This document shows, piece by piece, positions 1 to 64,000 of a stretch of DNA of 64,000 nt. Source of the DNA: Alphaproteobacteria bacterium. Lineage in GTDB: Bacteria > Pseudomonadota > Alphaproteobacteria > Micropepsales > Micropepsaceae. Made by a program: the position numbers and the translations under genes. The notes under the pieces are model-generated. The model searched no databases and was not told the origin of the DNA. It saw only the letters and a list, made by a program, of their open reading frames with translations. How positions within the stretch are numbered: the stretch's first letter is position 1; each line of letters starts with the position of its first letter. Location of the stretch: contig WGNJ01000001.1 of the NCBI GenBank assembly GCA_016124635.1, positions 124,001 through 188,000 on the forward strand, read 5' to 3'.

Positions 1-332
1 TGGAAGAGCGCGACCGCGTCCTCGACCAGATCCGCGTCGTCGACCAGCCACCGCCCGCCCGGAGCGAGGTCACCGACCGTCGATTGCGTGAGCTTCTGCG
101 GCTCAATTGTCTCGCCGCCGCTTCGCCGAACCCAAATGTGAGCCAGGTGCGTCTTCCCCGAGCCTTCGGGACCCCAGAGCGCCGCCGACCGCGCCGGCCA
201 CGCCGGCCACTCCTCGACGAACGCAAGCGCACGTTCGTTTGATTCACCGACGATGAAATCGTCGCGCTTGTAGCTTGGCGCATGCTCGAAGGCCAACGGC
301 AGTTGGGTCGAACGTCTGCGTTCGCGTGGCAT
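1..332 (-). CDS. hdaA: HdaA-like regulator of DnaA inactivation (partial, N-terminal part)
   Basis: The reading frame starts at 332 and runs off the left edge, so about 110 residues of the N-terminus are visible. It opens with a QLPLAFEH-type segment, followed by the Walker A motif GPEGSGKTH and a Walker B-like stretch LVDDAD. This is the layout of the DnaA-like AAA+ protein HdaA, which in alphaproteobacteria works with the beta clamp to hydrolyse ATP on DnaA and prevent over-initiation. The early Q-L-P-L-like segment resembles the clamp-binding motif of the family. It begins 3 nt after the CDP-alcohol phosphatidyltransferase stop codon, an arrangement common in alphaproteobacteria. A chromosomal DnaA proper would be much longer at the N-terminus. 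Confidence 0.9.
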   Translation of the reverse strand, partial: MPRERRRSTQLPLAFEHAPSYKRDDFIVGESNERALAFVEEWPAWPARSAALWGPEGSGKTHLAHIWVRRSGGETIEPQKLTQSTVGDLAPGGRWLVDDADLVEDAVALF

Positions 333-335
333 CGT

Positions 336-968
336 CTATACGGGAAGCTGACGCCGGCGAAGCGCACGCATGCCTTCGACGAAATAGGCGAGCCACGAGA
401 TCGTCGTCGTCGCGGCGGCAAGCCACACCAGATATGGCCGCGCCTCGGTCAGATGCACGACGCCCGCAAGATCGGCAAGTGTCGCCACGATCAAGCCGAC
501 CTGCACGAACGTGTTGACCTTGCTGATGAAGAGCGGCCGCATGCGCAAGGGAATACCTTTGGCGCGGCGAAACGCGGCAACGGTCGCCACGATCGCGAAA
601 TCGCGCGCCAGTGCCAATGCCACCAGCCAGATCGGAATTTCGCCTTGCATCGCCAACGTCACGAACAAGCCGATGATCAAGAGCTTATCGGCAAGCGGAT
701 CGAGATAGGCGCCCAACAAGGACTTATGGCTGAACGTGCGTGCGATCACGCCGTCGATCGCATCGCTGGCTCCGGCGATCAGCGTGAGCCAAAAGGCTTC
801 GCGATAGTTTTCGTCGATCAACGCGATGACGATAAACGGCACCAACACCACGCGAACGGCAGTGACGCCGTTGGCGACAGTCAGCCCATAACGCTCAAGG
901 AACCGCGGCTGGAGCGGGGCTTGGCGCTGCGCCGGCGCTGCGGCTGAGGATATAGGTTCCGTTGGCAT
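336..968 (-). CDS. CDP-alcohol phosphatidyltransferase family protein (PgsA-like)
   Basis: This is a 210-residue polytopic membrane enzyme. It carries the complete family signature D69-x2-D72-G73-x2-A76-R77-x8-G86-x3-D90-x3-D94, which binds the metal ion and CDP. Hydrophobic segments at about 37-51, 95-112 and 115-130 fit the six-helix fold. The family transfers a phosphatidyl group from a CDP-alcohol to a second alcohol, such as glycerol-3-phosphate in phosphatidylglycerophosphate synthesis; the exact acceptor cannot be read here. The ATG at 968 makes the gene overlap the end of the upstream DUF2066 gene by 74 nt. No good internal start exists before the first helix, so I keep it. It is probably cotranscribed with hdaA. 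Confidence 0.87.
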   Translation of the reverse strand: MPTEPISSAAAPAQRQAPLQPRFLERYGLTVANGVTAVRVVLVPFIVIALIDENYREAFWLTLIAGASDAIDGVIARTFSHKSLLGAYLDPLADKLLIIGLFVTLAMQGEIPIWLVALALARDFAIVATVAAFRRAKGIPLRMRPLFISKVNTFVQVGLIVATLADLAGVVHLTEARPYLVWLAAATTTISWLAYFVEGMRALRRRQLPV

Positions 969-1992
969 CTGGCGTTAAGAACAGATTCTCTTGTGCAAGT
1001 GCTGTCTGCAGTTGCTCGACCCTCCCAACATAGTCGAAACGCAGCCGCGCGCCTTGCAGATTTAGCTCGTCAACCAAGATATTTTGGATCAGCCGAACGC
1101 TATCAAGGTCTTTTTTGATGCCGACCCACTCTCCAAGCGATGAAAACGCCACATTCGCCATGAGCGATGTTTGGGCGCCATAGTCGACCGACGTCGAGCG
1201 CTTCCAATCCTCCTGCACGCTGTCCGCGATAGTCGTGGCCGCCCGTGTTGACAGCGAGAGATCGTCTTCTTTCGCCTGGGACGCATAGCTGGCCCCGCGC
1301 TGCGAGCGGCCTTCCGGTTTGATTTGCGTCAGCGAGACTTCAAGGCCGCCGGCCGTGCGCGAGGCATTGGCGACGAGTATTGCACCTGCGTTGTACCGAT
1401 CGGCGAGCGACTTCATTGTCGCCCAGTCGGTCGCACCGGCAGCACCGGACAGCAGCTGCATTTCGGCCACATCCCCGACTGGCACGACGATCGGCACCAA
1501 ACTTCCCACCCGCGCTGTCGCACTCCACGCCTGCGACCAAGCCGAATCCGGTACCCAGGCGTTTGCAATCAACGGAATGACCAACACGGGCTTCGCAATC
1601 GACTCGCTGTATTGCACGCCGGTTTTGCGCAGCGCGCTGCGCACCGTTATCGGATTGAAGCGAAACGTGACCGTGGCGAGGTAACGGGTCGATGAGTGTC
1701 GCTCGTTGGCAACGTCGAAACTCTTCACCAAGAGTTCGAGCTCGTTCGACGCAAGCTGCGGTTGGCGAGCCCATTCGTTCGCCGGGGTCATGCGGCGAAA
1801 GAGTTGCGTCCAGGCAATCTGACGCCCCTGCCCCATGGCTGCGTCTTTTGCGGTGGACGGCGACGTACCGGTCGCGTCCACCTGGACGTTGGACACAGTC
1901 CACAGATCTTCCGCACTCACCGGGGCCACACCAGACATCACCAACAAAGCGGCGAAGACGGCCAACTGCCCGAAAGACTTCAGCATTTTCAT
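895..1992 (-). CDS. DUF2066 domain-containing exported protein
   Basis: The 365-residue protein begins with a clear Sec signal peptide (hydrophobic core about residues 8-22, cleavage near VSA-ED at 27-29). The body resembles the DUF2066 family, periplasmic or membrane-associated proteins of unknown function that commonly sit upstream of a CDP-alcohol phosphatidyltransferase and hdaA in alphaproteobacteria. The tail, about 15 residues, is rich in Ala and Pro. The 3-prime end overlaps the next gene by 74 nt, which suggests translational coupling. It starts about 140 nt from the divergent DUF502 gene. Function unknown; the family call rests on neighbourhood and overall composition. Confidence 0.8.
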   Translation of the reverse strand: MKMLKSFGQLAVFAALLVMSGVAPVSAEDLWTVSNVQVDATGTSPSTAKDAAMGQGRQIAWTQLFRRMTPANEWARQPQLASNELELLVKSFDVANERHSSTRYLATVTFRFNPITVRSALRKTGVQYSESIAKPVLVIPLIANAWVPDSAWSQAWSATARVGSLVPIVVPVGDVAEMQLLSGAAGATDWATMKSLADRYNAGAILVANASRTAGGLEVSLTQIKPEGRSQRGASYASQAKEDDLSLSTRAATTIADSVQEDWKRSTSVDYGAQTSLMANVAFSSLGEWVGIKKDLDSVRLIQNILVDELNLQGARLRFDYVGRVEQLQTALAQENLFLTPDANGTYILSRSAGAAPSPAPAAVP

Positions 1993-2134
1993 GGGGAGGG
2001 AGCCTTGCGAAACGCAGATACGGTAAATGCTTTACACGGGGCGGCCGCCCGCAGGAAGGGGGGCCATGGCGGCTTGCGCAAGCGATTGTCATTCCAACTG
2101 AATCCTCTTCAAGATACAGTGTCCACGGTGGTTA

Positions 2135-2827
2135 ATGGCTGGAGTCGCCACCTTGCACATTCAGCAGAACCTTTTGGCCGGCTTGCTCACGATCCTGCCG
2201 CTCGCGGCGGTATGGTTCGTTCTGAAGATTGTCGTCGACGTATTGGCCGATGTTGGCCGCCCGGTCGCCGATTGGCTCGCGGCGACGTTCAAGCCGTTGC
2301 TACCTGAGACGATCGCCGGCTTTTTCAACGAGACGACACTCTATGCCGTTGCTGCGCTCGTAACCCTGGTGCTCCTCTACCTCATCGGCATGGTGGCAAA
2401 ACGCGTTGTCGGTCAGCGTGTGTTGGACGGATTTGACGCGCTCATACAGCGCGTCCCGTTCGTGCACATGATCTACAACTCGGCCAAGAAGGTCGTCGCT
2501 GCCTTCCAGCCGCAGGCCGAGCGCATCCAGCGCGTGGTTCTCGTGGACTTCCCACACGCCGAGATGCGCGCGATCGGCTTCGTCATGAACACATTCAAGG
2601 AGGAGAGCACCGGGCGCGACCTGGTCGCGGTGTTCGTTCCCACGGCGCCGAACCCAACGTCCGGATATCTGGAAATCCTGCCCGCCGAAAAGACGATCTT
2701 CGTCGACATGACGTTCGACCAGGCGATGGCCATGGTCGTCTCTGGCGGCGCCATTGGCCCGGACAAGCTCAGCTATCTTCACCGTGACGGGACCGCGCAG
2801 CCCGCCGCAGCGCCAGCGCCCCCATAA
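2135..2827 (+). CDS. DUF502 domain-containing membrane protein
   Basis: The 230-residue protein has two predicted transmembrane helices (about 13-33 and 69-86), then a soluble domain in which proline and glycine residues follow the DUF502 pattern (for example PNPTSGYLEI and FVPTAPNP). It ends in a Pro/Ala-rich tail. DUF502 proteins are widespread inner-membrane proteins of unknown function. The gene stands alone on this strand, divergent from the DUF2066 gene, and is followed by the tRNA-Thr gene. The ATG at 2135 puts the first helix at the usual distance from the N-terminus. Confidence 0.85.
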   Translation: MAGVATLHIQQNLLAGLLTILPLAAVWFVLKIVVDVLADVGRPVADWLAATFKPLLPETIAGFFNETTLYAVAALVTLVLLYLIGMVAKRVVGQRVLDGFDALIQRVPFVHMIYNSAKKVVAAFQPQAERIQRVVLVDFPHAEMRAIGFVMNTFKEESTGRDLVAVFVPTAPNPTSGYLEILPAEKTIFVDMTFDQAMAMVVSGGAIGPDKLSYLHRDGTAQPAAAPAPP

Positions 2828-2946
2828 GAGCGTGCCAAGCTTAAGTGTCTGCCGGGATAGGCCAATCGACCGTTGGGGTCATTAACAGGTAAGGCCGGCA
2901 TTGCCTGCACCGGCGGCTTTGCGATAGGCATCCGCCCCACGTCTGC

Positions 2947-3021
2947 GCCGGATTAGCTCAGGGGTAGAGCAACCGCCTTGTAAGCGGTAGGTCGTCTGTT
3001 CAAATCAGACATCCGGCACCA
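2947..3021 (+). tRNA. tRNA-Thr (anticodon UGU)
   Basis: A full cloverleaf can be drawn. The acceptor strand GCCGGAT at 2947-2953 pairs with ATCCGGC at 3011-3017, the discriminator base is A3018, and CCA (3019-3021) is encoded. The anticodon stem ACCGC/GCGGT encloses the loop CTTGTAA, giving anticodon TGT at 2979-2981, which reads ACA. The T-arm is GTCTG TTCAAAT CAGAC. A plain chromosomal tRNA gene with no integrase or att-like duplication next to it. Confidence 0.97.
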
Positions 3022-3081
3022 TTCTCTTGCCGCAGGCGAGGCCGTGGGGACGCGCGGACGATCCAACAGCGAGCGACACCG

Positions 3082-4299
3082 ATGGCAGAACGCGCTACCT
3101 CCGCCGGCAAAAAGCCCAACCTCGATACCCAGCATTTCGACTGGGAAGACCCGCTGCATCTGGCAGATCAGCTCACCGAAGAAGAGCGCCTGATCCGCGA
3201 CAGCGCCCGCGGCTTCGCGCAGTCGAAGCTGATGCCGCGCGTCATCGAGGCGAACCGCAAGGAAATCTTTCACACCGAGATCATGCGTGAATTCGGCAAG
3301 ATGGGCCTCCTTGGCATCACCGTCCCCGAAACCTACGGCGGCGCGGGCTTGGGCTACGTCGCTTACGGCCTGGCCGCGCGCGAAGTGGAAAGAGTCGACA
3401 GCGGCTACCGCTCGGCGATGAGCGTGCAGTCGAGCCTTGTCATGCATCCGATTTACGCCTTCGGCTCTGAGGAACAGCGCCGTCGCTTTCTCCCGAAGCT
3501 CGCGACCGGCGAGATGGTCGGCTGCTTCGGCTTGACCGAACCGGATCACGGCTCGGACCCGGGATCCATGGTGACGCGCGCCAAGGCCGCGCCGGGCGGC
3601 TTCCGCCTATCGGGCGCCAAGACTTGGATCACCAACGCGCCGATTGCCGACATAGCCGTCGTTTGGGCCAAGACAGAAGACGGCGTAATCCGCGGTTTCA
3701 TTGTTGAGCGTAGCTTCAAGGGCTTCTCGACACCCAAGATCGAAGGCAAGTTTTCGCTGCGCGCTTCAACCACCGGCCAGATCGCGCTCGACGACGTCTT
3801 TGTGCCAGCTGCCAATCAGCTGCCGAACGTTAGCGGCTTACGCGGACCCTTCAGCTGCTTGAACCGCGCGCGCTACGGCATCGCCTGGGGTTCGATGGGT
3901 GCCGCCGAATTCTGTTGGCACGCCGCGCGCAACTACGCGCTCGAGCGCAAGCAGTTCGGCCGCCCGCTCGCAGCCAATCAGCTTGTGCAGAAGAAGCTCG
4001 CCGACATGCAGACCGAGATCACGCTTGGCCTCAACGCCGTGCTACAGCTCGGCCGTTTGATCGAAGCGGGCAAGGCCGCGCCGCCCGCAATCTCGCTCTT
4101 GAAGCGCAACAATTGCGGCAAGGCGTTGGATATCGCCAGGCAAGCGCGCGACATCCACGGCGGCAACGGCATTTCGGACGAGTATCACGTGATCCGCCAC
4201 GTTATGAACCTCGAGACGGTCAACACTTACGAGGGCACTCATGACGTTCACGCCCTCATCCTTGGCCGCGCCCAAACGGGAATTCAGGCGTTCTTCTGA
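3082..4299 (+). CDS. gcdH: glutaryl-CoA dehydrogenase
   Basis: A 405-residue flavoprotein of the acyl-CoA dehydrogenase family. It oxidises and decarboxylates glutaryl-CoA to crotonyl-CoA in lysine and tryptophan breakdown. The visible signature is the GCDH-type end [15 protein letters not shown] with catalytic Glu384, preceded by [12 protein letters not shown]. The [13 protein letters not shown] segment (about 107-119) and the FAD-binding [10 protein letters not shown] and WITNAP segments also match the family. Length is normal. It is monocistronic by appearance, with tRNA-Thr upstream and a strong hairpin directly after the stop codon. Confidence 0.94.
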
Positions 4300-4350
4300 G
4301 CCTGGCCGATCAATCGCGTTAACAACTGTGACGATCGGCCATCGTCAGGC
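4300..4350 (+). terminator. long hairpin directly after gcdH, possible terminator
   Basis: Nine bases TGGCCGATC (4303-4311) are perfectly complementary to GATCGGCCA (4333-4341). The outer bases GCCTG (4300-4304) also match CAGGC (4346-4350) after a 4-nt bulge, in competition for two bases. The stem starts right behind the gcdH stop at 4297-4299. There is no T-run after it, so it may be a terminator of the U-poor type or a processing or stability element. Confidence 0.45.
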
Positions 4351-4368
4351 CATGCTCCGGACGCTATC

Positions 4369-4941
4369 GTGGCGCAGAATTTCAGCGCGATGACGTTTGA
4401 GAAAATGTCCAACGACGACAAGGTCACGCAGAATGCCGATGCCGGCTGGACGCTCGTGCGTTGGTTCGGCATCCCGATCATTTTGGTGGCGGCGCTCTAC
4501 TTCGTTCAGCGGACGCTGGACGAGCGTCCACTGGTCGTCGTCACCAATCGCGGACCCATGCTGACGACGGAAGAAATGGCAGCGGCCCATCCAATTCAGC
4601 CACCAGCGCCGACCGGACCTGCGACGAACGCGCCGACGCAGCTGTCGCCGGTCGCACCAGCCGCGCCGCAGCCAGCGACGCTTGCCAACACCACACCGCA
4701 AGCGCTGGCGCAACCGAGCCCAAGCTATCCGCAGCGCGCACTCGACGCCGAAAGAGAAGGCGTCGTCCGCCTGCGCCTCTACATCACACCGGACGGTCAC
4801 GTCGCCGAAGCGAAGGTCCTGCGCGCGGAACCCGAGGGCTGGTTCGAGCGTGCTGCACAAGACGGCGTCAAACGCTGGCGCTATGCGCCTTCCGAATTTG
4901 GCGGAACGGCTGAAGTCGACGTCGAATTCAAATTGAAATAG
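4369..4941 (+). CDS. TonB-like energy transducer protein
   Basis: A 190-residue protein with the TonB layout: short cytoplasmic N-terminus, one membrane anchor (about 28-46), a Pro/Ala/Thr-rich periplasmic linker (about 75-115), and a C-terminal TonB domain (about 115-190). The domain contains the typical YPQRALDAEREGVV and VLRAEP segments and ends in VEFKLK. TonB-family proteins pass proton-motive energy to outer-membrane receptors. No ExbB/ExbD or receptor gene is nearby, so its partner is unknown. The annotated start is a GTG; ATG codons at 4390 and 4405 would also leave the anchor intact. Confidence 0.82.
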   Translation: MAQNFSAMTFEKMSNDDKVTQNADAGWTLVRWFGIPIILVAALYFVQRTLDERPLVVVTNRGPMLTTEEMAAAHPIQPPAPTGPATNAPTQLSPVAPAAPQPATLANTTPQALAQPSPSYPQRALDAEREGVVRLRLYITPDGHVAEAKVLRAEPEGWFERAAQDGVKRWRYAPSEFGGTAEVDVEFKLK

Positions 4942-5039
4942 CTGCAATTTTTCGCGGCAAATTTCTGCAAGCTTTCGACGAGTTCTCGCAAACAAAGTTT
5001 AATGCGCCGGGAGCGCCCTTTTTGCGCGATCCGTGCAAT

Positions 5040-5072
5040 TCACACAAACCATTTCAACGATCGTTTATGTGA
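5040..5072. promoter_or_regulatory. inverted repeat upstream of a small membrane protein gene
   Basis: TCACACAAAC (5040-5049) and GTTTATGTGA (5063-5072) form an imperfect palindrome, 9 of 10 pairs, with 13 nt between the arms. It lies about 60 nt before the start codon at 5132. The arm length and spacing fit a dimeric regulator site. No T-run follows, so a terminator for the TonB-like gene is less likely. Which protein binds is unknown. Confidence 0.35.
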
Positions 5073-5131
5073 GACCATCACACTGCGACCTCGTCGATGT
5101 TGACATGTGTTTGCGCAGAAGGAGTTGCGCC

Positions 5132-5293
5132 ATGTTGGATACGATCAGCGGACTGTGGCGTCTTTGGGAAGGCTTGTTCGCCGGAACGAATATGCCGTGG
5201 GGTCAGAGCGCCACGGCCGCATTCGGGATGGTCGCCGCAGCATACGGGCTCGGCTGGTTCATCAAGCACGTGATCCTGCCGCGCGAGCAGTAA
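5132..5293 (+). CDS. small single-span membrane protein, function unknown
   Basis: The predicted product has 53 residues. I choose the ATG at 5132 because a GAAGGAG ribosome-binding site lies just upstream (5118-5124); an in-frame start at 5033 would add a low-complexity, Arg/Cys-containing N-terminus with no ribosome-binding site. The protein has an amphipathic, Trp-rich N-terminus (GLWRLWEGLF) and one hydrophobic helix at about residues 28-46, ending in a basic tail. It ends 2 nt before the convergent M48 peptidase gene. I do not recognise the family. Confidence 0.6.
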   Translation: MLDTISGLWRLWEGLFAGTNMPWGQSATAAFGMVAAAYGLGWFIKHVILPREQ

Positions 5294-5295
5294 TC

Positions 5296-6390
5296 TCACC
5301 CTGCCTTGTCCCACGGGCCCTGCTCGTGGGGCTCGGCCTTTTCCTCAACGTCATCGCTGTCATCGTTGCCGGTACCTACCTCCGGCGCCGATGGCGGCTG
5401 TGACGAGGAAATGGGTCCGGGATCATGGCCACCGGCCACTTCCACCAGTTTCTCGACGCGCGCGTCGACGGACGGGTGGGTCGAAAACAGGTCGGCGACG
5501 CCGTTCTTCTGATTTTCGATGCACATTTCCATGATGCCCGAGGGCACGTGAGGCATCTCGGCGTGTCCCTCGATCTTGCGCAAGGCGCTGATCATGGCGT
5601 CGGGATTCTTCGTGAGTTCGACCGAGCCGGCGTCGGCCAAATACTCTCGCGAGCGGGATAGGGCAAAGCGGATCACGAGCGACAAGAACCAAGCAATCGC
5701 GATCAGCACGATCGCAATAATGATCGCCCCGCCTCCGCCGCCCTTCTTGCTGCTTCCCCCGCCCCCCGACGTCCTGATGCGCGGACCCTGCAGCAACACG
5801 CGAAACACGAACTCGCCGACAAGTGTGATGACGCCGGCGATGACGACGGCGACGACCATAAGGCGAACGTCGCCGTTGCGTATGTGCGTCAACTCGTGAC
5901 CAAGGACCGCCTCAAGCTCCTGATCGTTGAGCGCATTCATCAGCCCACGCGTTACCGCAATCTGATACTGACCGTCATGCATACCCGAAGCGTATGCATT
6001 CATTACATCGGTTTCGATGATCTGCAGCTTGGGCGTGGGAATACCGCGCGAGATGCACAGGTTTTCGAGGATATTGTAGAGGCGCGGCTCTTCTGTGCGG
6101 GTCACGCCCTTGGCGCCCGTCGCAGCGTCGATCAGACGCTGATGCATCGAATAACCGAAAAAGACCCACACGGCCGTTGCAACGGTTGCCCACGGCGCCA
6201 GGTAGAGGAAATCCCACCAAGCCATGTCCATGATGTCGCCGAATGCCTCGTCCCCGGCCACAAAACCGAGGAAGCCGAGGACGAAGGCGAACACCAGGAT
6301 GTAGACGAGGAAGAAAAGTCCGGCGATCAGCACAACCGAACGGACGCGGTTGTGCTGAATGTGCGTGTAAAGCCCGTACGCCGCAGCCAT
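5296..6390 (-). CDS. M48 family zinc metallopeptidase (HtpX-like)
   Basis: A 364-residue integral membrane protease. The zinc motif is H165-E-L-T-H169 and the third ligand is probably Glu249 in SREYLAD. Hydrophobic segments lie at about 19-45, 62-80, 177-200 and 222-243. A Gly-rich loop (about 209-221) precedes the last helix, and the C-terminal 40 residues are acidic and probably disordered. HtpX-type enzymes degrade damaged membrane proteins. It follows lemA after 15 nt, a pairing seen in many bacteria and suggesting that LemA acts with the protease. Confidence 0.92.
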   Translation of the reverse strand: MAAAYGLYTHIQHNRVRSVVLIAGLFFLVYILVFAFVLGFLGFVAGDEAFGDIMDMAWWDFLYLAPWATVATAVWVFFGYSMHQRLIDAATGAKGVTRTEEPRLYNILENLCISRGIPTPKLQIIETDVMNAYASGMHDGQYQIAVTRGLMNALNDQELEAVLGHELTHIRNGDVRLMVVAVVIAGVITLVGEFVFRVLLQGPRIRTSGGGGSSKKGGGGGAIIIAIVLIAIAWFLSLVIRFALSRSREYLADAGSVELTKNPDAMISALRKIEGHAEMPHVPSGIMEMCIENQKNGVADLFSTHPSVDARVEKLVEVAGGHDPGPISSSQPPSAPEVGTGNDDSDDVEEKAEPHEQGPWDKAG

Positions 6391-6405
6391 GACGGCGCGG
6401 AGGCC

Positions 6406-6975
6406 CTAGAACTTCACCTGTGGCGCTTGGTCAAGCGCAGCTCTGCTCTCGGCGCCGACGTCGAAGAACTCACGTTGCGTGAAGCCGAACATCGAGGCGA
6501 AGAGAACCGCCGGGAACGACTGGATCGAAGCGTTGTATTCCGAGACCGCATTGTTGAAGAAGCGGCGAGCGGCGGCGAGCTTGTTCTCGATGTCCGAGAG
6601 CGAGGCTTGCAGTTGCTGGAAATTCGCGCTCGCCTTCAGGTCCGGATAGGACTCCGACAGTGCGAACAGCTGCCGCAGAGCGCCGGAAAGCATGTTCTCC
6701 GCTTGAGCCTGTTGCGCCGGTCCTTGTCCTTGCGCCTGGATCGCCGCGTTTCGGGCGTTGACGACCGCTTCCAGCGTCCCACGCTCGTGTCCGGCGTAGC
6801 CCTTCACGGTCTCGACCAAATTCGGGATCAAGTCGTGGCGCTGTTTCATCTGAACGTCGATGTCGGCGAAGGCTTGGTTGGTCCGCTGCCTGAGCGCGAC
6901 CATGCTGTTGTAGGTGACCCAGATGAACCCAAGGACGACAACCACAACGATCAGGAGGATCAACCCGAAACTCAT
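6406..6975 (-). CDS. lemA: LemA family protein
   Basis: The 189-residue protein has an N-terminal membrane anchor (about 3-20) followed by a long helical bundle containing the diagnostic RHDLIPNLV segment and a NARNAA motif. LemA proteins are anchored, mostly helical proteins of poorly known function. The gene starts the lemA-M48 peptidase operon, with 15 nt between them. Length is normal. Confidence 0.93.
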   Translation of the reverse strand: MSFGLILLIVVVVVLGFIWVTYNSMVALRQRTNQAFADIDVQMKQRHDLIPNLVETVKGYAGHERGTLEAVVNARNAAIQAQGQGPAQQAQAENMLSGALRQLFALSESYPDLKASANFQQLQASLSDIENKLAAARRFFNNAVSEYNASIQSFPAVLFASMFGFTQREFFDVGAESRAALDQAPQVKF

Positions 6976-7339
6976 TTTGTCTCTCCGTTAAGCGACTCTG
7001 ACCGCAGCCACACTACCAGCAACCCCGCCGCGAAAGGAAATTGCGTGACCTGGAAATAGTCAGGCAAGCCTCCCTCCGCAAGCGCGATTCGCCACGTTTC
7101 GTGCGGTTGGCTAGCATTGCGCCAACCGGCTGGAACGGCCCCGCCCTTGTGTGGATGATCTTCTACCCAAGAGACGAGGGAAGCGCGCGCTCCCGCCGCG
7201 GTAGCTATTTCATTTCGAAGAGTTCACGCCCGCGCGCCATCGGCTTTGGCAATATGAACGCGCTCGGCCAGCTGGCGCAATCAGCAGCTGTGTCGAGCCC
7301 CCGCCTCTGGCCAACTAAAGTTCTCCGCCAGGAAGAGAT
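6976..7339. other. intergenic region between divergent lemA and carboxypeptidase genes
   Basis: This 364-nt stretch separates two divergent transcription units and must hold promoters for both. A purine-rich AGGAAGAG ribosome-binding site lies at 7330-7337, just before the ATG at 7340. I see no convincing gene, palindrome or terminator here. An open frame at 7041-7364 has no ribosome-binding site and no recognisable domain and overlaps the next gene in another frame. Confidence 0.6.
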
Positions 7340-8299
7340 ATGGAAACGTTCTTTGCCGCTCTGATGAGCGCCAGCCTCATATTGACCTGGAGCGCCGGTA
7401 CCAGGGTTGCGGCAGTCTTTCAGAACGCCTGTGCGACCGGCGCGTACCAGACGGCATCGCGGTTGAACGCCGCCTCACTCGACACCGCCGAGATCACGCC
7501 CTTCGGCCGGAGCGAAGCTGGGTGGAAGGTCTACGCGCCGCAAATCGCCCGCACCATCGGAACGCCCTGCGCGCCGGACACGAAAGGCTTCGCCGCGACG
7601 CTGGCAAGCTGGCAGGCCAAGCATCGCCTTCACGCGACGGGATCGGTGAATATCGAAACGATCGGCGCAATGAAAAGCGCGTGGCAGCAAGCCCGTCCGT
7701 TCATCGGCGAACTGCGGGACGGCAGCTGTCCTGAGGCTCCGGCGGAAGCAGCGCTCGCCGAGATCGCGCCGCGAGAGGGCTGGCTCGGCAAGATTTCGAA
7801 GCTCGATCCCCACGCGCTCACGGCTCTGCGCAACATGATCGCGGCGGCACGCCGCGCCGACCCTGAAATCGCGGCCGACCGGCAGATGCTGCAGATCGTC
7901 TCCGCATTCCGCTCGCCCGCCTACGACGCTGCGCGTTGCGCCAAGGAGCACAATTGCAATGGCGTCGCACGCGCACGCTGTTCGGCGCATCGCACGGGCC
8001 GCGCCGTCGATATCTATGTCGGCGCTTTGCCAGGCAAGTCGCCTGTCTCGTCCGACGACGCAAATCGTCTCTTTCAGACACAAACCCCCGCCTACCGCTG
8101 GCTCGTCGCCAACGCCGGTCGCTTCGGTTTCGTGAACTACGTATTCGAACCCTGGCACTGGGAATGGGTCGGCACGGCACCGGCCGATCCGATTGTTCTT
8201 GCTGAGCTGAAACCGAGGCACCGTGCTCCCGTGGAAGCGTCAGCGACGAGCCTGAAGCCGCTGTTGCGTCTGAAGGCGATGTTCGGCCTCTCCGACTAG
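7340..8299 (+). CDS. D-alanyl-D-alanine carboxypeptidase, VanY/M15 family, with peptidoglycan-binding-like N-terminal part
   Basis: The 319-residue protein starts with a hydrophobic export or anchor segment (about 5-27). A central region (about 60-130) resembles a peptidoglycan-binding domain. The C-terminal catalytic domain has the M15 zinc motifs SAHRTGRAVD (His217, Asp224) and FEPWHWEW (Glu270, His273). Such enzymes trim the terminal D-Ala from murein peptides in the periplasm. Two cysteine pairs in the catalytic region (Cys200/Cys206/Cys214) may form disulfides. There is no vancomycin-resistance context, so a housekeeping or remodelling role is likelier than resistance. Confidence 0.85.
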   Translation: METFFAALMSASLILTWSAGTRVAAVFQNACATGAYQTASRLNAASLDTAEITPFGRSEAGWKVYAPQIARTIGTPCAPDTKGFAATLASWQAKHRLHATGSVNIETIGAMKSAWQQARPFIGELRDGSCPEAPAEAALAEIAPREGWLGKISKLDPHALTALRNMIAAARRADPEIAADRQMLQIVSAFRSPAYDAARCAKEHNCNGVARARCSAHRTGRAVDIYVGALPGKSPVSSDDANRLFQTQTPAYRWLVANAGRFGFVNYVFEPWHWEWVGTAPADPIVLAELKPRHRAPVEASATSLKPLLRLKAMFGLSD

Positions 8300-8307
8300 C
8301 AATATCT

Positions 8308-8976
8308 TCAAAACGCCCGTCGTAGACCGATCGTCAGCGTATTCTCGCCAATCTCATCGAACCGAACCGTCGAATTAGCGAGCAAATGATCTTCGAACTT
8401 CGGCTGATAGACGCGGAAATGGCGATAATTGAGCGTCAGGTCCGTCTCGTCGTCGATCGCGAGTGCAACGCCGACAATCCCTTGATACGCAATGCTCCAC
8501 TCGCTCGCGTCGAATCCAGAATCTGTTTTCAGCGACGCATGGTCCAGTCCGACGCCGAACCCAAGCGAAAGCTTTAGATCGCCGCTCTTATTCAGCGGAA
8601 GGTCGAGCAGCCAGTTTCCCATCAACGACAGTTCGTCGAGCGATCCGCCCTTTGTAATGGTCTGAAGCGTGGTCGGCACGGCGAGCTTCAGGTCGTTGCT
8701 GCGATATCCAGCTTCGCCTTCCATGCGCCATCCGCCGCCGATCTCCATGCCGAGGGTCGCGATCAACGCCCAGCCGGAATCGAATTGCGCCTCGGCTTTC
8801 GTCGCCACGAGATGCGTCGTCGGCGTCGAGACCGTGCCAACGAACCTCACATCGTCATCGATGACATTGTTCCAGCCGCCTTCGACGCCGGCGTACCACC
8901 TAACCGGCTCGGCCTTGGCGCTTCCGACCAATGCGAGCGCACATGCCGACGCGAGCAAAGTTGTCGTGCAACGCAT
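8308..8976 (-). CDS. outer-membrane beta-barrel protein
   Basis: The 222-residue product has a signal peptide (MRCTTTLLAS start, cleavage near AKA-EP at about 22). Alternating hydrophobic strands follow, and the chain ends in a C-terminal phenylalanine (GLRRAF), the hallmark recognised by the Bam complex. The size suggests an eight-stranded barrel of the porin-like/OmpW-like surface antigen class. It ends 8 nt from the convergent carboxypeptidase gene. Ligand and role are unknown. Confidence 0.8.
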   Translation of the reverse strand: MRCTTTLLASACALALVGSAKAEPVRWYAGVEGGWNNVIDDDVRFVGTVSTPTTHLVATKAEAQFDSGWALIATLGMEIGGGWRMEGEAGYRSNDLKLAVPTTLQTITKGGSLDELSLMGNWLLDLPLNKSGDLKLSLGFGVGLDHASLKTDSGFDASEWSIAYQGIVGVALAIDDETDLTLNYRHFRVYQPKFEDHLLANSTVRFDEIGENTLTIGLRRAF

Positions 8977-9095
8977 GAAGCTTCCCCAACCCGGCCCAGC
9001 GCGTCCCCACCGCCCGAGCGGTACACAACATAGCCCAACCGACGTCGCGGATGCGTCTCATCCGGGCGACAGAACGGCGCTTTTGAAGGTAGCGG

Positions 9096-10397
9096 CTACT
9101 CCGCAGCGCCCTTCTTTTTCGCTGGATCTTCAAGCGGTACGGCGGCTTGTTCGGACCAGACGCGCCTTGCCTGCTGCTCGGCCGGCGTTGCAGGAGCCTG
9201 TTGCGCGATCTGGCGGCCGAGCGCGACGACAGTCGGAATTTCGTCATCCTTCAATTCGCGCATCTTTTGTTTTCGCGCGAACGCCTTTTCGACGAACGGC
9301 GCCAGCTCCTCGGCCTTGCGCTTCCGCCGAGCCTCCTCCTGCTCCTTGAATTCGGGCATGACGTCGCGCGCAAAGAGCTCGAGCGCCTCGCAAATGTGTT
9401 CGTGCCGATTGCGCCCGCCCTGCTGAATGAATGCAACTTGGTCGACGCCGGACTCGGCAAAGCCGCGCAAGTGTTTGCGCATCGTGTCCGGCGTGCCGAT
9501 GCCGGCGGCGCCCGCGTTCGAAGGCATCGTATCCTTGACCGCTTCGAACGATTTCCAAATGTCCGTCCGGCCCGGCTTGTGTTCGCCGAAAATGTAATGA
9601 TGGCCGAGCGCGTAGCCGAAGAACTTGAACCCATCGAGTCCGCGCCGCCGCGCTTCCTCTGCGTCGCGATGCACCGAAAAGCCGGTCACCATGCAGATGT
9701 TCGGATTGACCGCGTGACCGATCGGAACACATTCCTCTTTGAAGATGCGATAGTAGTCGTCCACCCACTGCTTTGCCTCCTTCGGATCGACGAAGGCAAA
9801 CGTCAGGGCACCGATGCCGAGCCGTGCGGCGAGCTTGATCGTCTCGCGGTTCGAACAGGCGACCCACACCGGCGGATGCGGCTTCTGCACCGGCTTCGGC
9901 ACGATGTTGCGGCAGGGCATCTCGAAGTACTGCCCTTTGAACCCCGGATAAGGATTCATCACCATCATGTTGAGACACTGCTCGACGCTCTCGCGCCACA
10001 TGTCCCGCTTCTTCTCGACCGGCACGCGGTATCCGCCGAGCTCGAGCAACGCGGAGGATTCGCCCGTACCGAACTCGACGCGCCCATTGGAAACGAGGTC
10101 GAGCGTCGCGATCCGCTCCGCAACACGCGCCGGATGATTGTATCCCGGCGGCATCAAGACGATGCCGTGCCCCAAACGGATGTGTTTCGTACGCTGGGAG
10201 CAGGCCGCCAGAAAAACCTCAGGCGCCGACGAGTGCGAGTACTCCTCGAGGAAGTGGTGCTCCACCTCCCAGGCGTGATCGATGCCGATCTTATCGGCCA
10301 GTTCGACCTGATCGAGCGCGTCCTGAAAGAGCTTGAGCTCCTCGCCCTCGCCCCACGGCCGCGGCAACTGGTGCTCGTAGAAGATCCCGAATTTCAT
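9096..10397 (-). CDS. luciferase-like (LLM class) flavin-dependent monooxygenase
   Basis: A 433-residue protein of the bacterial luciferase superfamily. Typical segments are MKFGIFYEHQ at the start, AWEVEHHFLEEYSHSSAPEV (about 42-61), LGHGIVLMPP, and the long central TIM-barrel with FGTGESSALLE. These enzymes use reduced flavin and oxygen to oxidise aldehydes, ketones, sulfonates or aromatic side chains. The last 90 residues are highly charged and Lys/Arg/Glu-rich, longer than usual. It is the last gene of a four-gene same-strand cluster, 10 nt after an SDR gene. The substrate is unknown and a flavin reductase is not visible in the window. Confidence 0.88.
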   Translation of the reverse strand: MKFGIFYEHQLPRPWGEGEELKLFQDALDQVELADKIGIDHAWEVEHHFLEEYSHSSAPEVFLAACSQRTKHIRLGHGIVLMPPGYNHPARVAERIATLDLVSNGRVEFGTGESSALLELGGYRVPVEKKRDMWRESVEQCLNMMVMNPYPGFKGQYFEMPCRNIVPKPVQKPHPPVWVACSNRETIKLAARLGIGALTFAFVDPKEAKQWVDDYYRIFKEECVPIGHAVNPNICMVTGFSVHRDAEEARRRGLDGFKFFGYALGHHYIFGEHKPGRTDIWKSFEAVKDTMPSNAGAAGIGTPDTMRKHLRGFAESGVDQVAFIQQGGRNRHEHICEALELFARDVMPEFKEQEEARRKRKAEELAPFVEKAFARKQKMRELKDDEIPTVVALGRQIAQQAPATPAEQQARRVWSEQAAVPLEDPAKKKGAAE

Positions 10398-10407
10398 GAA
10401 CCTGCCC

Positions 10408-11328
10408 TCACTTGCGTTGCGCCGACGCCGCCGTTTGCTGCTCTTGCATTTGCTGCATCATGGTCGCCGGGTCCCGCTTCGGGAGCACACTGAGCGCCTT
10501 GCTGGCCGACGATTTGTCGAACGCCGCAAGAATGTTCGCGAAGCGCATCTCGACGAACGGCTTTAGCTCGACGTGCGTAAAGATGTAGAGGTCGTTGTCT
10601 TTGATCGCCTCGACCACACGATTGCCGACCGGCTCGACCGGAATGCCCGACTGCACCAATTGAGCCGCACTCTCGCGGCCCGTTCCAAGCGCCGAGTGCA
10701 CGGTTGCCGGGTTGCCGTAGCGCTGCGGCTTGTTGCGCTCGCTCTCGTGAATGCGCGTCTGCACGAAGCCTGGGCATAGAACGGACACGCCGATGTTCTT
10801 CGGAGCAAGTTGCGCGTTCCACCCTTCCGACATCGCCACGACCGCGAACTTGGTCGCGCAGTAGGGCTCGAGATTGGGCGGCGAAATCATGCCAGCCATC
10901 GAAGCCGTATTGATGAAATGGCCGCCCTCGCCGTGGCTCTCAATCAGCGGCACGAAGGTCTCCATGCCGTAGACGACGCCGAGCAAGTTGACGTCGACGA
11001 TCCACTGCCAATCCTTTTCGTTCACCTCGCCGATCGGCCCACCGACCGCCACGCCGGCATTATTGCAGACGACATGGACCTTGCCGAACGCGGAGATCGT
11101 CTTGAGAGCGCCGTTGCGCACGCTGTTGCGGTCCGCGACATCGCACAGCACGCCCTCGGCACGCACTTGGCTCGCGTTCAGTTCCTTGACCGCGCGCTCG
11201 AGTGCATTCTCTTCGATGTCGGCAATCATCACCTTCATGCCTTCGCGGCCGAAGGCTCGCGCCATCGACAGGCCGAGACCCGAAGCGCCGCCGGTGATGA
11301 ATGCCACTTTGTCACGCAAATCCTTCAT
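10408..11328 (-). CDS. SDR family NAD(P)-dependent oxidoreductase
   Basis: The 306-residue protein shows a classical SDR core: TGGASGLG at 12-19 binds the cofactor, NNAG lies at 89-92, and the catalytic triad is Ser143, Tyr156 and Lys160. Asp37 after the second beta-strand (IADIEE) suggests NAD preference. The C-terminal 50 residues (KPFVEMRFANILAAF onwards) resemble those of its neighbour at 11338-12204. It follows that gene by 9 nt, so both dehydrogenases are made together with the luciferase-like enzyme. Confidence 0.9.
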   Translation of the reverse strand: MKDLRDKVAFITGGASGLGLSMARAFGREGMKVMIADIEENALERAVKELNASQVRAEGVLCDVADRNSVRNGALKTISAFGKVHVVCNNAGVAVGGPIGEVNEKDWQWIVDVNLLGVVYGMETFVPLIESHGEGGHFINTASMAGMISPPNLEPYCATKFAVVAMSEGWNAQLAPKNIGVSVLCPGFVQTRIHESERNKPQRYGNPATVHSALGTGRESAAQLVQSGIPVEPVGNRVVEAIKDNDLYIFTHVELKPFVEMRFANILAAFDKSSASKALSVLPKRDPATMMQQMQEQQTAASAQRK

Positions 11329-11337
11329 CTCTGCTCC

Positions 11338-12204
11338 TCAGTGTCGCGGCTTGCGCGAGCGAATACGATCGAATCCCTTCTTGATCTCCGCGACGCGCGC
11401 GTCGAACAACGGCTCGAACTCGGTGTCCGTGAAAATGTAGAGCACATCGTCCTCGATCCCCTCGCGCACCAGATCGCCCACGTAGAGCGGATCGATGCCC
11501 TCGTTGATGCGCTTCTGCATGAACGAGAGCCGCTCCGCGGCCACAGCGTCATTCGCTTGCCACTGGCCGAACGGGCGGGCGTTAGTCTTGCCCTGATAGC
11601 GCGACGGTACGTTGCGGGCGAAATCGAGAATGTTCGTCCGGATGAAACCGGGGCATAGGACCGAGACGCCGATCCCCTGCTGGCCGAGTTCGCCGCGCAC
11701 CGACTCTGAGAGCGCGACGACGCCATGCTTCGTCACCTGATACTGCGCGTTCGGCGCAGTGATAACGCCCGCCATCGACGCCGTCGAAACAATATGGCCG
11801 CCTTCGCCGTGTTCGCGCATCAACGGCACGAAAATCTGAAAGCCGTTGATCACGCTCATCAGATTGACGCCGAGCACCCAGTCCCAGCCGGACGGCGTCG
11901 TATGCTCGAACAACCCCTCGCCGCCAATGCCGGCGTTGTTGACGAGAATGTGTACCTTGCCGAACCGCTCGATCGTCTTGGCGGTCGCCTCTTCGAGCGC
12001 GCCGCGCAGCGACACATCGGCGACAATGCCGTCGACGGCAGCGTTGGTGCGCTTCAAACTCTCGACGGCTTTATCGAGCGCGGCCTTTTCGATATCGGCC
12101 AACATCACCTTGACGCCGACCTGCGCCAATGCCGTCGCAATGCCGAGCCCGATGCCGCTCGCCGCTCCCGTGACGAACGCGACCTTGTTGGCGAGTTCCT
12201 TCAT
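11338..12204 (-). CDS. SDR family NAD(P)-dependent oxidoreductase (paralogue of the next gene)
   Basis: I take the ATG at 12204, which overlaps the upstream stop codon (ATGA) and places the cofactor motif TGAASGIG at residues 12-19. The catalytic Tyr155 and Lys159 (YQVTK) and NNAG at 89-92 are present; Asp37 suggests NAD. The product has 288 residues. It is clearly related to the SDR at 10408-11328 (shared SMAG, HGEGGH and C-terminal LYIFT segments), which points to a tandem duplication with divergence. Such paired SDRs commonly oxidise successive hydroxyl intermediates, but the substrate is unknown. Confidence 0.9.
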   Translation of the reverse strand: MKELANKVAFVTGAASGIGLGIATALAQVGVKVMLADIEKAALDKAVESLKRTNAAVDGIVADVSLRGALEEATAKTIERFGKVHILVNNAGIGGEGLFEHTTPSGWDWVLGVNLMSVINGFQIFVPLMREHGEGGHIVSTASMAGVITAPNAQYQVTKHGVVALSESVRGELGQQGIGVSVLCPGFIRTNILDFARNVPSRYQGKTNARPFGQWQANDAVAAERLSFMQKRINEGIDPLYVGDLVREGIEDDVLYIFTDTEFEPLFDARVAEIKKGFDRIRSRKPRH

Positions 12205-13232
12205 CAGGCCGCCCGCTTGTGCTCGAGCGCGTCGAATGAGGTCAGAAGCGCGCGGCCATTCGACAGCTTCATCAGCCGCCGTTCGATCGCTTCGCGCGAT
12301 TGATTGCGCGAGAAGTCGGCCTGCGTCACCGAATGCCACTCGATCATGCCGTTCCACACCGGGTCGATGAGCGTCGCGCCCGAAATGCGCTCGCCGTTCA
12401 ATCCCTTGATCGTGAACGAGCGCATCTCCGAGACGAACGTCTGGAGGTAGGCGACGTGAATCGCCTCATCTGTGCGAATGCGATCAACGAGCTCGGCGGC
12501 ATGCATTGCGGCCGGCTTGCGATCGCGGAATGTATCGGGCGAGCGCATCAGATTCGTACAGAACGAGAAGAACGATTCCGCCCGCACCTCGATCATCAGC
12601 ACGTTCATCAGCAGCAAGATCCACTGCTCGAACACCGGGTCGATTGCCGGCATTCGCCGGCCGCTCTCCGGACGCGAAATCGATTCCGGCACTTCCGGCA
12701 GCGGATAGGCGTCTTTGCCGAAGAGCGCGTCGCGGACGGCGAACCACATGTCGTCGTGCCCACCCTCGCCGGCAGCCGGATTGCCACCCTCGTCCAAACC
12801 GTGGGCGAAGAGCAGACCTTTGTTCAGGTGCCCGGTGCACGTCCCGCTGATGTCTTCAACGATGATCGTCTGGAAATCCGGCGCCTCAACGTCGCAAAGA
12901 GCGCGCCCGCGCGCCTCGATGACGCCGGTGATCGTCAACGAGTTCCACAGCGTCTCGCCGAGTCCGTTCGACAGCAGCAGCTTTTGCTGCTCGATACCGG
13001 GATAGGCGCCGCGCTTGAGCAGCTGCACGCTTGCGTCGATCAGCGGAAAGTTCCGTGACTTCAGCTGCTCCTGCCACGCATGAACGGCGGGCCAGCGATT
13101 GAGCGTTCGCGGCGAGACATACTCACCTTTCGCGTCGAACCCGCCGTGGAGCTTGTAGCCGGCCTCGACCTGAGGCTTCGCATACGTATGATCCGCCATC
13201 AGCTCGTCGCGGCTGTAGATGACCTTGGACAT
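12204..13232 (-). CDS. uncharacterised protein, possible ferritin-like/diiron fold
   Basis: I do not recognise this 342-residue family with certainty. The C-terminal half is helical and carries metal-ligand-like residues in the spacing of ferritin-like proteins: Glu215 and Glu219 (IEVRAESFF) and DEAIH with Glu256 and His259 (ExxH). A second possible set lies earlier (Glu106, Glu126, His135, His145). There is no signal peptide. It is first in a cluster with two SDRs and a luciferase-like enzyme, starts behind a candidate TetR operator at 13252-13272, and is coupled to the next gene by an ATGA overlap. An oxygenase or hydroxylase acting before the dehydrogenases would fit, but this is inference. 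Confidence 0.6.
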   Translation of the reverse strand: MSKVIYSRDELMADHTYAKPQVEAGYKLHGGFDAKGEYVSPRTLNRWPAVHAWQEQLKSRNFPLIDASVQLLKRGAYPGIEQQKLLLSNGLGETLWNSLTITGVIEARGRALCDVEAPDFQTIIVEDISGTCTGHLNKGLLFAHGLDEGGNPAAGEGGHDDMWFAVRDALFGKDAYPLPEVPESISRPESGRRMPAIDPVFEQWILLLMNVLMIEVRAESFFSFCTNLMRSPDTFRDRKPAAMHAAELVDRIRTDEAIHVAYLQTFVSEMRSFTIKGLNGERISGATLIDPVWNGMIEWHSVTQADFSRNQSREAIERRLMKLSNGRALLTSFDALEHKRAA

Positions 13233-13251
13233 GAGGCGTCTCCTTATCGTT

Positions 13252-13272
13252 AAACTGATTTTTTGTCAGTTT
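13252..13272. promoter_or_regulatory. perfect palindrome, candidate TetR operator
   Basis: AAACTGA (13252-13258) and TCAGTTT (13266-13272) are perfect inverted arms separated by 7 T-rich bases. The site is 20 nt upstream of the first gene of the 9-13 kb cluster and 66 nt downstream of the TetR gene. Its position over the promoter and its 21-bp span fit a TetR dimer site that represses the cluster. Confidence 0.55.
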
Positions 13273-13338
13273 TCGCACCAAGTCAATGGGCGGGCCCAAA
13301 CCGGCGGACGGATCAAAATGATCCGTACACGTACGAAT

Positions 13339-13965
13339 TCAGCTGCGCGGGCTCAGCGCCCGGACGATCAACTGTGTCAGTGTTTTGACAAGGTGCGCGC
13401 GGCTGCGGCCGGTACGAAATGCAAAGCTACTCGCCTGTTGGATGGCGCCCACCACGGCTTGACCGAGGATCGGCAGGTCGTAGTCGCGAGCCATCGGTAC
13501 CGTCTTCGCATGGACTTTCAACATCTCGGCCCATTCTTCGCCCCAACGATGCAGCAGGGTCATTTCTCCCTTGCCGTCGCCAGATGCGATCACCGCTTCA
13601 TCCGTCAGCGCCGTCGCCAACAGCCCCGGATGTTCCTCCGAATAGTCGTAGATCGCGGTGAGAATGGCTTCGATGAAACCTGGCAGGTCCTTTGCGGACG
13701 AGGAACGGCGCATGATCGCCGCATCCACCTCCTCGCGGGCCTCATCCACGAACGCAAGAAAGCAGTCTCTTTTGTCGGCGAAGTGCAAATAGAAGGTGCC
13801 GTGCCCGAGGCCGGCCGCTCGCGTGATGTCCTGCGGCCGCGTTGCGTGATAGCCGCGCTCGACGAATAGCTTTCGCGCGGCGGTCAGAAGGCGCTTCCGG
13901 CTCTCGAGCCGCCGCTTCGCACCGCGCGCATTGTTGTCTATGAGAGTCTCGTTGGACGTCGCCAT
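13339..13965 (-). CDS. TetR/AcrR family transcriptional regulator
   Basis: Using the ATG at 13965 gives 208 residues; a longer frame from 14025 adds 20 residues with no family match. The N-terminal helix-turn-helix is at about 24-68 (RKRLLTAARKLFVERGY, then GLGHGTFYLHFADKRD). The C-terminal ligand domain is not diagnostic. It lies just upstream of the unknown-protein/SDR/luciferase-like cluster on the same strand, with a perfect palindrome between them, so it probably represses that cluster until the substrate or a CoA derivative appears. Confidence 0.9.
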   Translation of the reverse strand: MATSNETLIDNNARGAKRRLESRKRLLTAARKLFVERGYHATRPQDITRAAGLGHGTFYLHFADKRDCFLAFVDEAREEVDAAIMRRSSSAKDLPGFIEAILTAIYDYSEEHPGLLATALTDEAVIASGDGKGEMTLLHRWGEEWAEMLKVHAKTVPMARDYDLPILGQAVVGAIQQASSFAFRTGRSRAHLVKTLTQLIVRALSPRS

Positions 13966-14469
13966 AATCCATCGTTGAGACACGGCTTTGGCCAAGTCAA
14001 CGCCCCAGGGACGACGCGGGACCAACTTGGCGGGACTGGCAGCCTGTCACCGACCAAAGTTCAAAGCGCAACCTTCGCCCAGACGAGATCTTCAGCCTCC
14101 ACAGCAACCCGGTCATCGACGGTCCCCCCGCCACGACGGATGCGCACGGCGCTCGGCCTCAGCAAGATGGTAACTGCGAGCGGTAGGAGAATGCGGGGTC
14201 AGATCGCCTGCGCAGAAATCAGCCAAAGCGGGCTGTCTCATCTATGTCACACTTGGGCGTCCCCGCGCGAAAGGCATGGCCTTTCTGTCGTGTGTGGCCA
14301 AAAGCGATGCTATCGTTGCGCAAAATGCACAAAGTAGGGGCGGAGTAAGCAGCCGGGGGTTTTCCAACAAAAGTTGGTTGGGTGGCCGGGACTTCGTTTG
14401 GTCCCGCTCTTGTGCCGATCGGTTTAGACAAATGACGGGATGCACCTAGTAGGGGAGGAAGTTGCGGTC
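13966..14469. other. 504-nt intergenic region with several small hairpins
   Basis: No gene is supported here. It separates the TetR gene from the beta-barrel gene at 14470. Near its right end are three perfect short hairpins: GAAAGGC/GCCTTTC (14269-14275 with 14279-14285), CCAAC/GTTGG around AAAA (14364-14377), and GGGAC/GTCCC (14388-14392 with 14401-14405). They may belong to the 5-prime leader of the beta-barrel mRNA. GGGGAGG at 14452-14458 is the likely ribosome-binding site. Confidence 0.45.
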
Positions 14470-15030
14470 ATGAGGAAGATTATGTTGGCGGCGTCTGTTG
14501 CCGTCATGGCGGCGGCCGGAAGCGCGCACGCAGCGATGTTCGATTATGCCGCGCTTTATGGCGGTGTGACGCTTGATCCGCCGCTCAACGTGGCCGGCGG
14601 CGAATTCGACGTGGACACGGGCTTCAATTTCGGCGGCGGTCTCGGCTGGAACTTCGACGAAAATCTCTCGGGTGGCGTCGACATTATGTACACCCAATCG
14701 AACTATTCGACCTTTCCCGGGAAGATTGAGTCGATGAGCGTCATGGGGGCCATCTACTACTCGTTCGATATCGGCTCGAAGTGGCGCCCGTACATTGGCG
14801 CCGGCGTCGGCGGCGTTCAGGTTACGTTTGACTTGGTTCCCCCGATCTCCGGACAAGACTTTGTCTTCGGTTGGGAAGGCATGGCCGGCGTAACGATCCC
14901 GGTCGCCAACAAGTTGGACCTTGCGCTGGGCTACAAATATCAGGGCGCAAACGACTCGACCATCAGCGGCGCCAACATCGAGTACAAGAGCCACAACATC
15001 TCCGCAGGCCTCGTGTTCAGCCTGAACTGA
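14470..15030 (+). CDS. outer-membrane beta-barrel protein (OmpW/OmpA-barrel-like)
   Basis: The 186-residue product starts at the ATG at 14470, right after a GGGGAGGAAG ribosome-binding site and in register with a Sec signal peptide (cleavage near AHA-AM at 21). Gly-rich alternating strands (FNFGGGLGWNFDENLSGGVD) form a predicted eight-stranded barrel. It ends LVFSLN rather than in an aromatic residue, slightly unusual for Bam recognition. A strong terminator follows, so the gene is monocistronic. Confidence 0.82.
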   Translation: MRKIMLAASVAVMAAAGSAHAAMFDYAALYGGVTLDPPLNVAGGEFDVDTGFNFGGGLGWNFDENLSGGVDIMYTQSNYSTFPGKIESMSVMGAIYYSFDIGSKWRPYIGAGVGGVQVTFDLVPPISGQDFVFGWEGMAGVTIPVANKLDLALGYKYQGANDSTISGANIEYKSHNISAGLVFSLN

Positions 15031-15052
15031 GATCGATCACCGCATCTTCCAA

Positions 15053-15080
15053 AGCAGGCGCCTCGGCGCCTGCTTTTTTT
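15053..15080 (+). terminator. rho-independent terminator of the beta-barrel gene
   Basis: AGCAGGCGCC (15053-15062) pairs with GGCGCCTGCT (15065-15074), most likely as 9 bp closing a CTCG tetraloop. Seven T residues run to 15080. This is the clearest intrinsic terminator in the window. Confidence 0.93.
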
Positions 15081-15144
15081 GTTGTGATCGATGTGAACGG
15101 TGCGGGTCTGGACGGCTATGCGCTGCAGAGGCCGTAAGGCACTC

Positions 15145-16287
15145 TTAGGCAGCCTCAAGCCGTCCGAGCTTGGCCAACAGGAAGTCGAGGTCGTTGACCT
15201 CCATCTCCTGATACTGCGTCAGGATGCGCTCCGTAATACGGCGCGTAAAACCCTCGCGGTCGCGCGGCGCGGACGGCCCGTCCTCATGGAACACGTCGAC
15301 GGCGACACGAAACGCCGGAAACAGGATCTCGGGAAGTGCGCATCTCTTGTAGATCGCCTTCAATCCGAGCGGTCCGGCGTCGTGAATCAACCGTTCAGCT
15401 TTGTCGGATGAAATGCCCGCGATCTCCGCCATCGCCTCTTCGACAAACGAGATGTCGCCGGTGCAGAGCACCCTTAGCATCAACGACCCGGTCAACCGCT
15501 CGCGAGAGTGCAGCTGGCGCACCAGCGCGCGCGTATCTCCAGGCTCGTAGCCCCCATCGAGCAAGCCGAGCGTCGCGCGCTCGCGCGCACCAATGATGAC
15601 GTCCATCGCGGCCTCGGCCGAAAGCTCGTGGCGCGTCACCAACTCGACCTTCAGCTTGTCCGAAACGAGCGCAACAAGACGTTCTGCAATCGTGACCGGC
15701 AAGAGCGAGCGATGAACCATCGCGGACTTGACTGTTTCGAACCGCGAATAGCGCCGCAGCGTGCGATCGTAGAGGTCGTCGGTTAGGTCCGCGCCTTCAT
15801 TCTCGACAAGCGTTGCCACCGCTGCGGCATTGCCGGTGTCAATGACGGCGGCGGCAACCTGCTCGCTGACGTTCTCACGCCGTGCAATCGAAACTTGTTT
15901 CTGGGCCCCGCCGTCGGCCAGAACTGCGATCAGATCCTGATCCGTCAAAACCGGCGAACTCTCCAAAACCGGCTGCGCCACCCGATAGTCGTCGCGCGCC
16001 AGCTTGATAGCAATGTCATGCGGCATATCTTCGGAGTGCCGCAGAGAACTTGCGACCGCCTGCCGAACGACAAGCTCCGCATCCGAAGCCATCGCGCGCA
16101 AGACGTCGACCGCGAGCTTCCGCTCGATCTTCGAAAGCCCGTCACCCTCGAATTCGGCAACGACTTTGAAGACGATTTCCGACCGTCGCTCCGCCACTGG
16201 ATCGGAAAGCAGCTTCTCGACGTCGGACGCCCTCAATCCCTTGAACGGCGACATCGAAGAATCAGTCGGTGATTTATCGTTAGGCAT
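15145..16287 (-). CDS. DUF2336 domain-containing protein
   Basis: Starting at the ATG at 16287 gives 380 residues; an upstream in-frame start at 16359 would run into the divergent Rsm22-like gene. The protein is almost wholly helical, with repeat-like segments (SDPVAERRSEIVFKV, ARRENVSEQVAAAV, TRHELSAEAAMDVI) typical of DUF2336, a HEAT-like alphaproteobacterial family of unknown function. It has no signal peptide or membrane helix. It shares a 36-bp promoter region with the divergent methyltransferase gene. Confidence 0.85.
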   Translation of the reverse strand: MPNDKSPTDSSMSPFKGLRASDVEKLLSDPVAERRSEIVFKVVAEFEGDGLSKIERKLAVDVLRAMASDAELVVRQAVASSLRHSEDMPHDIAIKLARDDYRVAQPVLESSPVLTDQDLIAVLADGGAQKQVSIARRENVSEQVAAAVIDTGNAAAVATLVENEGADLTDDLYDRTLRRYSRFETVKSAMVHRSLLPVTIAERLVALVSDKLKVELVTRHELSAEAAMDVIIGARERATLGLLDGGYEPGDTRALVRQLHSRERLTGSLMLRVLCTGDISFVEEAMAEIAGISSDKAERLIHDAGPLGLKAIYKRCALPEILFPAFRVAVDVFHEDGPSAPRDREGFTRRITERILTQYQEMEVNDLDFLLAKLGRLEAA

Positions 16288-16323
16288 AGCGCGAGCGTAG
16301 GTCGCGCGGGTTAAGGTGTCGTT

Positions 16324-17307
16324 ATGACGTCCGTCCGGCTTCCAAGTTTCATCGCACAAGCGATCGCAGAACGAAGCGAGCGTTTACCGCTTGCTAATCT
16401 AGTGACGGCAGCACGGCACCTCTCGCGCGCATACCGCCGCGAGGAGGATCATCTGCCGCCTGCGCTGGATGACAGTGCCCGCGCCGCGTATTTGATGGTG
16501 CGCCTGCCGGCAACCTACGCGGCCACTTCGGCGGCCTTGTCCGAGCTGCCGAGTGTCTTGGACGCGCAGACGATTCGCACCTGTCTGGACGTCGGCGCAG
16601 GGCCGGGTACTGGCTCCCTCGCCGCTCACCACTTGCTTCCGTCGTTGGACGAAATCCGTCAGATCGAACGTGATCGCGGCTGGACGCAAGTGGCGGAGCA
16701 CTTGTTACGTGCGGCAGGCGTTGTCGGCTCGCGCGAGATTGCAGATTTCTCCAGCGCCTCGCTGAGCCCGCACGATCTGGTCATTTCCTCTTACGCCTTG
16801 AACGAGGTGCCAGGACCGGCGCTCGACGCAACGATCCGGCGGCTTTGGTCTGCCACTCGTCATTTGCTGGTCGTCGTCGAGCCAGGCACGCCGGACGGCT
16901 TCAGCATCGTTCGACGGGTCCGCGAACTCTGTCTGGAACTCGGCGGATTTGCGGCGGCTCCCTGTACGCACGGCGCTGCCTGCCCCATGACGCGCGACGA
17001 TTGGTGTCACCGAGCCGTTCGCGTCGAGCGAAGCGCATTGCACCGCAAGCTCAAAGAGGCGCAATTGGCGTTCGAGGACGAAAAGTTCAGCTATATCATG
17101 ATGACGCGCGAGGCACCGCGCCGAAATGCGGAAGGTCGGATCGTCCGCAGGCCCATTCGAGCAGGCGGGCACGTACATCTCGACCTCTGCACCGCTGACG
17201 GACTGAGCCGGAGGACCGTTCCACGCTCAGATCGTGCGAACTACAAGGCGGCTCGCGACGCAGATTGGGGCGATCGCTGGCCCAAGCCAGACGGCGCCGC
17301 TAGATAG
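16324..17307 (+). CDS. Rsm22-like ribosomal small-subunit-associated methyltransferase
   Basis: The 327-residue protein has an SAM-binding motif CLDVGAGPGTGS (87-98). It also has four cysteines in the C-terminal half (Cys203, Cys214, Cys220, Cys228; the segment PCTHGAACPM is typical), which in the Rsm22 family are thought to bind a metal or Fe-S cluster. The family includes mitochondrial Mettl17/Rsm22, needed for small-subunit assembly. The last 8 nt overlap the convergent transglycosylase gene. Bacterial function is not established. Confidence 0.87.
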   Translation: MTSVRLPSFIAQAIAERSERLPLANLVTAARHLSRAYRREEDHLPPALDDSARAAYLMVRLPATYAATSAALSELPSVLDAQTIRTCLDVGAGPGTGSLAAHHLLPSLDEIRQIERDRGWTQVAEHLLRAAGVVGSREIADFSSASLSPHDLVISSYALNEVPGPALDATIRRLWSATRHLLVVVEPGTPDGFSIVRRVRELCLELGGFAAAPCTHGAACPMTRDDWCHRAVRVERSALHRKLKEAQLAFEDEKFSYIMMTREAPRRNAEGRIVRRPIRAGGHVHLDLCTADGLSRRTVPRSDRANYKAARDADWGDRWPKPDGAAR

Positions 17308-18220
17308 CCGAACGGCTCTGTGGGTTGACCCTCACGTCGGCGGCGTCCCCCGCCAGAAGCGGAATGGGATCGAGGGCGGCAAGCATCTGCACCATGACCG
17401 GCGCCAGGATGAAGGCAGCATTCGCCAGCGTCGTTGCGACGCCGCCAGTCCGCGCCGTCGGATCCGCGACATCCGAAATTGCGCCACGCAGAGCTTCCTG
17501 CGGGTTTGCGTCGGCGACGGCCAAAGCCTGCGAAGACGGGGTCGCCTGTGCGTCCGCAAGGATCGCCGAAGTGTCGCAATCGGGCGTACAGGTGAGCGCG
17601 GTCAGAACCGAAGAAACGCTTCGTTCATTACCGCTCTTCGTGAAAAAGATGCGGCGGTTGGCGTGAGCGGCGTCCGGAAAGAGCGTCGAGGCCGAGGCTT
17701 GAGGCGTTGCCTCAGCAGCTTTGATCAGCTTGATCGCGCCCTTCGGACCGAGGAAATGCGCGGCGTAAAGTTCGCCGCCGCTGACCTGCCGGCCGAGGGC
17801 GGACTCCATGGTCTGGCGGACATCGTTTGTCATTTCTCCGGCCATGGTGGCCGCGACCTCGGGGTCCTGGCGCAGGGCAAGAATTTCCTGGCGAAGGGCC
17901 GGGTCGGCAACATGGAACCGGCCGTCATTGCCCATCGAGATGGCGTCCGCGTAGGTCCCGAGCCCGTGTTCAGAGCCGTGCTGTTTGACCGTTCCGAGCC
18001 AGGTTTGCTCGATAAATTGGAAGAGCCCGCTGGCACTCGAGGAGGCGGCCTGAGCCTTGGGATCAAGGCTCGATTCCCGCATTGCCGTCTGCAGCAAATA
18101 GTTGAAATCCGCGCCCGTTCGCTGCGCCGCATTGCGCAGTGCGCCGATCACCGAACGATCGGTGGAAGGCGCCTGCGCCTGGGCCGTCTGACCCTGGGGT
18201 GGAACGGTGATGATCCGCAT
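17300..18220 (-). CDS. SLT-type lytic transglycosylase domain protein
   Basis: The 306-residue protein has a goose-lysozyme/SLT-like domain in the first half: Glu49 in AMRESSLDP is the likely catalytic residue, and ASGLFQFIEQTWLG (63-76) completes the family motif. The second half is low-complexity, Ala-rich and has two short hydrophobic stretches. No clear signal peptide is visible; the N-terminus is Gln/Pro-rich, which occurs in proteins exported by other routes or associated with flagellar or secretion systems. It would cleave peptidoglycan with 1,6-anhydro ring formation. Partner system unknown. Confidence 0.8.
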   Translation of the reverse strand: MRIITVPPQGQTAQAQAPSTDRSVIGALRNAAQRTGADFNYLLQTAMRESSLDPKAQAASSSASGLFQFIEQTWLGTVKQHGSEHGLGTYADAISMGNDGRFHVADPALRQEILALRQDPEVAATMAGEMTNDVRQTMESALGRQVSGGELYAAHFLGPKGAIKLIKAAEATPQASASTLFPDAAHANRRIFFTKSGNERSVSSVLTALTCTPDCDTSAILADAQATPSSQALAVADANPQEALRGAISDVADPTARTGGVATTLANAAFILAPVMVQMLAALDPIPLLAGDAADVRVNPQSRSAI

Positions 18221-18273
18221 AGCGATCTGACAGTCGCAAGCTCTGTGCCAGCGCCGCAGATGCTAACGAGACC

Positions 18274-18699
18274 TTAAGACGGACCGCGTCCGAGCAGATC
18301 GGTGAAGCGTGCGACGACCGACTTCAACCGCGCCGCCTCATAAGGCACGCGCGTTCCCGAACCCCACACCGGTCCCGGCCAAGCACCGTCGCCGTCATTG
18401 CGCGCGACGACGTGAATGTGCAGTTGCCGCACGATATTTCCAAGGGCGCCGATGTTGATCTTCAGCGCTTTCGTTTCAGCCTTCAGCTTCGCCGCCGCAA
18501 AATCGACTTCGCGCCAAAGCAACGCGCGTTCGGCTTCGGGTAGATCAAAGGGTTCAACCGCGTGTCTGAGCCGCGGCACCAAGATCAGCCACGGAAAGCG
18601 GCGATCGTTCATCAGCAAGACGCGCGACAGCTTCCAATCGACGAGCTTCTCAGTATCCGCCTCGAGCTTCGGATCGAGATCGAAATCCGGATCCGTCAT
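18274..18699 (-). CDS. HIT domain protein (nucleotide hydrolase family)
   Basis: The 141-residue protein carries the histidine-triad region as QLHIHVVAR (about residues 92-100): the first His of the canonical HxHxH is Gln while the catalytic central His remains. This Gln variant occurs in a bacterial HIT branch of similar length with a WPGPVWG segment, also seen here. HIT enzymes hydrolyse dinucleoside polyphosphates or nucleotide conjugates. It is coupled to the GFA gene by an ATGA overlap at 18699. Confidence 0.88.
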   Translation of the reverse strand: MTDPDFDLDPKLEADTEKLVDWKLSRVLLMNDRRFPWLILVPRLRHAVEPFDLPEAERALLWREVDFAAAKLKAETKALKINIGALGNIVRQLHIHVVARNDGDGAWPGPVWGSGTRVPYEAARLKSVVARFTDLLGRGPS

Positions 18700-19160
18700 C
18701 AGCCGAGCAGAGCCTTGCGCCGCGCCAAGCTATCGGCGGGCCACTCCTCAGCCGTCTTGTAATACTCCGCCACGGCTCGCGTCCCCGGCGGCAGCACGAC
18801 CCATGGCTGCTTCGTTGAGGTAAAGATGTGAATATCGGGTGGGCATTGATCCGGATCGTCGAGCGTACCGACGCGCACGAAGCGCACCTTGTCGCCGGCA
18901 CCGCCGTAGTTGCTCCACAGCGCAATCTTGCACTTGGGGCAACGCACGATCTTCTGGCCCTTGCCGCTGTTCGAGGGCGTATTGATCGCCTCGGGCACAC
19001 CATGCAGCAGCTCGACGCGATCCGCTTCGATCATCGCATTCAAGGCGAAAGACGCGCCGCTCTCGCGCTGGCACCATCGGCAATGGCAACAGTGCACGAA
19101 CATCGGTTTCGACGTCATGCGATATCGAATTTCGCGGCAATCGCAGCCACCTTCCATCAC
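18699..19160 (-). CDS. GFA family protein (glutathione-dependent formaldehyde-activating enzyme-like)
   Basis: A 153-residue zinc protein with the family cysteine pattern: Cys6 and Cys8 (GGCDC), Cys24/25/27/30 (CCHCRWC) and a later CPKC pair, then the FTSTKQPWV segment. The first member of the family was described as catalysing S-hydroxymethylglutathione formation, but many members have other or unknown roles. It lies between an acyl-CoA dehydrogenase gene (9 nt upstream) and the HIT gene. A second, diverged GFA gene is at 41330. Confidence 0.9.
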   Translation of the reverse strand: MMEGGCDCREIRYRMTSKPMFVHCCHCRWCQRESGASFALNAMIEADRVELLHGVPEAINTPSNSGKGQKIVRCPKCKIALWSNYGGAGDKVRFVRVGTLDDPDQCPPDIHIFTSTKQPWVVLPPGTRAVAEYYKTAEEWPADSLARRKALLG

Positions 19161-19169
19161 GCTCTCCCT

Positions 19170-20318
19170 TCAATACGATTTCGGTAGGCCGAGCGCCTTC
19201 TCGGCCAGAAAATTCAGGATCATCTCTCGGCTCACCGGCGCGATCCGCGCGATCAATACCTCGCGGAACAAGCGCTCAACATGAAACTCGCGTGCATAGC
19301 CCATACCGCCATGCGTTATGACGGCGGTCTCGCATGCTTTGAACGCGGCTTCAGCGGCGAGGTATTTCGCGGCATTGGCCTCCACTCCGCAGGACTTGCC
19401 CGCGTCGTAGAGCGACGCCGCGTGCATGATCATGAGCCACGCCGCCTCGAGCTCGGCCCACGAGCGCGCAAGCGGATGCTGGATCGCCTGGTTTTGGCCG
19501 ATCGGCCGGCCGAACACGACGCGCTCGCGCGCATAGGTCGCGGCTCTCTTCAGCGCGTTGCGGCCGATGCCGACCGCCTCGGCGGCGACCAAGATCCTCT
19601 CGGGATTGAAGGCGTGGAGCAGGTAGTCGAACCCCTTCCCAGCTTCGCCGACGAGGTCGTCTCCCGGCACCCGCAAGCCGTCGATGAACAACATATTCGA
19701 GTCGACCGCGTGGCGTCCCATCTTCGGGATCTCGCGCACCTCGACGCGGGACCGATCGAGCTTTGTGTAGAACAGAGTCAGCCCATCCGTCGGCTTCTTC
19801 CCCTTTGGCGCCGTTCGCGCAAGCAGCAGCATGTGCGTCGCGGTTTGCGCGGTCGAGGTCCAGATCTTGCGGCCACTCACGACCCAATCGCTGCCGTCTT
19901 GTTCCGCCCGCGTCTTGATGCTCGACGTATCGAGCCCAGCGTCGGGCTCCGTGACCGCGAAGCAGCAGCGAGTTTCACCCGCGATCAGCGGCTTCAGCAT
20001 GCGTGCCTTCTGCGCGTCGGTGCCAAACACCGCTATCGGATGGGGCCCGAAGATGTTGATGTGCACCGCCGAGACGCCGCTCATGCCCGCGCCAGAGACG
20101 GCGATTTCATGCATCATTTGCGCGGCGTCGCCCACGCCCAATCCCGCACCGCCGACGCTCTCCGGCATTGCCACACCCAGAAAACCGCCCGTTGCGATAT
20201 CGCGCACGAAGTCCTCGGGAAACTTGTGATCGTTGTCCCGGGCGAACCAATAGGCGTCATCGTATTTCGCGCAGATCTTTGCGATTGGCGCGACGACGGG
20301 AGAGATTTGCGCGCTCAT
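19170..20318 (-). CDS. acyl-CoA dehydrogenase family protein
   Basis: The ATG at 20318 (ATGA overlap with the upstream gene) gives 382 residues, the usual size. FAD/substrate-binding segments CCFAVTEPDAGLDTSS and WVVSGRKIWTS are clear. RVVFGRPIGQNQAIQHPLA and THGGMGYAREFHVERLFRE follow the family order. The latter contains a Glu near the position used as catalytic base in some subfamilies. It oxidises an acyl-CoA to the enoyl-CoA, passing electrons to ETF. Chain specificity cannot be read. It is probably cotranscribed with a CDP-alcohol phosphatidyltransferase, an unexpected pairing. Confidence 0.92.
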   Translation of the reverse strand: MSAQISPVVAPIAKICAKYDDAYWFARDNDHKFPEDFVRDIATGGFLGVAMPESVGGAGLGVGDAAQMMHEIAVSGAGMSGVSAVHINIFGPHPIAVFGTDAQKARMLKPLIAGETRCCFAVTEPDAGLDTSSIKTRAEQDGSDWVVSGRKIWTSTAQTATHMLLLARTAPKGKKPTDGLTLFYTKLDRSRVEVREIPKMGRHAVDSNMLFIDGLRVPGDDLVGEAGKGFDYLLHAFNPERILVAAEAVGIGRNALKRAATYARERVVFGRPIGQNQAIQHPLARSWAELEAAWLMIMHAASLYDAGKSCGVEANAAKYLAAEAAFKACETAVITHGGMGYAREFHVERLFREVLIARIAPVSREMILNFLAEKALGLPKSY

Positions 20319-20956
20319 TCGGCAGTTCCCGCAGTGGCGGCCCGGTCGATCTCGCCGAATGTATTCACGGCTGCGGCGACACGGGTACCTGCCGTGATCC
20401 AGCACATCACCGCGTAAACGACGGCGATGGTCGAAAACCATGCCGGAAAGACGCACATCAGCACCAGGCACAGGATCGTCTCGGTCCCCTCCGTTAGACC
20501 GCCAAGATAATAGAGCGACTTCCATCCACGGATGTCAGTGGTCATGTCGTGCTTCGCCGCAAACACCGCGTAGGCGAGAAACGTCGATGCTGTGGCGATG
20601 AAGCTCGTTACCAAGAACGCGGCTGCCAGCGCATTGGCCGCCGGATCGGCGAGCGCAAAACCGAACACGACCGAGGCATAGACGATGAAATCCAAAACGA
20701 TGTCCAGAAAGCCGCCGAGATCGGTTACCCTTGATTGCCTCGCGATCGCCCCGTCGAGAGCGTCGAAAAATCGGCTCAACAGAAGCATGACTGCGGCCGG
20801 CAAATAGACCTCGGAGGCCACGAGCCCCGTCGCAGCGAGACCGAGCACAAATCCCGTTATAGTGGCGGTCGTGGCGGAAATTCGCCATTTGAGTGCGTAT
20901 CGCGCGATCTCTGCTAGAGGCGGATCGATCCGCTTTCGTATAATGGCGTCCAACAT
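20315..20956 (-). CDS. CDP-alcohol phosphatidyltransferase family protein
   Basis: The ATG at 20956 gives 213 residues starting MLDAIIRKRIDPP, which is the expected N-terminus; earlier frames are not supported. The signature reads DALDGAIAR, then a glycine, LD and D with standard spacing (GGFLDIVLDF). Several hydrophobic helices follow. Compared with the copy at 336-968 it has a different helix layout and is probably specific for another alcohol, perhaps inositol- or serine-type acceptors. It overlaps the acyl-CoA dehydrogenase start by 4 nt. Confidence 0.85.
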   Translation of the reverse strand: MLDAIIRKRIDPPLAEIARYALKWRISATTATITGFVLGLAATGLVASEVYLPAAVMLLLSRFFDALDGAIARQSRVTDLGGFLDIVLDFIVYASVVFGFALADPAANALAAAFLVTSFIATASTFLAYAVFAAKHDMTTDIRGWKSLYYLGGLTEGTETILCLVLMCVFPAWFSTIAVVYAVMCWITAGTRVAAAVNTFGEIDRAATAGTAE

Positions 20957-21041
20957 GAACCGGCTTCCCTTGTCGTCCGCGACGCATACCATGCCTATGC
21001 ATCTCGAGACGACGATCCAATTTGGTGAAAGGACCAATCTC

Positions 21042-21446
21042 ATGCGTGTTGCGTTGCTGTCTCTTGCCCTTGCCGCGGTCACAATGGCAGTCGGCTCTGC
21101 TTCTGCGGCCGAAATCAATACCGGCAAGGAACTCGTGGCCGCCTGCACGATTTACGCCGCAAAGGATGAGAACGCGTTGCGCGATCCCGATCCCTGTCGC
21201 CGATTTCTGGTCGGCTTCTTCACCGCGTTCAAGGCAAGTGACGACGCTCAGCGCGAGGCGATGGTGAAGGGGTTGCCCTCGACCGCGGCACCGAACTGCA
21301 TACGCCTGCCCGATTTTCTATCCTATCGAGAGATGGCTCAGCGCCTGGTCGCCTACGGCAAAGCTCATCCGAGCGAGCTGAGCGGCGCGGCCAACGACCT
21401 GGCGCAGCACACGCTCGAGACGGATTTCCCCTGCCCGCCACGTTGA
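21042..21446 (+). CDS. Rap1a/Tai family-like exported protein
   Basis: The 134-residue product has a signal peptide (MRVALLSLAL start, cleavage near ASA-AE at 22-23) and then a small domain with conserved features of the Rap1a/Tai group: GKELVAAC, CRRFLVGFFTAF, and cysteines at the start, middle (CIRLP) and end (FPCPP). Founding members are immunity proteins against type VI amidase effectors, but chromosomal relatives in alphaproteobacteria usually stand alone. No effector or T6SS gene is nearby. Its stop overlaps a possible TTG start of the next gene. Confidence 0.65.
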   Translation: MRVALLSLALAAVTMAVGSASAAEINTGKELVAACTIYAAKDENALRDPDPCRRFLVGFFTAFKASDDAQREAMVKGLPSTAAPNCIRLPDFLSYREMAQRLVAYGKAHPSELSGAANDLAQHTLETDFPCPPR

Positions 21447-21460
21447 GTTGGGTACAGAAA

Positions 21461-23227
21461 ATGCGATTGGTTCTCGCAGCAGCGATAGGATGTCTCTTGA
21501 TGGCGAAGCCCGGTTTAGCGGCGGACAAACAGTTCAAAGACACGGCGGCTCCAGGCGGCGGCGACCGCTATACCGGCGAACCTTTCGCGACGCGTGCACC
21601 GGTCATTGCGATGCACGGAATGGCCGCAACCGCGCAACCTTTGGCGACGATGGTCGCGATCGACATCTTGAAGAAGGGCGGCAGCGCCGTCGACGCGGCG
21701 ATTGCCGCCAACGCGACGCTCGGACTCATGGAGTCGCCGAGCTGCGGCATCGGCGGCGATCTCTTCGCCATCGTTTGGGATCCGAAGACACGAAAGCTCG
21801 TCGGCCTGAATGCGTCGGGTCGCTCGCCGATGGGCCGCACATTGGCGCAGCTCAAGGCCAAGCTTGGCGACAAGAAACTCATTCCTCCACTCGGCTCGCT
21901 CCCCGTCACGGTGCCGGGCGCCGTCGACGGTTGGTTCGAGCTTCACGATCGCTTCGGCAAGCTGCCGATGGATCAGGTGCTTGCCCCGGCCATCGCCTAT
22001 GCCCGCGAAGGCTTCCCCGTTTCGCAGCTCGTAGCCTATTACCTCGAGCGCAATTTCAAAGCCTTCAACAAGAACCGCGACCTGATCGAAGAATTCGACA
22101 ACGCCAAGCACACCTTCCTCATCGATGGCCACACCCCCAGACAGGGCGAAGTCTTTCGCAATCCTGATCTGGCCCACACCTACGAGCTGATAGCCAAAGG
22201 CGGCCGTGACGCCTTCTACAAAGGCCAGATAGCCAAAACGATCGACGCCTATTTCCGCCGCATCGGCGGCGATCTTCGCTATGAGGATTTCGCCGACCAC
22301 AAAAGCGAATGGGTCGATCCCGTCGGCGTGAACTACCGCGGTTATGACGTCTACGAACTGCCGCCGAATACGCAAGGCGTCGCCGCGCTGGAAATGCTGA
22401 AGATATTGGCAGGCTTTGATTTGAAGAAGATGGGCCGCGGCTCAGCCGACGCCCTCCATGTCATGGTCGAAGCCAAACGCCTCGCGTTCGAAGATCTCGC
22501 CAAATACTTCGCCGACCCGGCATTTTACAACGCACCGACCAAGACGCTGATCTCGGATGCGTACGCGGCCCAACGTCGGGCGCTTATCCATCTCGATCGC
22601 GTCAACGCCGACATCGGTCCGGGCGAAGTGAAGCTTTCGCAGGGCGACACGACCTACCTCACCGCCGCCGACAAGGACGGCATGATGATTTCGTTGATTC
22701 AATCGAACTATCGGGGCATGGGCTCTGGGCTCGTCGCGGATGGTCTCGGCTTCATGTTTCAAGACCGCGGTGAGCTCTTCAATCTCGACCCAGCGCATCC
22801 CAACCTCTATGCACCTGGCAAACGCCCGTTCCACACCATCATTCCGGCCTTCGTCATGAAGGACGGCAAACCGTACATGAGCTTTGGCGTCATGGGCGGC
22901 GACATGCAGCCCCAAGGTCACGTCCAGGTTCTGGTCAACATGATCGACTTCGGTCTCAACGTGCAGGAGGCGGGCGACGCCGCACGCTTCCGCCACTACA
23001 ACGGCCCCGAGCCGACCGGTGAACCCGCAAAGAGTCCAACCGGCACGCTGCAGTTGGAAAGCGGCATCTCACCGGACGTCCGCGCGGAACTTTCGCGTCG
23101 CGGCCACACGGTCGAGCCCGGCGACGGCGGCTTCGGCGGCTATCAAGCCATCATGCGTGATCCGCAGACCGGCGCTTACTGGGGCGCCTCGGAGATGCGC
23201 AAAGACGGCGCCGCAATGGGCTATTAG
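21461..23227 (+). CDS. ggt: gamma-glutamyltransferase (gamma-glutamyl transpeptidase family)
   Basis: The ATG at 21461 gives 588 residues with a Sec signal peptide (MRLVLAAAIG, cleavage near GLA-AD at 20-21); a TTG at 21443 is an alternative. The proenzyme layout is complete: large-subunit segment GIGGDLFAIVWD, the autocleavage/nucleophile region GDTTYLTAADKDG where a Thr starts the small subunit, and GGDMQPQGHVQVLVN near the end. It would cleave gamma-glutamyl amides such as glutathione in the periplasm. It abuts the convergent monooxygenase gene with no gap. Confidence 0.92.
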   Translation: MRLVLAAAIGCLLMAKPGLAADKQFKDTAAPGGGDRYTGEPFATRAPVIAMHGMAATAQPLATMVAIDILKKGGSAVDAAIAANATLGLMESPSCGIGGDLFAIVWDPKTRKLVGLNASGRSPMGRTLAQLKAKLGDKKLIPPLGSLPVTVPGAVDGWFELHDRFGKLPMDQVLAPAIAYAREGFPVSQLVAYYLERNFKAFNKNRDLIEEFDNAKHTFLIDGHTPRQGEVFRNPDLAHTYELIAKGGRDAFYKGQIAKTIDAYFRRIGGDLRYEDFADHKSEWVDPVGVNYRGYDVYELPPNTQGVAALEMLKILAGFDLKKMGRGSADALHVMVEAKRLAFEDLAKYFADPAFYNAPTKTLISDAYAAQRRALIHLDRVNADIGPGEVKLSQGDTTYLTAADKDGMMISLIQSNYRGMGSGLVADGLGFMFQDRGELFNLDPAHPNLYAPGKRPFHTIIPAFVMKDGKPYMSFGVMGGDMQPQGHVQVLVNMIDFGLNVQEAGDAARFRHYNGPEPTGEPAKSPTGTLQLESGISPDVRAELSRRGHTVEPGDGGFGGYQAIMRDPQTGAYWGASEMRKDGAAMGY

Positions 23228-25042
23228 CTACGATCCAAACTCCAACCCCGGCATGCCTTCCTTCTCGCGCCAGTTTCGCGCGAGTTCGAAGAACGCGACC
23301 GAGCCTGGCCCGTAGAGATTGTCGAGGAAGCCGCGGCCTTGCCCCGGCTTGCCTTCGCCGTTGTAGTAGCCGGGCGTGCAATCCATCTGAAAGTGGACGT
23401 TCTGGATCGAGTTGCGCTGGATCGTCTCGCACCACTCGGCTTCCGCTTCGGCGCTTGGCTCGATCGTCTGCGCTTGGCGTTCCTCTCCGTGGTGCACGAC
23501 ATCGGCGATATAGCGCGCCTGTTCGTCCAACATATGCGGAAAGTTCGGCGTCAGCGTGTTCTGGGTGATGCCCATGTGGAAACAATTGGGAAAGCCGCGC
23601 GCCGTGACACCGTGCAAGGTCCTGACGCCGTCGGCCCAGTGCGATGTCAACGTCTCGCCGCCGCGCCCATAGACTTCAAAGCCCGCACGCCGCGTATAGG
23701 ACGTCCCGACTTCGAACCCGGTCGCGAAGATGATGCAATCGACCTCGTATTCCGTGCCGTCGAACACGAGGCCCTTCTCGGTTATTTCCTCGACCCCGCG
23801 CCCTTGCGTGTCGACTAGAGTCACGTTCGCCCGGTTGAACGTCGGTAGGTACTCGTCGTTGAACGTCGGCCGCTTGCAGAACTGGCGATACCAAGGCTTC
23901 AACGCTTCGGCGGCCTTGGGGTTCTGAACCGTCGAGTCGACGCGCGCTCGAATCTCGTTCATTTTCTTGAAGTCGGCGATCTCCATCGCCCGTGCGAACT
24001 CGATCGGCGAAACCTCGAGGTCCTTCCGGCGGGAAGCCGACGTCGCCAGCTTGCGTATGATGTCGGTCCAGCCGTCGTTGACCAGATCCTCGTCCTGCAT
24101 GCCTCCGCTGACGAGCGTATTGAAGTTCTCCATGCGCCGCTTTTGCCACCCCGGCGTCAACGTCTGAGCCCAATCGGGGTCGGTCGGCCGGTTGCGGCGG
24201 AGATCGACTGACGACGGCGTGCGTTGGAAAACGTAGAGATGTTTCGCATGCCGCGCGAGGTGCGGCACGCATTGAATTGCCGTCGCCCCCGTCCCGATGA
24301 TCGCAACACGCTTGTCCGCGAGTTTCGTCAACCCGCCTTCGGAATTGCCGCCGGTGTAGCCGTAATCCCAGCGGCTCGTATGAAAGCTGTGCCCTTTGAA
24401 CCGCGTGATGCCGCGAATGCCCGGCAGCTTCGGCCGGTTCAGCGGGCCACTCGACATGACGATGTATTTGGCCTTCATCGCGTCGCCGCGATTTGTCTTG
24501 ACCTGCCAGCGCTTGTCTTCGTCGAGCCAACGGACTTCGGTGATCTCGGTCTGGAACAGCGCCTTGTCGTAGAGATCGAACGTCTTGCCGATGCGTTGCG
24601 CATGCGCGCGAATCTCGGCCGCGAAGCTGTATTTCTCTTTTGGCAGATAGCCCGTCTCTTCGAGCAACGGCAGATAGATGTAGGACTCGATATCGCACTG
24701 GGCGCCGGGATAACGATTCCAATACCAGGTGCCGCCGAAGTCGCCGCCCTTCTCGACGATGCGGATGTCCTTCACGCCGGCTTCGCGCAATCGCGCCGCA
24801 GCTAACTGCCCGCCAAACCCGCCGCCGACGATCAGCGCATCCACTTCGTCGCTGAGCGGCGGCCGCGTGAAGCCGGACGCCACATACGAATCGTCCACAT
24901 AGTGTTGGAAGTCGCCGGCAACCTCCACGTATTGATCGTACGCGTCGGCGCGCAACCGACGGTCGCGCTCGTGGCGATATTTTGCACGCAACGCTTTGGG
25001 ATCGAAATCGAGCTCCTCGGTCCGGTCAATCGCACCGCTCAT
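23228..25042 (-). CDS. flavin-binding Baeyer-Villiger-type monooxygenase
   Basis: The second ATG (25042) gives 604 residues. Motifs in order: GGGFGG (FAD Rossmann, about residue 73), GGTWYWNRYPGAQCD, the Baeyer-Villiger fingerprint FKGHSFHTSRWDY (FxGxxxHxxxW), GTGATAIQ (NADPH Rossmann) and ATGFEVGTSYTRR. This is the cyclohexanone/phenylacetone monooxygenase type with an N-terminal extension of about 65 residues. It inserts oxygen next to a ketone to form an ester or lactone using NADPH. It stands alone; substrate unknown. Confidence 0.92.
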   Translation of the reverse strand: MSGAIDRTEELDFDPKALRAKYRHERDRRLRADAYDQYVEVAGDFQHYVDDSYVASGFTRPPLSDEVDALIVGGGFGGQLAAARLREAGVKDIRIVEKGGDFGGTWYWNRYPGAQCDIESYIYLPLLEETGYLPKEKYSFAAEIRAHAQRIGKTFDLYDKALFQTEITEVRWLDEDKRWQVKTNRGDAMKAKYIVMSSGPLNRPKLPGIRGITRFKGHSFHTSRWDYGYTGGNSEGGLTKLADKRVAIIGTGATAIQCVPHLARHAKHLYVFQRTPSSVDLRRNRPTDPDWAQTLTPGWQKRRMENFNTLVSGGMQDEDLVNDGWTDIIRKLATSASRRKDLEVSPIEFARAMEIADFKKMNEIRARVDSTVQNPKAAEALKPWYRQFCKRPTFNDEYLPTFNRANVTLVDTQGRGVEEITEKGLVFDGTEYEVDCIIFATGFEVGTSYTRRAGFEVYGRGGETLTSHWADGVRTLHGVTARGFPNCFHMGITQNTLTPNFPHMLDEQARYIADVVHHGEERQAQTIEPSAEAEAEWCETIQRNSIQNVHFQMDCTPGYYNGEGKPGQGRGFLDNLYGPGSVAFFELARNWREKEGMPGLEFGS

Positions 25043-25139
25043 GACAAGGTCTCCGGTAACAATAGCGATATGCCGCAAGGAGACCGCATTCTCGCGCCGG
25101 AATCAACGCGCCAGCTAAGGCAACAAACGGCGCGGAATC

Positions 25140-26567
25140 TCAGTGCTGGTGCTGTGCGTGATCCGCCGTCATACCGGATTCCCTGATATCCAGATCGGGG
25201 ACTTGGCGTGTCAGCGTGCCCAGAAAGTCCTTACAATATGACTGTGCCGTCGTTCGGCAGACTTTCTCGAACAAGCTCTCGTATCGCGCCTTGCGCTCGG
25301 CCAGCGGCATCGTGAGCGCCTGATGCATCGCCTCGGTAATTTCGTCGGAATCGTTGGGATTGATGATGATCGCGTCGTCGAGCTCCTCGGCCGCCCCCGC
25401 AAAGCGAGAGAGAACGAGCACGCCGGGATCCTCAGGGTCTTGCGCCGCGACATATTCCTTCGCCACCAGATTCATGCCGTCGCGTAGCGGCGTCACAAGC
25501 CCGACCCGCGCCACACGATAAAAGCCAGCCAAGGACGCACGCGCGATCGGCCGCGTCAAATACCGCAACGGCACCCAGTCGAATTCGGCAAACCGCCCGT
25601 TGATTTCGCCCGTGCGCCGGTCGAGATCGCGCTTCAGCCGCTGATATTCGGCCACATCTTCGCGGGAGCGAGGCGCAACCTGAAGATAGCTCACCTTCAG
25701 GCGATGCTCCTTGTGCTCTTCGAGCAGCCTTGAAAACGCGACGAAGCGATTGGGCAGACCCTTGGAATAATCGAGGCGGTCGACGCCGATGATCAGCGAG
25801 CGCCCGACGAGGCTATCGACCAACCGTTGCGTCGCCTTTGCGCTTGCGGCGCGTTTGGCCTGCCTTGCAAAGGCGCGCGCGTCGATGCCGATGGGCGCTG
25901 CGATCGGCATCATCGCATGACCGTCGGTTTGAATCCCGATGCCGGGCACTGCCACGAGGCCCAGCATCGATCTTAGACAATCTTGAAAATCACGAAGATG
26001 TTGCGCCGTTTGAAAACCGACGGCGTCGTAGTCGCACATCATACGCAGCAAGCGCCGCGCCTGCGGCAGAGCGTCGAGGAGGCTCGGCGGCACGAACGGC
26101 ACGTGCAGGAAGAACCCGATACGATTCTTCACGCCGAGGGCCCTGAGTTCGGTCGCCATCGGGATGAGATGGTAGTCGTGCACCCAGATTAGATCGTCCG
26201 GCTTGAGCAGCGGCAGAAGCGACTTTGCAAACGCCCGGTTGACGCTGAGATAGCTTTCGAACTCGACGCGCTCGAACGCGACCAGCCCGGGTCTGAAGTG
26301 CAAAAGCGGCCAAAGCGTGCCGTTCGTGAACCCGACATAGAAGCGCTCGTAGTCCTCCTTGGAAATCTCGACCGTTGCGTAGTCGACGTTTCCGGCCCGG
26401 TTGAGGTGCGGCTGTCCGCCTGTGTGTTCGGCGACTTGGCCGCTCCACCCGAACCACAAACCTCCGTCCTTGATCGCGTCTTTCACGCCGACGACCAATC
26501 CACCCGCGCGCGGACCGAGCTCCGTCGGAACCGGTACGCGATTGGATATGACTACGACGCGCGCCAA
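25140..26567 (-). CDS. otsA: trehalose-6-phosphate synthase
   Basis: A 475-residue GT20 glycosyltransferase. The start MARVVVISNRVPVP, GLWFGWSGQ (UDP-glucose/G6P pocket), HDYHLIPMATELR, FFLHVPFVPP, VDRLDYSKGLPNRF and PLRDGMNLVAKEY are all family hallmarks. It joins UDP-glucose and glucose-6-phosphate. It is third in the otsB-GH15-otsA operon; its start lies inside the end of the GH15 gene (16-nt overlap), so translation is probably coupled. Osmotic or desiccation stress response is the usual role. Confidence 0.96.
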   Translation of the reverse strand: MARVVVISNRVPVPTELGPRAGGLVVGVKDAIKDGGLWFGWSGQVAEHTGGQPHLNRAGNVDYATVEISKEDYERFYVGFTNGTLWPLLHFRPGLVAFERVEFESYLSVNRAFAKSLLPLLKPDDLIWVHDYHLIPMATELRALGVKNRIGFFLHVPFVPPSLLDALPQARRLLRMMCDYDAVGFQTAQHLRDFQDCLRSMLGLVAVPGIGIQTDGHAMMPIAAPIGIDARAFARQAKRAASAKATQRLVDSLVGRSLIIGVDRLDYSKGLPNRFVAFSRLLEEHKEHRLKVSYLQVAPRSREDVAEYQRLKRDLDRRTGEINGRFAEFDWVPLRYLTRPIARASLAGFYRVARVGLVTPLRDGMNLVAKEYVAAQDPEDPGVLVLSRFAGAAEELDDAIIINPNDSDEITEAMHQALTMPLAERKARYESLFEKVCRTTAQSYCKDFLGTLTRQVPDLDIRESGMTADHAQHQH

Positions 26568-28342
26568 AGCGCCTCCTCCCAGCTACGGCTCAAACGCGCC
26601 GCGGAATGGATTAGACCGACATGGCTGTAGGCTTGTGGGAAATTCCCCCACAAAAGTCCAGTACGTGGATCAAAATCTTCAGACAATAAGCCGACGTGAT
26701 TGCGACATGCGAGCGCACGCGTGAACACCTCTCGCGCCTCGGAGCGGCGCCCCGCCAAGGCGAGCGCGTCGACATACCAAAACGTGCAGATCAAAAAAGC
26801 GGTCTCGGGCCGCCCGAAATCGTCTGCTTCGCTGTAACGCATCGCAAAACCTTCATGCATCAGCCGCTCGCCGACCAGATCGATGGTCTTACCCATGCGC
26901 ACGTCGTTCGACTGCAAAAAACCGACTTCCGGCAGCAGCAGGCTCGAAGCGTCAGCGACTTCGCTGTCGAGAGCACCCGAAATCCAGCCCTGGGGTGTCG
27001 TCGCCCGCCTTAGGATCTCCGCGCGCAAGGCGTTTGCCTGTGAACGCCAGTGCGCCGCATCCGCCGTCTCACCGACTTTTTCGGCGATCATGGAGAGGCG
27101 ATGAATTCCAGCCCAGCACATCACCGCCGAATAGGTATGGGCCGTCTTGCGGCCCCTATATTCCCACGGACCGGCGTCAGGCTGAAGTGCAGTTTTCGCC
27201 GCCGTAACGCCGATTGATCGCAAGTGCTGATAGAGGCTTCCATCCAGAGAACCGGATAGCCGGGTATCCCAAAACATCTGTGACGCGGTCAGGATAATCG
27301 AGCCGTAGACGTCGTTTTGAACTTGCATCACCGCCGCATTGCCGACGCGCACCGGACCCATCCCCCCATAGCCGGGCAGACCCTCCGCTATTCGTTCCTC
27401 AACAGGCGTTCCTGAGGTAATCGGATAAAGTGGCGCGACCGTAACGTCGTGGTCCCCAAGCGCCACATCGATCACGAACCGGATGAACCTCTCCATCGTG
27501 CGCGTCGCTCCAAGGCGGTTCAAAGCTCCGACCGTGAAGAACGCATCGCGCATCCAGCAGTAGCGATAGTCCCAATTGCGCTCGGTGCTGGGCGCCTCCG
27601 GTATCGAAGTTGTCAGCGCCGCGACGATTGCACCGGTGTCTTCGTAGCTGCAGAGCTTCAGTGTGATGGCCGATCGGACGACCTCTTCCTGCCACTCGAA
27701 TGGCAACGACAGGCCGCGTACCCAACGCTGCCAATAAAGATACGTCTCGGCCAAGAAACTCTGCGCCAGCGTGTCGGGATTTTCCGGAATCGGTTCATCT
27801 GCGCCGACGAACAGGGTCAATGGCCGATCGAGCACAAACTCGGTCTCATCCAAGATGTATGAGGTCGGCATATCGGATGTGACGCGCAGCGTCGAACTCG
27901 GCCCGACAAAGCGGACATGATTGCTGCCGATACTCACTGCGCCCGATATCGTGCCGTAGTTGAACCTTGGCCTGATCCGGACTCGAACGCGGGGCCGGCC
28001 TTGCAGCGGTACGATGCGTCGCACCAGGAGCGGTGGCCGGAACGTGCGCCCATAGCGTTCGAACCGCGGAGCGAAATCGACGAGCTTTATTCTGGCACCC
28101 GACTTGTCCGTAATGACCGTCTCGAGAATCGCGGTATTCGGCACGTAGCTCTGCGCCGTGCCTGACATCTCGCGAACTTGTACATCCATGAAACCGTTCT
28201 CTGGCGTCTCCCCGCCGACCAGCGAGCAAAACACGGGGTCGCCGTCGAGCCGCGGGAAGCAGAACCAGGGGTGCGTACCATCGCGCCTGACAAGACTCGC
28301 AATCGCACAATTGCCGATCACGGCGAGGTTAAGACCTTGCAT
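26552..28342 (-). CDS. glycoside hydrolase family 15 protein (glucoamylase/trehalase-like)
   Basis: From the ATG at 28342 the product has 596 residues. The N-terminal beta-sandwich domain (to about 215) starts with LAVIGNCAIASLVRRDG and CFPRLDGDP. The (alpha/alpha)6 catalytic barrel follows with RNWDYRYCWMRDAFFT, the first catalytic-acid region, and a later DFGRPETAFLICTFWYVDAL. There is no signal peptide, so it acts in the cytoplasm. Intracellular GH15 members next to ots genes include trehalases in mycobacteria; here it sits between otsB and otsA, so trehalose hydrolysis or glycogen/maltooligosaccharide turnover are both possible. Confidence 0.92.
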   Translation of the reverse strand: MQGLNLAVIGNCAIASLVRRDGTHPWFCFPRLDGDPVFCSLVGGETPENGFMDVQVREMSGTAQSYVPNTAILETVITDKSGARIKLVDFAPRFERYGRTFRPPLLVRRIVPLQGRPRVRVRIRPRFNYGTISGAVSIGSNHVRFVGPSSTLRVTSDMPTSYILDETEFVLDRPLTLFVGADEPIPENPDTLAQSFLAETYLYWQRWVRGLSLPFEWQEEVVRSAITLKLCSYEDTGAIVAALTTSIPEAPSTERNWDYRYCWMRDAFFTVGALNRLGATRTMERFIRFVIDVALGDHDVTVAPLYPITSGTPVEERIAEGLPGYGGMGPVRVGNAAVMQVQNDVYGSIILTASQMFWDTRLSGSLDGSLYQHLRSIGVTAAKTALQPDAGPWEYRGRKTAHTYSAVMCWAGIHRLSMIAEKVGETADAAHWRSQANALRAEILRRATTPQGWISGALDSEVADASSLLLPEVGFLQSNDVRMGKTIDLVGERLMHEGFAMRYSEADDFGRPETAFLICTFWYVDALALAGRRSEAREVFTRALACRNHVGLLSEDFDPRTGLLWGNFPQAYSHVGLIHSAARLSRSWEEALWRAS

Positions 28343-28365
28343 TCTCTGATCTTCTCCGGACTTGG

Positions 28366-29109
28366 TCAGACGCGCGCGACTTGCTTCAGCCAATCTCGCA
28401 CTTCTTTCGGGCGGCCCGCAAATCGCTGAAACACATCGACCGCGAGCCCGCCCATCGCTTCCGCGGCCCTGAAGCCGTCGTGATCCGTTACATCGTCTCC
28501 GACGAAGACGGGCATGCGTCCTCTAAATGGCTCGCATTGCATGAGACGTTCGACCGCCCGCCCCTTCGTGATATCGCGTGAACGAATTTCAAATGCCATC
28601 TTCGCTTCGAGGACCTCGAAATGCTCAGGCACGCTCCCAGCGAGTCGCGAGGCAATTTGGCGAAGCTCGTCCTCGTGATTTGGCGCGCCGCGGTAATGAG
28701 CGACGACGCTGTGCGCCTTCCTTTCAATCAGAACGCCCGGCATCCGCACGCTAGCCGCGAGAAGCGCTTCAACCCATTCCGGCGGAATCTTGCCGTCCAT
28801 CTCTTCGCACACGCCGTTCGGCAACCTGATCACGGCGCCATGCTCGCCGGCTGCGGGTATTTTCAGCGGCGCCAACAGCCGATCGACCTCGCCAAGCGGT
28901 CGCCCGCTCACGATCGCAAGCGCCCCGTGCAGCGCGCGCGAAACGGCGCCGAGATCTTCGACCAAGCCTTCCGGAACCGCGACCGCGTCTGGGGCCGGCG
29001 CGATGTCGAGCAATGTTCCGTCGAGATCCAGAAACAGAGCCCAATTGGCCGTCGGCTGAGGCGGATCCGCGACGGGATGCTTTTGAGGAGGAACGGATGG
29101 GTCGGTCAT
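28366..29109 (-). CDS. otsB: trehalose-6-phosphate phosphatase
   Basis: A 247-residue HAD phosphatase. DLDGTLLDI holds the nucleophile Asp and acid Asp. SGRPLGEVDRLL, AGEHGAVIR and GDDVTDHDGFRAAEAMGG complete the trehalose-phosphatase pattern. It removes phosphate from the OtsA product. It is the first gene of the operon, 23 nt before the GH15 start. Length is normal. Confidence 0.95.
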   Translation of the reverse strand: MTDPSVPPQKHPVADPPQPTANWALFLDLDGTLLDIAPAPDAVAVPEGLVEDLGAVSRALHGALAIVSGRPLGEVDRLLAPLKIPAAGEHGAVIRLPNGVCEEMDGKIPPEWVEALLAASVRMPGVLIERKAHSVVAHYRGAPNHEDELRQIASRLAGSVPEHFEVLEAKMAFEIRSRDITKGRAVERLMQCEPFRGRMPVFVGDDVTDHDGFRAAEAMGGLAVDVFQRFAGRPKEVRDWLKQVARV

Positions 29110-29447
29110 ATTGCCTGTCGAGTCTCAGTCTAGACGCATGGCTCACGCAGGCGAAACGCCGGTACATCGGCCCGGTTCCGCCAGAATTCGGGGGATGACG
29201 CTGGTAGGCGAGCATGGGTTAACTAGCAGCCCGAATGCGGCGCGGCCGCGACTTTGCCGACTTGCCCATTTTCCTTGCGAGGCTGCGGCAAATCCGTATA
29301 GTCCGCGCCTTCCAAAACCGTGGTTGCGGCTGCGTGGCGGATAGGAGCTTGGCTCCTCGGGACATCGTCCCACCGCTTGCGCTGACCATCGCTCGGAGCA
29401 TCGCCATGGGGGCCATGCACGGGTGCCGCAACCGATAAGGAGCCTCC
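29110..29447 (+). promoter_or_regulatory. rpsF upstream region with consecutive hairpins (possible ribosomal-protein leader)
   Basis: No gene is supported in this 338-nt gap between divergent otsB and rpsF. Three perfect small hairpins line up toward rpsF: AGGAGC/GCTCCT (29343-29357), GGGAC/GTCCC (29359-29371) and CATGG/CCATG (29405-29417). They are followed by AAGGAG (29437-29442), 5 nt before the ATG. S6:S18 autoregulatory leaders are known upstream of rpsF in many bacteria; the hairpins and the nearby ACCGATAAGG are suggestive, but I cannot match the motif fully. Confidence 0.4.
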
Positions 29448-29849
29448 ATGCCGTTATACGAGCATGTCTTTATTGCGCGCCAAGATGCGGCCGAAGCGCA
29501 GGTCGACCAGATCACCGAGCACCTGAAGGAAATCGTCACTGCTGGCGGCGGCAACGTCACCAAGCAGGAGTACTGGGGCCTTCGATCGCTCTCGTTCAAG
29601 ATCAACAAGAACCGCAAGGGCCACTACGTGCTCTTGAACATCGACGCACCGTGGCCGGCCGTCGCCGAGCTCGAACGCCAGATCAAGTTGAATGAAGACA
29701 TCATTCGCCACCTGACAATTCGCGTCGAAGAACTCGAAGAGGGTCCGTCGTCGGGAATGCTGGCAAAGCAAGCGCGTGAACGTCGCGATGCGAAGTGGGG
29801 CCGTCGCGAAGACGAGACGGGCTACGATCAAGAAGGAGCGGCGTCATGA
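29448..29849 (+). CDS. rpsF: 30S ribosomal protein S6
   Basis: The 133-residue product begins [13 protein letters not shown] and contains [30 protein letters not shown], the standard S6 beta-alpha-beta core (about 1-95), followed by a charged tail of about 35 residues typical of alphaproteobacteria. S6 pairs with S18 in the platform of the small subunit. A good AAGGAG ribosome-binding site lies upstream and the stop overlaps the rpsR start (ATGA). Confidence 0.97.
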
Positions 29850-30160
29850 GCGGTGATCGCGGACCTCGTGGTGGATTCGGCGGCGGCGGCGACCGTGGCG
29901 ACCGCGGCGGCTTCGGTGGTGGCGGACAAGGCGGCGCGCGCCGTCCGTTCTTCCGCCGCCGCAAAACCTGCCCGTTCTCCGGCGCCAACGCGCCCAAGAT
30001 CGACTACAAGGACACCAAGCTCTTGCAGCGCTACATCTCTGAGCGCGGAAAGATCGTTCCCTCACGCATCACGGCGGTGTCGGCCAAGAAGCAGCGCGAG
30101 CTCGCGAGAGCGATCAAGCGCGCCCGCTTTCTCGCTCTTCTGCCTTATGTCGTGAGCTGA
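29846..30160 (+). CDS. rpsR: 30S ribosomal protein S18 with Gly/Arg-rich N-terminal extension
   Basis: The ATG at 29846 overlaps the rpsF stop and gives 104 residues. The conserved core begins [12 protein letters not shown] and runs through [49 protein letters not shown]. Before it lies an extension of about 35 residues made of GGFGGGG and RGD/RGG units, longer than in enteric S18. The extension is repetitive at DNA level too. S18 binds S6 on the platform. The core itself is fully normal. Confidence 0.97.
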
Positions 30161-30176
30161 GCGGAGGACATTCAAC

Positions 30177-30875
30177 ATGCAAGTCATTCTGCTTGAACGC
30201 GTCGAGAAGCTCGGCCAGATGGGCGACGTTGTGAAGGTGAAGGGAGGCTTCGCCCGCAACTACCTCTTGCCGCGCAAAAAGGCGCTGCGTGCGACCAAGG
30301 CCAACATGGCTCACTTCGAGTCGCAAAAGGCGCAGCTTGAGGCGCGCAACCTGCACCTCAAGAAGGAGGCGGACGCCATCGCCGCCAAGCTCGACAAGAA
30401 CGCCTTCGTCATCCTTCGCCAAGCCGGCGAGACCGGAATCCTTTACGGCTCGGTGTCGACGCGCGACATAGCCGACGCCATCACCGGCGACGGCGTAACG
30501 GTTGCGCGCAATCAGATCGCGCTCGACAAGGCGATCAAGACGCTCGGCATGCACGAGGTGAAGGTCGTGCTTCACCCTGAGGTTCGGGTGGGTGTAACCA
30601 TGAACATCGCGCGCACGGCCGATGAGGCGGAACGTCAGGCGCGCGGCGAAAACATTCTCCTCGCCAACGCCGAAGCCGAGGCCCAGGCGGAAGCCCTCGC
30701 CAACGCTGAGGCCGTCTTCGAGAAGACGGAGACCGCGGAAGAACCAGAAGCGGCGGAGACCAAAGCCGAGGCAAAGCCCGCTAAATCCGCAAAAGGTAAA
30801 ACCAAAGAAGAAAAAGCAGCTCCCGACGAGGCGCCCGCTGAGAAAGGCCGAAAAGCTAAGAAGCAAGAAAGCTAG
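30177..30875 (+). CDS. rplI: 50S ribosomal protein L9
   Basis: Residues 1-150 give the normal L9: N-domain [32 protein letters not shown] followed by the linking helix and C-domain with [16 protein letters not shown] low-complexity tail of about 65 residues rich in Glu, Ala and Lys brings the protein to 232 residues, longer than the usual 150-190. It is third in the operon, 16 nt after rpsR; the DUF2232 gene found between them in many relatives is missing. A terminator follows. Confidence 0.96.
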
Positions 30876-30914
30876 CCAACAAGACGGTTTATCCCGTCGC
30901 GTCGCAAGGCCGCT

Positions 30915-30951
30915 GAGCCGCCTGGGAGGCCCCCTGGCGGCTCTTGCTTTT
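30915..30951 (+). terminator. intrinsic terminator after rplI
   Basis: GAGCCGCC (30915-30922) is perfectly complementary to GGCGGCTC (30936-30943), with an internal GGG/CCC helix and a T-rich run TTGCTTTT just after (30944-30951). It would end the rpsF-rpsR-rplI transcript before cfa. Confidence 0.8.
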
Positions 30952-31051
30952 ACTGACGGACGAAACCAACTTCATTTGGATCAGTTATCATCGACGTTGG
31001 CGTGCGCCGAGGTTTGATGGGCGCACGATCTCAGATTGGGAGACCGGCGCC

Positions 31052-32323
31052 ATGCGGCTACTGTCAACCATATTGCGGCGCGTCATTACCCAGGGACACC
31101 TGGCGGTCATCGACGCGAGCGGATCGACGCATCACTTCGGCGAACAAAACAAGCCGCCGGTCACGATCAAATTTCACGACCGCCGCATCGCCGCAGAAAT
31201 TGCGCTGCACCCTCAACTGAAATTCGGCGAAGCTTATATGGACGGCCGCCTGACCGTCGAAAACGGCGCAACCATTGCCGACGTTATGGACCTCTTGCAG
31301 AGTAATCTGGGCCTTGGTGTCGGCGGCGGTCATATGGCCTGGATCGCAAAGGCCAGTAATATCGCAAGCCGCCTGTTCAGCCGAAACTCGCGGCGCCGCG
31401 CAAAGAGCAACGTCGCCCATCACTACGACCTCTCCGGCAAGCTCTACGATCTCTTTCTCGATTCCGACAAGCAATATTCCTGCGCCTTTTTTGAAACGCC
31501 GAACGACACGCTCGAAGTCGCCCAGACCAACAAGAAGAAGCGCATTGCGGCAAAGCTCGCATTGACGCCCGGCATGCGCGTTCTCGACATCGGTTCGGGC
31601 TGGGGCGGGATGGCGGTTCATCTCGCGCAAACCGCGGACGTGGATGTCACCGGCATCACGCTGAGCGAGGAGCAGCTGAAGATCGCCAACGAGCGCGTCC
31701 GCGGCTCGCGTCTCAAGGACCACGTACGCTTCCGCTTGGAGGACTATCGCAACACCAATGAAAAGTTCGAGCGGATCGTTTCCGTTGGGATGTTCGAGCA
31801 CGTGGGCCTTGCCCACTACCAGACCTACTTCGACAAGATCGCCTCGCTCATGACCGCCGAAGGCGTCGCTCTGGTGCACACGATCGGCAGAGCCGACGGG
31901 CCCGGCGGCACAAACCCCTGGATCGAGAAATACATCTTCCCGGGCGGCTACGTCCCTGCCTTGAGCGAAGTCTTGCCGGCGATCGAGCGCTCGGGCCTGA
32001 TCGTCACCGATGTCGAAGTCCTGCGCTTGCACTATGCCTACACGCTCGCCGAATGGCGCCGGCGGTTTGTGGCGAACTGGGATCGGGCCGCGCGCGTCTA
32101 TGACGAGCGTTTCTGCCGCATGTGGGAATTCTTCCTCGCCGGTTCCGAAATGGCCTTCCGCCACCAAGGTCAAGTCGTCTTCCAACTTCAACTTTCCAAG
32201 CGCATCGACACTTTGCCATTGACACGGAATTACATGGCTCCAACGCTTGAAAATACGTCGCGATTCGTCCCTGTGGATGACGCGCGCGGATCAGTTGCGC
32301 GGGACGTGGCGAAGCGCTCTTAG
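31052..32323 (+). CDS. cfa: cyclopropane-fatty-acyl-phospholipid synthase family methyltransferase
   Basis: I use the ATG at 31052 (423 residues, MRLLSTILRRVI), because the upstream frame to 30944 has no family match. NVAHHYDLSGKLYDLFLD (120-137), YSCAFF, SAM motif VLDIGSGWGG (177-186), GITLSEEQL and VSVGMFEHVG give the Cfa signature. The enzyme methylenates double bonds of membrane phospholipid acyl chains using SAM. It separates rplI from dnaB here, an unusual position, and ends 6 nt before dnaB, so the two may be cotranscribed. Confidence 0.93.
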   Translation: MRLLSTILRRVITQGHLAVIDASGSTHHFGEQNKPPVTIKFHDRRIAAEIALHPQLKFGEAYMDGRLTVENGATIADVMDLLQSNLGLGVGGGHMAWIAKASNIASRLFSRNSRRRAKSNVAHHYDLSGKLYDLFLDSDKQYSCAFFETPNDTLEVAQTNKKKRIAAKLALTPGMRVLDIGSGWGGMAVHLAQTADVDVTGITLSEEQLKIANERVRGSRLKDHVRFRLEDYRNTNEKFERIVSVGMFEHVGLAHYQTYFDKIASLMTAEGVALVHTIGRADGPGGTNPWIEKYIFPGGYVPALSEVLPAIERSGLIVTDVEVLRLHYAYTLAEWRRRFVANWDRAARVYDERFCRMWEFFLAGSEMAFRHQGQVVFQLQLSKRIDTLPLTRNYMAPTLENTSRFVPVDDARGSVARDVAKRS

Positions 32324-32329
32324 TCTTCG

Positions 32330-33796
32330 ATGGTTCTTACAAATCTTGCCAATAAGCAGGCGGCGCCGGACTTCCGTCAGACGCCGTTCGACATCGAGGC
32401 CGAGCAAGCGCTGCTCGGCGCGATCCTCGTCAACAACGATGCGTTCGAACGCGTCTCCTCGTTTCTCGAGCCCCAGCATTTTCACGAGCCGCTGCATCAG
32501 CGCATCTTCGAGGCCTGCGCCCGCCTGATCCGCAAGAACCAGCTCGCCTCTCCGGTGACGTTGCGTCCGCACTTCCAGCTCGACCAAGCGATGAAGGAGA
32601 TCGGCGGCCCCGACTATCTGGCTGAGCTCGCCAAGTTCACGCCGACGGTGATCAACGCCGCCGACTTCGGGCGCATGATCTTCGATCTCGCGATGCGCCG
32701 CGAGCTGATCCGCACGGGCGAAGAAATCGTCGCGACGGCTTATGATCCGCCGATCGACATGACGCCGACGGATCAGGTCGAAGAAGCCGAGCGTCAGCTC
32801 TATCAGATTGCGGAGAAGGGGCGTTTCGGCGGCGGCTTCAAAGCGTTCCGTCAGGCCGTCACATCGGCGATCGAAATGGCGGAGCGCGCCTACCAAGCGC
32901 CGTCGCACGTTTCGGGCGTCGCCAGCGGCTTCAGCGATCTCGACAGTCTGCTTGGCGGCTTGCAGAAATCGGACTTGATCATTCTCGCCGCCCGGCCCGG
33001 CATGGGTAAAACGGCGCTCGCGACCAACATGGCCTTCCACGCGGCGCGCGAATTCGCGCGCACGGAGGGCAACAGCGGCGGACGCGTCGCATTCTTCTCG
33101 CTCGAAATGGCGGCCGAACAGTTGGCGACTCGCGTCCTCGCCGAACAAGCCGAGATCTCCTCGTCGAAAATTCGCCGTGGCCGGATCGAAGAGCGCGACT
33201 TCCAGGCGCTCATCCGCGTCGGCACGGAGCTCGAGCGCATTCCGCTCTTCATCGACGACACCGGCGGCCTCTCGATCGCTCAGGTCGCGGCGCGGTCGCG
33301 TCGCCTGAAACGCTCCGGCGATCTCGGCCTCATTGTCATCGACTACTTGCAGCTGCTTCAGGGCACGGCCAACAAGCGCAACGAAAACCGCGTCCAAGAA
33401 ATCACCGAGATCACCAAGGGCCTCAAGAACCTGGCCAAAGAGCTGAACGTTCCGGTCCTCGCATTGTCTCAGCTGTCGCGCGGCGTCGACAATCGTGACG
33501 ACAAGCGCCCCGTGCTCGCCGACCTGCGTGAATCGGGCTCGATCGAGCAGGACGCCGACGTCGTCATGTTCATCTACCGCGAGGCCTATTATCTGGAGAC
33601 AAAGGCCCCGGCCGAGGACGATCCGGAATACGTCAAATGGAAGGAAAAGATGGACCGGATCTACGATCTGGCCGACGTTTTGGTCGAAAAACACCGCCAC
33701 GGCCCGACCGCCAAGATTACGCTGCGGTTCGAGAAGCAGTTCACCCGCTTTTACAATCTTGCTAAGGAAGACGCGTTACCGGCCCAAACGCGCTGA
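32330..33796 (+). CDS. dnaB: replicative DNA helicase
   Basis: A 488-residue hexameric helicase. The N-terminal domain (about 15-125) begins DIEAEQALLGAILVNN. The RecA-like domain has Walker A ARPGMGKTA (221-229), FFSLEMAAEQLATR, Walker B LIVIDYLQL and LSRGVDNRDDKRPVLADLRESG. Length and order are typical; no intein is present. It unwinds DNA at the fork with DnaG and the clamp loader. It follows cfa by 6 nt and precedes alr by 17 nt. Confidence 0.98.
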   Translation: MVLTNLANKQAAPDFRQTPFDIEAEQALLGAILVNNDAFERVSSFLEPQHFHEPLHQRIFEACARLIRKNQLASPVTLRPHFQLDQAMKEIGGPDYLAELAKFTPTVINAADFGRMIFDLAMRRELIRTGEEIVATAYDPPIDMTPTDQVEEAERQLYQIAEKGRFGGGFKAFRQAVTSAIEMAERAYQAPSHVSGVASGFSDLDSLLGGLQKSDLIILAARPGMGKTALATNMAFHAAREFARTEGNSGGRVAFFSLEMAAEQLATRVLAEQAEISSSKIRRGRIEERDFQALIRVGTELERIPLFIDDTGGLSIAQVAARSRRLKRSGDLGLIVIDYLQLLQGTANKRNENRVQEITEITKGLKNLAKELNVPVLALSQLSRGVDNRDDKRPVLADLRESGSIEQDADVVMFIYREAYYLETKAPAEDDPEYVKWKEKMDRIYDLADVLVEKHRHGPTAKITLRFEKQFTRFYNLAKEDALPAQTR

Positions 33797-33813
33797 GATT
33801 CATAGCAAAAGTG

Positions 33814-34935
33814 ATGTCGACCGCCCCGGCCCTCGAGCACATGTCCTCCATAGCCGGGCCGGTGTTGACGATCGACGTCGATGCCGTGGTCGCCAACTAC
33901 CGCCTGCTCGCCGATCGCGTTCGCCCAGCCAAAGTCGCGGCCGTCGTCAAAGCCGACGCATACGGCCTCGGCGCGATTCCGATCGGCCGTGCCCTCGCCC
34001 GCGCCGGCTGCGAGACCTTCTTCGTCGCGCATGTCGAGGAAGGCATGGCGCTCCGCGACGTACTGCCGAAGTCGCATATCTTGGTGCTGCACGGCTTCTA
34101 TCGGCATGCGATGGCGGAGTTCGCCAGCAAGCGATTGATCCCGGTCCTGAGCAGTCTCGAGCAGGTCGAAGCATGGCTCGATTGCGGCCGCGGCCACCCG
34201 TCGGTCCTGCACTTCGACACCGGCATGTCACGCCTTGGACTGACGACGCGCGACGCAGAAATCTTGCTCAGTGATCCGCAGCGCCTGAAGCGGCTCAACG
34301 TTCGCCTGGTGATGAGCCATCTCGCCTGTGCCGATGACCTCCCGCACCCCAAGAACCGCGAACAGCTGGATCGGTTCGAGGCCGTCCACCAACGATTCGG
34401 CAACGTTCCCGGCAGCCTCTGCTCGTCGGGCGGTTGCTTTCTGAGCTCCGAATTCATGTTCGATTGGGTTCGTCCGGGAATCGCGCTCTATGGCGGAAAC
34501 CCGTTGAAAGACGGGCAGAATCCCATGAATCCGGTGGTGGAGTTGACGACGCCGCTCCTCCAAGTCCGCACAATTGACTCGGGTGAAAGCGTCGGATACG
34601 GAGCCACCTATGTCGCAAGCGGGCCCAGACGCCTAGGGGTAGCGGCCATTGGATATGCCGATGGCCTCATCAGGGCACTGGGAAATAGAGGGCACGGCGT
34701 GATCGCAGGGGTCAGATGCCCGATCGTCGGGCGCGTTTCCATGGACCTGGCGACGCTGGACGTATCGACGGTCCCGGCAGCATCTCTTGCCTCCGGCACG
34801 CCCGTCGAATTCATCGGCCCGCATCAGCCCGTCGACGTGTTGGCGAAAGCCGCCGGCACGCTTGCTTATGAAGTGCTGACCCGGCTCGGCCCTCGCGTCG
34901 AGCGTCGTTATGTTGGTGTTGAGGCGCGTCCATGA
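33814..34935 (+). CDS. alr: alanine racemase
   Basis: From the ATG at 33814 the product has 373 residues; a GTG directly before and an ATG at 33841 are alternatives. Lys46 in VVKADAYGLG binds pyridoxal phosphate, and the C-terminal domain has the VGYGATY segment with the second catalytic Tyr, then VSMDLATLDVS. It makes D-Ala for peptidoglycan. It is fused in translation to mlaE by an ATGA overlap at its end. Confidence 0.96.
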   Translation: MSTAPALEHMSSIAGPVLTIDVDAVVANYRLLADRVRPAKVAAVVKADAYGLGAIPIGRALARAGCETFFVAHVEEGMALRDVLPKSHILVLHGFYRHAMAEFASKRLIPVLSSLEQVEAWLDCGRGHPSVLHFDTGMSRLGLTTRDAEILLSDPQRLKRLNVRLVMSHLACADDLPHPKNREQLDRFEAVHQRFGNVPGSLCSSGGCFLSSEFMFDWVRPGIALYGGNPLKDGQNPMNPVVELTTPLLQVRTIDSGESVGYGATYVASGPRRLGVAAIGYADGLIRALGNRGHGVIAGVRCPIVGRVSMDLATLDVSTVPAASLASGTPVEFIGPHQPVDVLAKAAGTLAYEVLTRLGPRVERRYVGVEARP

Positions 34936-35708
34936 ATCCCTTCGCTCTCGTCGGTCGCTTCACCATTGTTTTCTTGAGCGAGATCGGGCGGCTCGCCGAA
35001 TTCGCTGCAGCGGCAGTGCCCTCGATCTTTGTGCCGCCGATCTATCTGCGCTTGACCGGTCAGCAGATGATGCGCATCGGCTATTATTCGCTGCCTGTCG
35101 TCGGCCTCACCGCTTTCTTCACGGGCGGCGCGCTGGCCTTGCAGATCGCGGTCGGAACGACCTTTGGCGCCGAAACGCTTGTGCCCAACGTCGTCGTGCT
35201 CGGCATCACGCGTGAACTTGGACCGGTGATGGCGGGGCTCATGGTCGCCGGACGTGTTTCCGCTGCGATCGCCGCGGAGTTGGGAACAATGCGCGTGACC
35301 GAGCAAATCGACGCGCTCGTCACGCTGTCGACAAATCCGTTCAAGTATCTCGTCGCCCCGCGCATCATCGCGGCCGTCCTTACGATGCCGCTTTTGGTTG
35401 CGGTGGCCGACGTCATCGGTGTTATGGGCGGCTGGGTCGTCGGCACGCAATCGCTCGGCTTCAACTCCGCCGTCTACATTCACAACACGCTCGACTACAT
35501 GAAGGATTCGGACGTCATCTCCGGCCTTTGGAAGGCGGCAGCCTTTGGCTTCATCATCGCTCTGATGGGCTGCTATCACGGCTACTATTCGCGCGGCGGC
35601 GCCCAAGGCGTCGGCTCGGCGACGACGAACGCCGTCGTGTCGGCAGCGATCCTGATCCTCGCGACGAACTACGCGATGACCTCGTTCTTCTTTGGCGCCG
35701 GCCGATGA
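34932..35708 (+). CDS. mlaE: MlaE-family ABC transporter permease (phospholipid/organic solvent transport)
   Basis: The 258-residue polytopic protein shows the MlaE pattern: an amphipathic N-terminus with VPPIYLRLTGQQM, GLTAFFTGGALALQI, a central ELGPVMAGLMVAGRVSAAIAAELGTMRVTEQIDAL block, and MGCYHGYYSRGGAQGVGSATT. It forms the membrane part of a lipid transporter working on outer-membrane asymmetry. ATGA overlaps join it to alr and mlaF. No MCE (mlaD), mlaC or mlaB gene follows in the window. Confidence 0.93.
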   Translation: MNPFALVGRFTIVFLSEIGRLAEFAAAAVPSIFVPPIYLRLTGQQMMRIGYYSLPVVGLTAFFTGGALALQIAVGTTFGAETLVPNVVVLGITRELGPVMAGLMVAGRVSAAIAAELGTMRVTEQIDALVTLSTNPFKYLVAPRIIAAVLTMPLLVAVADVIGVMGGWVVGTQSLGFNSAVYIHNTLDYMKDSDVISGLWKAAAFGFIIALMGCYHGYYSRGGAQGVGSATTNAVVSAAILILATNYAMTSFFFGAGR

Positions 35709-36475
35709 CCACGCCGAAGATCCAGCTCAAGGGCGTCACGAAGCGCTTCGGCTCAAAGGTCGTCCTGGACGGCGTCGATCTGACCGTCGAGGCTGGCGAG
35801 TCGCTCGTCATCATCGGCGGCTCGGGCACGGGCAAGTCGGTGACGCTGAAATGTATCCTCGGACTTCTCACGCCCGACAAAGGCTCGATCAAAGTCGACG
35901 GCCAGGAAGTCACCCGCCTCTCGTCGAGCGCGCGCGAGCAGGTCAATCGAAAGTTCGGCATGCTGTTTCAGGGCGCTGCCCTCTTCGACTCCTTGCCGGT
36001 TTGGGAGAACGTCGCATTTGCCCTGATCCAGGGCCGCGGCCTCGGCCGCAGCGAGGCGAAGAAAATAGCGCTGGAAAAGCTCGCCAAGGTCGGGCTCACC
36101 AAAGACGTCGCCGAACTGTCGCCGGCAGAGCTGTCGGGCGGCATGCAAAAGCGCGTCGGTCTGGCTCGTGCTATCGCCGCCGATCCTGAGATCATCTTCT
36201 TCGACGAGCCGACGACCGGTCTGGATCCGATCATGGCCGACGTCATCAACGATCTCATCGTCAAGACCGTGAAGGACATGGGCGTCACCACGCTCTCGAT
36301 CACCCACGACATGGTCTCCGCGCGCAAGATCGCCGACAAGATCGCCATGCTCTACAAGGGCAAGATCATCTGGTGCGGTCCAAAGTCAGAGATCGACCGC
36401 AGTGGCAACGAATTCGTCGATCAATTCATTCACGGCCGTGCCGACGGTCCGATCAAAATGGAAATCGTCCGCTAA
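35705..36475 (+). CDS. mlaF: MlaF-type ABC transporter ATP-binding protein
   Basis: The ATG at 35705 overlaps the mlaE stop and gives 256 residues. Walker A is GGSGTGKS (38-45), the signature LSGGMQKR starts at 143, and Walker B/D-loop is FFDEPTTGLDP (165-175). The C-terminal extension KMEIVR after RADGPI matches MlaF/Mkl proteins. It drives the permease MlaE. Its TAA at 36473-36475 lies one base before the left inverted repeat of the GxxExxY unit. Confidence 0.94.
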   Translation: MTTPKIQLKGVTKRFGSKVVLDGVDLTVEAGESLVIIGGSGTGKSVTLKCILGLLTPDKGSIKVDGQEVTRLSSSAREQVNRKFGMLFQGAALFDSLPVWENVAFALIQGRGLGRSEAKKIALEKLAKVGLTKDVAELSPAELSGGMQKRVGLARAIAADPEIIFFDEPTTGLDPIMADVINDLIVKTVKDMGVTTLSITHDMVSARKIADKIAMLYKGKIIWCGPKSEIDRSGNEFVDQFIHGRADGPIKMEIVR

Positions 36476-36476
36476 G

Positions 36477-36506
36477 ATCGAACCACGAAGACACAACGGC
36501 ACAAAA
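36477..36506 (+). repeat. left inverted repeat of GxxExxY unit
   Basis: These 30 bases, with the core ACCACGAAGACACAACGG, match the reverse complement of 36965-36994 at 28 of 30 positions. The two mismatches are C/T changes. The repeat begins one base after the mlaF stop. The arms are far too long to occur by chance. Confidence 0.93.
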
Positions 36507-36543
36507 GAAACTAGCGCCGCTACGCGCATTTTGGATGCCTTGT

Positions 36544-36941
36544 ATGGCCGGCGAAATACTACCGATCCCAGCCGAGACAGAGCGCATCGCCAGTATCGTC
36601 GTTGACTCTGGCTTCCAGGTTCATAGAGCGCTCGGACCGGGTTTGCTCGAGTCGGCTTACGAAACTGCCTTGCCTATGAAATTCAAAGTCGAGGATTGGC
36701 CGTCGAACGGCAGGTCGCTCTGCCTATCCGATACAAGGAGGTTACGCTCGATGCGGGTTATCGCATCGATTTACGCATCGAATCCTGCGTGATTGTTGAA
36801 CTCAAAGCCGTGGAGGCGCTGCTTCCAGTGCATCAAGCCCAACTCCTGACTCACCTCCGATTGTCAGGATGTCGATTGGGATTCCTGATGAACTTCCACG
36901 TGGCAACTTTCAAATCCGGGCTCAAACGTATGGCCTTGTGA
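36544..36941 (+). pseudogene. GxxExxY family protein (PD-(D/E)XK nuclease-like), frameshifted
   Basis: The first part, from the ATG at 36544, reads to GPGLLESAYE and contains the namesake GxxExxY motif. Around 36664-36666 one base seems to be missing: after it the frame continues as CLAYEIQSRGLAVERQVALP to GLKRMAL and the stop at 36939-36941. Joined, the product is about 132 residues, normal for the family. Nuclease-type residues sit in YRID and VELKAVE (Asp and ExK). The two parts overlap without a slippery run, so this is a decayed gene or a sequencing error. Flanked by inverted repeats. Confidence 0.85.
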
Positions 36942-36964
36942 TTTTCCGCGCGAAGCGCCCTATA

Positions 36965-36994
36965 TTTCGTGCCGTCGTGTCTTCGTGGTTCGAT
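36965..36994 (-). repeat. right inverted repeat of GxxExxY unit
   Basis: Inverted copy of 36477-36506 (28 of 30 positions), with core CCGTCGTGTCTTCGTGGT. It ends 11 nt before the radA start codon at 37006, so it now forms the radA leader. No clear ribosome-binding site follows it. Confidence 0.93.
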
Positions 36995-37005
36995 TTCTCT
37001 CTGTC

Positions 37006-38370
37006 ATGGCCAAAGTCGCAATTCGATATGTTTGCCAATCCTGCGGCGCCGCCTACCCAAAGTGGAACGGTAAGTGCGACGCCTGCGGCGCTTGGAATTC
37101 GCTGAGTGAGGAAGCCGACGTGCCGGCGACGCCGCCGGGCGGAGGCGTAGGCTCGCCACGCGGCGGGCGCGTCATTCAGCTCGAGGCGGTCACCGGCACG
37201 TCGGCACCGCCACCGCGCCTGCTTTCCGGCATCGCGGAGTTCGACCGCGTGTGCGGCGGCGGTCTCGTGCCGGGCTGCGCCCTGCTCGTGGGCGGCGACC
37301 CAGGCATCGGCAAGTCGACGCTGCTCTTGCAAGCGATGACGGCGCTTTCGAAAAAGGGCCTCGCAACCATCTACATCTCCGGCGAAGAAGGCATTGAGCA
37401 GACGCGGCTACGGGCCAAGCGCCTGGGTCTCGAAGCCAGTCAGACGAAACTCGCCGCCGAAACATCGCTCAGGGACATCCTCGCCACCCTCGAATCCGCG
37501 GCGCCTCCCGCGGCACTGGTGGTCGATTCCATCCAAACGCTTTGGTCAGACAACATCGAGGCCGCGCCCGGAACCGTGAGCCAGGTTCGGGCCTGCGCCC
37601 AGGATCTCATCCGCTACGCCAAGAAGCGGGGCACGGCCCTCATCCTCATCGGCCACGTCACCAAGGACGGTCAGATCGCAGGCCCCCGCGTTGTCGAGCA
37701 TATGGTCGATGCCGTGCTCTACTTCGAAGGCGAGCGCGGCCATCAGTTCCGCATCCTGCGCGCGGTGAAGAACCGCTTCGGTCCAACGGATGAGATCGGC
37801 GTCTTCGAGATGACCGGTGAGGGCCTCAGCGAAGTTGCAAACCCCTCTGCCCTCTTCCTTGGACCGAAGGAAGCGCGTGCCTCAGGGGCCGCCGTATTCG
37901 CAGGCATTGAGGGAACGCGCCCCCTTCTCGTCGAGATCCAGGCCCTCGTGGCGCCCGCCGGCTATGGCGCGCCGCGGCGCGCTGTCGTCGGATGGGATTC
38001 CGCGCGCCTTGCCATGGTTCTGGCCGTGCTCGACGCGCGCGCCGAGCTCGGAATCTCAGGGCACGACGTCTATCTCAATGTCGCCGGTGGTTTGCGAATC
38101 AGCGAGCCGGCAGCCGACCTCGCCGCCGCCGGTGCGCTGGTATCGTCGCTACTCGGCGTTGTCGTTCCCTCCGACTGCGTGCTCTTCGGCGAAATAAGTC
38201 TCTCCGGAACCGTGCGCCCAGTTGGCCAGACCGAGGCCCGCTTGAAAGAGGCGCAGAAGCTCGGCTTCAAACGCGCGCTGGTGCCTCCTGGCGTCAACGG
38301 GCCGCAGGGGCTCGCCCTAATGCCAGTAGCGACCGTAGCCGGCTTGGTCGATAGGTTGCGCGCCATCTGA
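37006..38370 (+). CDS. radA: DNA repair protein RadA
   Basis: From the ATG at 37006 the product has 454 residues. A four-cysteine zinc finger (Cys10, Cys13, Cys24, Cys27) opens the protein, then Walker A GGDPGIGKST (96-105), the RadA-specific KNRFG motif, and a Lon-like C-terminal domain (GHDVYLNVAGGLRISEPA). RadA promotes branch migration in recombinational repair. Its leader consists of the right inverted repeat and TTTCTCTCTGTC with no Shine-Dalgarno sequence. Confidence 0.97.
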   Translation: MAKVAIRYVCQSCGAAYPKWNGKCDACGAWNSLSEEADVPATPPGGGVGSPRGGRVIQLEAVTGTSAPPPRLLSGIAEFDRVCGGGLVPGCALLVGGDPGIGKSTLLLQAMTALSKKGLATIYISGEEGIEQTRLRAKRLGLEASQTKLAAETSLRDILATLESAAPPAALVVDSIQTLWSDNIEAAPGTVSQVRACAQDLIRYAKKRGTALILIGHVTKDGQIAGPRVVEHMVDAVLYFEGERGHQFRILRAVKNRFGPTDEIGVFEMTGEGLSEVANPSALFLGPKEARASGAAVFAGIEGTRPLLVEIQALVAPAGYGAPRRAVVGWDSARLAMVLAVLDARAELGISGHDVYLNVAGGLRISEPAADLAAAGALVSSLLGVVVPSDCVLFGEISLSGTVRPVGQTEARLKEAQKLGFKRALVPPGVNGPQGLALMPVATVAGLVDRLRAI

Positions 38371-38442
38371 AAGTGTTTACGCGCATTAACCCAGTCACCT
38401 GGCAGGCATGGTAGAATTTCATCAGACGATGGAGGGTTTCCG

Positions 38443-39138
38443 CTGACTGCTGTTGATTTCGCTGTGCTCGGAGTCCTTCTGATATCGGGGCTCCTCGCGA
38501 CCTACAGAGGTTTCTTGAACGAGACCCTGTCGATTGTCGCGTATGCGGCTGCGGCAGTCGGAGCGGTTGTTTTTGCGCCCCTCCTCAAGCCTCTGGCTCA
38601 TTCGGTTGTGGGGCCAGATTGGCTCGCCACGGGACTAAGTCTTGTCGGCCTGTTCCTCGTCCTGCTTATCCCGCTGTCCTTCATCAGCTTCCGCATTTCG
38701 GAGGCGGTTCAGGGCTCTCCGATCGGTCCACTCGATCGATCGCTCGGGTTCGTCTTCGGGGTGGCGCGAGGCTTGGTAATCGTGGGCGCGGCCTATCTGG
38801 TGTTCAGCCTCCTCGCCCCACCGAAAGACCATCCAGATTGGATCAAGGACGCGCGCCTCCTCCCCGTGGTCAAAGGGACGGCGGAAGTCCTGCGCTCGCT
38901 CGGCGGGCACAAGGACAAGAACCTTGCCGACGGCAAGGATAACAAGCACGAGCGCGACACCGTGACCGCCGCAGACGTCGAACAGCAGCAGTCAACGACA
39001 AAGCCCGGAAAACCGGCTCATCTCAGTACGGTCAGCAACGACAGACATGAGGGTGGTGGGGATTCGGGCAAAACCTATGGCGATAGCGACCGCCGCGCAC
39101 TAGATCAGCTCGTACACTCTGCTAATAAGCCGCAATGA
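38443..39138 (+). CDS. cvpA: CvpA family membrane protein
   Basis: CvpA-type four-helix membrane protein of about 231 residues (TM segments about 8-25, 32-51, 65-86 and 106-126) with FLNETLSIVAYAAAAVGA and a soluble charged C-terminal tail. The start is unclear: relatives begin M-P-L-T-x-x-D, but here the Met position is TTT. CTG at 38443 follows GGAGGG with 6-nt spacing; GTG at 38464 is the next standard start (224 residues) but lacks a ribosome-binding site. CvpA proteins are linked to envelope maintenance and purF-locus colicin V production. The end overlaps purF (ATGA). Confidence 0.85.
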   Translation: MTAVDFAVLGVLLISGLLATYRGFLNETLSIVAYAAAAVGAVVFAPLLKPLAHSVVGPDWLATGLSLVGLFLVLLIPLSFISFRISEAVQGSPIGPLDRSLGFVFGVARGLVIVGAAYLVFSLLAPPKDHPDWIKDARLLPVVKGTAEVLRSLGGHKDKNLADGKDNKHERDTVTAADVEQQQSTTKPGKPAHLSTVSNDRHEGGGDSGKTYGDSDRRALDQLVHSANKPQ

Positions 39139-40598
39139 TGCACGACATGACCAACGATCCCCTTGCGGACGACAAGCTCCGCGAGGAATGCGGAATCTTT
39201 GGCATTTGGGGAAAGCCGCAGGCTGCAGCCTTCGCGGCTCTCGGTCTTCACGCCCTCCAGCATCGCGGACAAGAAGCCGCCGGCATCGTCACCTATGACG
39301 GCGAGCAGTTCAGCATGGAGCGCCAGGAGGGTCTGGTCGGCGACATCTTCAGCGTCGGTAGCTCGGTCGAAAAGCTCACCGGCAGCGCAGCCATCGGTCA
39401 CGTCCGTTACTCGACGACCGGCGGTTCGCTCCGCCGCAACATTCAACCGTTCTTCGCCGACGTCGCAGGAGGCGGTATCGCCGTCGCGCACAACGGCAAC
39501 CTGACCAACGCCGTCGCGCTCCGCCAACGCCTGGTCCGCAATGGCTCGATCTTCTATTCGACCTCCGACACGGAGTGCATCGTTCATCTCGTGGCGACGA
39601 GCACGGCGGGACGTATCGTCGACCGCCTGATCGATGCACTGAAGCAAGTCGAAGGCGCATATTCGCTCGTCGCTTTGACGCGCAAGAAACTGATCGGCGT
39701 GCGCGATCCGCTCGGTGTCCGCCCGCTCGTCATCGGCAAGGTCGACGATTGCTACGTTCTCGCCTCGGAGACCTGCGCGCTAGATATCATCGATGCCGAG
39801 TTTGTCCGTGACGTAAGGCCGGGCGAGATGGTCGTGATCTCCGACGACGGCTTGGAGTCCTATCAGCCGTTCCCGCCGCAACGCGCCCGCTTCTGTGTGT
39901 TCGAGTACATCTACTTCGCCAGGCCCGACAGTATGATCGATGGCCTGAGTGTCTACGATGTACGCAAAGCCATCGGCGCCGAGCTTGCGCGTGAGTCACC
40001 GGTGCCCGCCGACGTCGTTGTGCCGGTGCCGGACTCGGGTGTCCCGGCATCCATCGGTTATGCCGAAGCGGCTCGCTTACCGTTCGAGCTCGGCATCATT
40101 CGCAATCACTACGTCGGCCGGACCTTCATCGAACCTGCCGATCACATCCGCCACTTGGGCGTGAAGCTCAAGCACAACGCGAACCGCGGCCAACTGAAGG
40201 GCAAGCGCGTCGTCCTCGTCGACGACTCCATCGTGCGCGGCACGACCTCGAAGAAAATCATCAAGATGGTGCGCGATGCTGGCGCCGCCGAAGTGCATAT
40301 GCGCATCGCAAGCCCGCCGACGACGGACTCCTGTTTCTACGGCGTCGACACGCCGGAGAAGAAGAACCTCCTCGCCGCCAACTATACGGTCGACGAAATG
40401 TGCCGCCTCATCGGCGCTGACTCGCTGAACTTCATTTCGATCAACGGCCTTTACCGCGCCATGCGCCAGAAAGGCCGCGACAACGCGACCACGCGCTATT
40501 GCGACGCCTGCTTCACCGGCGATTACCCGACGACGCTGACGGATCGCGACGGCGAAGGACAAGGTCAGCTCTCGCTGCTGGCGCACGCCGGCTCATGA
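39135..40598 (+). CDS. purF: amidophosphoribosyltransferase
   Basis: A 487-residue enzyme of purine synthesis that makes phosphoribosylamine from PRPP and glutamine. Nucleophile Cys19 appears in REECGIFGIWG after a short propeptide-like leader. The glutaminase domain has HVRYSTTGGS and VAHNGNLTN; the PRPP site is VVLVDDSIVRGTTS. Late cysteines (CFYGVDTP, CRLIGAD, CDACF) could match the Fe-S cluster type of PurF. Coupled to cvpA and to the following SDR by ATGA overlaps. Confidence 0.96.
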   Translation: MMHDMTNDPLADDKLREECGIFGIWGKPQAAAFAALGLHALQHRGQEAAGIVTYDGEQFSMERQEGLVGDIFSVGSSVEKLTGSAAIGHVRYSTTGGSLRRNIQPFFADVAGGGIAVAHNGNLTNAVALRQRLVRNGSIFYSTSDTECIVHLVATSTAGRIVDRLIDALKQVEGAYSLVALTRKKLIGVRDPLGVRPLVIGKVDDCYVLASETCALDIIDAEFVRDVRPGEMVVISDDGLESYQPFPPQRARFCVFEYIYFARPDSMIDGLSVYDVRKAIGAELARESPVPADVVVPVPDSGVPASIGYAEAARLPFELGIIRNHYVGRTFIEPADHIRHLGVKLKHNANRGQLKGKRVVLVDDSIVRGTTSKKIIKMVRDAGAAEVHMRIASPPTTDSCFYGVDTPEKKNLLAANYTVDEMCRLIGADSLNFISINGLYRAMRQKGRDNATTRYCDACFTGDYPTTLTDRDGEGQGQLSLLAHAGS

Positions 40599-41326
40599 CA
40601 TCGTCGGTTGGGCGGCTCGCCGGCCGCGTTGCGCTTGTCACGGGCGCGTCGCGTGGCATCGGCCGCGCCATCGCGCTCGAGCTCGCGCGCCAAGGCGCGC
40701 ACGTCATCGCGCTTGCGCGAACCGTCGGCGCCCTCGAAGAGCTCGACGACGAAATCAAAACCTTCGGCGAGAGCGCGACGCTCGTTCCACTCGACCTTCG
40801 CGACGCGGAAGCGCTGCCTCGACTGGCTCAGGCCGTGGCCTCCCGCTGGAACAAGCTCGACATTCTGATCGGCAACGCGGGAGTCCTCGGCAAACTGACG
40901 CCGCTGGCGCATTTGGATGAGAAGACCTGGGCGCAGGCGTGGGACGTCAACGTCACCGCCAACTGGCGCCTTATCCGCGCCTTCGACGTCCTGCTGAAGC
41001 GTTCGGACGCCGGTCGCGCTTTATTCGTCACCTCCGGCCGGGCCGAGCGTTTCGTGGCATATTGGGGCATCTATGCGGCGACGAAGGCCGCGCTCAACGC
41101 ACTGGTCAAAACTTACGCTGCCGAGTGCGCCACGACCAACGTGCGCGCCAATCTGCTGAGCCCGGGACGCGTGCGGACCGCGATGCGCCGCGATGCCTTT
41201 CCCGGCGAGAATCCGGAAACGCTGCCGGCGCCTGAGGAGATTGCGCCGGCCGCCGTCGAACTGGTTTTGCCGACGGAGACGCGCAACGGCGACGTCATCA
41301 ATCTCCAAGAACGCATCGAGCAGTAA
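40595..41326 (+). CDS. SDR family oxidoreductase downstream of purF
   Basis: The ATG at 40595 overlaps the purF stop and gives 243 residues. TGASRGIG (16-23) binds the cofactor and NAGVLG lies about 90. The catalytic YAATK with an upstream Ser is present (IYAATKAALNALVK). An SDR right after purF is common in Rhizobiales genomes, its substrate unknown. It ends 3 nt from the convergent GFA gene. Confidence 0.9.
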   Translation: MTSSVGRLAGRVALVTGASRGIGRAIALELARQGAHVIALARTVGALEELDDEIKTFGESATLVPLDLRDAEALPRLAQAVASRWNKLDILIGNAGVLGKLTPLAHLDEKTWAQAWDVNVTANWRLIRAFDVLLKRSDAGRALFVTSGRAERFVAYWGIYAATKAALNALVKTYAAECATTNVRANLLSPGRVRTAMRRDAFPGENPETLPAPEEIAPAAVELVLPTETRNGDVINLQERIEQ

Positions 41327-41329
41327 CAG

Positions 41330-41710
41330 CTACGGCAGTGCGCGGCCGTGAACACGTCGCACCTGGACCGCGTCAAGGTCGACGTCGTCGAGGCATCGAA
41401 CGTTTACCGCCCAGCCCGAAAACTCGGGCAAGCCTTGCGCTTTCTCCTCCGGCGTCAGCTGCCGCGGTCGCCTGAACGGAAGGATGCCGCAAATCGGGCA
41501 GAAGTAGTCTTCTGCAGTACGGCTATGCCACTGATAGAGCGTCAAATCGCTGAGCGGCGTCAGGATGCGCAGCTGATCATTTTCGACGCGGTGAATGAGC
41601 GCCCCGCGCTTCCGACAAATCGAACAGTCGCACGATCGGACGTGCGTGAGGTCCATGTCGACTTCAAAGCGCACATGGCCGCAATGACATGAGCCCGTGT
41701 AAGTCTTCAT
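41330..41710 (-). CDS. GFA family protein
   Basis: The ATG at 41710 (ATGA overlap with alkD) gives 126 residues. Cysteines follow the zinc pattern: Cys8, Cys10 (SCHCG), Cys27, Cys29, Cys32 (CDCSIC) and Cys70, Cys73 (CPICG). It is a distant paralogue of the GFA gene at 18699. No formaldehyde or glutathione pathway gene adjoins it, so role unknown. It is the last gene of a der-alkD-GFA chain. Confidence 0.88.
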   Translation of the reverse strand: MKTYTGSCHCGHVRFEVDMDLTHVRSCDCSICRKRGALIHRVENDQLRILTPLSDLTLYQWHSRTAEDYFCPICGILPFRRPRQLTPEEKAQGLPEFSGWAVNVRCLDDVDLDAVQVRRVHGRALP

Positions 41711-42444
41711 CACTTCACACCGGCCTTCGCGGAGCGCCGCGCAAGTCGCGCCAGCGTCGCGGGCCGTTTGAGCTGTCGCAAGGCGTCCTTGCCGATCCAC
41801 CGTGCGGAAGCGCTCTCCGATTTCGCCAATCGCTCGGCCACGACTGTCGCAGCATTGTTGAGCTTTGTGCTGCGTTCACCCATCGCCCGCAACGCCCAGT
41901 TGACGCCCTTCTTGACGAAATTGCGCTCATCCGTCGCCGCCCGCTCGATCAACGGCAAGGCGCGCAAGAACGCCGCGTCGTCTGCTTTCTTGTCGTGCAG
42001 CGCCGCAGAGGCCAGCAAGGCGAAGGCCGCGCGCTTGACGAATTCCTCACGCCGCTTCGACCACTGCGCTGCCTTCTTGAAGACGTGCGGCGTTCGATCG
42101 AAAAGCTGAAAACAAGCTGTGTCGCAATCCGCCCAGTTGTTGAAGCTCTTGGCCCACGCATCCATTTGCGCCGGCGTCACCCGCTCGGGTTCGTCGATCA
42201 GCGCCGCGAGAAGGCGCGCCTCGTGCCAGCCTGTCGCCCACAGCGCCAAAGCCAGTTCGTGACTGCGATCGATACTCTTCACCAGCGTCTTCATCGTCGC
42301 CATCGAGACGCCGAACGCTTTCGGTGTCACGATGCCGAAGCGCGCCATGCCGTCGCGGTTCTTCTTCGTGCCGCGCTTCTTCAGCCATGCCAAGATCCGC
42401 GCCACCTCGCTCTTCACGCTCGAAGCGGGCTTGGTCGCGCTCAC
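41710..42444 (-). CDS. DNA alkylation repair protein (AlkD-like)
   Basis: The 244-residue all-helical protein fits the AlkD HEAT-repeat glycosylase family: WATGWHEARLLAALI, NNWADCDTAC, RREEFVKRAAFALLA and FVKKGVNWALRAMG (the pattern around the DNA-binding concave face). It would excise N3- and N7-alkylated purines without base flipping. It overlaps der at the start and the GFA gene at the end by 4 nt each. Confidence 0.88.
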   Translation of the reverse strand: MSATKPASSVKSEVARILAWLKKRGTKKNRDGMARFGIVTPKAFGVSMATMKTLVKSIDRSHELALALWATGWHEARLLAALIDEPERVTPAQMDAWAKSFNNWADCDTACFQLFDRTPHVFKKAAQWSKRREEFVKRAAFALLASAALHDKKADDAAFLRALPLIERAATDERNFVKKGVNWALRAMGERSTKLNNAATVVAERLAKSESASARWIGKDALRQLKRPATLARLARRSAKAGVK

Positions 42445-43796
42445 TTGCGTTTGCCTTTTGCGTAAGGATTCGTCTGCGCCTTCACACGCATGCGGATCGG
42501 AACGCCTTGAAAGCCGAACATTTCGCGCAGGCCGTTGGTGAGATAGCGCGCGTAGTCTCCTGGCAGTTCGCCGGCTTGGTTGGCAAAGATCGCGAATGTC
42601 GGCGGTCGCGTGCGCGCCTGCGTCATATAGCGGATCTTGATACGCCGGCCGCGCGGTGCCGGCGGCGCGTGCCGCTCAAGCGCCGCCTCGAGCCACTCAT
42701 TCAGGCGATGCGTCGCGACGCGCTTGTTCCAAACGGCGTATTGCTGCTGCACGGCCGGCATCAAGCGCTCGATCCCCTCACCTGCCAACGCCGAAAGCGC
42801 CACCAGCGGAACGCCGCGCCACTGCGGCAATAAATCGTCCACGCGCGACTTCAGCGTTCGAAGCGTTTTGACCTTGTCGGTGACCAGGTCCCATTTGTTC
42901 ACCGCGATCACCATCGCGCGCCCTTCGCGCTCGACCATGTCGGCGATCTGCAAGTCCTGCGTCTCGAACGGCGCCAACGCATCGACGACCAGGATCACGA
43001 CTTCCGCCATCTTTATCTCGTCGAGCGCATCGGCGACAGCCAGCTTCTCGAGATCCTCTTCGACGCGCGCCTTGCGCCGCAATCCGGCGGTGTCGATCAA
43101 GCGCACGGGCTGGCCTTGCCACGCCCAGGCGACCGAGACCGCATCGCGTGTGATACCGGCCTCGGGACCGGTGATGGATCGCTGCCGTCCCAGCATACGG
43201 TTGAGCAATGTCGACTTGCCGGCATTCGGCCGGCCCGTGATTGCGATGCTCAACGGCTTCGGCGGCTTGCCTTCCTCGGCTTCGGGGTCTGTTACTGCTT
43301 CGTCGGGCGCCACTGCCTTCAGCGCCTCGTAAAGCTCGTCGAGCCCCGTGCCGTGAGCGGCCGACAGCGCAACCGCCTCACCGAACCCGAGCTCCAGCGC
43401 ATCCTGGAGGTTTCCTTGCGCGACCTTCGTGTCGCATTTGTTGGCCGCCAGGAGCACCGGCTTTTCGGTCTTGCGTAGAAGCCGCGCCACCTGCTTGTCG
43501 ATCGGCGTCACGCCGTCCCGCGCGTCGATGAGGAAGACAATGACGTCCGCGTCGGCGATGGCGGCGTGCGTTTGTGCCTGGATGCGCTCGGCGAGCGAGG
43601 TGTCCTTCGCGTCGTCGAGCCCCGCCGTGTCGAGGACACGAAACGAAAGGTCGAGCAGCTCCGCCTCGCCTTCGCGCCAGTCACGCGTGACGCCGGGCGT
43701 ATTGTCGACGATCGCCGCACGCTTGCGCGTCAGCCGATTGAACAGCGTTGATTTGCCGACATTTGGCCGGCCGACGATCGCGACAGTGAACGGCAT
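42441..43796 (-). CDS. der: ribosome biogenesis GTPase Der (EngA)
   Basis: A 451-residue tandem GTPase. G-domain 1 has GRPNVGKS (9-16), DTAGL and NKCD (119-122). G-domain 2 has GRPNAGKS (188-195), DTAGLRRKARVEE and NKWDLV. A KH-like C-terminal domain ends with YAKGKRK. It acts in 50S maturation. The ATG at 43796 is directly preceded, on the transcript, by a perfect 9-bp hairpin. It follows bamB after 38 nt. Confidence 0.97.
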   Translation of the reverse strand: MPFTVAIVGRPNVGKSTLFNRLTRKRAAIVDNTPGVTRDWREGEAELLDLSFRVLDTAGLDDAKDTSLAERIQAQTHAAIADADVIVFLIDARDGVTPIDKQVARLLRKTEKPVLLAANKCDTKVAQGNLQDALELGFGEAVALSAAHGTGLDELYEALKAVAPDEAVTDPEAEEGKPPKPLSIAITGRPNAGKSTLLNRMLGRQRSITGPEAGITRDAVSVAWAWQGQPVRLIDTAGLRRKARVEEDLEKLAVADALDEIKMAEVVILVVDALAPFETQDLQIADMVEREGRAMVIAVNKWDLVTDKVKTLRTLKSRVDDLLPQWRGVPLVALSALAGEGIERLMPAVQQQYAVWNKRVATHRLNEWLEAALERHAPPAPRGRRIKIRYMTQARTRPPTFAIFANQAGELPGDYARYLTNGLREMFGFQGVPIRMRVKAQTNPYAKGKRK

Positions 43797-43827
43797 CAGG
43801 CGTGCTTATTTCATTGGTGCACGCCTG
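43797..43827 (-). promoter_or_regulatory. intercistronic hairpin abutting the der start codon
   Basis: CAGGCGTGC (43797-43805) and GCACGCCTG (43819-43827) are perfect 9-bp inverted arms with a 13-nt loop. They lie between the bamB stop and the der ATG, touching the ATG. No T-run follows, so this is more likely a translation-control or mRNA-processing structure than a terminator. Confidence 0.5.
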
Positions 43828-43834
43828 GCCAGAC

Positions 43835-45190
43835 CTACTTCAGCGCCGTCAGGCGCGCGTCGTCAGTGTAGAGGTACACCGTGTTGTCGGCCACGATCGG
43901 CGCGATGAACGCTTTGTCCGGCGTGCTCGTCTTGCCCAGGATTTCCCCGGTGTAGGGAGAGATCGACAGGGCGTAGCCCTCGGAAGACACGGCGATCAGA
44001 CGGTCGGAGACCAAAACCGGCCCGGCCCAGGCAATCGGATCCTTGCGCGATTCCGGATCGCCGTAGGCGTCGAGCTGCGTGACCCAACGAATTCGGCCGT
44101 CCGCACGCTCGAGGCAGAGCACGCGCGCATTATCGGTGATGACGAAAACATAGTCGCCGGCCACCCACGGCCGCTGCGTGCCGCCGACATCCACCGTCCA
44201 AGCGCGCTCGCCGGTCCGAATATCGATCGCCACCAATCGGCCGGCATGGCTGTTGGCAAACACCAGGCCGCGATCGATCACCGGACGCCCTGAAATGTCC
44301 GAGAGCGACGCCAAGGGAGTCAGCCGGCCCGTACGCGATAGTGTGTCACTCCAAATCGGTTTGCCGTTCTGCACGCGCAAGGCAAAGAGTTCGCCGGACG
44401 TGTAAGGCACGACGACCACGTCGCCGGCAACGGCGACGCTGTTCGAACCGAGGATTCCTGCCGACTCGGCGATGCCGCGATGATCCCAAAGAATGCGGCC
44501 GTCGTCCTCCGCAAGGGCGAGCAGCTGGTTCTCTTGCGTCGCGACGAAGACGCGCCCGCCGTTGACCACCGGCGCATCACGGAAAGGTACAATGGCATTG
44601 CGCCGCCACAATTCTTTGCCGCTGCTCGCATCCAACGAAGCGACGAAGCCGAAGCCCGTCGAAACAAAAAGTTTGCCCGCGTCAAAGGCAACGCCGCCGC
44701 CGAAGCCTTTTTCGCTGTCTTCGTCCTCCGGCGTAAGGTCGACGCGCCACACTCTTTCGCCCGTCTTCTGGTCGAATGCGGTAACGGTCGCGCTCGCGTC
44801 GAGCGTGAAGATCTTGCCGCCGCCGATCACAGGGGTCGCCGTCACGCGCGCGTCGGAGGACGAACCCTCGCCGGCGCTTTCGCTCCAAACTTCCTTCAGC
44901 TGTCCCGGAGCCGAGAGATGGTGCATGACGTTGTCCGCGTATCCGCCCGGCTCCGGCCAATCCGGATTCACGAACGGCTGGGGCAGAACGACCTGCTTGT
45001 CGTGCAACTTCGGATCCGGCGTAACGGCCTCATCGGCCGAGAGCACGGCCACGCGCTCGCCTTTGATCCGATCTTTGGACCCGGGTTGGATGAACTGGTC
45101 GAGCGTCTCGCAACCGGCGAGAGAGGCACTCGACAAGAGGATAAGAAGGGCGACCGTCGCACGCGGCCGATTGGAACGCAGGCACATCAT
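43835..45190 (-). CDS. bamB: BamB-like lipoprotein (PQQ-like beta-propeller, outer-membrane assembly)
   Basis: The 451-residue protein starts with a lipoprotein signal and lipobox LAGC (Cys27). The rest is built of PQQ-like propeller blades (repeated TGERVW-, SGKELW-, DGRILW-type units, GRPVIDRGLVFANSHAGRLVAIDI). BamB is the propeller lipoprotein of the Bam complex inserting beta-barrels. It lies between a YfgM-like gene and der, the same order as yfgM-bamB-der in enteric bacteria, which supports the call. Confidence 0.9.
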   Translation of the reverse strand: MMCLRSNRPRATVALLILLSSASLAGCETLDQFIQPGSKDRIKGERVAVLSADEAVTPDPKLHDKQVVLPQPFVNPDWPEPGGYADNVMHHLSAPGQLKEVWSESAGEGSSSDARVTATPVIGGGKIFTLDASATVTAFDQKTGERVWRVDLTPEDEDSEKGFGGGVAFDAGKLFVSTGFGFVASLDASSGKELWRRNAIVPFRDAPVVNGGRVFVATQENQLLALAEDDGRILWDHRGIAESAGILGSNSVAVAGDVVVVPYTSGELFALRVQNGKPIWSDTLSRTGRLTPLASLSDISGRPVIDRGLVFANSHAGRLVAIDIRTGERAWTVDVGGTQRPWVAGDYVFVITDNARVLCLERADGRIRWVTQLDAYGDPESRKDPIAWAGPVLVSDRLIAVSSEGYALSISPYTGEILGKTSTPDKAFIAPIVADNTVYLYTDDARLTALK

Positions 45191-45211
45191 TGGGGTGCTA
45201 TTTCCGTCGCT

Positions 45212-46021
45212 TTAGGGCGTGGGAGTCGGAGCAGTCGGGGTTTCAGACGCGTCAGGCGCCGGAATCTCCGGCGTATCGAAAGTGGGCATGCCGGGAATGG
45301 TTGGCAGCTGCGATGCAGGCGTAGGCGCCAACGTTGGCGCTGTCTTCAAATCGGCCAGCTTCATGCCGCCGTTGATCATCGAATAGAACTCGGTCGCACG
45401 TTGTTTCACGCCTGGGGTCGCCGCCGGATTGTTCTTGATGAGGTCGTAAAGGCGCAGCGCTTCCTTGCTGTCGCCCGCGCGCCAATTGGCATAGGCGAGA
45501 AACTCTTCCGCCTCGACCCGCCACGGACTGTCAGAGGCCGCAATCGGATCGAGTCGCTTTTTGATATCGGCGAGCGGTGCCGTTTCGACCAGAAGGATCG
45601 CCGCGCGGAGGTGCGCGTAGCCGGCGAACAGCGGATCCGAAGTGCTGTCGGCGATGCGATCGTAGAGCGTCACCGCCGCCTTGGTATCACCGACGGCCCC
45701 ACGAACAGCTGCCTCTTGCAGCCGCGCGACGAACGGATAGCCGCCCGCCCCATCGTCAGCGAGCCGCGCAAGCGCCGCCGCGGTCGCCCGCTGTTGCGCG
45801 GGCTGCTGTTGCTGCTGCTCGAGCGAAGTCGAGAGGGCTTCGAACTGGCGCGACGACGCCTCGACCGCCCTGTTGTGCAAATAGGTCCAGAGTTGATAGG
45901 CGGCGACCGCGAGCAACATACCGACGGCGGCAGCGATGATCGGGACGCGATATTGGTCCCACATCTTGGCCAGCTGTTCGCGGCGATATTCTTCCTGAAC
46001 TTCTTGAAAAATGTCGCTCAC
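45212..46021 (-). CDS. YfgM-like tetratricopeptide-fold inner-membrane protein
   Basis: 269 residues with a short cytoplasmic N-terminus (MSDIFQEVQEEYRREQ), one membrane helix (about 27-44) and a periplasmic TPR-like helical domain. A Pro/Thr/Ala-rich tail of 40 residues ends the chain. YfgM-type proteins (ancillary SecYEG subunit) act with periplasmic chaperones. It is followed after 21 nt by bamB and then der, the conserved yfgM-bamB-der order. Confidence 0.88.
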   Translation of the reverse strand: MSDIFQEVQEEYRREQLAKMWDQYRVPIIAAAVGMLLAVAAYQLWTYLHNRAVEASSRQFEALSTSLEQQQQQPAQQRATAAALARLADDGAGGYPFVARLQEAAVRGAVGDTKAAVTLYDRIADSTSDPLFAGYAHLRAAILLVETAPLADIKKRLDPIAASDSPWRVEAEEFLAYANWRAGDSKEALRLYDLIKNNPAATPGVKQRATEFYSMINGGMKLADLKTAPTLAPTPASQLPTIPGMPTFDTPEIPAPDASETPTAPTPTP

Positions 46022-46117
46022 GAGATTGGCTCTCTGCTGCGGTTTTGACGGGCAGCCTTCAAAGAGGCCGGGACATTAGCCATCTTGGGTTGCGCCCGCA
46101 ATGCGCTCATACGCCTA

Positions 46118-46942
46118 TCAGTTTTGTTTCAGCGCGTAGGTATGTTCGACCGCGGGAAAGCGGCGCGCCTTGACGTCTGCGGCATAAGCGGCAACGGCCT
46201 CGCCGATGACCTTGTTCAGGTCCGCATAGCGGCGAACGAAGCTCGGGACGCGGCCCGACATCGTCAGGCCGAGGAGGTCTTCCGTTACCAATATCTGGCC
46301 GTCACAATTTGCCGACGCACCGATTCCGATCGTGGGTATACGGATAAGTTTGGTGATTTCAGCCGCCAGCGGCTCGGCCATTCCCTCAAGGACGACGGCG
46401 AACGCGCCCGCGTCCGCAACGGCCTTGGCATCTTCGATGATCGCCGCCCACTCGTCGCGGCGTCGGCCGGTCGTACGATAGCCCGCGGCCTGCACGGATT
46501 GCGGCAACAGACCGATGTGAGCGACGACAGGGACGCCCCGCCCTGTCAAAAAAGCGATGGTTGGCGCAACGCGCTGCCCCCCTTCCAACTTCACCGCGCC
46601 GACATGCGCTTCTTTCATGGCCCGTGCTGCGGACGCGAACGCCTGCTCCGGCCCCTGCTCGTAGCTGCCGAAGGGCAGATCGAGGACCACGAGCGCCCGC
46701 GTCGAGCCGCGCATCACGGCCTGCGCGTGCGCAATCATCAGGTCCAGCGTGATCGGAAGCGTCGTTTCGTGCCCGTGAACGACCATCGCAGCCGAATCGC
46801 CGACCAGAATCAGGTCGACAAAGGAATCGAGCAAATGCGCGATCGGCGCCGTGTACGCGGTCAGGCAAACGATGGGGTCACCACCCTTGCGTGCTCGAAT
46901 CTTGGAGACAGTTAGACGCTGTATTTGAGGGACAGCTGACAT
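46118..46942 (-). CDS. panB: 3-methyl-2-oxobutanoate hydroxymethyltransferase
   Basis: I use the ATG at 46942 (274 residues). KGGDPIVCLTAYTAPIAHLLD, VGDSAAMVVHGHETTLPITLD and the VLDLPFGSYE segment are PanB hallmarks, with metal-binding Asp in VGDS and GHET. It makes ketopantoate, the first step of pantothenate synthesis. panC is not in the window. It sits upstream of the yfgM-like gene with 96 nt between them. Confidence 0.95.
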   Translation of the reverse strand: MSAVPQIQRLTVSKIRARKGGDPIVCLTAYTAPIAHLLDSFVDLILVGDSAAMVVHGHETTLPITLDLMIAHAQAVMRGSTRALVVLDLPFGSYEQGPEQAFASAARAMKEAHVGAVKLEGGQRVAPTIAFLTGRGVPVVAHIGLLPQSVQAAGYRTTGRRRDEWAAIIEDAKAVADAGAFAVVLEGMAEPLAAEITKLIRIPTIGIGASANCDGQILVTEDLLGLTMSGRVPSFVRRYADLNKVIGEAVAAYAADVKARRFPAVEHTYALKQN

Positions 46943-47166
46943 TGGGCTTTCAGCTCCGCTGGAACGGCGGAATTCCGCCATGGACCATGTGTCATCGACG
47001 CAACAGGTGCCACACAGCGTGGCCGAAACGCAAGGTCTCGATAATATTTACCGCCGACAATTGCACCGAGGCGGGACTCATCCATAGTTACCTTGAGAGA
47101 TAGGCTCAAAAGGGGGATTGCCAGCTTCTCGGCTGATTTCCCGCGCCTAACTAACGGTGTGAACGA

Positions 47167-47715
47167 ATGCGCTTGTCGGTTGTCATAGCGGTTGCGGCAT
47201 CGGGTGCCTTTTTGGCGCCCGCCGTCGCGTGCGCCGGCGAAGCGGCACCGAAGAGCTTTGTCGACATCGCGCTTGGTTGGGCCATTCCCGAAGCACACGC
47301 CGACGAAGTTAAGCAAAGCACCAAGCACGGTTTCTTTGTTGGCGTGCAGTCCGGCTTGATCGACAGCGGTGTCGGTCCTGCTGTCGCGGGTATTTCGCTG
47401 AGCAGCCCCGAACCCGGCGCGGTCATGGCGAACGGCTATTACGCCTACGTCACGGATTGGGATTTGGGGACCTATGTCGGCGGCGGCTTTGGTCAGCTCA
47501 ATCTCGGCGTCAACGAGTATGCGAGGACGGGCCTCAGCCGTGACTACGCCTATCAAGGCATGGCGGGGCTCACCTATAGCTTCACGCCCGCGATCGCATT
47601 GGGACTCGAATATCGCTACGCGGGAACGATGGATCCGCTCTTGAGCACGCAGACGTTGCCCAACGCAATCGACGCGCAGAGCCTGACACTGCGCTTCGAC
47701 TTCGTCCTGAACTGA
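47167..47715 (+). CDS. outer-membrane beta-barrel-like protein
   Basis: The 182-residue protein has a signal peptide (MRLSVVIAVAASGAFLAPAVACA). A segment of about 50 residues follows before the barrel-like part begins (GKTYVGG-type Gly-rich strands such as TYVGGGFGQLNLGVNEYA and YQGMAGLTYSFTPAIALGLEYRYAG). It ends LRFDFVLN, close to the terminus of the barrel at 14470. It ends 3 nt before the convergent beta-lactamase gene. Function unknown. Confidence 0.75.
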   Translation: MRLSVVIAVAASGAFLAPAVACAGEAAPKSFVDIALGWAIPEAHADEVKQSTKHGFFVGVQSGLIDSGVGPAVAGISLSSPEPGAVMANGYYAYVTDWDLGTYVGGGFGQLNLGVNEYARTGLSRDYAYQGMAGLTYSFTPAIALGLEYRYAGTMDPLLSTQTLPNAIDAQSLTLRFDFVLN

Positions 47716-47718
47716 CGC

Positions 47719-48612
47719 TCATCTGACAAGAGTTGCAGCAGCAGCGCCGACCTCGGCGATTGCCGCATTGCGCTGTCCATCCGCTATTGTCGCGCCGGAG
47801 AAGTAACACGCGACGATGAGCGGCGCGCGATCCGGCGGCCACGCGACGGCGATGTCGTTCGCAATACCGGAACGGCTGGACCCTGTTTTGTCGCCGACTT
47901 TCCATTTGGACGGAAAGCCCGCGCGCAATCGCTGCTGACCCGTTTTGCACGCGACCAACCACGCGGTGATGCGATCTCGCGACGCCTTCGACAGTACATC
48001 ACCCAGGACGACCTTCCGAAGATTGTCCGCCATTGCCGCGGGCGTCGTCGTGTCGCGCTCATCGCCGGGCGTCCAGTCGTTCAAATAGGGTTCGATTCGG
48101 TCGAGCCTCGACACGTCGTCGCCAAGCGAGCGCACGAACGCGGTCCATCCCGAGGGACCGCCGAACGAGGCGAGCATGAGATTGCCGGCCGTATTATCGC
48201 TGAGTGTCACGGCGGCCTCGCATACCTCGGCCATCGTCAAGCCGTCGGCGACGTGATCCTTCGTGGCCGGCGAATAGGACACCAGATCCTTCGCTTCGTA
48301 TTTGATCCGGCGGTCGAGATGCTCCAAGCCGCGGTCGACGCGCGAAAGCACGCATGAGGCGGCGAGGAACTTGAACGTGCTGCACATCGCAAAGCGCTCG
48401 TTCTCGCGGTGACCAAAGCGCGCTTGCGTCTGCAAATCGAGGATCGAAACGCCGAGCCTGCCGCCGTTGCGCCGCTCGATATCAGAAATCTTTTCCGAAA
48501 GGGTATCGGACTTGGCTGCGCCGGCGACGGCCCTATGCACCGCTCCGCCGCACAATGAAACTGCGGCAGCTCCGATCAAGACCTGCCGTCGCTGAATACG
48601 CCACGCCATCAC
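47719..48612 (-). CDS. class A beta-lactamase
   Basis: All active-site motifs are present: Ser78-T-F-Lys81 (nucleophile), Ser138-Asp139-Asn140, Glu174-x-x-Leu-Asn178 on the omega loop, and Lys242-Thr-Gly244. PGDERDTTTP (182-191) is typical of class A. The N-terminus WRIQRRQVLIGAAA has a twin-arginine-like motif, so export may use Tat rather than Sec. The product has 297 residues, normal size with leader. No mobile element or resistance partners are near, so this is probably an intrinsic chromosomal gene. The spectrum cannot be told. Confidence 0.95.
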   Translation of the reverse strand: MMAWRIQRRQVLIGAAAVSLCGGAVHRAVAGAAKSDTLSEKISDIERRNGGRLGVSILDLQTQARFGHRENERFAMCSTFKFLAASCVLSRVDRGLEHLDRRIKYEAKDLVSYSPATKDHVADGLTMAEVCEAAVTLSDNTAGNLMLASFGGPSGWTAFVRSLGDDVSRLDRIEPYLNDWTPGDERDTTTPAAMADNLRKVVLGDVLSKASRDRITAWLVACKTGQQRLRAGFPSKWKVGDKTGSSRSGIANDIAVAWPPDRAPLIVACYFSGATIADGQRNAAIAEVGAAAATLVR

Positions 48613-48705
48613 ATCCTCCGAACTCCGGCGAAAGCTAGCGAAGGCGGGACCCTCGCCAAAGTGACGACCGATGCAGCCCTGGGTAATTTCGGCGGGAGAT
48701 TCCGC

Positions 48706-49599
48706 CTACCCGTGATCGCGGGCCCATCTCACGACGTCGGCGTGGGTTGCGAACCAGACGTCGCGCTTGGTTTTCGCATGCCGGATCAGCTCTTCGATGA
48801 TCCAGATGCGCGACCGGTAGCCGATGATGTGCGGGTGGCACGTCAGCTGAAAAATCCCGCCCTCCTCGTACGCAGCATCGAACTCGCGGCGAAAGATGTT
48901 GAACACGGATTCCGGCGCCGTATAGGGCCGGCTCGCTTGGAAGCGGTTCATCATGAAGTAAGGCGCGTCGTCGCGTATCCACTCGACCGGCAGCTCGATG
49001 ACCCCGCAAGGCTCGCCGTCGAGCAGGAGTTCGTAGCAGTCCTCGTCCGCCATCAGAGACGAGTCGTAGAGCAAGCCGAGCTCTTGTTCGATTTTCAGCG
49101 TGGATGGACTGAAGTCCCAAGACGGCGTGCGCAACCCGACCGGCCTTGCGCCGACGACCTTTTCGAGCGCGTCGGCGGCGCGAAACATGAGATCACGCTC
49201 GACTTCGTACGGCAGCGCGGAATTCAGCTCGTGGATCCAACCGTGAATGCCGATCTCGTGCCCCGCCCCGCTCAACGCGCGTTGTTCGTCCGGATAAAGC
49301 AGCGCCGACACCGCCGGAACATAGAAGGTTGCACGCACGTCGTAGCGTTCAAGCAATTTCGCAATGCGCGGCACGCCCACGCGCGGCCCATATTGACCCC
49401 ACGACAACCGCCCGATCGATTTGCCGCCGTCCCGCAGTTCGTTCGTCTCATGGTCGGAATCGAACGATAGCGCCACCGCACATCGCGCATTCCCCGGCCA
49501 TGACTTGGGCCTGAGCCGGTGTCCTGCGCGCACATGATTGACGATGCGCCGCCACTGCGCCTCGCTCCACTGCCAAGGCTCGAGGTCCTGATCGCTCAT
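48706..49599 (-). CDS. polysaccharide deacetylase family protein (PuuE-like group)
   Basis: The ATG at 49599 gives 297 residues. The NodB-homology pattern is recognisable: SFDSDHE (metal-binding Asp, in place of TFDDG), GVPRIAKLLERYDVRATFYVPA, HEIGIHGWIHE (HxxxH metal site), GLRTPSWDFS and FQLTCHPHIIG near the end. No signal peptide, so a cytoplasmic substrate is likely. Members without a signal include allantoinase- and amidase-like enzymes. It lies 16 nt after the ECF sigma gene. Confidence 0.85.
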   Translation of the reverse strand: MSDQDLEPWQWSEAQWRRIVNHVRAGHRLRPKSWPGNARCAVALSFDSDHETNELRDGGKSIGRLSWGQYGPRVGVPRIAKLLERYDVRATFYVPAVSALLYPDEQRALSGAGHEIGIHGWIHELNSALPYEVERDLMFRAADALEKVVGARPVGLRTPSWDFSPSTLKIEQELGLLYDSSLMADEDCYELLLDGEPCGVIELPVEWIRDDAPYFMMNRFQASRPYTAPESVFNIFRREFDAAYEEGGIFQLTCHPHIIGYRSRIWIIEELIRHAKTKRDVWFATHADVVRWARDHG

Positions 49600-49615
49600 C
49601 GTTCGTCTCTCCGGT

Positions 49616-50872
49616 CTAATCCGACGCGCCCGCGGCACGCGCCAGCAACACCGCTCGCTCTCTCTCGTTCTTGGTCAGCGCGGCGGCGCGCTCAAATTCC
49701 ACCCGCGCCTCCCGCTTGCGGCCTAACTTCTCCAGCAGATCGCCACGCACCGTCGGCAAGACATAATAGGATTTGAGCGACGGCTCCCCGGCGACTTGAT
49801 CGACCAGCTTCAGACCCTCGGCGGGTCCATAGGCCATGCCGACCGCAACCGCACGGTTGAGTTCGATGACGGGCGACGGCGACACTTGCGCCAGCGTGCC
49901 GTAGAGGCCCGCGATCTGCACCCAATCCGTCGCCTTCGCCGTTCGCGCACGCGCATGACAAGCGGCGATCGCGGCCTGCAGCGCATAAGGCCCAAGCGGC
50001 TGTCCGAGGCCATCCGCGCGCAACAGCGCAGCAAAGCCGCGGCGAATATGCAGCTGATCCCATCGTGCCCGATCCTGATCGAGCAATAGGATCGGCTCGC
50101 CGGTCGGGCTGATACGGGCGCGCAGACGCGACGCCTGAATCTCCATCAGCGCCACCAGGCCGTGAACCTCGGGCTCTTGCGGCGCGAGCTCGGCCAGTAT
50201 CCGTCCGAGCCGCAGCGCTTCTTGACACAGAGCCGGCCGCGTCCAGTCGCTGCCGGACGTTGCCGCGTAACCCTCGTTGAATATCAGGTAGATCACTTCA
50301 AGCACCGACGACAGCCGTGCCGCCATGTCGGCGCCGCGCGGCACCTCGAACGGAACATTTGCTTCCGACAGACTGCGTTTCGCACGCACGATGCGCTGTG
50401 CCACCGTCGGCTCTGGCACCAGGAAGGCGCGCGCGATTTCTTCCGTGGTCAATCCGCCGAGCAACCGCAGTGTCAGGGCAACGCGCGCCTCGGTCGACAA
50501 GATCGGATGGCATGAAATGAAGACCAGCCGCAGCAGATCGTCGCCGACGTGATCGTCCAACGCGCTGTCGAGATCGGGCGTCGTCCGCTCAAGTTCGGCG
50601 AGTTCACGGCCGATCTCCTCGTGCTTCTGATCGACGCGCGAGCGCCGCCGCAGGGTATCGATCGCGCGAAACTTGGCGGCCTGCATCAGCCATGCGCCCG
50701 GATTATTCGGAACGCCGGCCTCCGGCCACTGCTTCAACGCCGCGACCAACGCATCCTGTGCAAGTTCTTCCGCGACACCGACATCGCGCACGATACGCGT
50801 CAGGCCGGCGATCACTTTCGCCTGCTCCATACGCCAGACCGCGTCGATCGTGCGATTGATATCGGGTGCCAT
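49616..50872 (-). CDS. ECF sigma factor with C-terminal TPR-like domain (ECF42-like)
   Basis: 418 residues, far longer than a basic ECF sigma factor. Region 2 (about 15-80, AEELAQDALVAALKQWPEAG and KFRAIDTLRRR) and region 4 (LRLLGGLTTEEIARAFLVPEPTVAQRIVRAK) are normal. The C-terminal 230 residues (DUF6596/TPR-like) start with RLSSVLEVIYLIFNEGY and carry GLYGTLAQVSPSPVIELNRAVAVG. This architecture belongs to ECF42, which typically co-occurs with YciI/DGPF proteins; three such genes lie 3-7 kb away. No anti-sigma gene is visible, as expected for this group. Confidence 0.9.
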   Translation of the reverse strand: MAPDINRTIDAVWRMEQAKVIAGLTRIVRDVGVAEELAQDALVAALKQWPEAGVPNNPGAWLMQAAKFRAIDTLRRRSRVDQKHEEIGRELAELERTTPDLDSALDDHVGDDLLRLVFISCHPILSTEARVALTLRLLGGLTTEEIARAFLVPEPTVAQRIVRAKRSLSEANVPFEVPRGADMAARLSSVLEVIYLIFNEGYAATSGSDWTRPALCQEALRLGRILAELAPQEPEVHGLVALMEIQASRLRARISPTGEPILLLDQDRARWDQLHIRRGFAALLRADGLGQPLGPYALQAAIAACHARARTAKATDWVQIAGLYGTLAQVSPSPVIELNRAVAVGMAYGPAEGLKLVDQVAGEPSLKSYYVLPTVRGDLLEKLGRKREARVEFERAAALTKNERERAVLLARAAGASD

Positions 50873-50959
50873 CTCGACCGGCAGTGAAACCGGTTTTGAA
50901 GCGATTTTCGAGTCCCCATCCTCGCAAGAACACGTGCGAAAGTTGGGAGCGCCGCGTTC

Positions 50960-52282
50960 TTACAAATCCAGTTCCACCTGGGACGCGGGAATCTTCAGAT
51001 TCGCATAGGGACCGGAGCGATCATGCCCGATGTGCGCGATGTATCCGTCTGGACGAACCAGAATCCAGAGTCCCTTCGGCGTCACGATGTCGGCGCCCTG
51101 CGGTCCCCGCAGCCGATCGAACAGCCTCGATCCATCCGCAAGTCGCGCGTCCGGCATCCTGTCGCCGGGATGGAGGCCTGCATAGGCTTCGCCGGATGAC
51201 AAGGGACTGCTCCGGTAGTTGAGCGAGAGTTGGTTCGTCCTGTCCCCGCGCCTCACAGATTGCGACAGGTGAAGCTCCTTGGTCAGTCCGAGAACGGAAG
51301 CGGCGACCGGCAAACGCTCCGCCTCATATGTGTCGAGCAGGCTGTCCCCGCCGCCGCGCAGAACGTGCGCGAGCTTCCAACCGAGGTTGTAGGCGTCTTG
51401 AACGGAAGTATTCAGCCCCTGGCCGCCGGCCGGCGGATGGACGTGCGCGGCGTCACCGGCGAGGACCACGCGGCCCACGCGGTAGTGCTCGACCATGCGT
51501 ACCGACGGCCGGTAGGTCGAGCGCCACGGAACGCGCACAACCTTGCGCCCGCTGACTTTGCGAACGACGGCCTCGATATCGCTTTCCGCGATCGCCGCAG
51601 GTGCGGTGAATTGAAAGAGATCGCTATGAGGTAGCGGACAGAGAGCAACCGCCCCACCCTTCGCAAATGGCCAAATATGCCAGTCGCGCCGGTCGAGCCC
51701 CGCAACCTCCACATCGGCAACGAGCATCGACCGATCGCCGAGCGCATTTCCCGCCAGCTTCACGTCAAGAATCTTTCGCACGGTGCTGTGGCCGCCATCG
51801 GCGCCGACCAAAAACTTCGTCCGCACGGTTTCGCCGGTCGACAATTCGGACACGACACCGTCGCTGGCCTGCGTGAACGAGTGAAGCGCGCAACCGAACT
51901 GCGCCTCGTGCCCAAGCTCCTTGAGCCTGTCGCGCAGGATCGCCTCCGTTCGCGCCTGCGGCACCATCAACAGATTCGGGTAAGGCGTGCTCTCGCTCGG
52001 CCGCTTATTCGTTCCAAGCGATCCGCCGCGAAACGAAAACGGCCCGAAATGCAGTCGCAGCCGAGGATAGGGGCCGCCCGCCGCCATGATCGCGTCGATG
52101 ACGCCGAGATCGTCGAAGATCTCGAGCGTCCGCGGCTGTAGCCCCTTGCCGCGCGAGCCGATGAACGGCGAAGCAGCCGCGTCGATCAGCCGAAACGACA
52201 CCCCGCGGCGCGCGAGATCGATCGCGAGCGTCAGACCGGCCGGACCCGCCCCGACGATCAGCGCGTCATTTTCGTACTGCAT
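50960..52282 (-). CDS. FAD-dependent aromatic-hydroxylase-type monooxygenase
   Basis: From the ATG at 52282 the product has 440 residues. FAD motif GAGPAG (11-16), GADGGHSTVRKI (DG motif) and RVVLAGDAAHVHPPAGGQGLNTSVQDAYNLGWKLA (second FAD motif) identify the group-A flavin hydroxylase family (PHBH/UbiH/phenol hydroxylase-like). The last 60 residues resemble part of the C-terminal domain of polyketide and phenol hydroxylases. It is divergent from a TetR gene with operator-like palindromes between them, so expression is probably inducer-dependent. Substrate unknown. Confidence 0.92.
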   Translation of the reverse strand: MQYENDALIVGAGPAGLTLAIDLARRGVSFRLIDAAASPFIGSRGKGLQPRTLEIFDDLGVIDAIMAAGGPYPRLRLHFGPFSFRGGSLGTNKRPSESTPYPNLLMVPQARTEAILRDRLKELGHEAQFGCALHSFTQASDGVVSELSTGETVRTKFLVGADGGHSTVRKILDVKLAGNALGDRSMLVADVEVAGLDRRDWHIWPFAKGGAVALCPLPHSDLFQFTAPAAIAESDIEAVVRKVSGRKVVRVPWRSTYRPSVRMVEHYRVGRVVLAGDAAHVHPPAGGQGLNTSVQDAYNLGWKLAHVLRGGGDSLLDTYEAERLPVAASVLGLTKELHLSQSVRRGDRTNQLSLNYRSSPLSSGEAYAGLHPGDRMPDARLADGSRLFDRLRGPQGADIVTPKGLWILVRPDGYIAHIGHDRSGPYANLKIPASQVELDL

Positions 52283-52287
52283 ACGAA
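52271..52287. promoter_or_regulatory. operator-like palindrome overlapping the monooxygenase start
   Basis: TTCGTA (52271-52276) and TACGAA (52282-52287) are perfect inverted arms around a 5-nt spacer. The arms cover the monooxygenase start codon (52280-52282). They share TACGAA with the second site at 52307-52312. Confidence 0.5.
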
Positions 52288-52298
52288 AACATTTAATG

Positions 52299-52312
52299 GT
52301 ACAATGTACGAA
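52299..52312. promoter_or_regulatory. operator-like palindrome in front of the TetR gene
   Basis: GTACA (52299-52303), centre A, TGTAC (52305-52309) is a perfect 11-bp palindrome. With TACGAA at 52307-52312 it repeats the pattern GTAC-N4-TACGAA found at 52273-52287, one 25-bp step away. It reaches the TetR start codon (52312), so self-repression is likely. Confidence 0.55.
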
Positions 52313-52941
52313 TGTCAAAGACTGTTCCCCGCCCGCGGACCGGATTGAGTCGCGAAGCGATCGCCCAAACCGCGCTCGAGATCGCCGACAAGCACGGCTT
52401 CGAGGCCGTTTCGATGCGCCGGGTCGCCGACGTGCTCGGCGTCGGAACGATGAGCCTCTACTATTATGTGAAGACGAAGAACGACCTCGTCGCCGCCATG
52501 GACGACGCGCTCATGGGCGAGGTCTTGCTCACCTCCGTGCCGAAGCCATGGAAGCGCGCGATGACCGAGATCGCGCGCAGCACGTATCGGATGTATCGGC
52601 GCCATCCGTGGTCGTTGATGGCAATGCTGTCCGCATCGCCCGGCGTCAACGCCATGCGCCACATGGAGCAGTGTCTCGATGCGCTTGCGGCAACGTCGAT
52701 GACCGCCAATCAAAAGCTCACGTTGCTGACGACGGTCGACGATTTCGTCTTCGGCCACGCGCTGCGCGCGGCGGCGGCCTCGACGTCGGCCGACCGCAAG
52801 CTCGCGCGGACGCAAATCGCGACCGGCGCCTTTCCGCGGCTGAAGGAAGCCTTTGTCGAAGCGGGTGCAAAGCCCGACGAACATCGATTTGAGCTCGGAC
52901 TGAAAGCGCTTCTGGACGCCGCACCGATGGGACGAGCGTGA
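52312..52941 (+). CDS. TetR/AcrR family transcriptional regulator of the divergent monooxygenase
   Basis: The 209-residue protein has the HTH domain near residues 12-60 (SREAIAQTALEIADKHGFEAVSMRRVADVLGVGTMSLYYYVKTKNDL). The C-terminal ligand part (YRRHPWSLMAM, ASPGVNAMRH, DFVFGHALR) fits the TetR_C group that senses small aromatic or hydrophobic compounds. Two operator-like palindromes cover its start and that of the divergent monooxygenase. Confidence 0.93.
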   Translation: MSKTVPRPRTGLSREAIAQTALEIADKHGFEAVSMRRVADVLGVGTMSLYYYVKTKNDLVAAMDDALMGEVLLTSVPKPWKRAMTEIARSTYRMYRRHPWSLMAMLSASPGVNAMRHMEQCLDALAATSMTANQKLTLLTTVDDFVFGHALRAAAASTSADRKLARTQIATGAFPRLKEAFVEAGAKPDEHRFELGLKALLDAAPMGRA

Positions 52942-52984
52942 TGGGTTGGTTCGGCGAGAACTGCAATCATGAAGGAGAGAGAAC

Positions 52985-53347
52985 ATGTTCTACAAAATCG
53001 GCGCAGTGCTCTACGTCCTCTGGGGCGTCGTCCACATCGGCGCAGCCGCTGACGGTTTCAGGCTGGCGAGGACCGTGGACGCCGAGCTCGTGCGCGCCCG
53101 CCTGATGCAGAACGCCTGGCACCTCGGCACGTTCGCGATCGCTGCAATCGCCGTTGGCGTCACCTTGAACTGGACCAACAGCGAGACCGGCTATTGGGTG
53201 AATCTGATCGCGGTGTCGGTCGCCGATATCGGGTTTGTGCTTTTCGTATGGGGGCCGAGGCACATTCCGGTATTTCCCGGCATCATCGGCCCCGTGCTCT
53301 GGTTGCTCGCCGCGGCATTCAGCACGCTCGGCATTCTGCTGCCGTGA
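52985..53347 (+). CDS. small four-helix membrane protein
   Basis: 120 residues with predicted helices at about 5-22, 43-60, 68-89 and 98-118. The first ends with WGVVHIGAAADGF, and NSETGYWVNL separates helices 2 and 3. A family is not recognised. It follows the TetR gene by 43 nt on the same strand, with AAGGAGAG ahead of the ATG, so may be controlled with it. It ends 6 nt before a convergent YciI gene. Confidence 0.65.
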   Translation: MFYKIGAVLYVLWGVVHIGAAADGFRLARTVDAELVRARLMQNAWHLGTFAIAAIAVGVTLNWTNSETGYWVNLIAVSVADIGFVLFVWGPRHIPVFPGIIGPVLWLLAAAFSTLGILLP

Positions 53348-53353
53348 CGGCCC

Positions 53354-53731
53354 TCAGCGTTGGCCGTCGAGATAGAAGCCGACCGGCCGCACTTCGACGC
53401 CCCATCCGATGTGCTCGCCGAGATGCGCCGCCGGATGGTGGGACGCGATGCGCCTCGCCTCCTCTGCGTCGGCGACTTCGATCATGAAGAAACCGCCGAT
53501 CATCTCCTTCGCTTCAGCGAACGGGCCGTCGGTGAACGACGGCTTGCCGTTCTTGGGGCGAATGCAGATCGTCTCCTTGGGTTCGCCGAGCGACGCTGAG
53601 AACAACATCTTGCCCGTGTCGCGCAACTCGGCATCGTAAGCCGGACATTTGCTGACGATCGCCTCGAGCTGATCTTTCGGCAGCGCGTTGTATTTTGCTT
53701 CGTCATAGTAAGCGAGGCAGAGGAACTTCAT
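53354..53731 (-). CDS. YciI family (DGPF) protein
   Basis: The ATG at 53731 gives 125 residues. The family core MKFLCLAYYDEAKYN and TDGPFAEAKEMIGGFFMIEVADAEEA (with the DGPF signature) is complete. These small ferredoxin-fold proteins typically lie near ECF42 sigma factors; enzymatic role unproven. It is the last gene of a five-gene same-strand run with a second YciI, SRPBCC, ArsR and GST. Confidence 0.9.
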   Translation of the reverse strand: MKFLCLAYYDEAKYNALPKDQLEAIVSKCPAYDAELRDTGKMLFSASLGEPKETICIRPKNGKPSFTDGPFAEAKEMIGGFFMIEVADAEEARRIASHHPAAHLGEHIGWGVEVRPVGFYLDGQR

Positions 53732-53739
53732 CGCACACC

Positions 53740-54162
53740 TCACCGATTGCTCTTTGCCTTGGCCTGCATGTCGCTGAAACCTTCGGCCGCTTGTTGAACG
53801 TCGGCGGGGAAGTCGTCCATCTCTTGCACTTGGCGCACCTCGATGACCTCGTTCGGGCTCCCAGGACAACGCTTCGCCCACTCGATCGCTTCCTCGCGCG
53901 ACTTCACGTCGATCATCCAATAACCGCCGAGAACTTCTTTCGCCTCCGCGAACGGACCGTCGGTGACCTTCGGCTTGCCGCCTTCGAACGACACGCGAGC
54001 GCCCATCGACGGAGGATGCAGACCGTCGAGCGCCAGGAGTATCCCCGCCTGCTGCAGCGCCGAGTTGTATTTCATCATCGCCTCGACGGCTTTGGCGTCG
54101 GGCACGGTGCCGGGAGCGGCGCTCTCATAGCCCTTCGGAATCATCAGCATCATGAAACGCAT
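53740..54162 (-). CDS. YciI family (DGPF) protein
   Basis: 140 residues, MRFMMLMIPKGYES at the start and VTDGPFAEAKEVLGGYWMIDVKSREEAIEWAKRCPG with the DGPF signature. It has a C-terminal extension of 25 residues rich in charged residues. A paralogue of the gene 8 nt downstream. Together with the one at 56740 it makes three DGPF genes within 4 kb, consistent with the ECF42-like sigma factor at 49616. Confidence 0.9.
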   Translation of the reverse strand: MRFMMLMIPKGYESAAPGTVPDAKAVEAMMKYNSALQQAGILLALDGLHPPSMGARVSFEGGKPKVTDGPFAEAKEVLGGYWMIDVKSREEAIEWAKRCPGSPNEVIEVRQVQEMDDFPADVQQAAEGFSDMQAKAKSNR

Positions 54163-54290
54163 GGTTCATCTCCATCGATTGTTGGCCACGCCGTCGAGAA
54201 CTGCCCGGCTCTACAAATGACGTCGACCGGGCCGCCTCCGGATCGACACCCGGGCCGATATTTTTCGGGGCCGCAGATTTCGGCCAAATT

Positions 54291-54749
54291 CTAGCCTCTG
54301 AGAACCTTGTCCAGCTTTTCGAGGAGTTCCTCCGTGCCGCGCTCTCGGCCTGATACGCTGTCGTGTCCGTCGAGAAAGGCGCCGTGCTCCGTGTAACGCA
54401 AAAACGTCCCGGAGCCGGACGCTTTGAACTCGACGGTCGTCAGCGACACCGAGATCCGCGTCTCGTCCATGTGCATATCGTAGGTCGAGATGATGCGTTC
54501 GTTCGGCACAATGTCATGGTAGATCGCATTGTAGATGTGAACGGGCCCGCCCTTCGGCCCGCCGCTCACGCTCTCCTTGCCACCGACGCGGAAGTCGAGC
54601 TTGTAGTCCGACTTCTTCCACTCGTCCGGTCCCACGAACCAGCGCGCTTTGGTCTTCGGGTCGGACCACGCCGCAAAGACCTTGGCCGGCGGCGCGGCGT
54701 ATTGCCGGTCGATCACGAAGCTTGCGTGTTCCACAGATCGCTTCTTCAT
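54291..54749 (-). CDS. SRPBCC/AHSA1 family protein
   Basis: 152 residues with the hydrophobic-cavity fold pattern: FVIDRQYAAPPAKVFAAWSDPKTKARWFVGPDEW, then DFRVGGKE, and GSGTFLRYTEHGAFLDGHDS. Proteins of this group bind small ligands or assist chaperones and often pair with an ArsR regulator, as here (ATGA overlap with the upstream ArsR gene). Role in the cell unknown. Confidence 0.9.
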   Translation of the reverse strand: MKKRSVEHASFVIDRQYAAPPAKVFAAWSDPKTKARWFVGPDEWKKSDYKLDFRVGGKESVSGGPKGGPVHIYNAIYHDIVPNERIISTYDMHMDETRISVSLTTVEFKASGSGTFLRYTEHGAFLDGHDSVSGRERGTEELLEKLDKVLRG

Positions 54750-55108
54750 GGCGTTGTCCTTCTCCGCTTCCCTTTGCTGACTGCCTCACCAAGCACATCG
54801 CCGAGCCGGTCGAGCCGGCGTTCCCAACCGGATCGCCGGTCGGCGATCCATCGTTCCGCGAGTCTGAGCGCCTTCGGTTCGATCCGGCAGGTTCGCACCC
54901 GCCCCTCCTTGCGCGAACGCACCACGCCGCTCGCCTCCAGCACCGCAAGATGCTGCACCGCCGCCGACAGCGATATCGCGAACGGCCGAGCGAGGTCGCT
55001 GACCGAGGCTGGCCCGCGTCCCAATCGTTCGATCATTCCGCGCCGCACGGGATCGGCGAGAGCCTGAAACACGAGATCGAGCGGCTCATTCCTCGCGACT
55101 GAAAGCAT
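54746..55108 (-). CDS. ArsR family transcriptional regulator
   Basis: 120 residues with a winged helix: FQALADPVRRGMIERLGRGPASVSDLARPFAISLSAAVQHLAVLEASGVVRSRKEGRVRTCRI. It lacks the classic CxC metal site of ArsR, so probably responds to a non-metal signal. Lies between GST (4 nt) and the SRPBCC gene (overlap), an arrangement typical for these pairs. Confidence 0.92.
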   Translation of the reverse strand: MLSVARNEPLDLVFQALADPVRRGMIERLGRGPASVSDLARPFAISLSAAVQHLAVLEASGVVRSRKEGRVRTCRIEPKALRLAERWIADRRSGWERRLDRLGDVLGEAVSKGKRRRTTP

Positions 55109-55112
55109 CCGC

Positions 55113-55766
55113 CTACGCCTTCGGGAAGTTCGCCCAGTAAGGCTCGGCTTCCTTCAGCGCACGCGCGAAGGACGGCCGCTTCGACAGCCGACCGAGATAG
55201 GCAAAGGCGTTCGGATGGCTCTCTGCGAACGGCCGCACTTGATTGGCATACGATAGCGCCGGCGCTGCGGCGCAGTCGGCCATGGTGAAGTCGTCGCCCA
55301 TCGCCCACGTCTTTTTCGACATCGCTTCGTCGACGAGATCGAGCGCGACTTTCAACGTTCCGCGCGCCTGTTCGACGCCGTAGGGATCCTTGTTGCCGTC
55401 GGGCGGCCGGATGCGGTCGGTTACCACCTTCTGCATCTGAACGTTCACATAGAGGTCGAAAAAGCGGTCGCGCATCCGCATTTGCCGCGCAACATCGGCG
55501 TCGGCCGGAATGAATTTGGTTTTTCCCGGATAGTGCTGGTCGAGATACTCGATGATGATGCTCGACTCGGGCACGAACTGGTCGCGCCCGTCGTCCACCA
55601 GGACCGGGAACCGGCCGATCGGCCACAGCTCCAAGAACGCCTCGCGCGACGCCGTATCCGCGAAATCCACGAGAACCGGCTCGAAGGCCGTGTCGTTCTC
55701 GTAAAGCGCAACCAGCGTCTTCTGACAGAATGACGACAGCGGGTGATAGTAGAGCTTCAACGTCAT
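55113..55766 (-). CDS. glutathione S-transferase family protein
   Basis: Using the ATG at 55766 gives 217 residues. The thioredoxin-like N-domain (LKLYYHPLSSFCQKTLVALYEND, with Pro and FVPESSIIIEYLDQHYPG at the cis-Pro/GSH site) and the all-helical C-domain (AMSKKTWAMGDDFTMADCAAAPALSYA) are complete. It conjugates or reduces electrophiles with glutathione. First gene of the GST-ArsR-SRPBCC-YciI-YciI run. Confidence 0.92.
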   Translation of the reverse strand: MTLKLYYHPLSSFCQKTLVALYENDTAFEPVLVDFADTASREAFLELWPIGRFPVLVDDGRDQFVPESSIIIEYLDQHYPGKTKFIPADADVARQMRMRDRFFDLYVNVQMQKVVTDRIRPPDGNKDPYGVEQARGTLKVALDLVDEAMSKKTWAMGDDFTMADCAAAPALSYANQVRPFAESHPNAFAYLGRLSKRPSFARALKEAEPYWANFPKA

Positions 55767-55870
55767 CGCGGCCTCGCCCAATAGTTTAGCGAACGCTTAA
55801 GTATCATTCGCCCCGCGCTCCGGCAAGAGGCGACGTTGCGGAACCTGTGAGAAAACGTCACCATCGAACC

Positions 55871-56311
55871 ATGTCGCTCGACAGCACGCTGTTTCTTGGA
55901 ATCCGCGCCGCGCCTTCGGAGGTGCAGCTGCATCTCGTCAACACCGGCCTCTTCACCCGGATCGATGACATCAACGGCTTGAAGCGCGTCGTCGCCGACG
56001 GCTGCATCGTCACGATCTTCCCCGACGCCGGCATGCATGATGACCCGCGCGAAGCCGGGCTTCAGGTCAACATGCGCCTTTCGTTGGCTTGCACCGAAAG
56101 CGCCAAGTCCAAGGCTTGGACGCTCGCAACCGTCCGTGCCGTCGTCAGTCTCCTCCGCGCGATGCCGGGCGACGTGCTGCTGCTCTATTCCGGGGACACG
56201 CCGGCACTCATGCGCAAGCACGGCCGGCTGATGCTCGACAAGCGCTGTGGCCTCTGGCGTTCGGACGTCGAACCCAAGGTCCTGCCGCTCGTCACCTTGC
56301 AGTATGACTAA
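55871..56311 (+). CDS. small conserved protein, possibly SitI3-like
   Basis: 146 residues from the ATG at 55871. A compact cytoplasmic domain: CIVTIFPDAG, then LRAMPGDVLLLYSGDTPALMRKHGRLMLDK. The last segment resembles the SitI3 group of Myxococcus immunity-like proteins, but I give this only moderate weight. No toxin gene is adjacent. It is divergent from the GST gene and convergent with the DUF2277 gene. Confidence 0.6.
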   Translation: MSLDSTLFLGIRAAPSEVQLHLVNTGLFTRIDDINGLKRVVADGCIVTIFPDAGMHDDPREAGLQVNMRLSLACTESAKSKAWTLATVRAVVSLLRAMPGDVLLLYSGDTPALMRKHGRLMLDKRCGLWRSDVEPKVLPLVTLQYD

Positions 56312-56328
56312 GGCGAAATTCCGGTCAG

Positions 56329-56616
56329 CTAATCGCGCGCCACGGCGAGCTTGCGATAACGCTCCGCCGAACGCGCCTTCGCCTTAGCCGCTTCGATCAC
56401 GCGGTCACGCGCAGGTTGGTTCGTCACCAGACTGTCGATCAGCTTGCGCGCCACCAGGAACGTCTCATCGATCGCAAGATTGAACGCTTCCTCGTTCGCC
56501 TTCGATGGCGCATTGAAGCCCGAGAGCTTGCGCACGAACTGCAAGGAGGCCGCCCTGATCTCCTCATCCGTCGCCGGCGGATCGAAGTTGAAGAGCGTCC
56601 GGATGTTCCTGCACAT
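56329..56616 (-). CDS. DUF2277 domain protein
   Basis: 95 residues. MCRNIRTLFNFDPPATDEEIRAASLQFVRKLSGF is the conserved DUF2277 start; the middle NLAIDETFLVARKLIDSL fits too. Function unknown; members are small and cytoplasmic. A possible remnant of another gene lies directly upstream (56640-56739). Confidence 0.93.
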   Translation of the reverse strand: MCRNIRTLFNFDPPATDEEIRAASLQFVRKLSGFNAPSKANEEAFNLAIDETFLVARKLIDSLVTNQPARDRVIEAAKAKARSAERYRKLAVARD

Positions 56617-56639
56617 GGCCCAATTCCCTCGAAACTGCT

Positions 56640-56739
56640 CTAACTTTCCGCCGCTGCCTTCAGGTCCGCAAGGCCCTTCTCAAAGCTCGATCCGACGTTG
56701 AGGTTGACCTTATATGTCCCCTTTGATCGCTGACTTTCT
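56640..56739 (-). pseudogene. possible truncated coding remnant
   Basis: Just after the YciI stop, an open frame without start codon encodes about 33 residues ending KGTYKVNLNVGSSFEKGLAD and then LKAAAES before a TAG at 56640-56642. Its composition and helical end look like the C-terminus of a small ligand-binding protein such as SRPBCC. Too short to be sure; may be a deletion relic. Confidence 0.3.
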
Positions 56740-57111
56740 TCAGTCGGCTAGATTCGACGGCATGTAGAGCCGCAGCGGCCGTATCTCGTAGCCGCCGGTA
56801 CCGGCATTGGCGATCGAGAGCTCCTGTGCGGTCGTGATCGCATCTTCCGGCGTTGCGCATTCGACGATGTAGAAGCCCAGCAATTGCTCTTTGGTCTCGA
56901 CGAACGGGCCGTCTTTCACGGCGGACTCCTGTCCCTTGCGCAAGCTCTTCGCCGCCGCCGTCGGCATCAAACGCACTGTCGGACCCAGGCGGCCCTGCTT
57001 GATCAGTTTCTGGTTGACGGCGTCGAGCCGCGTCATCACCGCGTCGTCCTCTTCTTTCGTCCAGGATTCCACGAGCGCTTCGGAGTTGTAGCAAAGGATG
57101 GCGTAAAGCAT
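56740..57111 (-). CDS. YciI family (DGPF) protein
   Basis: 123 residues from the ATG at 57111 (a GTG at 57120 is possible). MLYAILCYNSEALVESW and VKDGPFVETKEQLLGFYIVECATPEDAI carry the family signature. This is the PhnB/ECF-linked type. Third DGPF protein in the region. Confidence 0.9.
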   Translation of the reverse strand: MLYAILCYNSEALVESWTKEEDDAVMTRLDAVNQKLIKQGRLGPTVRLMPTAAAKSLRKGQESAVKDGPFVETKEQLLGFYIVECATPEDAITTAQELSIANAGTGGYEIRPLRLYMPSNLAD

Positions 57112-57142
57112 TGACCTCACCCGATCTAAGGATGGCCGAGTA

Positions 57143-57166
57143 TGCCCATCCGCGACGGGATGGGCA
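57143..57166 (-). terminator. strong hairpin after the YceI gene
   Basis: TGCCCATCC (57143-57151) pairs perfectly with GGATGGGCA (57158-57166), with a 6-nt loop. It lies 22-46 nt beyond the YceI stop on that strand and before the YciI gene. No T-run, so termination is plausible but uncertain. Confidence 0.5.
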
Positions 57167-57188
57167 CCTCAATCCATCGCGCGAGTAC

Positions 57189-57845
57189 CTATTTCGCCGC
57201 CGTGGCGAGTGGCGGTCCGTTCAGCTCAGTCTCGATAGTCACATCGACCCCATCGCCGACGCCCATGGTCGTGCCCGGCGCCGGAATCCCGAACGCGATA
57301 CCGAAATCGGAGCGCTTGAACGAACCGTGAGCCGAGAACCCGATCCGCGCATGCGGATCCATCGGATGTCCCGCGTAGCCGCCGTTGTAGGTCGCCTCGA
57401 GCAGGATCGGGCGTTTCACCCCGTGCAGCGACAGCTCGCCCGTGATGCGCGCGGTGTTCTTGCCCGTGCGCTCGACCTTGGTCGACCGAAACGCGATCTG
57501 CGGGAACACAATGACGTTCAGCCAATCCTTACCGAGCAGTTGGTTCAGGAAACCGGCCGGCGGCGTCGGTAGCAGCAGTGAGCGAGGATCGACCGTCGCG
57601 GTGATGGACGACGCCTCGGGCTTGTTCGGATCGAAATTCAGCCTCGCATCGATCGTCGTGAACTGCGCCGTATAGTGCGAAAAGCCGAGGTGATTCACCT
57701 TGAAGACAAGGCTCGTGTGCGCCTTGTCGATCGTGTAGACGCCGGCCGGAACCGGCGGCGGCGCGCTCGCGCTCTGGTGAGACGCGGCGAACGCAGGAAG
57801 GGTCGAAAGACTGATAGCTGCAAGCAAAGTTGCGAAGCGAGCCAT
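57189..57845 (-). CDS. YceI family periplasmic protein
   Basis: The ATG at 57845 gives 218 residues with a signal peptide (MARFATLLAAISLSTLPAFAA). The lipocalin-like YceI domain follows with YTIDKAHTSLVFKVNHLGFSHYTAQF, TLHGVKRP-type LSLHGVKRPILLEA, and RIGFSAHGSFKRSDFGIAFG. Family members bind isoprenoid lipids in the periplasm. It is divergent from the CARDB gene. Confidence 0.92.
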   Translation of the reverse strand: MARFATLLAAISLSTLPAFAASHQSASAPPPVPAGVYTIDKAHTSLVFKVNHLGFSHYTAQFTTIDARLNFDPNKPEASSITATVDPRSLLLPTPPAGFLNQLLGKDWLNVIVFPQIAFRSTKVERTGKNTARITGELSLHGVKRPILLEATYNGGYAGHPMDPHARIGFSAHGSFKRSDFGIAFGIPAPGTTMGVGDGVDVTIETELNGPPLATAAK

Positions 57846-58150
57846 AGGAAAAACTCCTCGTGTCCAGATACGCCGGGTTTTCGCCGGCCTCACAGACACG
57901 TCGCCCCACCGCGTCGCACATCGACACGGGCATCAAAGAAATTTTGCGAAGCAGTTTTTGGCCGTTTTCTGCGGCGGTACCGAGCGTTCGTGAACACAAC
58001 TCGGCATTTAGACTGGTGTTCCGACATCGATGCCACGTCTCAATCTGAACGGCAGATAACAATGTAACCGACGCTGCAGCGCCTCGCCTTGCGGGTTGAA
58101 ATGAGTGCGCACCTGCGCGACATGCGATCCGTCGAAAGGGAGGAACATCC
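57846..58150. other. 305-nt divergent promoter region
   Basis: It separates the YceI gene and the CARDB-like gene. GGAGGAACATCC lies before the ATG at 58151, with GAGGAAC as probable ribosome-binding site. No gene, terminator or long repeat was seen. Confidence 0.5.
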
Positions 58151-58660
58151 ATGTCGCATTCGGCAATGCTCACAACCGCAGCGTTGGCACTTGTTCTGGT
58201 TGCTTCCGCAAATGCCGCGGACGGCCGGGGCCCGATCATCACATCCACCCCGCCCGGTCCGCATCCCGGCGGCGTCATCACCGGCCCGCTGCCGGACTTG
58301 CGTCCGATTCCGTCGCGCGCTCTCATGGGCACGGTTTCGATCAAGAATTACGGACCCGGCCCCGCAGCCGCCTCGGTCGCAACACTCGTCTGTCAAAAGG
58401 TCGGCGTCACGAACGGCGGCCAGTGCCCGGACCCCGGCCGCGTGCCGGAGTTCGAGGATCCCGCCTACCCGAACGCCGTGGTCGTGCACGTGCCGGCCCT
58501 CGCACCGGGTCACGTTTACAGCCTAAAGCTTCCATTCTGGGACGGGCTGGCATGGACGTCGGGCTCCTACCAGTTGACCCTCAGGGCCGATGCGGGCGGC
58601 ACAGTCGCCGAAACGAACGAGGGCAATAACGTCGGCGTCGCCACCAAGGTCGTCCCGTAG
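58151..58660 (+). CDS. exported CARDB-like domain protein
   Basis: 169 residues: signal peptide (MSHSAMLTTAALALVLVASANAA), a short Pro/Gly-rich linker, and one Ig-like CARDB domain (LMGTVSIKNYGPGPAAASVATLVC, VPALAPGHVYSLKLPFW, YQLTLRADAGGTVAETNEGNNV). CARDB domains occur in surface and adhesion-like proteins. Two Cys (in ATLVCQ and GGQCPD) may form a disulfide. A terminator follows. Function unknown. Confidence 0.82.
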   Translation: MSHSAMLTTAALALVLVASANAADGRGPIITSTPPGPHPGGVITGPLPDLRPIPSRALMGTVSIKNYGPGPAAASVATLVCQKVGVTNGGQCPDPGRVPEFEDPAYPNAVVVHVPALAPGHVYSLKLPFWDGLAWTSGSYQLTLRADAGGTVAETNEGNNVGVATKVVP

Positions 58661-58685
58661 CGCATCTTGAAGATCAGTCCGTCGG

Positions 58686-58718
58686 GCGCGCCGCGGAAAA
58701 TGCGGCGCGCCTCTCTTG
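58686..58718 (+). terminator. terminator after the CARDB-like gene
   Basis: GCGCGCCGC (58686-58694) and GCGGCGCGC (58702-58710) are perfect 9-bp arms around GGAAAAT, followed by a pyrimidine run CTCTCTTG. Confidence 0.8.
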
Positions 58719-58736
58719 TATTCAATTACATAAGCA

Positions 58737-58746
58737 GTTATATAAC
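58737..58746. promoter_or_regulatory. AT-rich palindrome, candidate MarR operator
   Basis: GTTATATAAC (58737-58746) is a perfect 10-bp palindrome in an AT-rich patch 25 nt before the MarR start. The same patch could act as a -10 box. AT-rich symmetrical sites near their own gene are normal for MarR repressors. Confidence 0.5.
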
Positions 58747-58771
58747 ATGATATCTTATTTGGGGCCTTCGC

Positions 58772-59305
58772 ATGCCTGAGGATATCGTCCGCAAGATGGG
58801 ATTTCTCTGCCTCGGCAGCCGCATGAAGCGCATTGGCGAACGCATGCAAGCCGATGTCGCGCGTTTCATCGAACAGTCGGGCCTTAGCGTTCAACCCAGC
58901 CAATATCCGCTCCTCCTCGCCGTCGAGCAAAATGGTCCGCTCACCATCGGCGAGCTGAGCGAGGCTGTCGGCGTCAGCCAGCCGGGCACCACGCGCAACG
59001 TTGCACGCTTGATCGACATGGGATTGCTGGAGGCCGCGACCGATGCCCGCGATCAGCGGCAGAAGCCGGTGACGCTTTCGGCCGCGGGCCGGCGGTTGAT
59101 GGAGCGATCCAGGCATGAGATCTGGCCGTTCGTCGAAGCGGCCGTCAGAGAGATTTGCGGCGACCTCAAAGGGCCGCTGCTCACGCAACTCACCGCAATC
59201 GAAGAAGGCCTGGCTGAAGCGCCGCTCGATCGCCGCGCCGCCGCTCGCATCGCAAAGTCCGGACCATCGCGCAAATCGTCGGCGTTGAAGAGGGCGGCGC
59301 GATGA
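58772..59305 (+). CDS. MarR family transcriptional regulator
   Basis: 177 residues with the winged-helix core LLLAVEQNGPLTIGELSEAVGVSQPGTTRNVARLIDMGLLEAATDARDQRQKPVTLSAAG. The C-terminus is Ala/Lys-rich. It overlaps the GNAT gene by 4 nt (ATGA), a two-gene unit with a methyltransferase gene after it. Probably autoregulated from the AT-rich palindrome upstream. Confidence 0.92.
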   Translation: MPEDIVRKMGFLCLGSRMKRIGERMQADVARFIEQSGLSVQPSQYPLLLAVEQNGPLTIGELSEAVGVSQPGTTRNVARLIDMGLLEAATDARDQRQKPVTLSAAGRRLMERSRHEIWPFVEAAVREICGDLKGPLLTQLTAIEEGLAEAPLDRRAAARIAKSGPSRKSSALKRAAR

Positions 59306-59982
59306 CGACAGAGATGCTCGACCGCCCGATTTGGCATGCTCTGCGAACGCGCCAAGCCGCCTTCGCCATCGGCAACGATCGCGCGGTCCGCTTTCAGCCC
59401 GATGTCGAGCCGTTCGCGGCCACCGCCGACGACAGCGCCAAGAGCCTCGATGCATTGGCCAGGCTGCTCGCGCCCGGCGAAGTGGTCGTGCTGCTTCAAT
59501 CGACGGAGATCCCCTGCCCGCCCGGCATGACGATCGAAACCAAGGTTGCAGGCGTTCAGATGGTGTTGAACGCTCTCAGAGAGCCGAGAGGCAAGGCGAA
59601 CATCGAGTTGCTCACCGAGGCGGACGCACCGGCGATGATCGAGCTTGCGACGCTCACCAAGCCCGGCCCTTTCCTCGCGCGCACGCATACGCTCGGCACA
59701 TTTTTCGGCGTCAAAGAAAATGGCCGGCTGATCGCAATGGCTGGCGAGCGCATGAAGCTGCCCGGTTTCACCGAACTAAGCGGCGTCTGCACGCATCCCG
59801 ATTCTCGCGGCCGGGGACTTGCGGCTCTGCTCTCCTATCACGTCGCGACGAAAATCTTGGATCGCAGAGAAACACCGTTCCTGCACGCCTTCGCCGACAA
59901 TCGCGCCGCCATCAGCGTTTACGAGGCGCTCGGCTTCAAACTGCGGCACAAAGTCGTCGTCACGGTTCTGAAACGCTTGTAA
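59302..59982 (+). CDS. GNAT family N-acetyltransferase
   Basis: 226 residues. The acetyl-CoA motif is CTHPDSRGRGLAALLSYHVATKIL in the C-terminal half, then FLHAFADNRAAISVYEALGFKLRH, the FR47/GNAT pattern. The N-terminal half (about 1-100) is a divergent GNAT-like part with a CPPG segment. Translationally coupled to the MarR gene. Substrate unknown; resistance or detoxification is possible. Confidence 0.9.
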   Translation: MTTEMLDRPIWHALRTRQAAFAIGNDRAVRFQPDVEPFAATADDSAKSLDALARLLAPGEVVVLLQSTEIPCPPGMTIETKVAGVQMVLNALREPRGKANIELLTEADAPAMIELATLTKPGPFLARTHTLGTFFGVKENGRLIAMAGERMKLPGFTELSGVCTHPDSRGRGLAALLSYHVATKILDRRETPFLHAFADNRAAISVYEALGFKLRHKVVVTVLKRL

Positions 59983-60041
59983 AGTCTGCTCGCTCGCCCG
60001 CCTGTTCGCACGACATTGCGGCAATACATGGGGCAAACATC

Positions 60042-60710
60042 ATGACGCAGACTCACGTATTCACGCACACGCAGGCCAAACGCTACTACGATTGGATGGG
60101 CGCCAAGCTCGACACCCAGTCGTTCTATGAAGCGCCGCCCCAGCGCGATCTCGCCGCTCATCTCTCGCTCAAGACGTGCCGCGCGATCGTTGAGTTCGGT
60201 TGCGGCACCGCGCGGTTCGCGGCGGAACTGCTCAGCGGCGAGGTGCCGCCGAAAGCGACCTATCTCGGCATCGACGTCAGCGCCACCATGGTCGACCTGT
60301 CGCGCAAGCGTTTAGCGAAATTCGGAGACCGCGCCAGCGTCAAGCAGTCCGACGGCACGCCCCACATCGACGCGCCCGACGGCGCCTTCGATCGCTTCAT
60401 CTGCAGCTATGTTCTCGAGCTTCTGACGGAAGACGAGATTCAAGCCGTGCTCGCTGAAGCCCATCGCGTGCTCGAACCGGGTGGGCTGCTTGGCATTACC
60501 GTCCTGACGAGCGGCCCGACGACGGCTTCGGGCGCCGTTTCGACCATTTGGAGCGCCTTGCATCGCCTGTCGCCTTGGATTGTCGGCGGCTGCCGCCCGA
60601 TTGAGCTACGCCCGCGCATTCCGTTGGACGCGTGGCGCATCGTCTATCGCAACTGCCTCACGCCCGTTGTCGTTCCGTCTGAAATCGTGGTCGCGCAGCG
60701 GCTCCCGTAA
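60042..60710 (+). CDS. class I SAM-dependent methyltransferase
   Basis: 222 residues from the ATG at 60042; earlier in-frame codons back to 59331 have no match. SAM motif IVEFGCGTARFAAEL, acidic post-I GIDVSATMVDLSRKR, and motif IV-like DRFICSYVLELLTEDE; ending ITVLTSGPTTASGAVSTIW. It has an N-terminal YYDWMGAKLDTQSFYE segment of the UbiE/PmtA-like phospholipid methyltransferase group, substrate unclear. 59 nt after the GNAT gene. Confidence 0.88.
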   Translation: MTQTHVFTHTQAKRYYDWMGAKLDTQSFYEAPPQRDLAAHLSLKTCRAIVEFGCGTARFAAELLSGEVPPKATYLGIDVSATMVDLSRKRLAKFGDRASVKQSDGTPHIDAPDGAFDRFICSYVLELLTEDEIQAVLAEAHRVLEPGGLLGITVLTSGPTTASGAVSTIWSALHRLSPWIVGGCRPIELRPRIPLDAWRIVYRNCLTPVVVPSEIVVAQRLP

Positions 60711-60728
60711 GCACCGCTCGAAGTAGGC

Positions 60729-61760
60729 TCAGGCGAAGGAAGCCGCGAGTTTGCCCAGCCACGCCTTCAAATTCTCCTTGAGCGCAAGCGGTGTCACGCC
60801 GTGGCGCACGATGATGAGATCGCGCTCCGGCACGATGATGATGAACTGCCCGTCATAGCCGTTGGCAGAGAACGAGCCGCGCCCGCCGAAATCGAGCCAC
60901 CAATGCGCACCGTAGCGGTTGGCATCGACGCCGGCCTGCTGAAACGTTGGCCGCCGCGCATAATCGACCCAGCCCTCAGGCAACAATCGCTGCCCGTCCC
61001 AAGCGCCGTCACGCAGATAAAGCAAACCGAAGCGGGCGAAATCCCGCGCCGTCATGAAACAAAAGCTGGAGCCGATGAAGGTTCCCGCGTCGTCGAACTT
61101 CGGGATGGCGGACCGAATGCCGAGCGGCTCGAACAGGCGCTCCCGCATGAACCGCTCGAAGTCCGCGCCGTAGGCGCCGAGCGCGCGCGACGCGATGCGG
61201 CTCACGATATTCGTAGTGCCGCTCGCGTAGGACCAGAACGTCCCCGGCGCATGCTCCAAAGGTTGCGCGGCCGCATAGGCGGCGACGTCGTCCTTCCCTT
61301 CGCCGAAGAGCATTGCGATCACGTCCGACGGTCCGCCGCCGGGCGCATAATCTTCGATGAACTTGAGTCCGCTCGACATGCGCAAGAGGTGATCGAGCGT
61401 GATCGCGGCGCGCGCGTCGCCGCGCCACGCCGGCACATCAGCCGGCGCTGAGATATCGAGCTTGCCGTCCTTGACCAGAAAACCCACGAGCGCCTGCGTG
61501 ATGCTTTTGGCCATGGACCAAGAATGATGCGTACTCGCGGCATCGAAGCCATCGCCGTAACGTTCGAAGGTGACCTGCCCGCCTTGCACGACGAGCAGCG
61601 CATGGGTTTCGCCCAGGTTGGGCGTCACCTTCGCCGCGAACGCTTCGCCGACAAGGTCATTGAAGGCCGCACGGTCGACATCGCGCAATTGGCCCGTCGG
61701 CCAATCCTGCGCCGGCCAGGGCACTTGAGACGGTTGTTTGGGAAGAGCTGGAAGTGTCAT
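60729..61760 (-). CDS. serine hydrolase of the beta-lactamase (class C)/esterase family
   Basis: 343 residues from the ATG at 61760. Ser82-M-A-Lys85 (SxxK) is the nucleophile motif and YASGTTN the YxN equivalent. WWLDFGGRGSFSANGYDGQFI is near the end. This pattern belongs to class C-like esterases and 6-aminohexanoate hydrolase-like proteins; no signal peptide, so unlikely a periplasmic antibiotic-resistance enzyme. Convergent overlap-free with the methyltransferase gene. Confidence 0.88.
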   Translation of the reverse strand: MTLPALPKQPSQVPWPAQDWPTGQLRDVDRAAFNDLVGEAFAAKVTPNLGETHALLVVQGGQVTFERYGDGFDAASTHHSWSMAKSITQALVGFLVKDGKLDISAPADVPAWRGDARAAITLDHLLRMSSGLKFIEDYAPGGGPSDVIAMLFGEGKDDVAAYAAAQPLEHAPGTFWSYASGTTNIVSRIASRALGAYGADFERFMRERLFEPLGIRSAIPKFDDAGTFIGSSFCFMTARDFARFGLLYLRDGAWDGQRLLPEGWVDYARRPTFQQAGVDANRYGAHWWLDFGGRGSFSANGYDGQFIIIVPERDLIIVRHGVTPLALKENLKAWLGKLAASFA

Positions 61761-61821
61761 GCGCGAACGATAGCACAGCGAGACCATACACTCATGCCAC
61801 GCCGAGCGAAATCCGGTCTCG

Positions 61822-62904
61822 TCAACCGGCCAGCCACGCGAGCATCGCGGCATTCATCTCGCGCGGATAGGTGTGGCTCAGATTGTCGATCTCGCGATAG
61901 GTGACGTCGGCGCCCGCGGCGCTGAGAGCACGCTTAGCTTCGCGCGCCATCGTCGCCGGGAACATCCAATCGAGCGCCCCGTGCACGATATGGATCGGCA
62001 GGTCGCGCACGCGCTCGCCATCGATCATCTGAGCGAGCAGCGGATGAAACGCGGCCGAAACCGGCGCCAAATGCGTGAACGGCGAGCCCGCTTCAAGCCC
62101 GGAGACATAGGTGAACGTGCCCCCGTCGCTCATGCCGGTGAGCAAAAGCCGCTCGGGATCGACCGTCCAATTCGAACGGATGTAGTCGAGCATGCGCAGC
62201 AGATTGGGCGTGTCGTCGTCGTCGCCCACCAAAGCCCATGTGCTTCCGACCGATGACGGCGCCACGAGAATGGCACCGCGCGAGCGCGCGTCGCGCAGCC
62301 AGCTCCAAAGAAATTGTCGTCCGGTTCCGCTTCCGCCGTGTAGTGCCATCACCAGCGGCGACGCGCGGTCGGGCGAATAAGTTTCGGGTACGTAGAGCCA
62401 GAACCCGCCGCGCTCGCCATCGGCCTCCGCCTCCTCCGCTGCGAAATGCATGACCCCGACGCGCTCGTGAGCATGCGGACGCATGAAACTCTCGGCGAGT
62501 GCCGTGTCCGAGCGAACGGCCGGGTCGAGAAAGAACCGGTTCACCGGCGGCAGCACATCGGCGAGCGGATAAAGCGCCTCGAGCCCCTGGGCGACAAAAC
62601 GGAAAGCACGAATGACGCCGCGAACATCGCCCCCGCCCTCCAACACCTCGCGCAACGCTGCATAGGATCGAAGCGCGGCATCGCTCGACGCGTCGAGCGC
62701 GCGTTTGATATCGCCAAAACCTGCAAGCGCCTCGTCGTGTTGCGCTCGGGCCGCCTTCAAATCTTCGTCGGGCGTCCCGATCTGCGCCATCAGCGAGGCA
62801 AAGCGCGGTGGATGAAAGTGCCGCGCCACCAGGAACAACACCTCGAACGCCCGCACGAGCGGCTGAAGTACGGCAATGAGCGCGTCGGCTTCGCGTCGAT
62901 CCAT
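61822..62904 (-). CDS. alpha/beta-hydrolase fold esterase with helical N-terminal part
   Basis: 360 residues. The first 150 are helical and not recognised. The hydrolase domain has GFWLYVPETYSPDRASPLVMALHGGSGTG (oxyanion region) and nucleophile elbow LTGMSDGGTF. An Asp is in VHGALDWMFP and the catalytic His in NLSHTYP. It resembles carboxylesterase/phospholipase or PHB depolymerase-type enzymes in the Asp-His part. Cytoplasmic by sequence. Substrate unknown. Confidence 0.85.
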   Translation of the reverse strand: MDRREADALIAVLQPLVRAFEVLFLVARHFHPPRFASLMAQIGTPDEDLKAARAQHDEALAGFGDIKRALDASSDAALRSYAALREVLEGGGDVRGVIRAFRFVAQGLEALYPLADVLPPVNRFFLDPAVRSDTALAESFMRPHAHERVGVMHFAAEEAEADGERGGFWLYVPETYSPDRASPLVMALHGGSGTGRQFLWSWLRDARSRGAILVAPSSVGSTWALVGDDDDTPNLLRMLDYIRSNWTVDPERLLLTGMSDGGTFTYVSGLEAGSPFTHLAPVSAAFHPLLAQMIDGERVRDLPIHIVHGALDWMFPATMAREAKRALSAAGADVTYREIDNLSHTYPREMNAAMLAWLAG

Positions 62905-62955
62905 GGCACCATCCGTTTCGTCGGGATGATAACCGAAGATCGGCGGTGAAAGTGA

Positions 62956-63378
62956 TTAGAGATAGCGCGCCGACGTCATGGCAACGATTGTGATGACGAG
63001 GAGTCCCGCGGAAATCCGGTAGGCCATCGCAACGCGTTTGCGCGCTGCGGTGTCTTCGGACGCCGCGCCGTTCGCCGCCCCGCGCCGTAGCTGTCGCAGG
63101 CTGAGCCCCGCGAACATGCCTTGCACACCGGCCGCGATGATGGCCGAGAGCGCGCCCACCGCGAGCACTTGCTCGGCTTCGCCGAAATAGCCGCCGCCAT
63201 GCGTCAGCTTCCAAAGATAGCCGCCCGACAACACGGCGATTGTCGCCGCCGCCATCTGCGGCGCGAACAGCCGCTCGGCCGACGTCCCGCCGATGCGCGC
63301 GAGTGCGAAAGTCGTCCCCGCCCAATAGACAGCGGCCAGCACGTGCACGGCGACGGTCGCGATGAGTGCGATCTGCAT
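62956..63378 (-). CDS. small integral membrane protein
   Basis: 140 residues with predicted helices at about 3-23, 40-56, 72-92 and 118-137. The segment VHVLAAVYWAGTTFALARIGG and GGYLWKLTHGG resemble the CopD/DUF family of heme-associated membrane proteins, but the His content is small and I do not claim a function. It ends 50 nt past the esterase gene start region and sits between it and the VOC gene. Confidence 0.65.
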   Translation of the reverse strand: MQIALIATVAVHVLAAVYWAGTTFALARIGGTSAERLFAPQMAAATIAVLSGGYLWKLTHGGGYFGEAEQVLAVGALSAIIAAGVQGMFAGLSLRQLRRGAANGAASEDTAARKRVAMAYRISAGLLVITIVAMTSARYL

Positions 63379-63411
63379 CTTGCGAACTCCGAAGTGGTGG
63401 CGCGATGGGTC

Positions 63412-63801
63412 TCAGCGCTGCGCGGGCTGAAACAACTCGACGACGTTGCCGGCAGGATCCTGCAGCAGGGTCTGCTTGCCGCCCGGTCCCGACAGGATGT
63501 CGTTGCGAAACTTGGCGCCCGCGTCGCGAAGCTTCGTGACCTCAGCCTCGATGTCGTCGACGATAAGGTGGATGCGATTCCAACCACCGGGTCCGGGCTT
63601 TGCGCCGTCCGGCATCGCGCGCCCCGCGGAGCTCGTAGGGCCGCTGAGCAGCAGGCGCAGCTTGCCGCGCGCAACGTCGGCGAAGGCCGGCGGAAAATTC
63701 GTCAGCACCGTGAAGTCGAGCATCTTTGTGTAGAACGCCACCGCTGCCGCGACGTCGTTGACCATGTAACGGACGCTCACCATCTCGTTCGGATTGGTCA
63801 T
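63412..63801 (-). CDS. VOC (glyoxalase) superfamily protein
   Basis: 129 residues starting MTNPNEMVSVRYMVNDVAAAVAFYTKMLDF, with GGWNRIHLIVDDIEAEVTKLRDAGAKF and LLQDPAGNVVELFQPAQR at the end. Typical metal-binding ligands are partly kept (His in IHLIVDD, Glu in VVELFQ). Overlaps the upstream phosphatase-like gene by 4 nt (ATGA). Possible roles: lactoylglutathione-like lyase or dioxygenase-type enzyme. Confidence 0.9.
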   Translation of the reverse strand: MTNPNEMVSVRYMVNDVAAAVAFYTKMLDFTVLTNFPPAFADVARGKLRLLLSGPTSSAGRAMPDGAKPGPGGWNRIHLIVDDIEAEVTKLRDAGAKFRNDILSGPGGKQTLLQDPAGNVVELFQPAQR

Positions 63802-64000
63802 GATTTGCCTCTCCCTGTTGTCTTTCGTCGTGTCTTCCGCCTTGCCTTTCGCGGTTGGAGCTCGCGGTCGGCAAGCGCCACAAGCAGAAAGTCGATGCGG
63901 GTCACGAGTTCCGCGGCCGTTTGCTGGAACAGCGGATAGGTGACGTCGTCGGCATCGCCCGTCGCGGGATTCGGGATGCTCCAATGGATCGTCTCGGGAT
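63798..64000 (-). CDS. low-molecular-weight phosphatase/arsenate-reductase-like protein (C-terminal part)
   Basis: The visible 66 codons run from the right edge to the TGA at 63798-63800. The segment PETIHWSIPNPATGDADDV and FQQTAAELVTRIDFLL matches the C-terminal helix region of LMW-PTP/ArsC-type proteins (the 'HW-x-x-x-P' stretch contains the catalytic-acid region). A basic tail RKARRKTRRK ends the chain. The nucleophile loop lies outside the window, so the assignment is provisional. Confidence 0.6.
   Translation of the reverse strand, partial: PETIHWSIPNPATGDADDVTYPLFQQTAAELVTRIDFLLVALADRELQPRKARRKTRRKTTGRGKS

Follow-up and report, generated by a model that had tools for sequence, protein, structure and literature searches.

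Units made of a GxxExxY gene and the inverted repeats (arms) on either side of it appear, on well supported sequence comparisons, to move independently of the neighbouring genes. Because arms and gene were inherited together and the flanking genes were not, it is the whole unit that moves. One such unit lies between mlaF and radA in the window (the whole stretch of 64,000 nucleotides of alphaproteobacterial DNA that was analysed), and we consider it probable, taking into account the mechanism that we infer below, that it is what decay has left of a minimal mobile element with the structure arm - GxxExxY gene - arm. The original prediction for this segment was of a one-gene mobile unit without a transposase that spreads by relying on host recombination. 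Its first part gained support from the presence of arms at 86% of GxxExxY loci and from mobility at the trpD-trpC, sufB-sufC and fabD-fabG junctions of other genera; reliance on host recombination has so far not been supported.

Inverted arms and a broken gene between mlaF and radA

The window unit comprised the following features:

36477-36506, plus strand: left arm, ATCGAACCACGAAGACACAACGGCACAAAA, inverted repeat (28/30), first base 1 bp past the mlaF stop
36544-36690, plus strand: N-terminal part of the GxxExxY gene with a GPGLLESAYE motif and a frameshift at its end (TIGR04256, 29.7 bits; PF13366, 29.3 bits over 36547-36690)
36696-36941, plus strand: C-terminal part of the GxxExxY gene (YRIDL, VELK) in another frame, a broken copy (TIGR04256, 87.7 bits, E 6.8e-25)
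36948-36958, no strand: small central palindrome GCGCGAAGCGC adjoining the right arm, by sequence the counterpart of GGGCGCGAAGCGCCC in the complete palindromes of genome G009
36965-36994, minus strand: right arm, inverted repeat, reverse complement ATCGAACCACGAAGACACGACGGCACGAAA, ending 11 bp upstream of the radA ATG at 37006

The arms were inverted, 93% (28/30) complementary and spaced 458 nt apart, and the 30-bp repeats that had been predicted are therefore real. Their core, AACCACGAAGACAC, occurred exactly twice in the window, in opposite orientations, and no further copy within 1 mismatch was found in the window. The sole gene between the arms belonged to the GxxExxY (TIGR04256/PF13366) family; against a curated TIGR04256 cut-off of 35 bits, the C-terminal part scored above (87.7 bits) and the N-terminal part alone reached 29.7. 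ORF and profile searches revealed no transposase or other family-matched ORF inside the unit. The claim of a lone nuclease-like gene was correct in that this is the only gene and that Asp and ExK are kept in its C-terminal part, but it did not mention the frameshift: the N- and C-terminal parts lie in different frames, and the reading frame has been lost. In the C-terminal part, the nearly invariant Tyr of QxxxY is His.

Arms accompany GxxExxY genes across phyla

GxxExxY loci were gathered by protein similarity alone, 80 of them from named genomes of about 15 phyla, one methanogen-related archaeon included, and a second, independently drawn sample provided 29 loci from a phylum sample. We compared the upstream flank of each gene with its reverse-complemented downstream flank, and counted an inverted repeat when the score was at least 28. 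This score was reached by 97 of 113 GxxExxY genes (86%) and by 1 of 137 other ORFs at the same loci (Fisher p = 6e-51), while 0.9% of shuffles attained it. Given this difference from the control ORFs, the arms in the window are not a product of chance. The original prediction had named the absence of repeats from other GxxExxY loci as evidence against itself, and it withstood that comparison; arms of the CACGAAG type, which it had named as flanking some relatives, were also found among the arms of these loci.

The arms were built from two or three repeats of a CRCNRAG-like unit of about 9 nt, and the units seen were CACGAAG, CACAGAG, CGCAAAG, CGCCAAG, CGACGG, CACGGAT and similar ones. Arm letters varied between loci, and the two arms of one locus agreed. 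Across phyla, the letters followed the GxxExxY protein tree, also when shuffled within phyla, and the phylum label changed 37 times on that tree. Both neighbours were co-directional with the GxxExxY gene at 70 of 108 loci and both were opposed at 4, with a median gap to the neighbour of 59 bp on each side. These co-directional neighbours and short gaps suggest that GxxExxY genes may depend on operon read-through. The units sat in tight gaps between co-directional genes, right after the stop codon, and left both neighbours intact. Phages or plasmids were considered as vehicles and rejected (0 of 50,697 phage and 6 of 72,556 plasmid records).

Units and their flanks have conflicting histories at fabD-fabG

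The fabD - GxxExxY - fabG segment of a Sphingomonas parapaucimobilis replicon was used to search 121 genomes of one Sphingomonas-type genus, and about half of them gave a contiguous match. The 30 gene-free sites that were fetched mostly spanned 9-14 bp, with the fabG ribosome-binding site after a stop codon; these sites would fit gain of the unit as well as its loss. At occupied sites the arms scored at least 32 in 57 of 57 cases, and arms scored higher with their own partner (48.1) than across genomes (31.5; p < 0.001).

Arm type was defined as the A or G in CGCNRAG. For the 51 unselected genomes that provide our main result, a tree built from the flanking fabD/fabG DNA required 20 changes of arm type, which is no improvement on shuffled labels (mean 17). 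The GxxExxY tree required 4, where shuffling gave a mean of 17 and a minimum of 12. In a subset of 28 genomes, picked partly for discordant pairs, there were 12 changes on the flank tree and 1 on the protein tree, and a single clade of G-type hosts was rejected by the flank data (p-AU 4e-44) and present in the protein tree (support 88/87). Pairs such as L368/L373, L351/L353 and L378/L427 had flanks that were 94-96% identical and GxxExxY proteins that were 63-72% identical, with the drop and recovery of identity located at the arms. Diverged units in near-identical flanks, with the breaks at the arms, indicate that the unit was exchanged or re-inserted from arm to arm. Replacement of whole units between occupied sites could proceed via ordinary homologous recombination. 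Counts of independent pairs were made on the host tree and so include unit swaps alongside mutations, and we do not take them as proof of compensatory mutation in the arms.

The GxxExxY ORF at fabD-fabG ran through the right arm, which in L317 is translated as the C-terminus. In an alignment of the 57 proteins, columns near 4-8, 85, 103 and 121 tracked arm type; these are possible recognition residues, an assignment confounded by the gene tree. The junction held an insert of 1.2-1.3 kb without a GxxExxY gene at L394, L395 and L396 (genomes G415, G388 and G438). Other palindrome families, such as GTCATCCCGGC...GCCGGGATGAC and CCCTCTCCCC...GGGGAGAGGG, occupied it at L381, L404, L408, L409, L411 and L413, as would be expected of a site open to insertions in general.

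Occupied and empty states at sufB-sufC and trpD-trpC

Species of genus g81 presented several states of the same junctions. The sufB-sufC junction was empty (10-20 bp) in 6 genomes, contained a gene-less palindrome in 12 and a palindrome-bounded GxxExxY gene in G139. At trpD-trpC, the two genes overlapped by ATGA in 4 genomes, and the junction contained arm-like remnants in 2, an intact unit in 12 and a broken gene in 2. At one site in different species the arm letters differed and the arms of each pair agreed (own versus cross scores, p about 0.001). The ATGA, which both genes need, was duplicated around the trpD-trpC unit, and this duplication could have been kept by selection alone; no clear target-site duplication was found, and none was evident at fabD-fabG either. 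At two trpD-trpC loci (L267 and L269, in G122 and G309), the left arm lay within the GxxExxY frame and would be translated as the N-terminus.

The mlaF-radA junction in relatives and palindromes in the same genome

G009, the closest relative within the genus, carried an intact GxxExxY gene at the mlaF-radA junction, flanked by two complete palindromes with arms TTGAACCACGAAGAACACGAAG and centre GGGCGCGAAGCGCCC. This copy was the top relative of the C-terminal fragment in the window (69.6%), and both copies begin with GAACC, the other copies in the window's own genome (G000) having TCACC. Adjacency of mlaF and radA was seen in G000 and G009 only, both occupied, and no empty mlaF-radA allele was found. 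In the remaining nine genus members the two genes were non-adjacent or not linkable within a contig, and neither gene had an adjoining unit where it was read. From these comparisons, the site looks like one older insertion with differing decay rather than a polymorphic site. Comparison of sister genomes at this junction, which had been proposed to reveal empty sites, thus gave a mixed answer: the unit is common to G009, and there is no clean empty allele.

The window's own genome (4.51 Mb, 35 contigs) contained a second GxxExxY gene (C19:55015), 105 kb away on the same contig as the window, which was intact (138.8 bits, TIGR04256) and bounded by the arms TCACCACGACGGCGCGAAG and TCACCACGAAGGCTCAAAG in inverted orientation. 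Gene-less but complete palindromes with the same arm motif, about 80-145 bp in length, were present on contigs C6, C9 and C30. They had the layout TTCACCACGAAGACACGAAG...CTTCGTGCCTTCGTGGTGAA, with a GCGC hairpin at the centre of the longer ones, and examples identified by the arm motif were:

C30:62883-63023, gene-less palindrome
C30:62380-62522, gene-less palindrome
C6:131693-131771, gene-less palindrome
C6:132560-132638, gene-less palindrome

Like the frameshift, these palindromes had been absent from the original prediction.

The GxxExxY protein is a predicted nuclease

Structural modelling predicted that GxxExxY is a compact PD-(D/E)XK nuclease, nearest to the lambda-exonuclease/Cas4 group. 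The AlphaFold2 model, built from 52 sequences, had a pLDDT of 93.5 and a pTM of 0.87, and the solved structures closest to it were LHK-Exo, lambda exonuclease, a restriction-fold protein and SSO0001, all weak but consistent matches (probabilities 0.85-0.99, E 3e-3 and up). By sequence, none of the solved chains gave a significant match. The conserved residues (H23, E32, D72, E82-x-K84 and Q96-xxx-Y100) resemble the RecB/Cas4/lambda-exonuclease pattern. Cas4 profiles in PADLOC gave weak hits for 24 of the 52 members (E 3e-4 to 6e-3), and PADLOC yielded no defence-protein match beyond generic fold similarity.

Comparison with known elements

Taken together with the properties of known elements, these results point to GxxExxY units as an undescribed kind of minimal mobile DNA. 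Unlike an insertion sequence, the window unit has no transposase gene between its terminal inverted repeats. RAYT (TnpA-REP) genes are small enzyme genes flanked by REP/REPIN palindromes (PMC2817692, PMC3116915, PMC8266576). The tags on REPs are of the GTAG or CGTC type (PMC3733652). GxxExxY units resemble RAYT/REP systems in placing a small enzyme gene within palindromes, in the lack of a classical transposase and in dispersed intergenic gene-less palindromes, which the window's own genome contained. However, RAYT belongs to the Y1/HuH tyrosine enzymes of the IS200/IS605 type, whereas GxxExxY is modelled as PD-(D/E)XK-like, and no Y1/HuH tyrosine transposase was found between the window arms, only the PF13366/TIGR04256 gene. 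Unlike REPs, the arms of GxxExxY units are runs of a motif of about 9 nt, and it is at conserved operon junctions that GxxExxY units are exchanged.

The intervening sequences of 23S rRNA hold an S23p/four-helix-bundle ORF within terminal inverted repeats and have been described as a selfish element (PMC4990558). The window unit shares with them a single small ORF between such repeats, but lies between mlaF and radA, whereas intervening sequences reside in 23S rRNA, are excised from RNA by RNase III and encode an unrelated protein fold. MITEs are thought to be derived from insertion sequences and have been reviewed alongside ERIC-type intergenic palindromes (PMC10969869). The gene-less GxxExxY-type copies are like ERIC in being imperfect palindromes of 80-150 bp in transcribed intergenic space, but differ from MITEs in that GxxExxY is the only linked gene and no parent insertion sequence was found.

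Cas4, lambda exonuclease and RecB are similar to the modelled protein in providing the nearest solved folds, weak Cas4 profile hits and the D...ExK...QxxxY pattern, but GxxExxY genes lay outside CRISPR and phage recombination loci in the sample read. Homing endonucleases include PD-(D/E)XK enzymes such as I-Ssp6803I. They have in common with GxxExxY units a small nuclease gene, a site shared by many species, conflicting histories of gene and flanks, and empty sites in relatives; at fabD-fabG, we found a nuclease-fold gene that is present or absent at one site and has a history in conflict with its flanks. Unlike homing endonucleases, the units have no intron or intein, carry their own inverted arms and occupy many different sites. 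The unit departs from the defining features of insertion sequences, RAYT/REP systems and rRNA intervening sequences, and agrees only in part with those of homing endonucleases. The open-access PMC literature on GxxExxY contained nothing about repeats, an earlier description outside that literature being possible; the arm repeat strings appeared in no bacterial paper there (the one match was an unrelated fish paper), and nothing relevant was found on palindromes with DUF559 or nucleases.

A possible mechanism and alternative explanations

We infer that the nuclease drives the mobility of the unit. Read from the neighbouring operon, it would recognise the motif repeated in the arms, probably when this is extruded as a hairpin or cruciform or is single-stranded at a fork, and would cut or resect the DNA at that point. 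A molecule that bears the unit would then take part in repair or rejoining, by which the unit is copied into the junction, by analogy with homing endonucleases. Gene-less palindromes would be cut-down derivatives that are still open to the action of the nuclease.

As the main alternative, it may be the palindromes themselves that are mobile, through a different enzyme or through replication errors, with GxxExxY a passenger, or a domesticated repair or defence nuclease, that profits from being carried in them. We regard this as unlikely, though it deserves serious weight. Some genomes without a detected GxxExxY gene were rich in ACCRCNRAG palindromes (G148 of genus g133 with 199 pattern hits and G114 with 25; also G157 and G078), so that an engine other than GxxExxY could move gene-less palindromes. 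The passenger status of GxxExxY is also favoured by the same layout in two unrelated families, four-helix-bundle and DUF559, and by the absence of in-frame stops from the fabD-fabG copies (0/57), which suggests selection on the protein. On the other hand, arm grammar is specific to each of the three families and the arm letters of GxxExxY track the protein tree, which a generic passenger would not predict, and the units have no accompanying transposase. Among 299 genomes, the association of gene and palindromes (at least 4 pattern hits in 16/37 versus 9/262 genomes) was positive but confounded by clade, and was therefore not used as proof.

It is very improbable that GxxExxY is simply an operon gene with vertical inheritance, and that the repeats on either side of it are RNA structures (a terminator, attenuator or RNase III site), although the co-directional position within operons, the occupation of one junction across many species of a genus and the ability of the arms to pair in a transcript are in keeping with this. 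Flank and unit trees conflict strongly, sister species have tight empty junctions, and G-U-compatible mismatches in the arms of 75 loci were equal on the two strands (114 versus 120), with no indication that selection acts on the strand that is transcribed. This lack of strand bias in wobble-compatible mismatches led us to reject an RNA hairpin as the main explanation.

Just as little credence, or slightly less, is due to the suggestion that the matching of arms is a functionless outcome of template switching in quasi-palindromes or of gene conversion between arms. Heptads in the fabD-fabG arms agreed within an arm in 92% and between arms in 96% of cases, versus 51% expected for each, as concerted copying would give, and the lack of an RNA-strand bias also fits. 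Copying errors nevertheless leave unexplained why arms occur at GxxExxY genes but not at neighbouring ORFs, and why motifs are family-specific; as the origin of arm matching, they can be compatible with the mobile element that we favour. A chance repeat or an artefact of fragmentary assembly, conceivable for a window from a 35-contig assembly, is refuted by replication of the pattern in 113 genes, two independent samples and 57 orthologous sites.

Other gene families with the same layout

A great many genomes have annotated GxxExxY genes without a function, and intergenic palindromes are common without a known engine. The link between gene and palindrome makes of them a testable mobile element, below most insertion sequences in size, in bacteria and archaea. 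Exchange at core operon junctions (fab, trp, suf) leaves the operons unbroken, and the natural pairing of arm types with protein lineages makes recognition directly testable. We tentatively raise the possibility, somewhat less likely than not, that GxxExxY units form an undescribed class of minimal selfish elements, whose compact nuclease of the Cas4/lambda-exonuclease kind homes into operon junctions by means of inverted heptad arms that are self-specific and evolve concertedly, that the units of the four-helix-bundle and DUF559 families make up two more classes with the same plan and their own arms, and that together they are the source of many otherwise unexplained intergenic palindromes.

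Judged by their flanking sequences, these three unrelated small-gene families have one layout with family-specific arms; the PF05635 and DUF559 layouts were each seen in 20-30 loci. Genes of the four-helix-bundle family (PF05635) had arms of a different grammar of about 7 nt, such as GTAGGCAGTAGGCAGTAG and GTGAGGAGTGAGG, and inverted runs of this kind (GTAGGCA, GTAGTGA, GTGAGGA) were present at L286, L287, L288, L290, L291, L294, L297, L305 and L308. The intervening sequences of rRNA may be one particular form of this PF05635 arm layout. DUF559 (PF04480) genes lay between CTCCCCC...GGGGGAG palindromes, oriented either as inverted or as direct copies, which were seen at L327, L328, L332, L333, L334, L335, L336 and L338.
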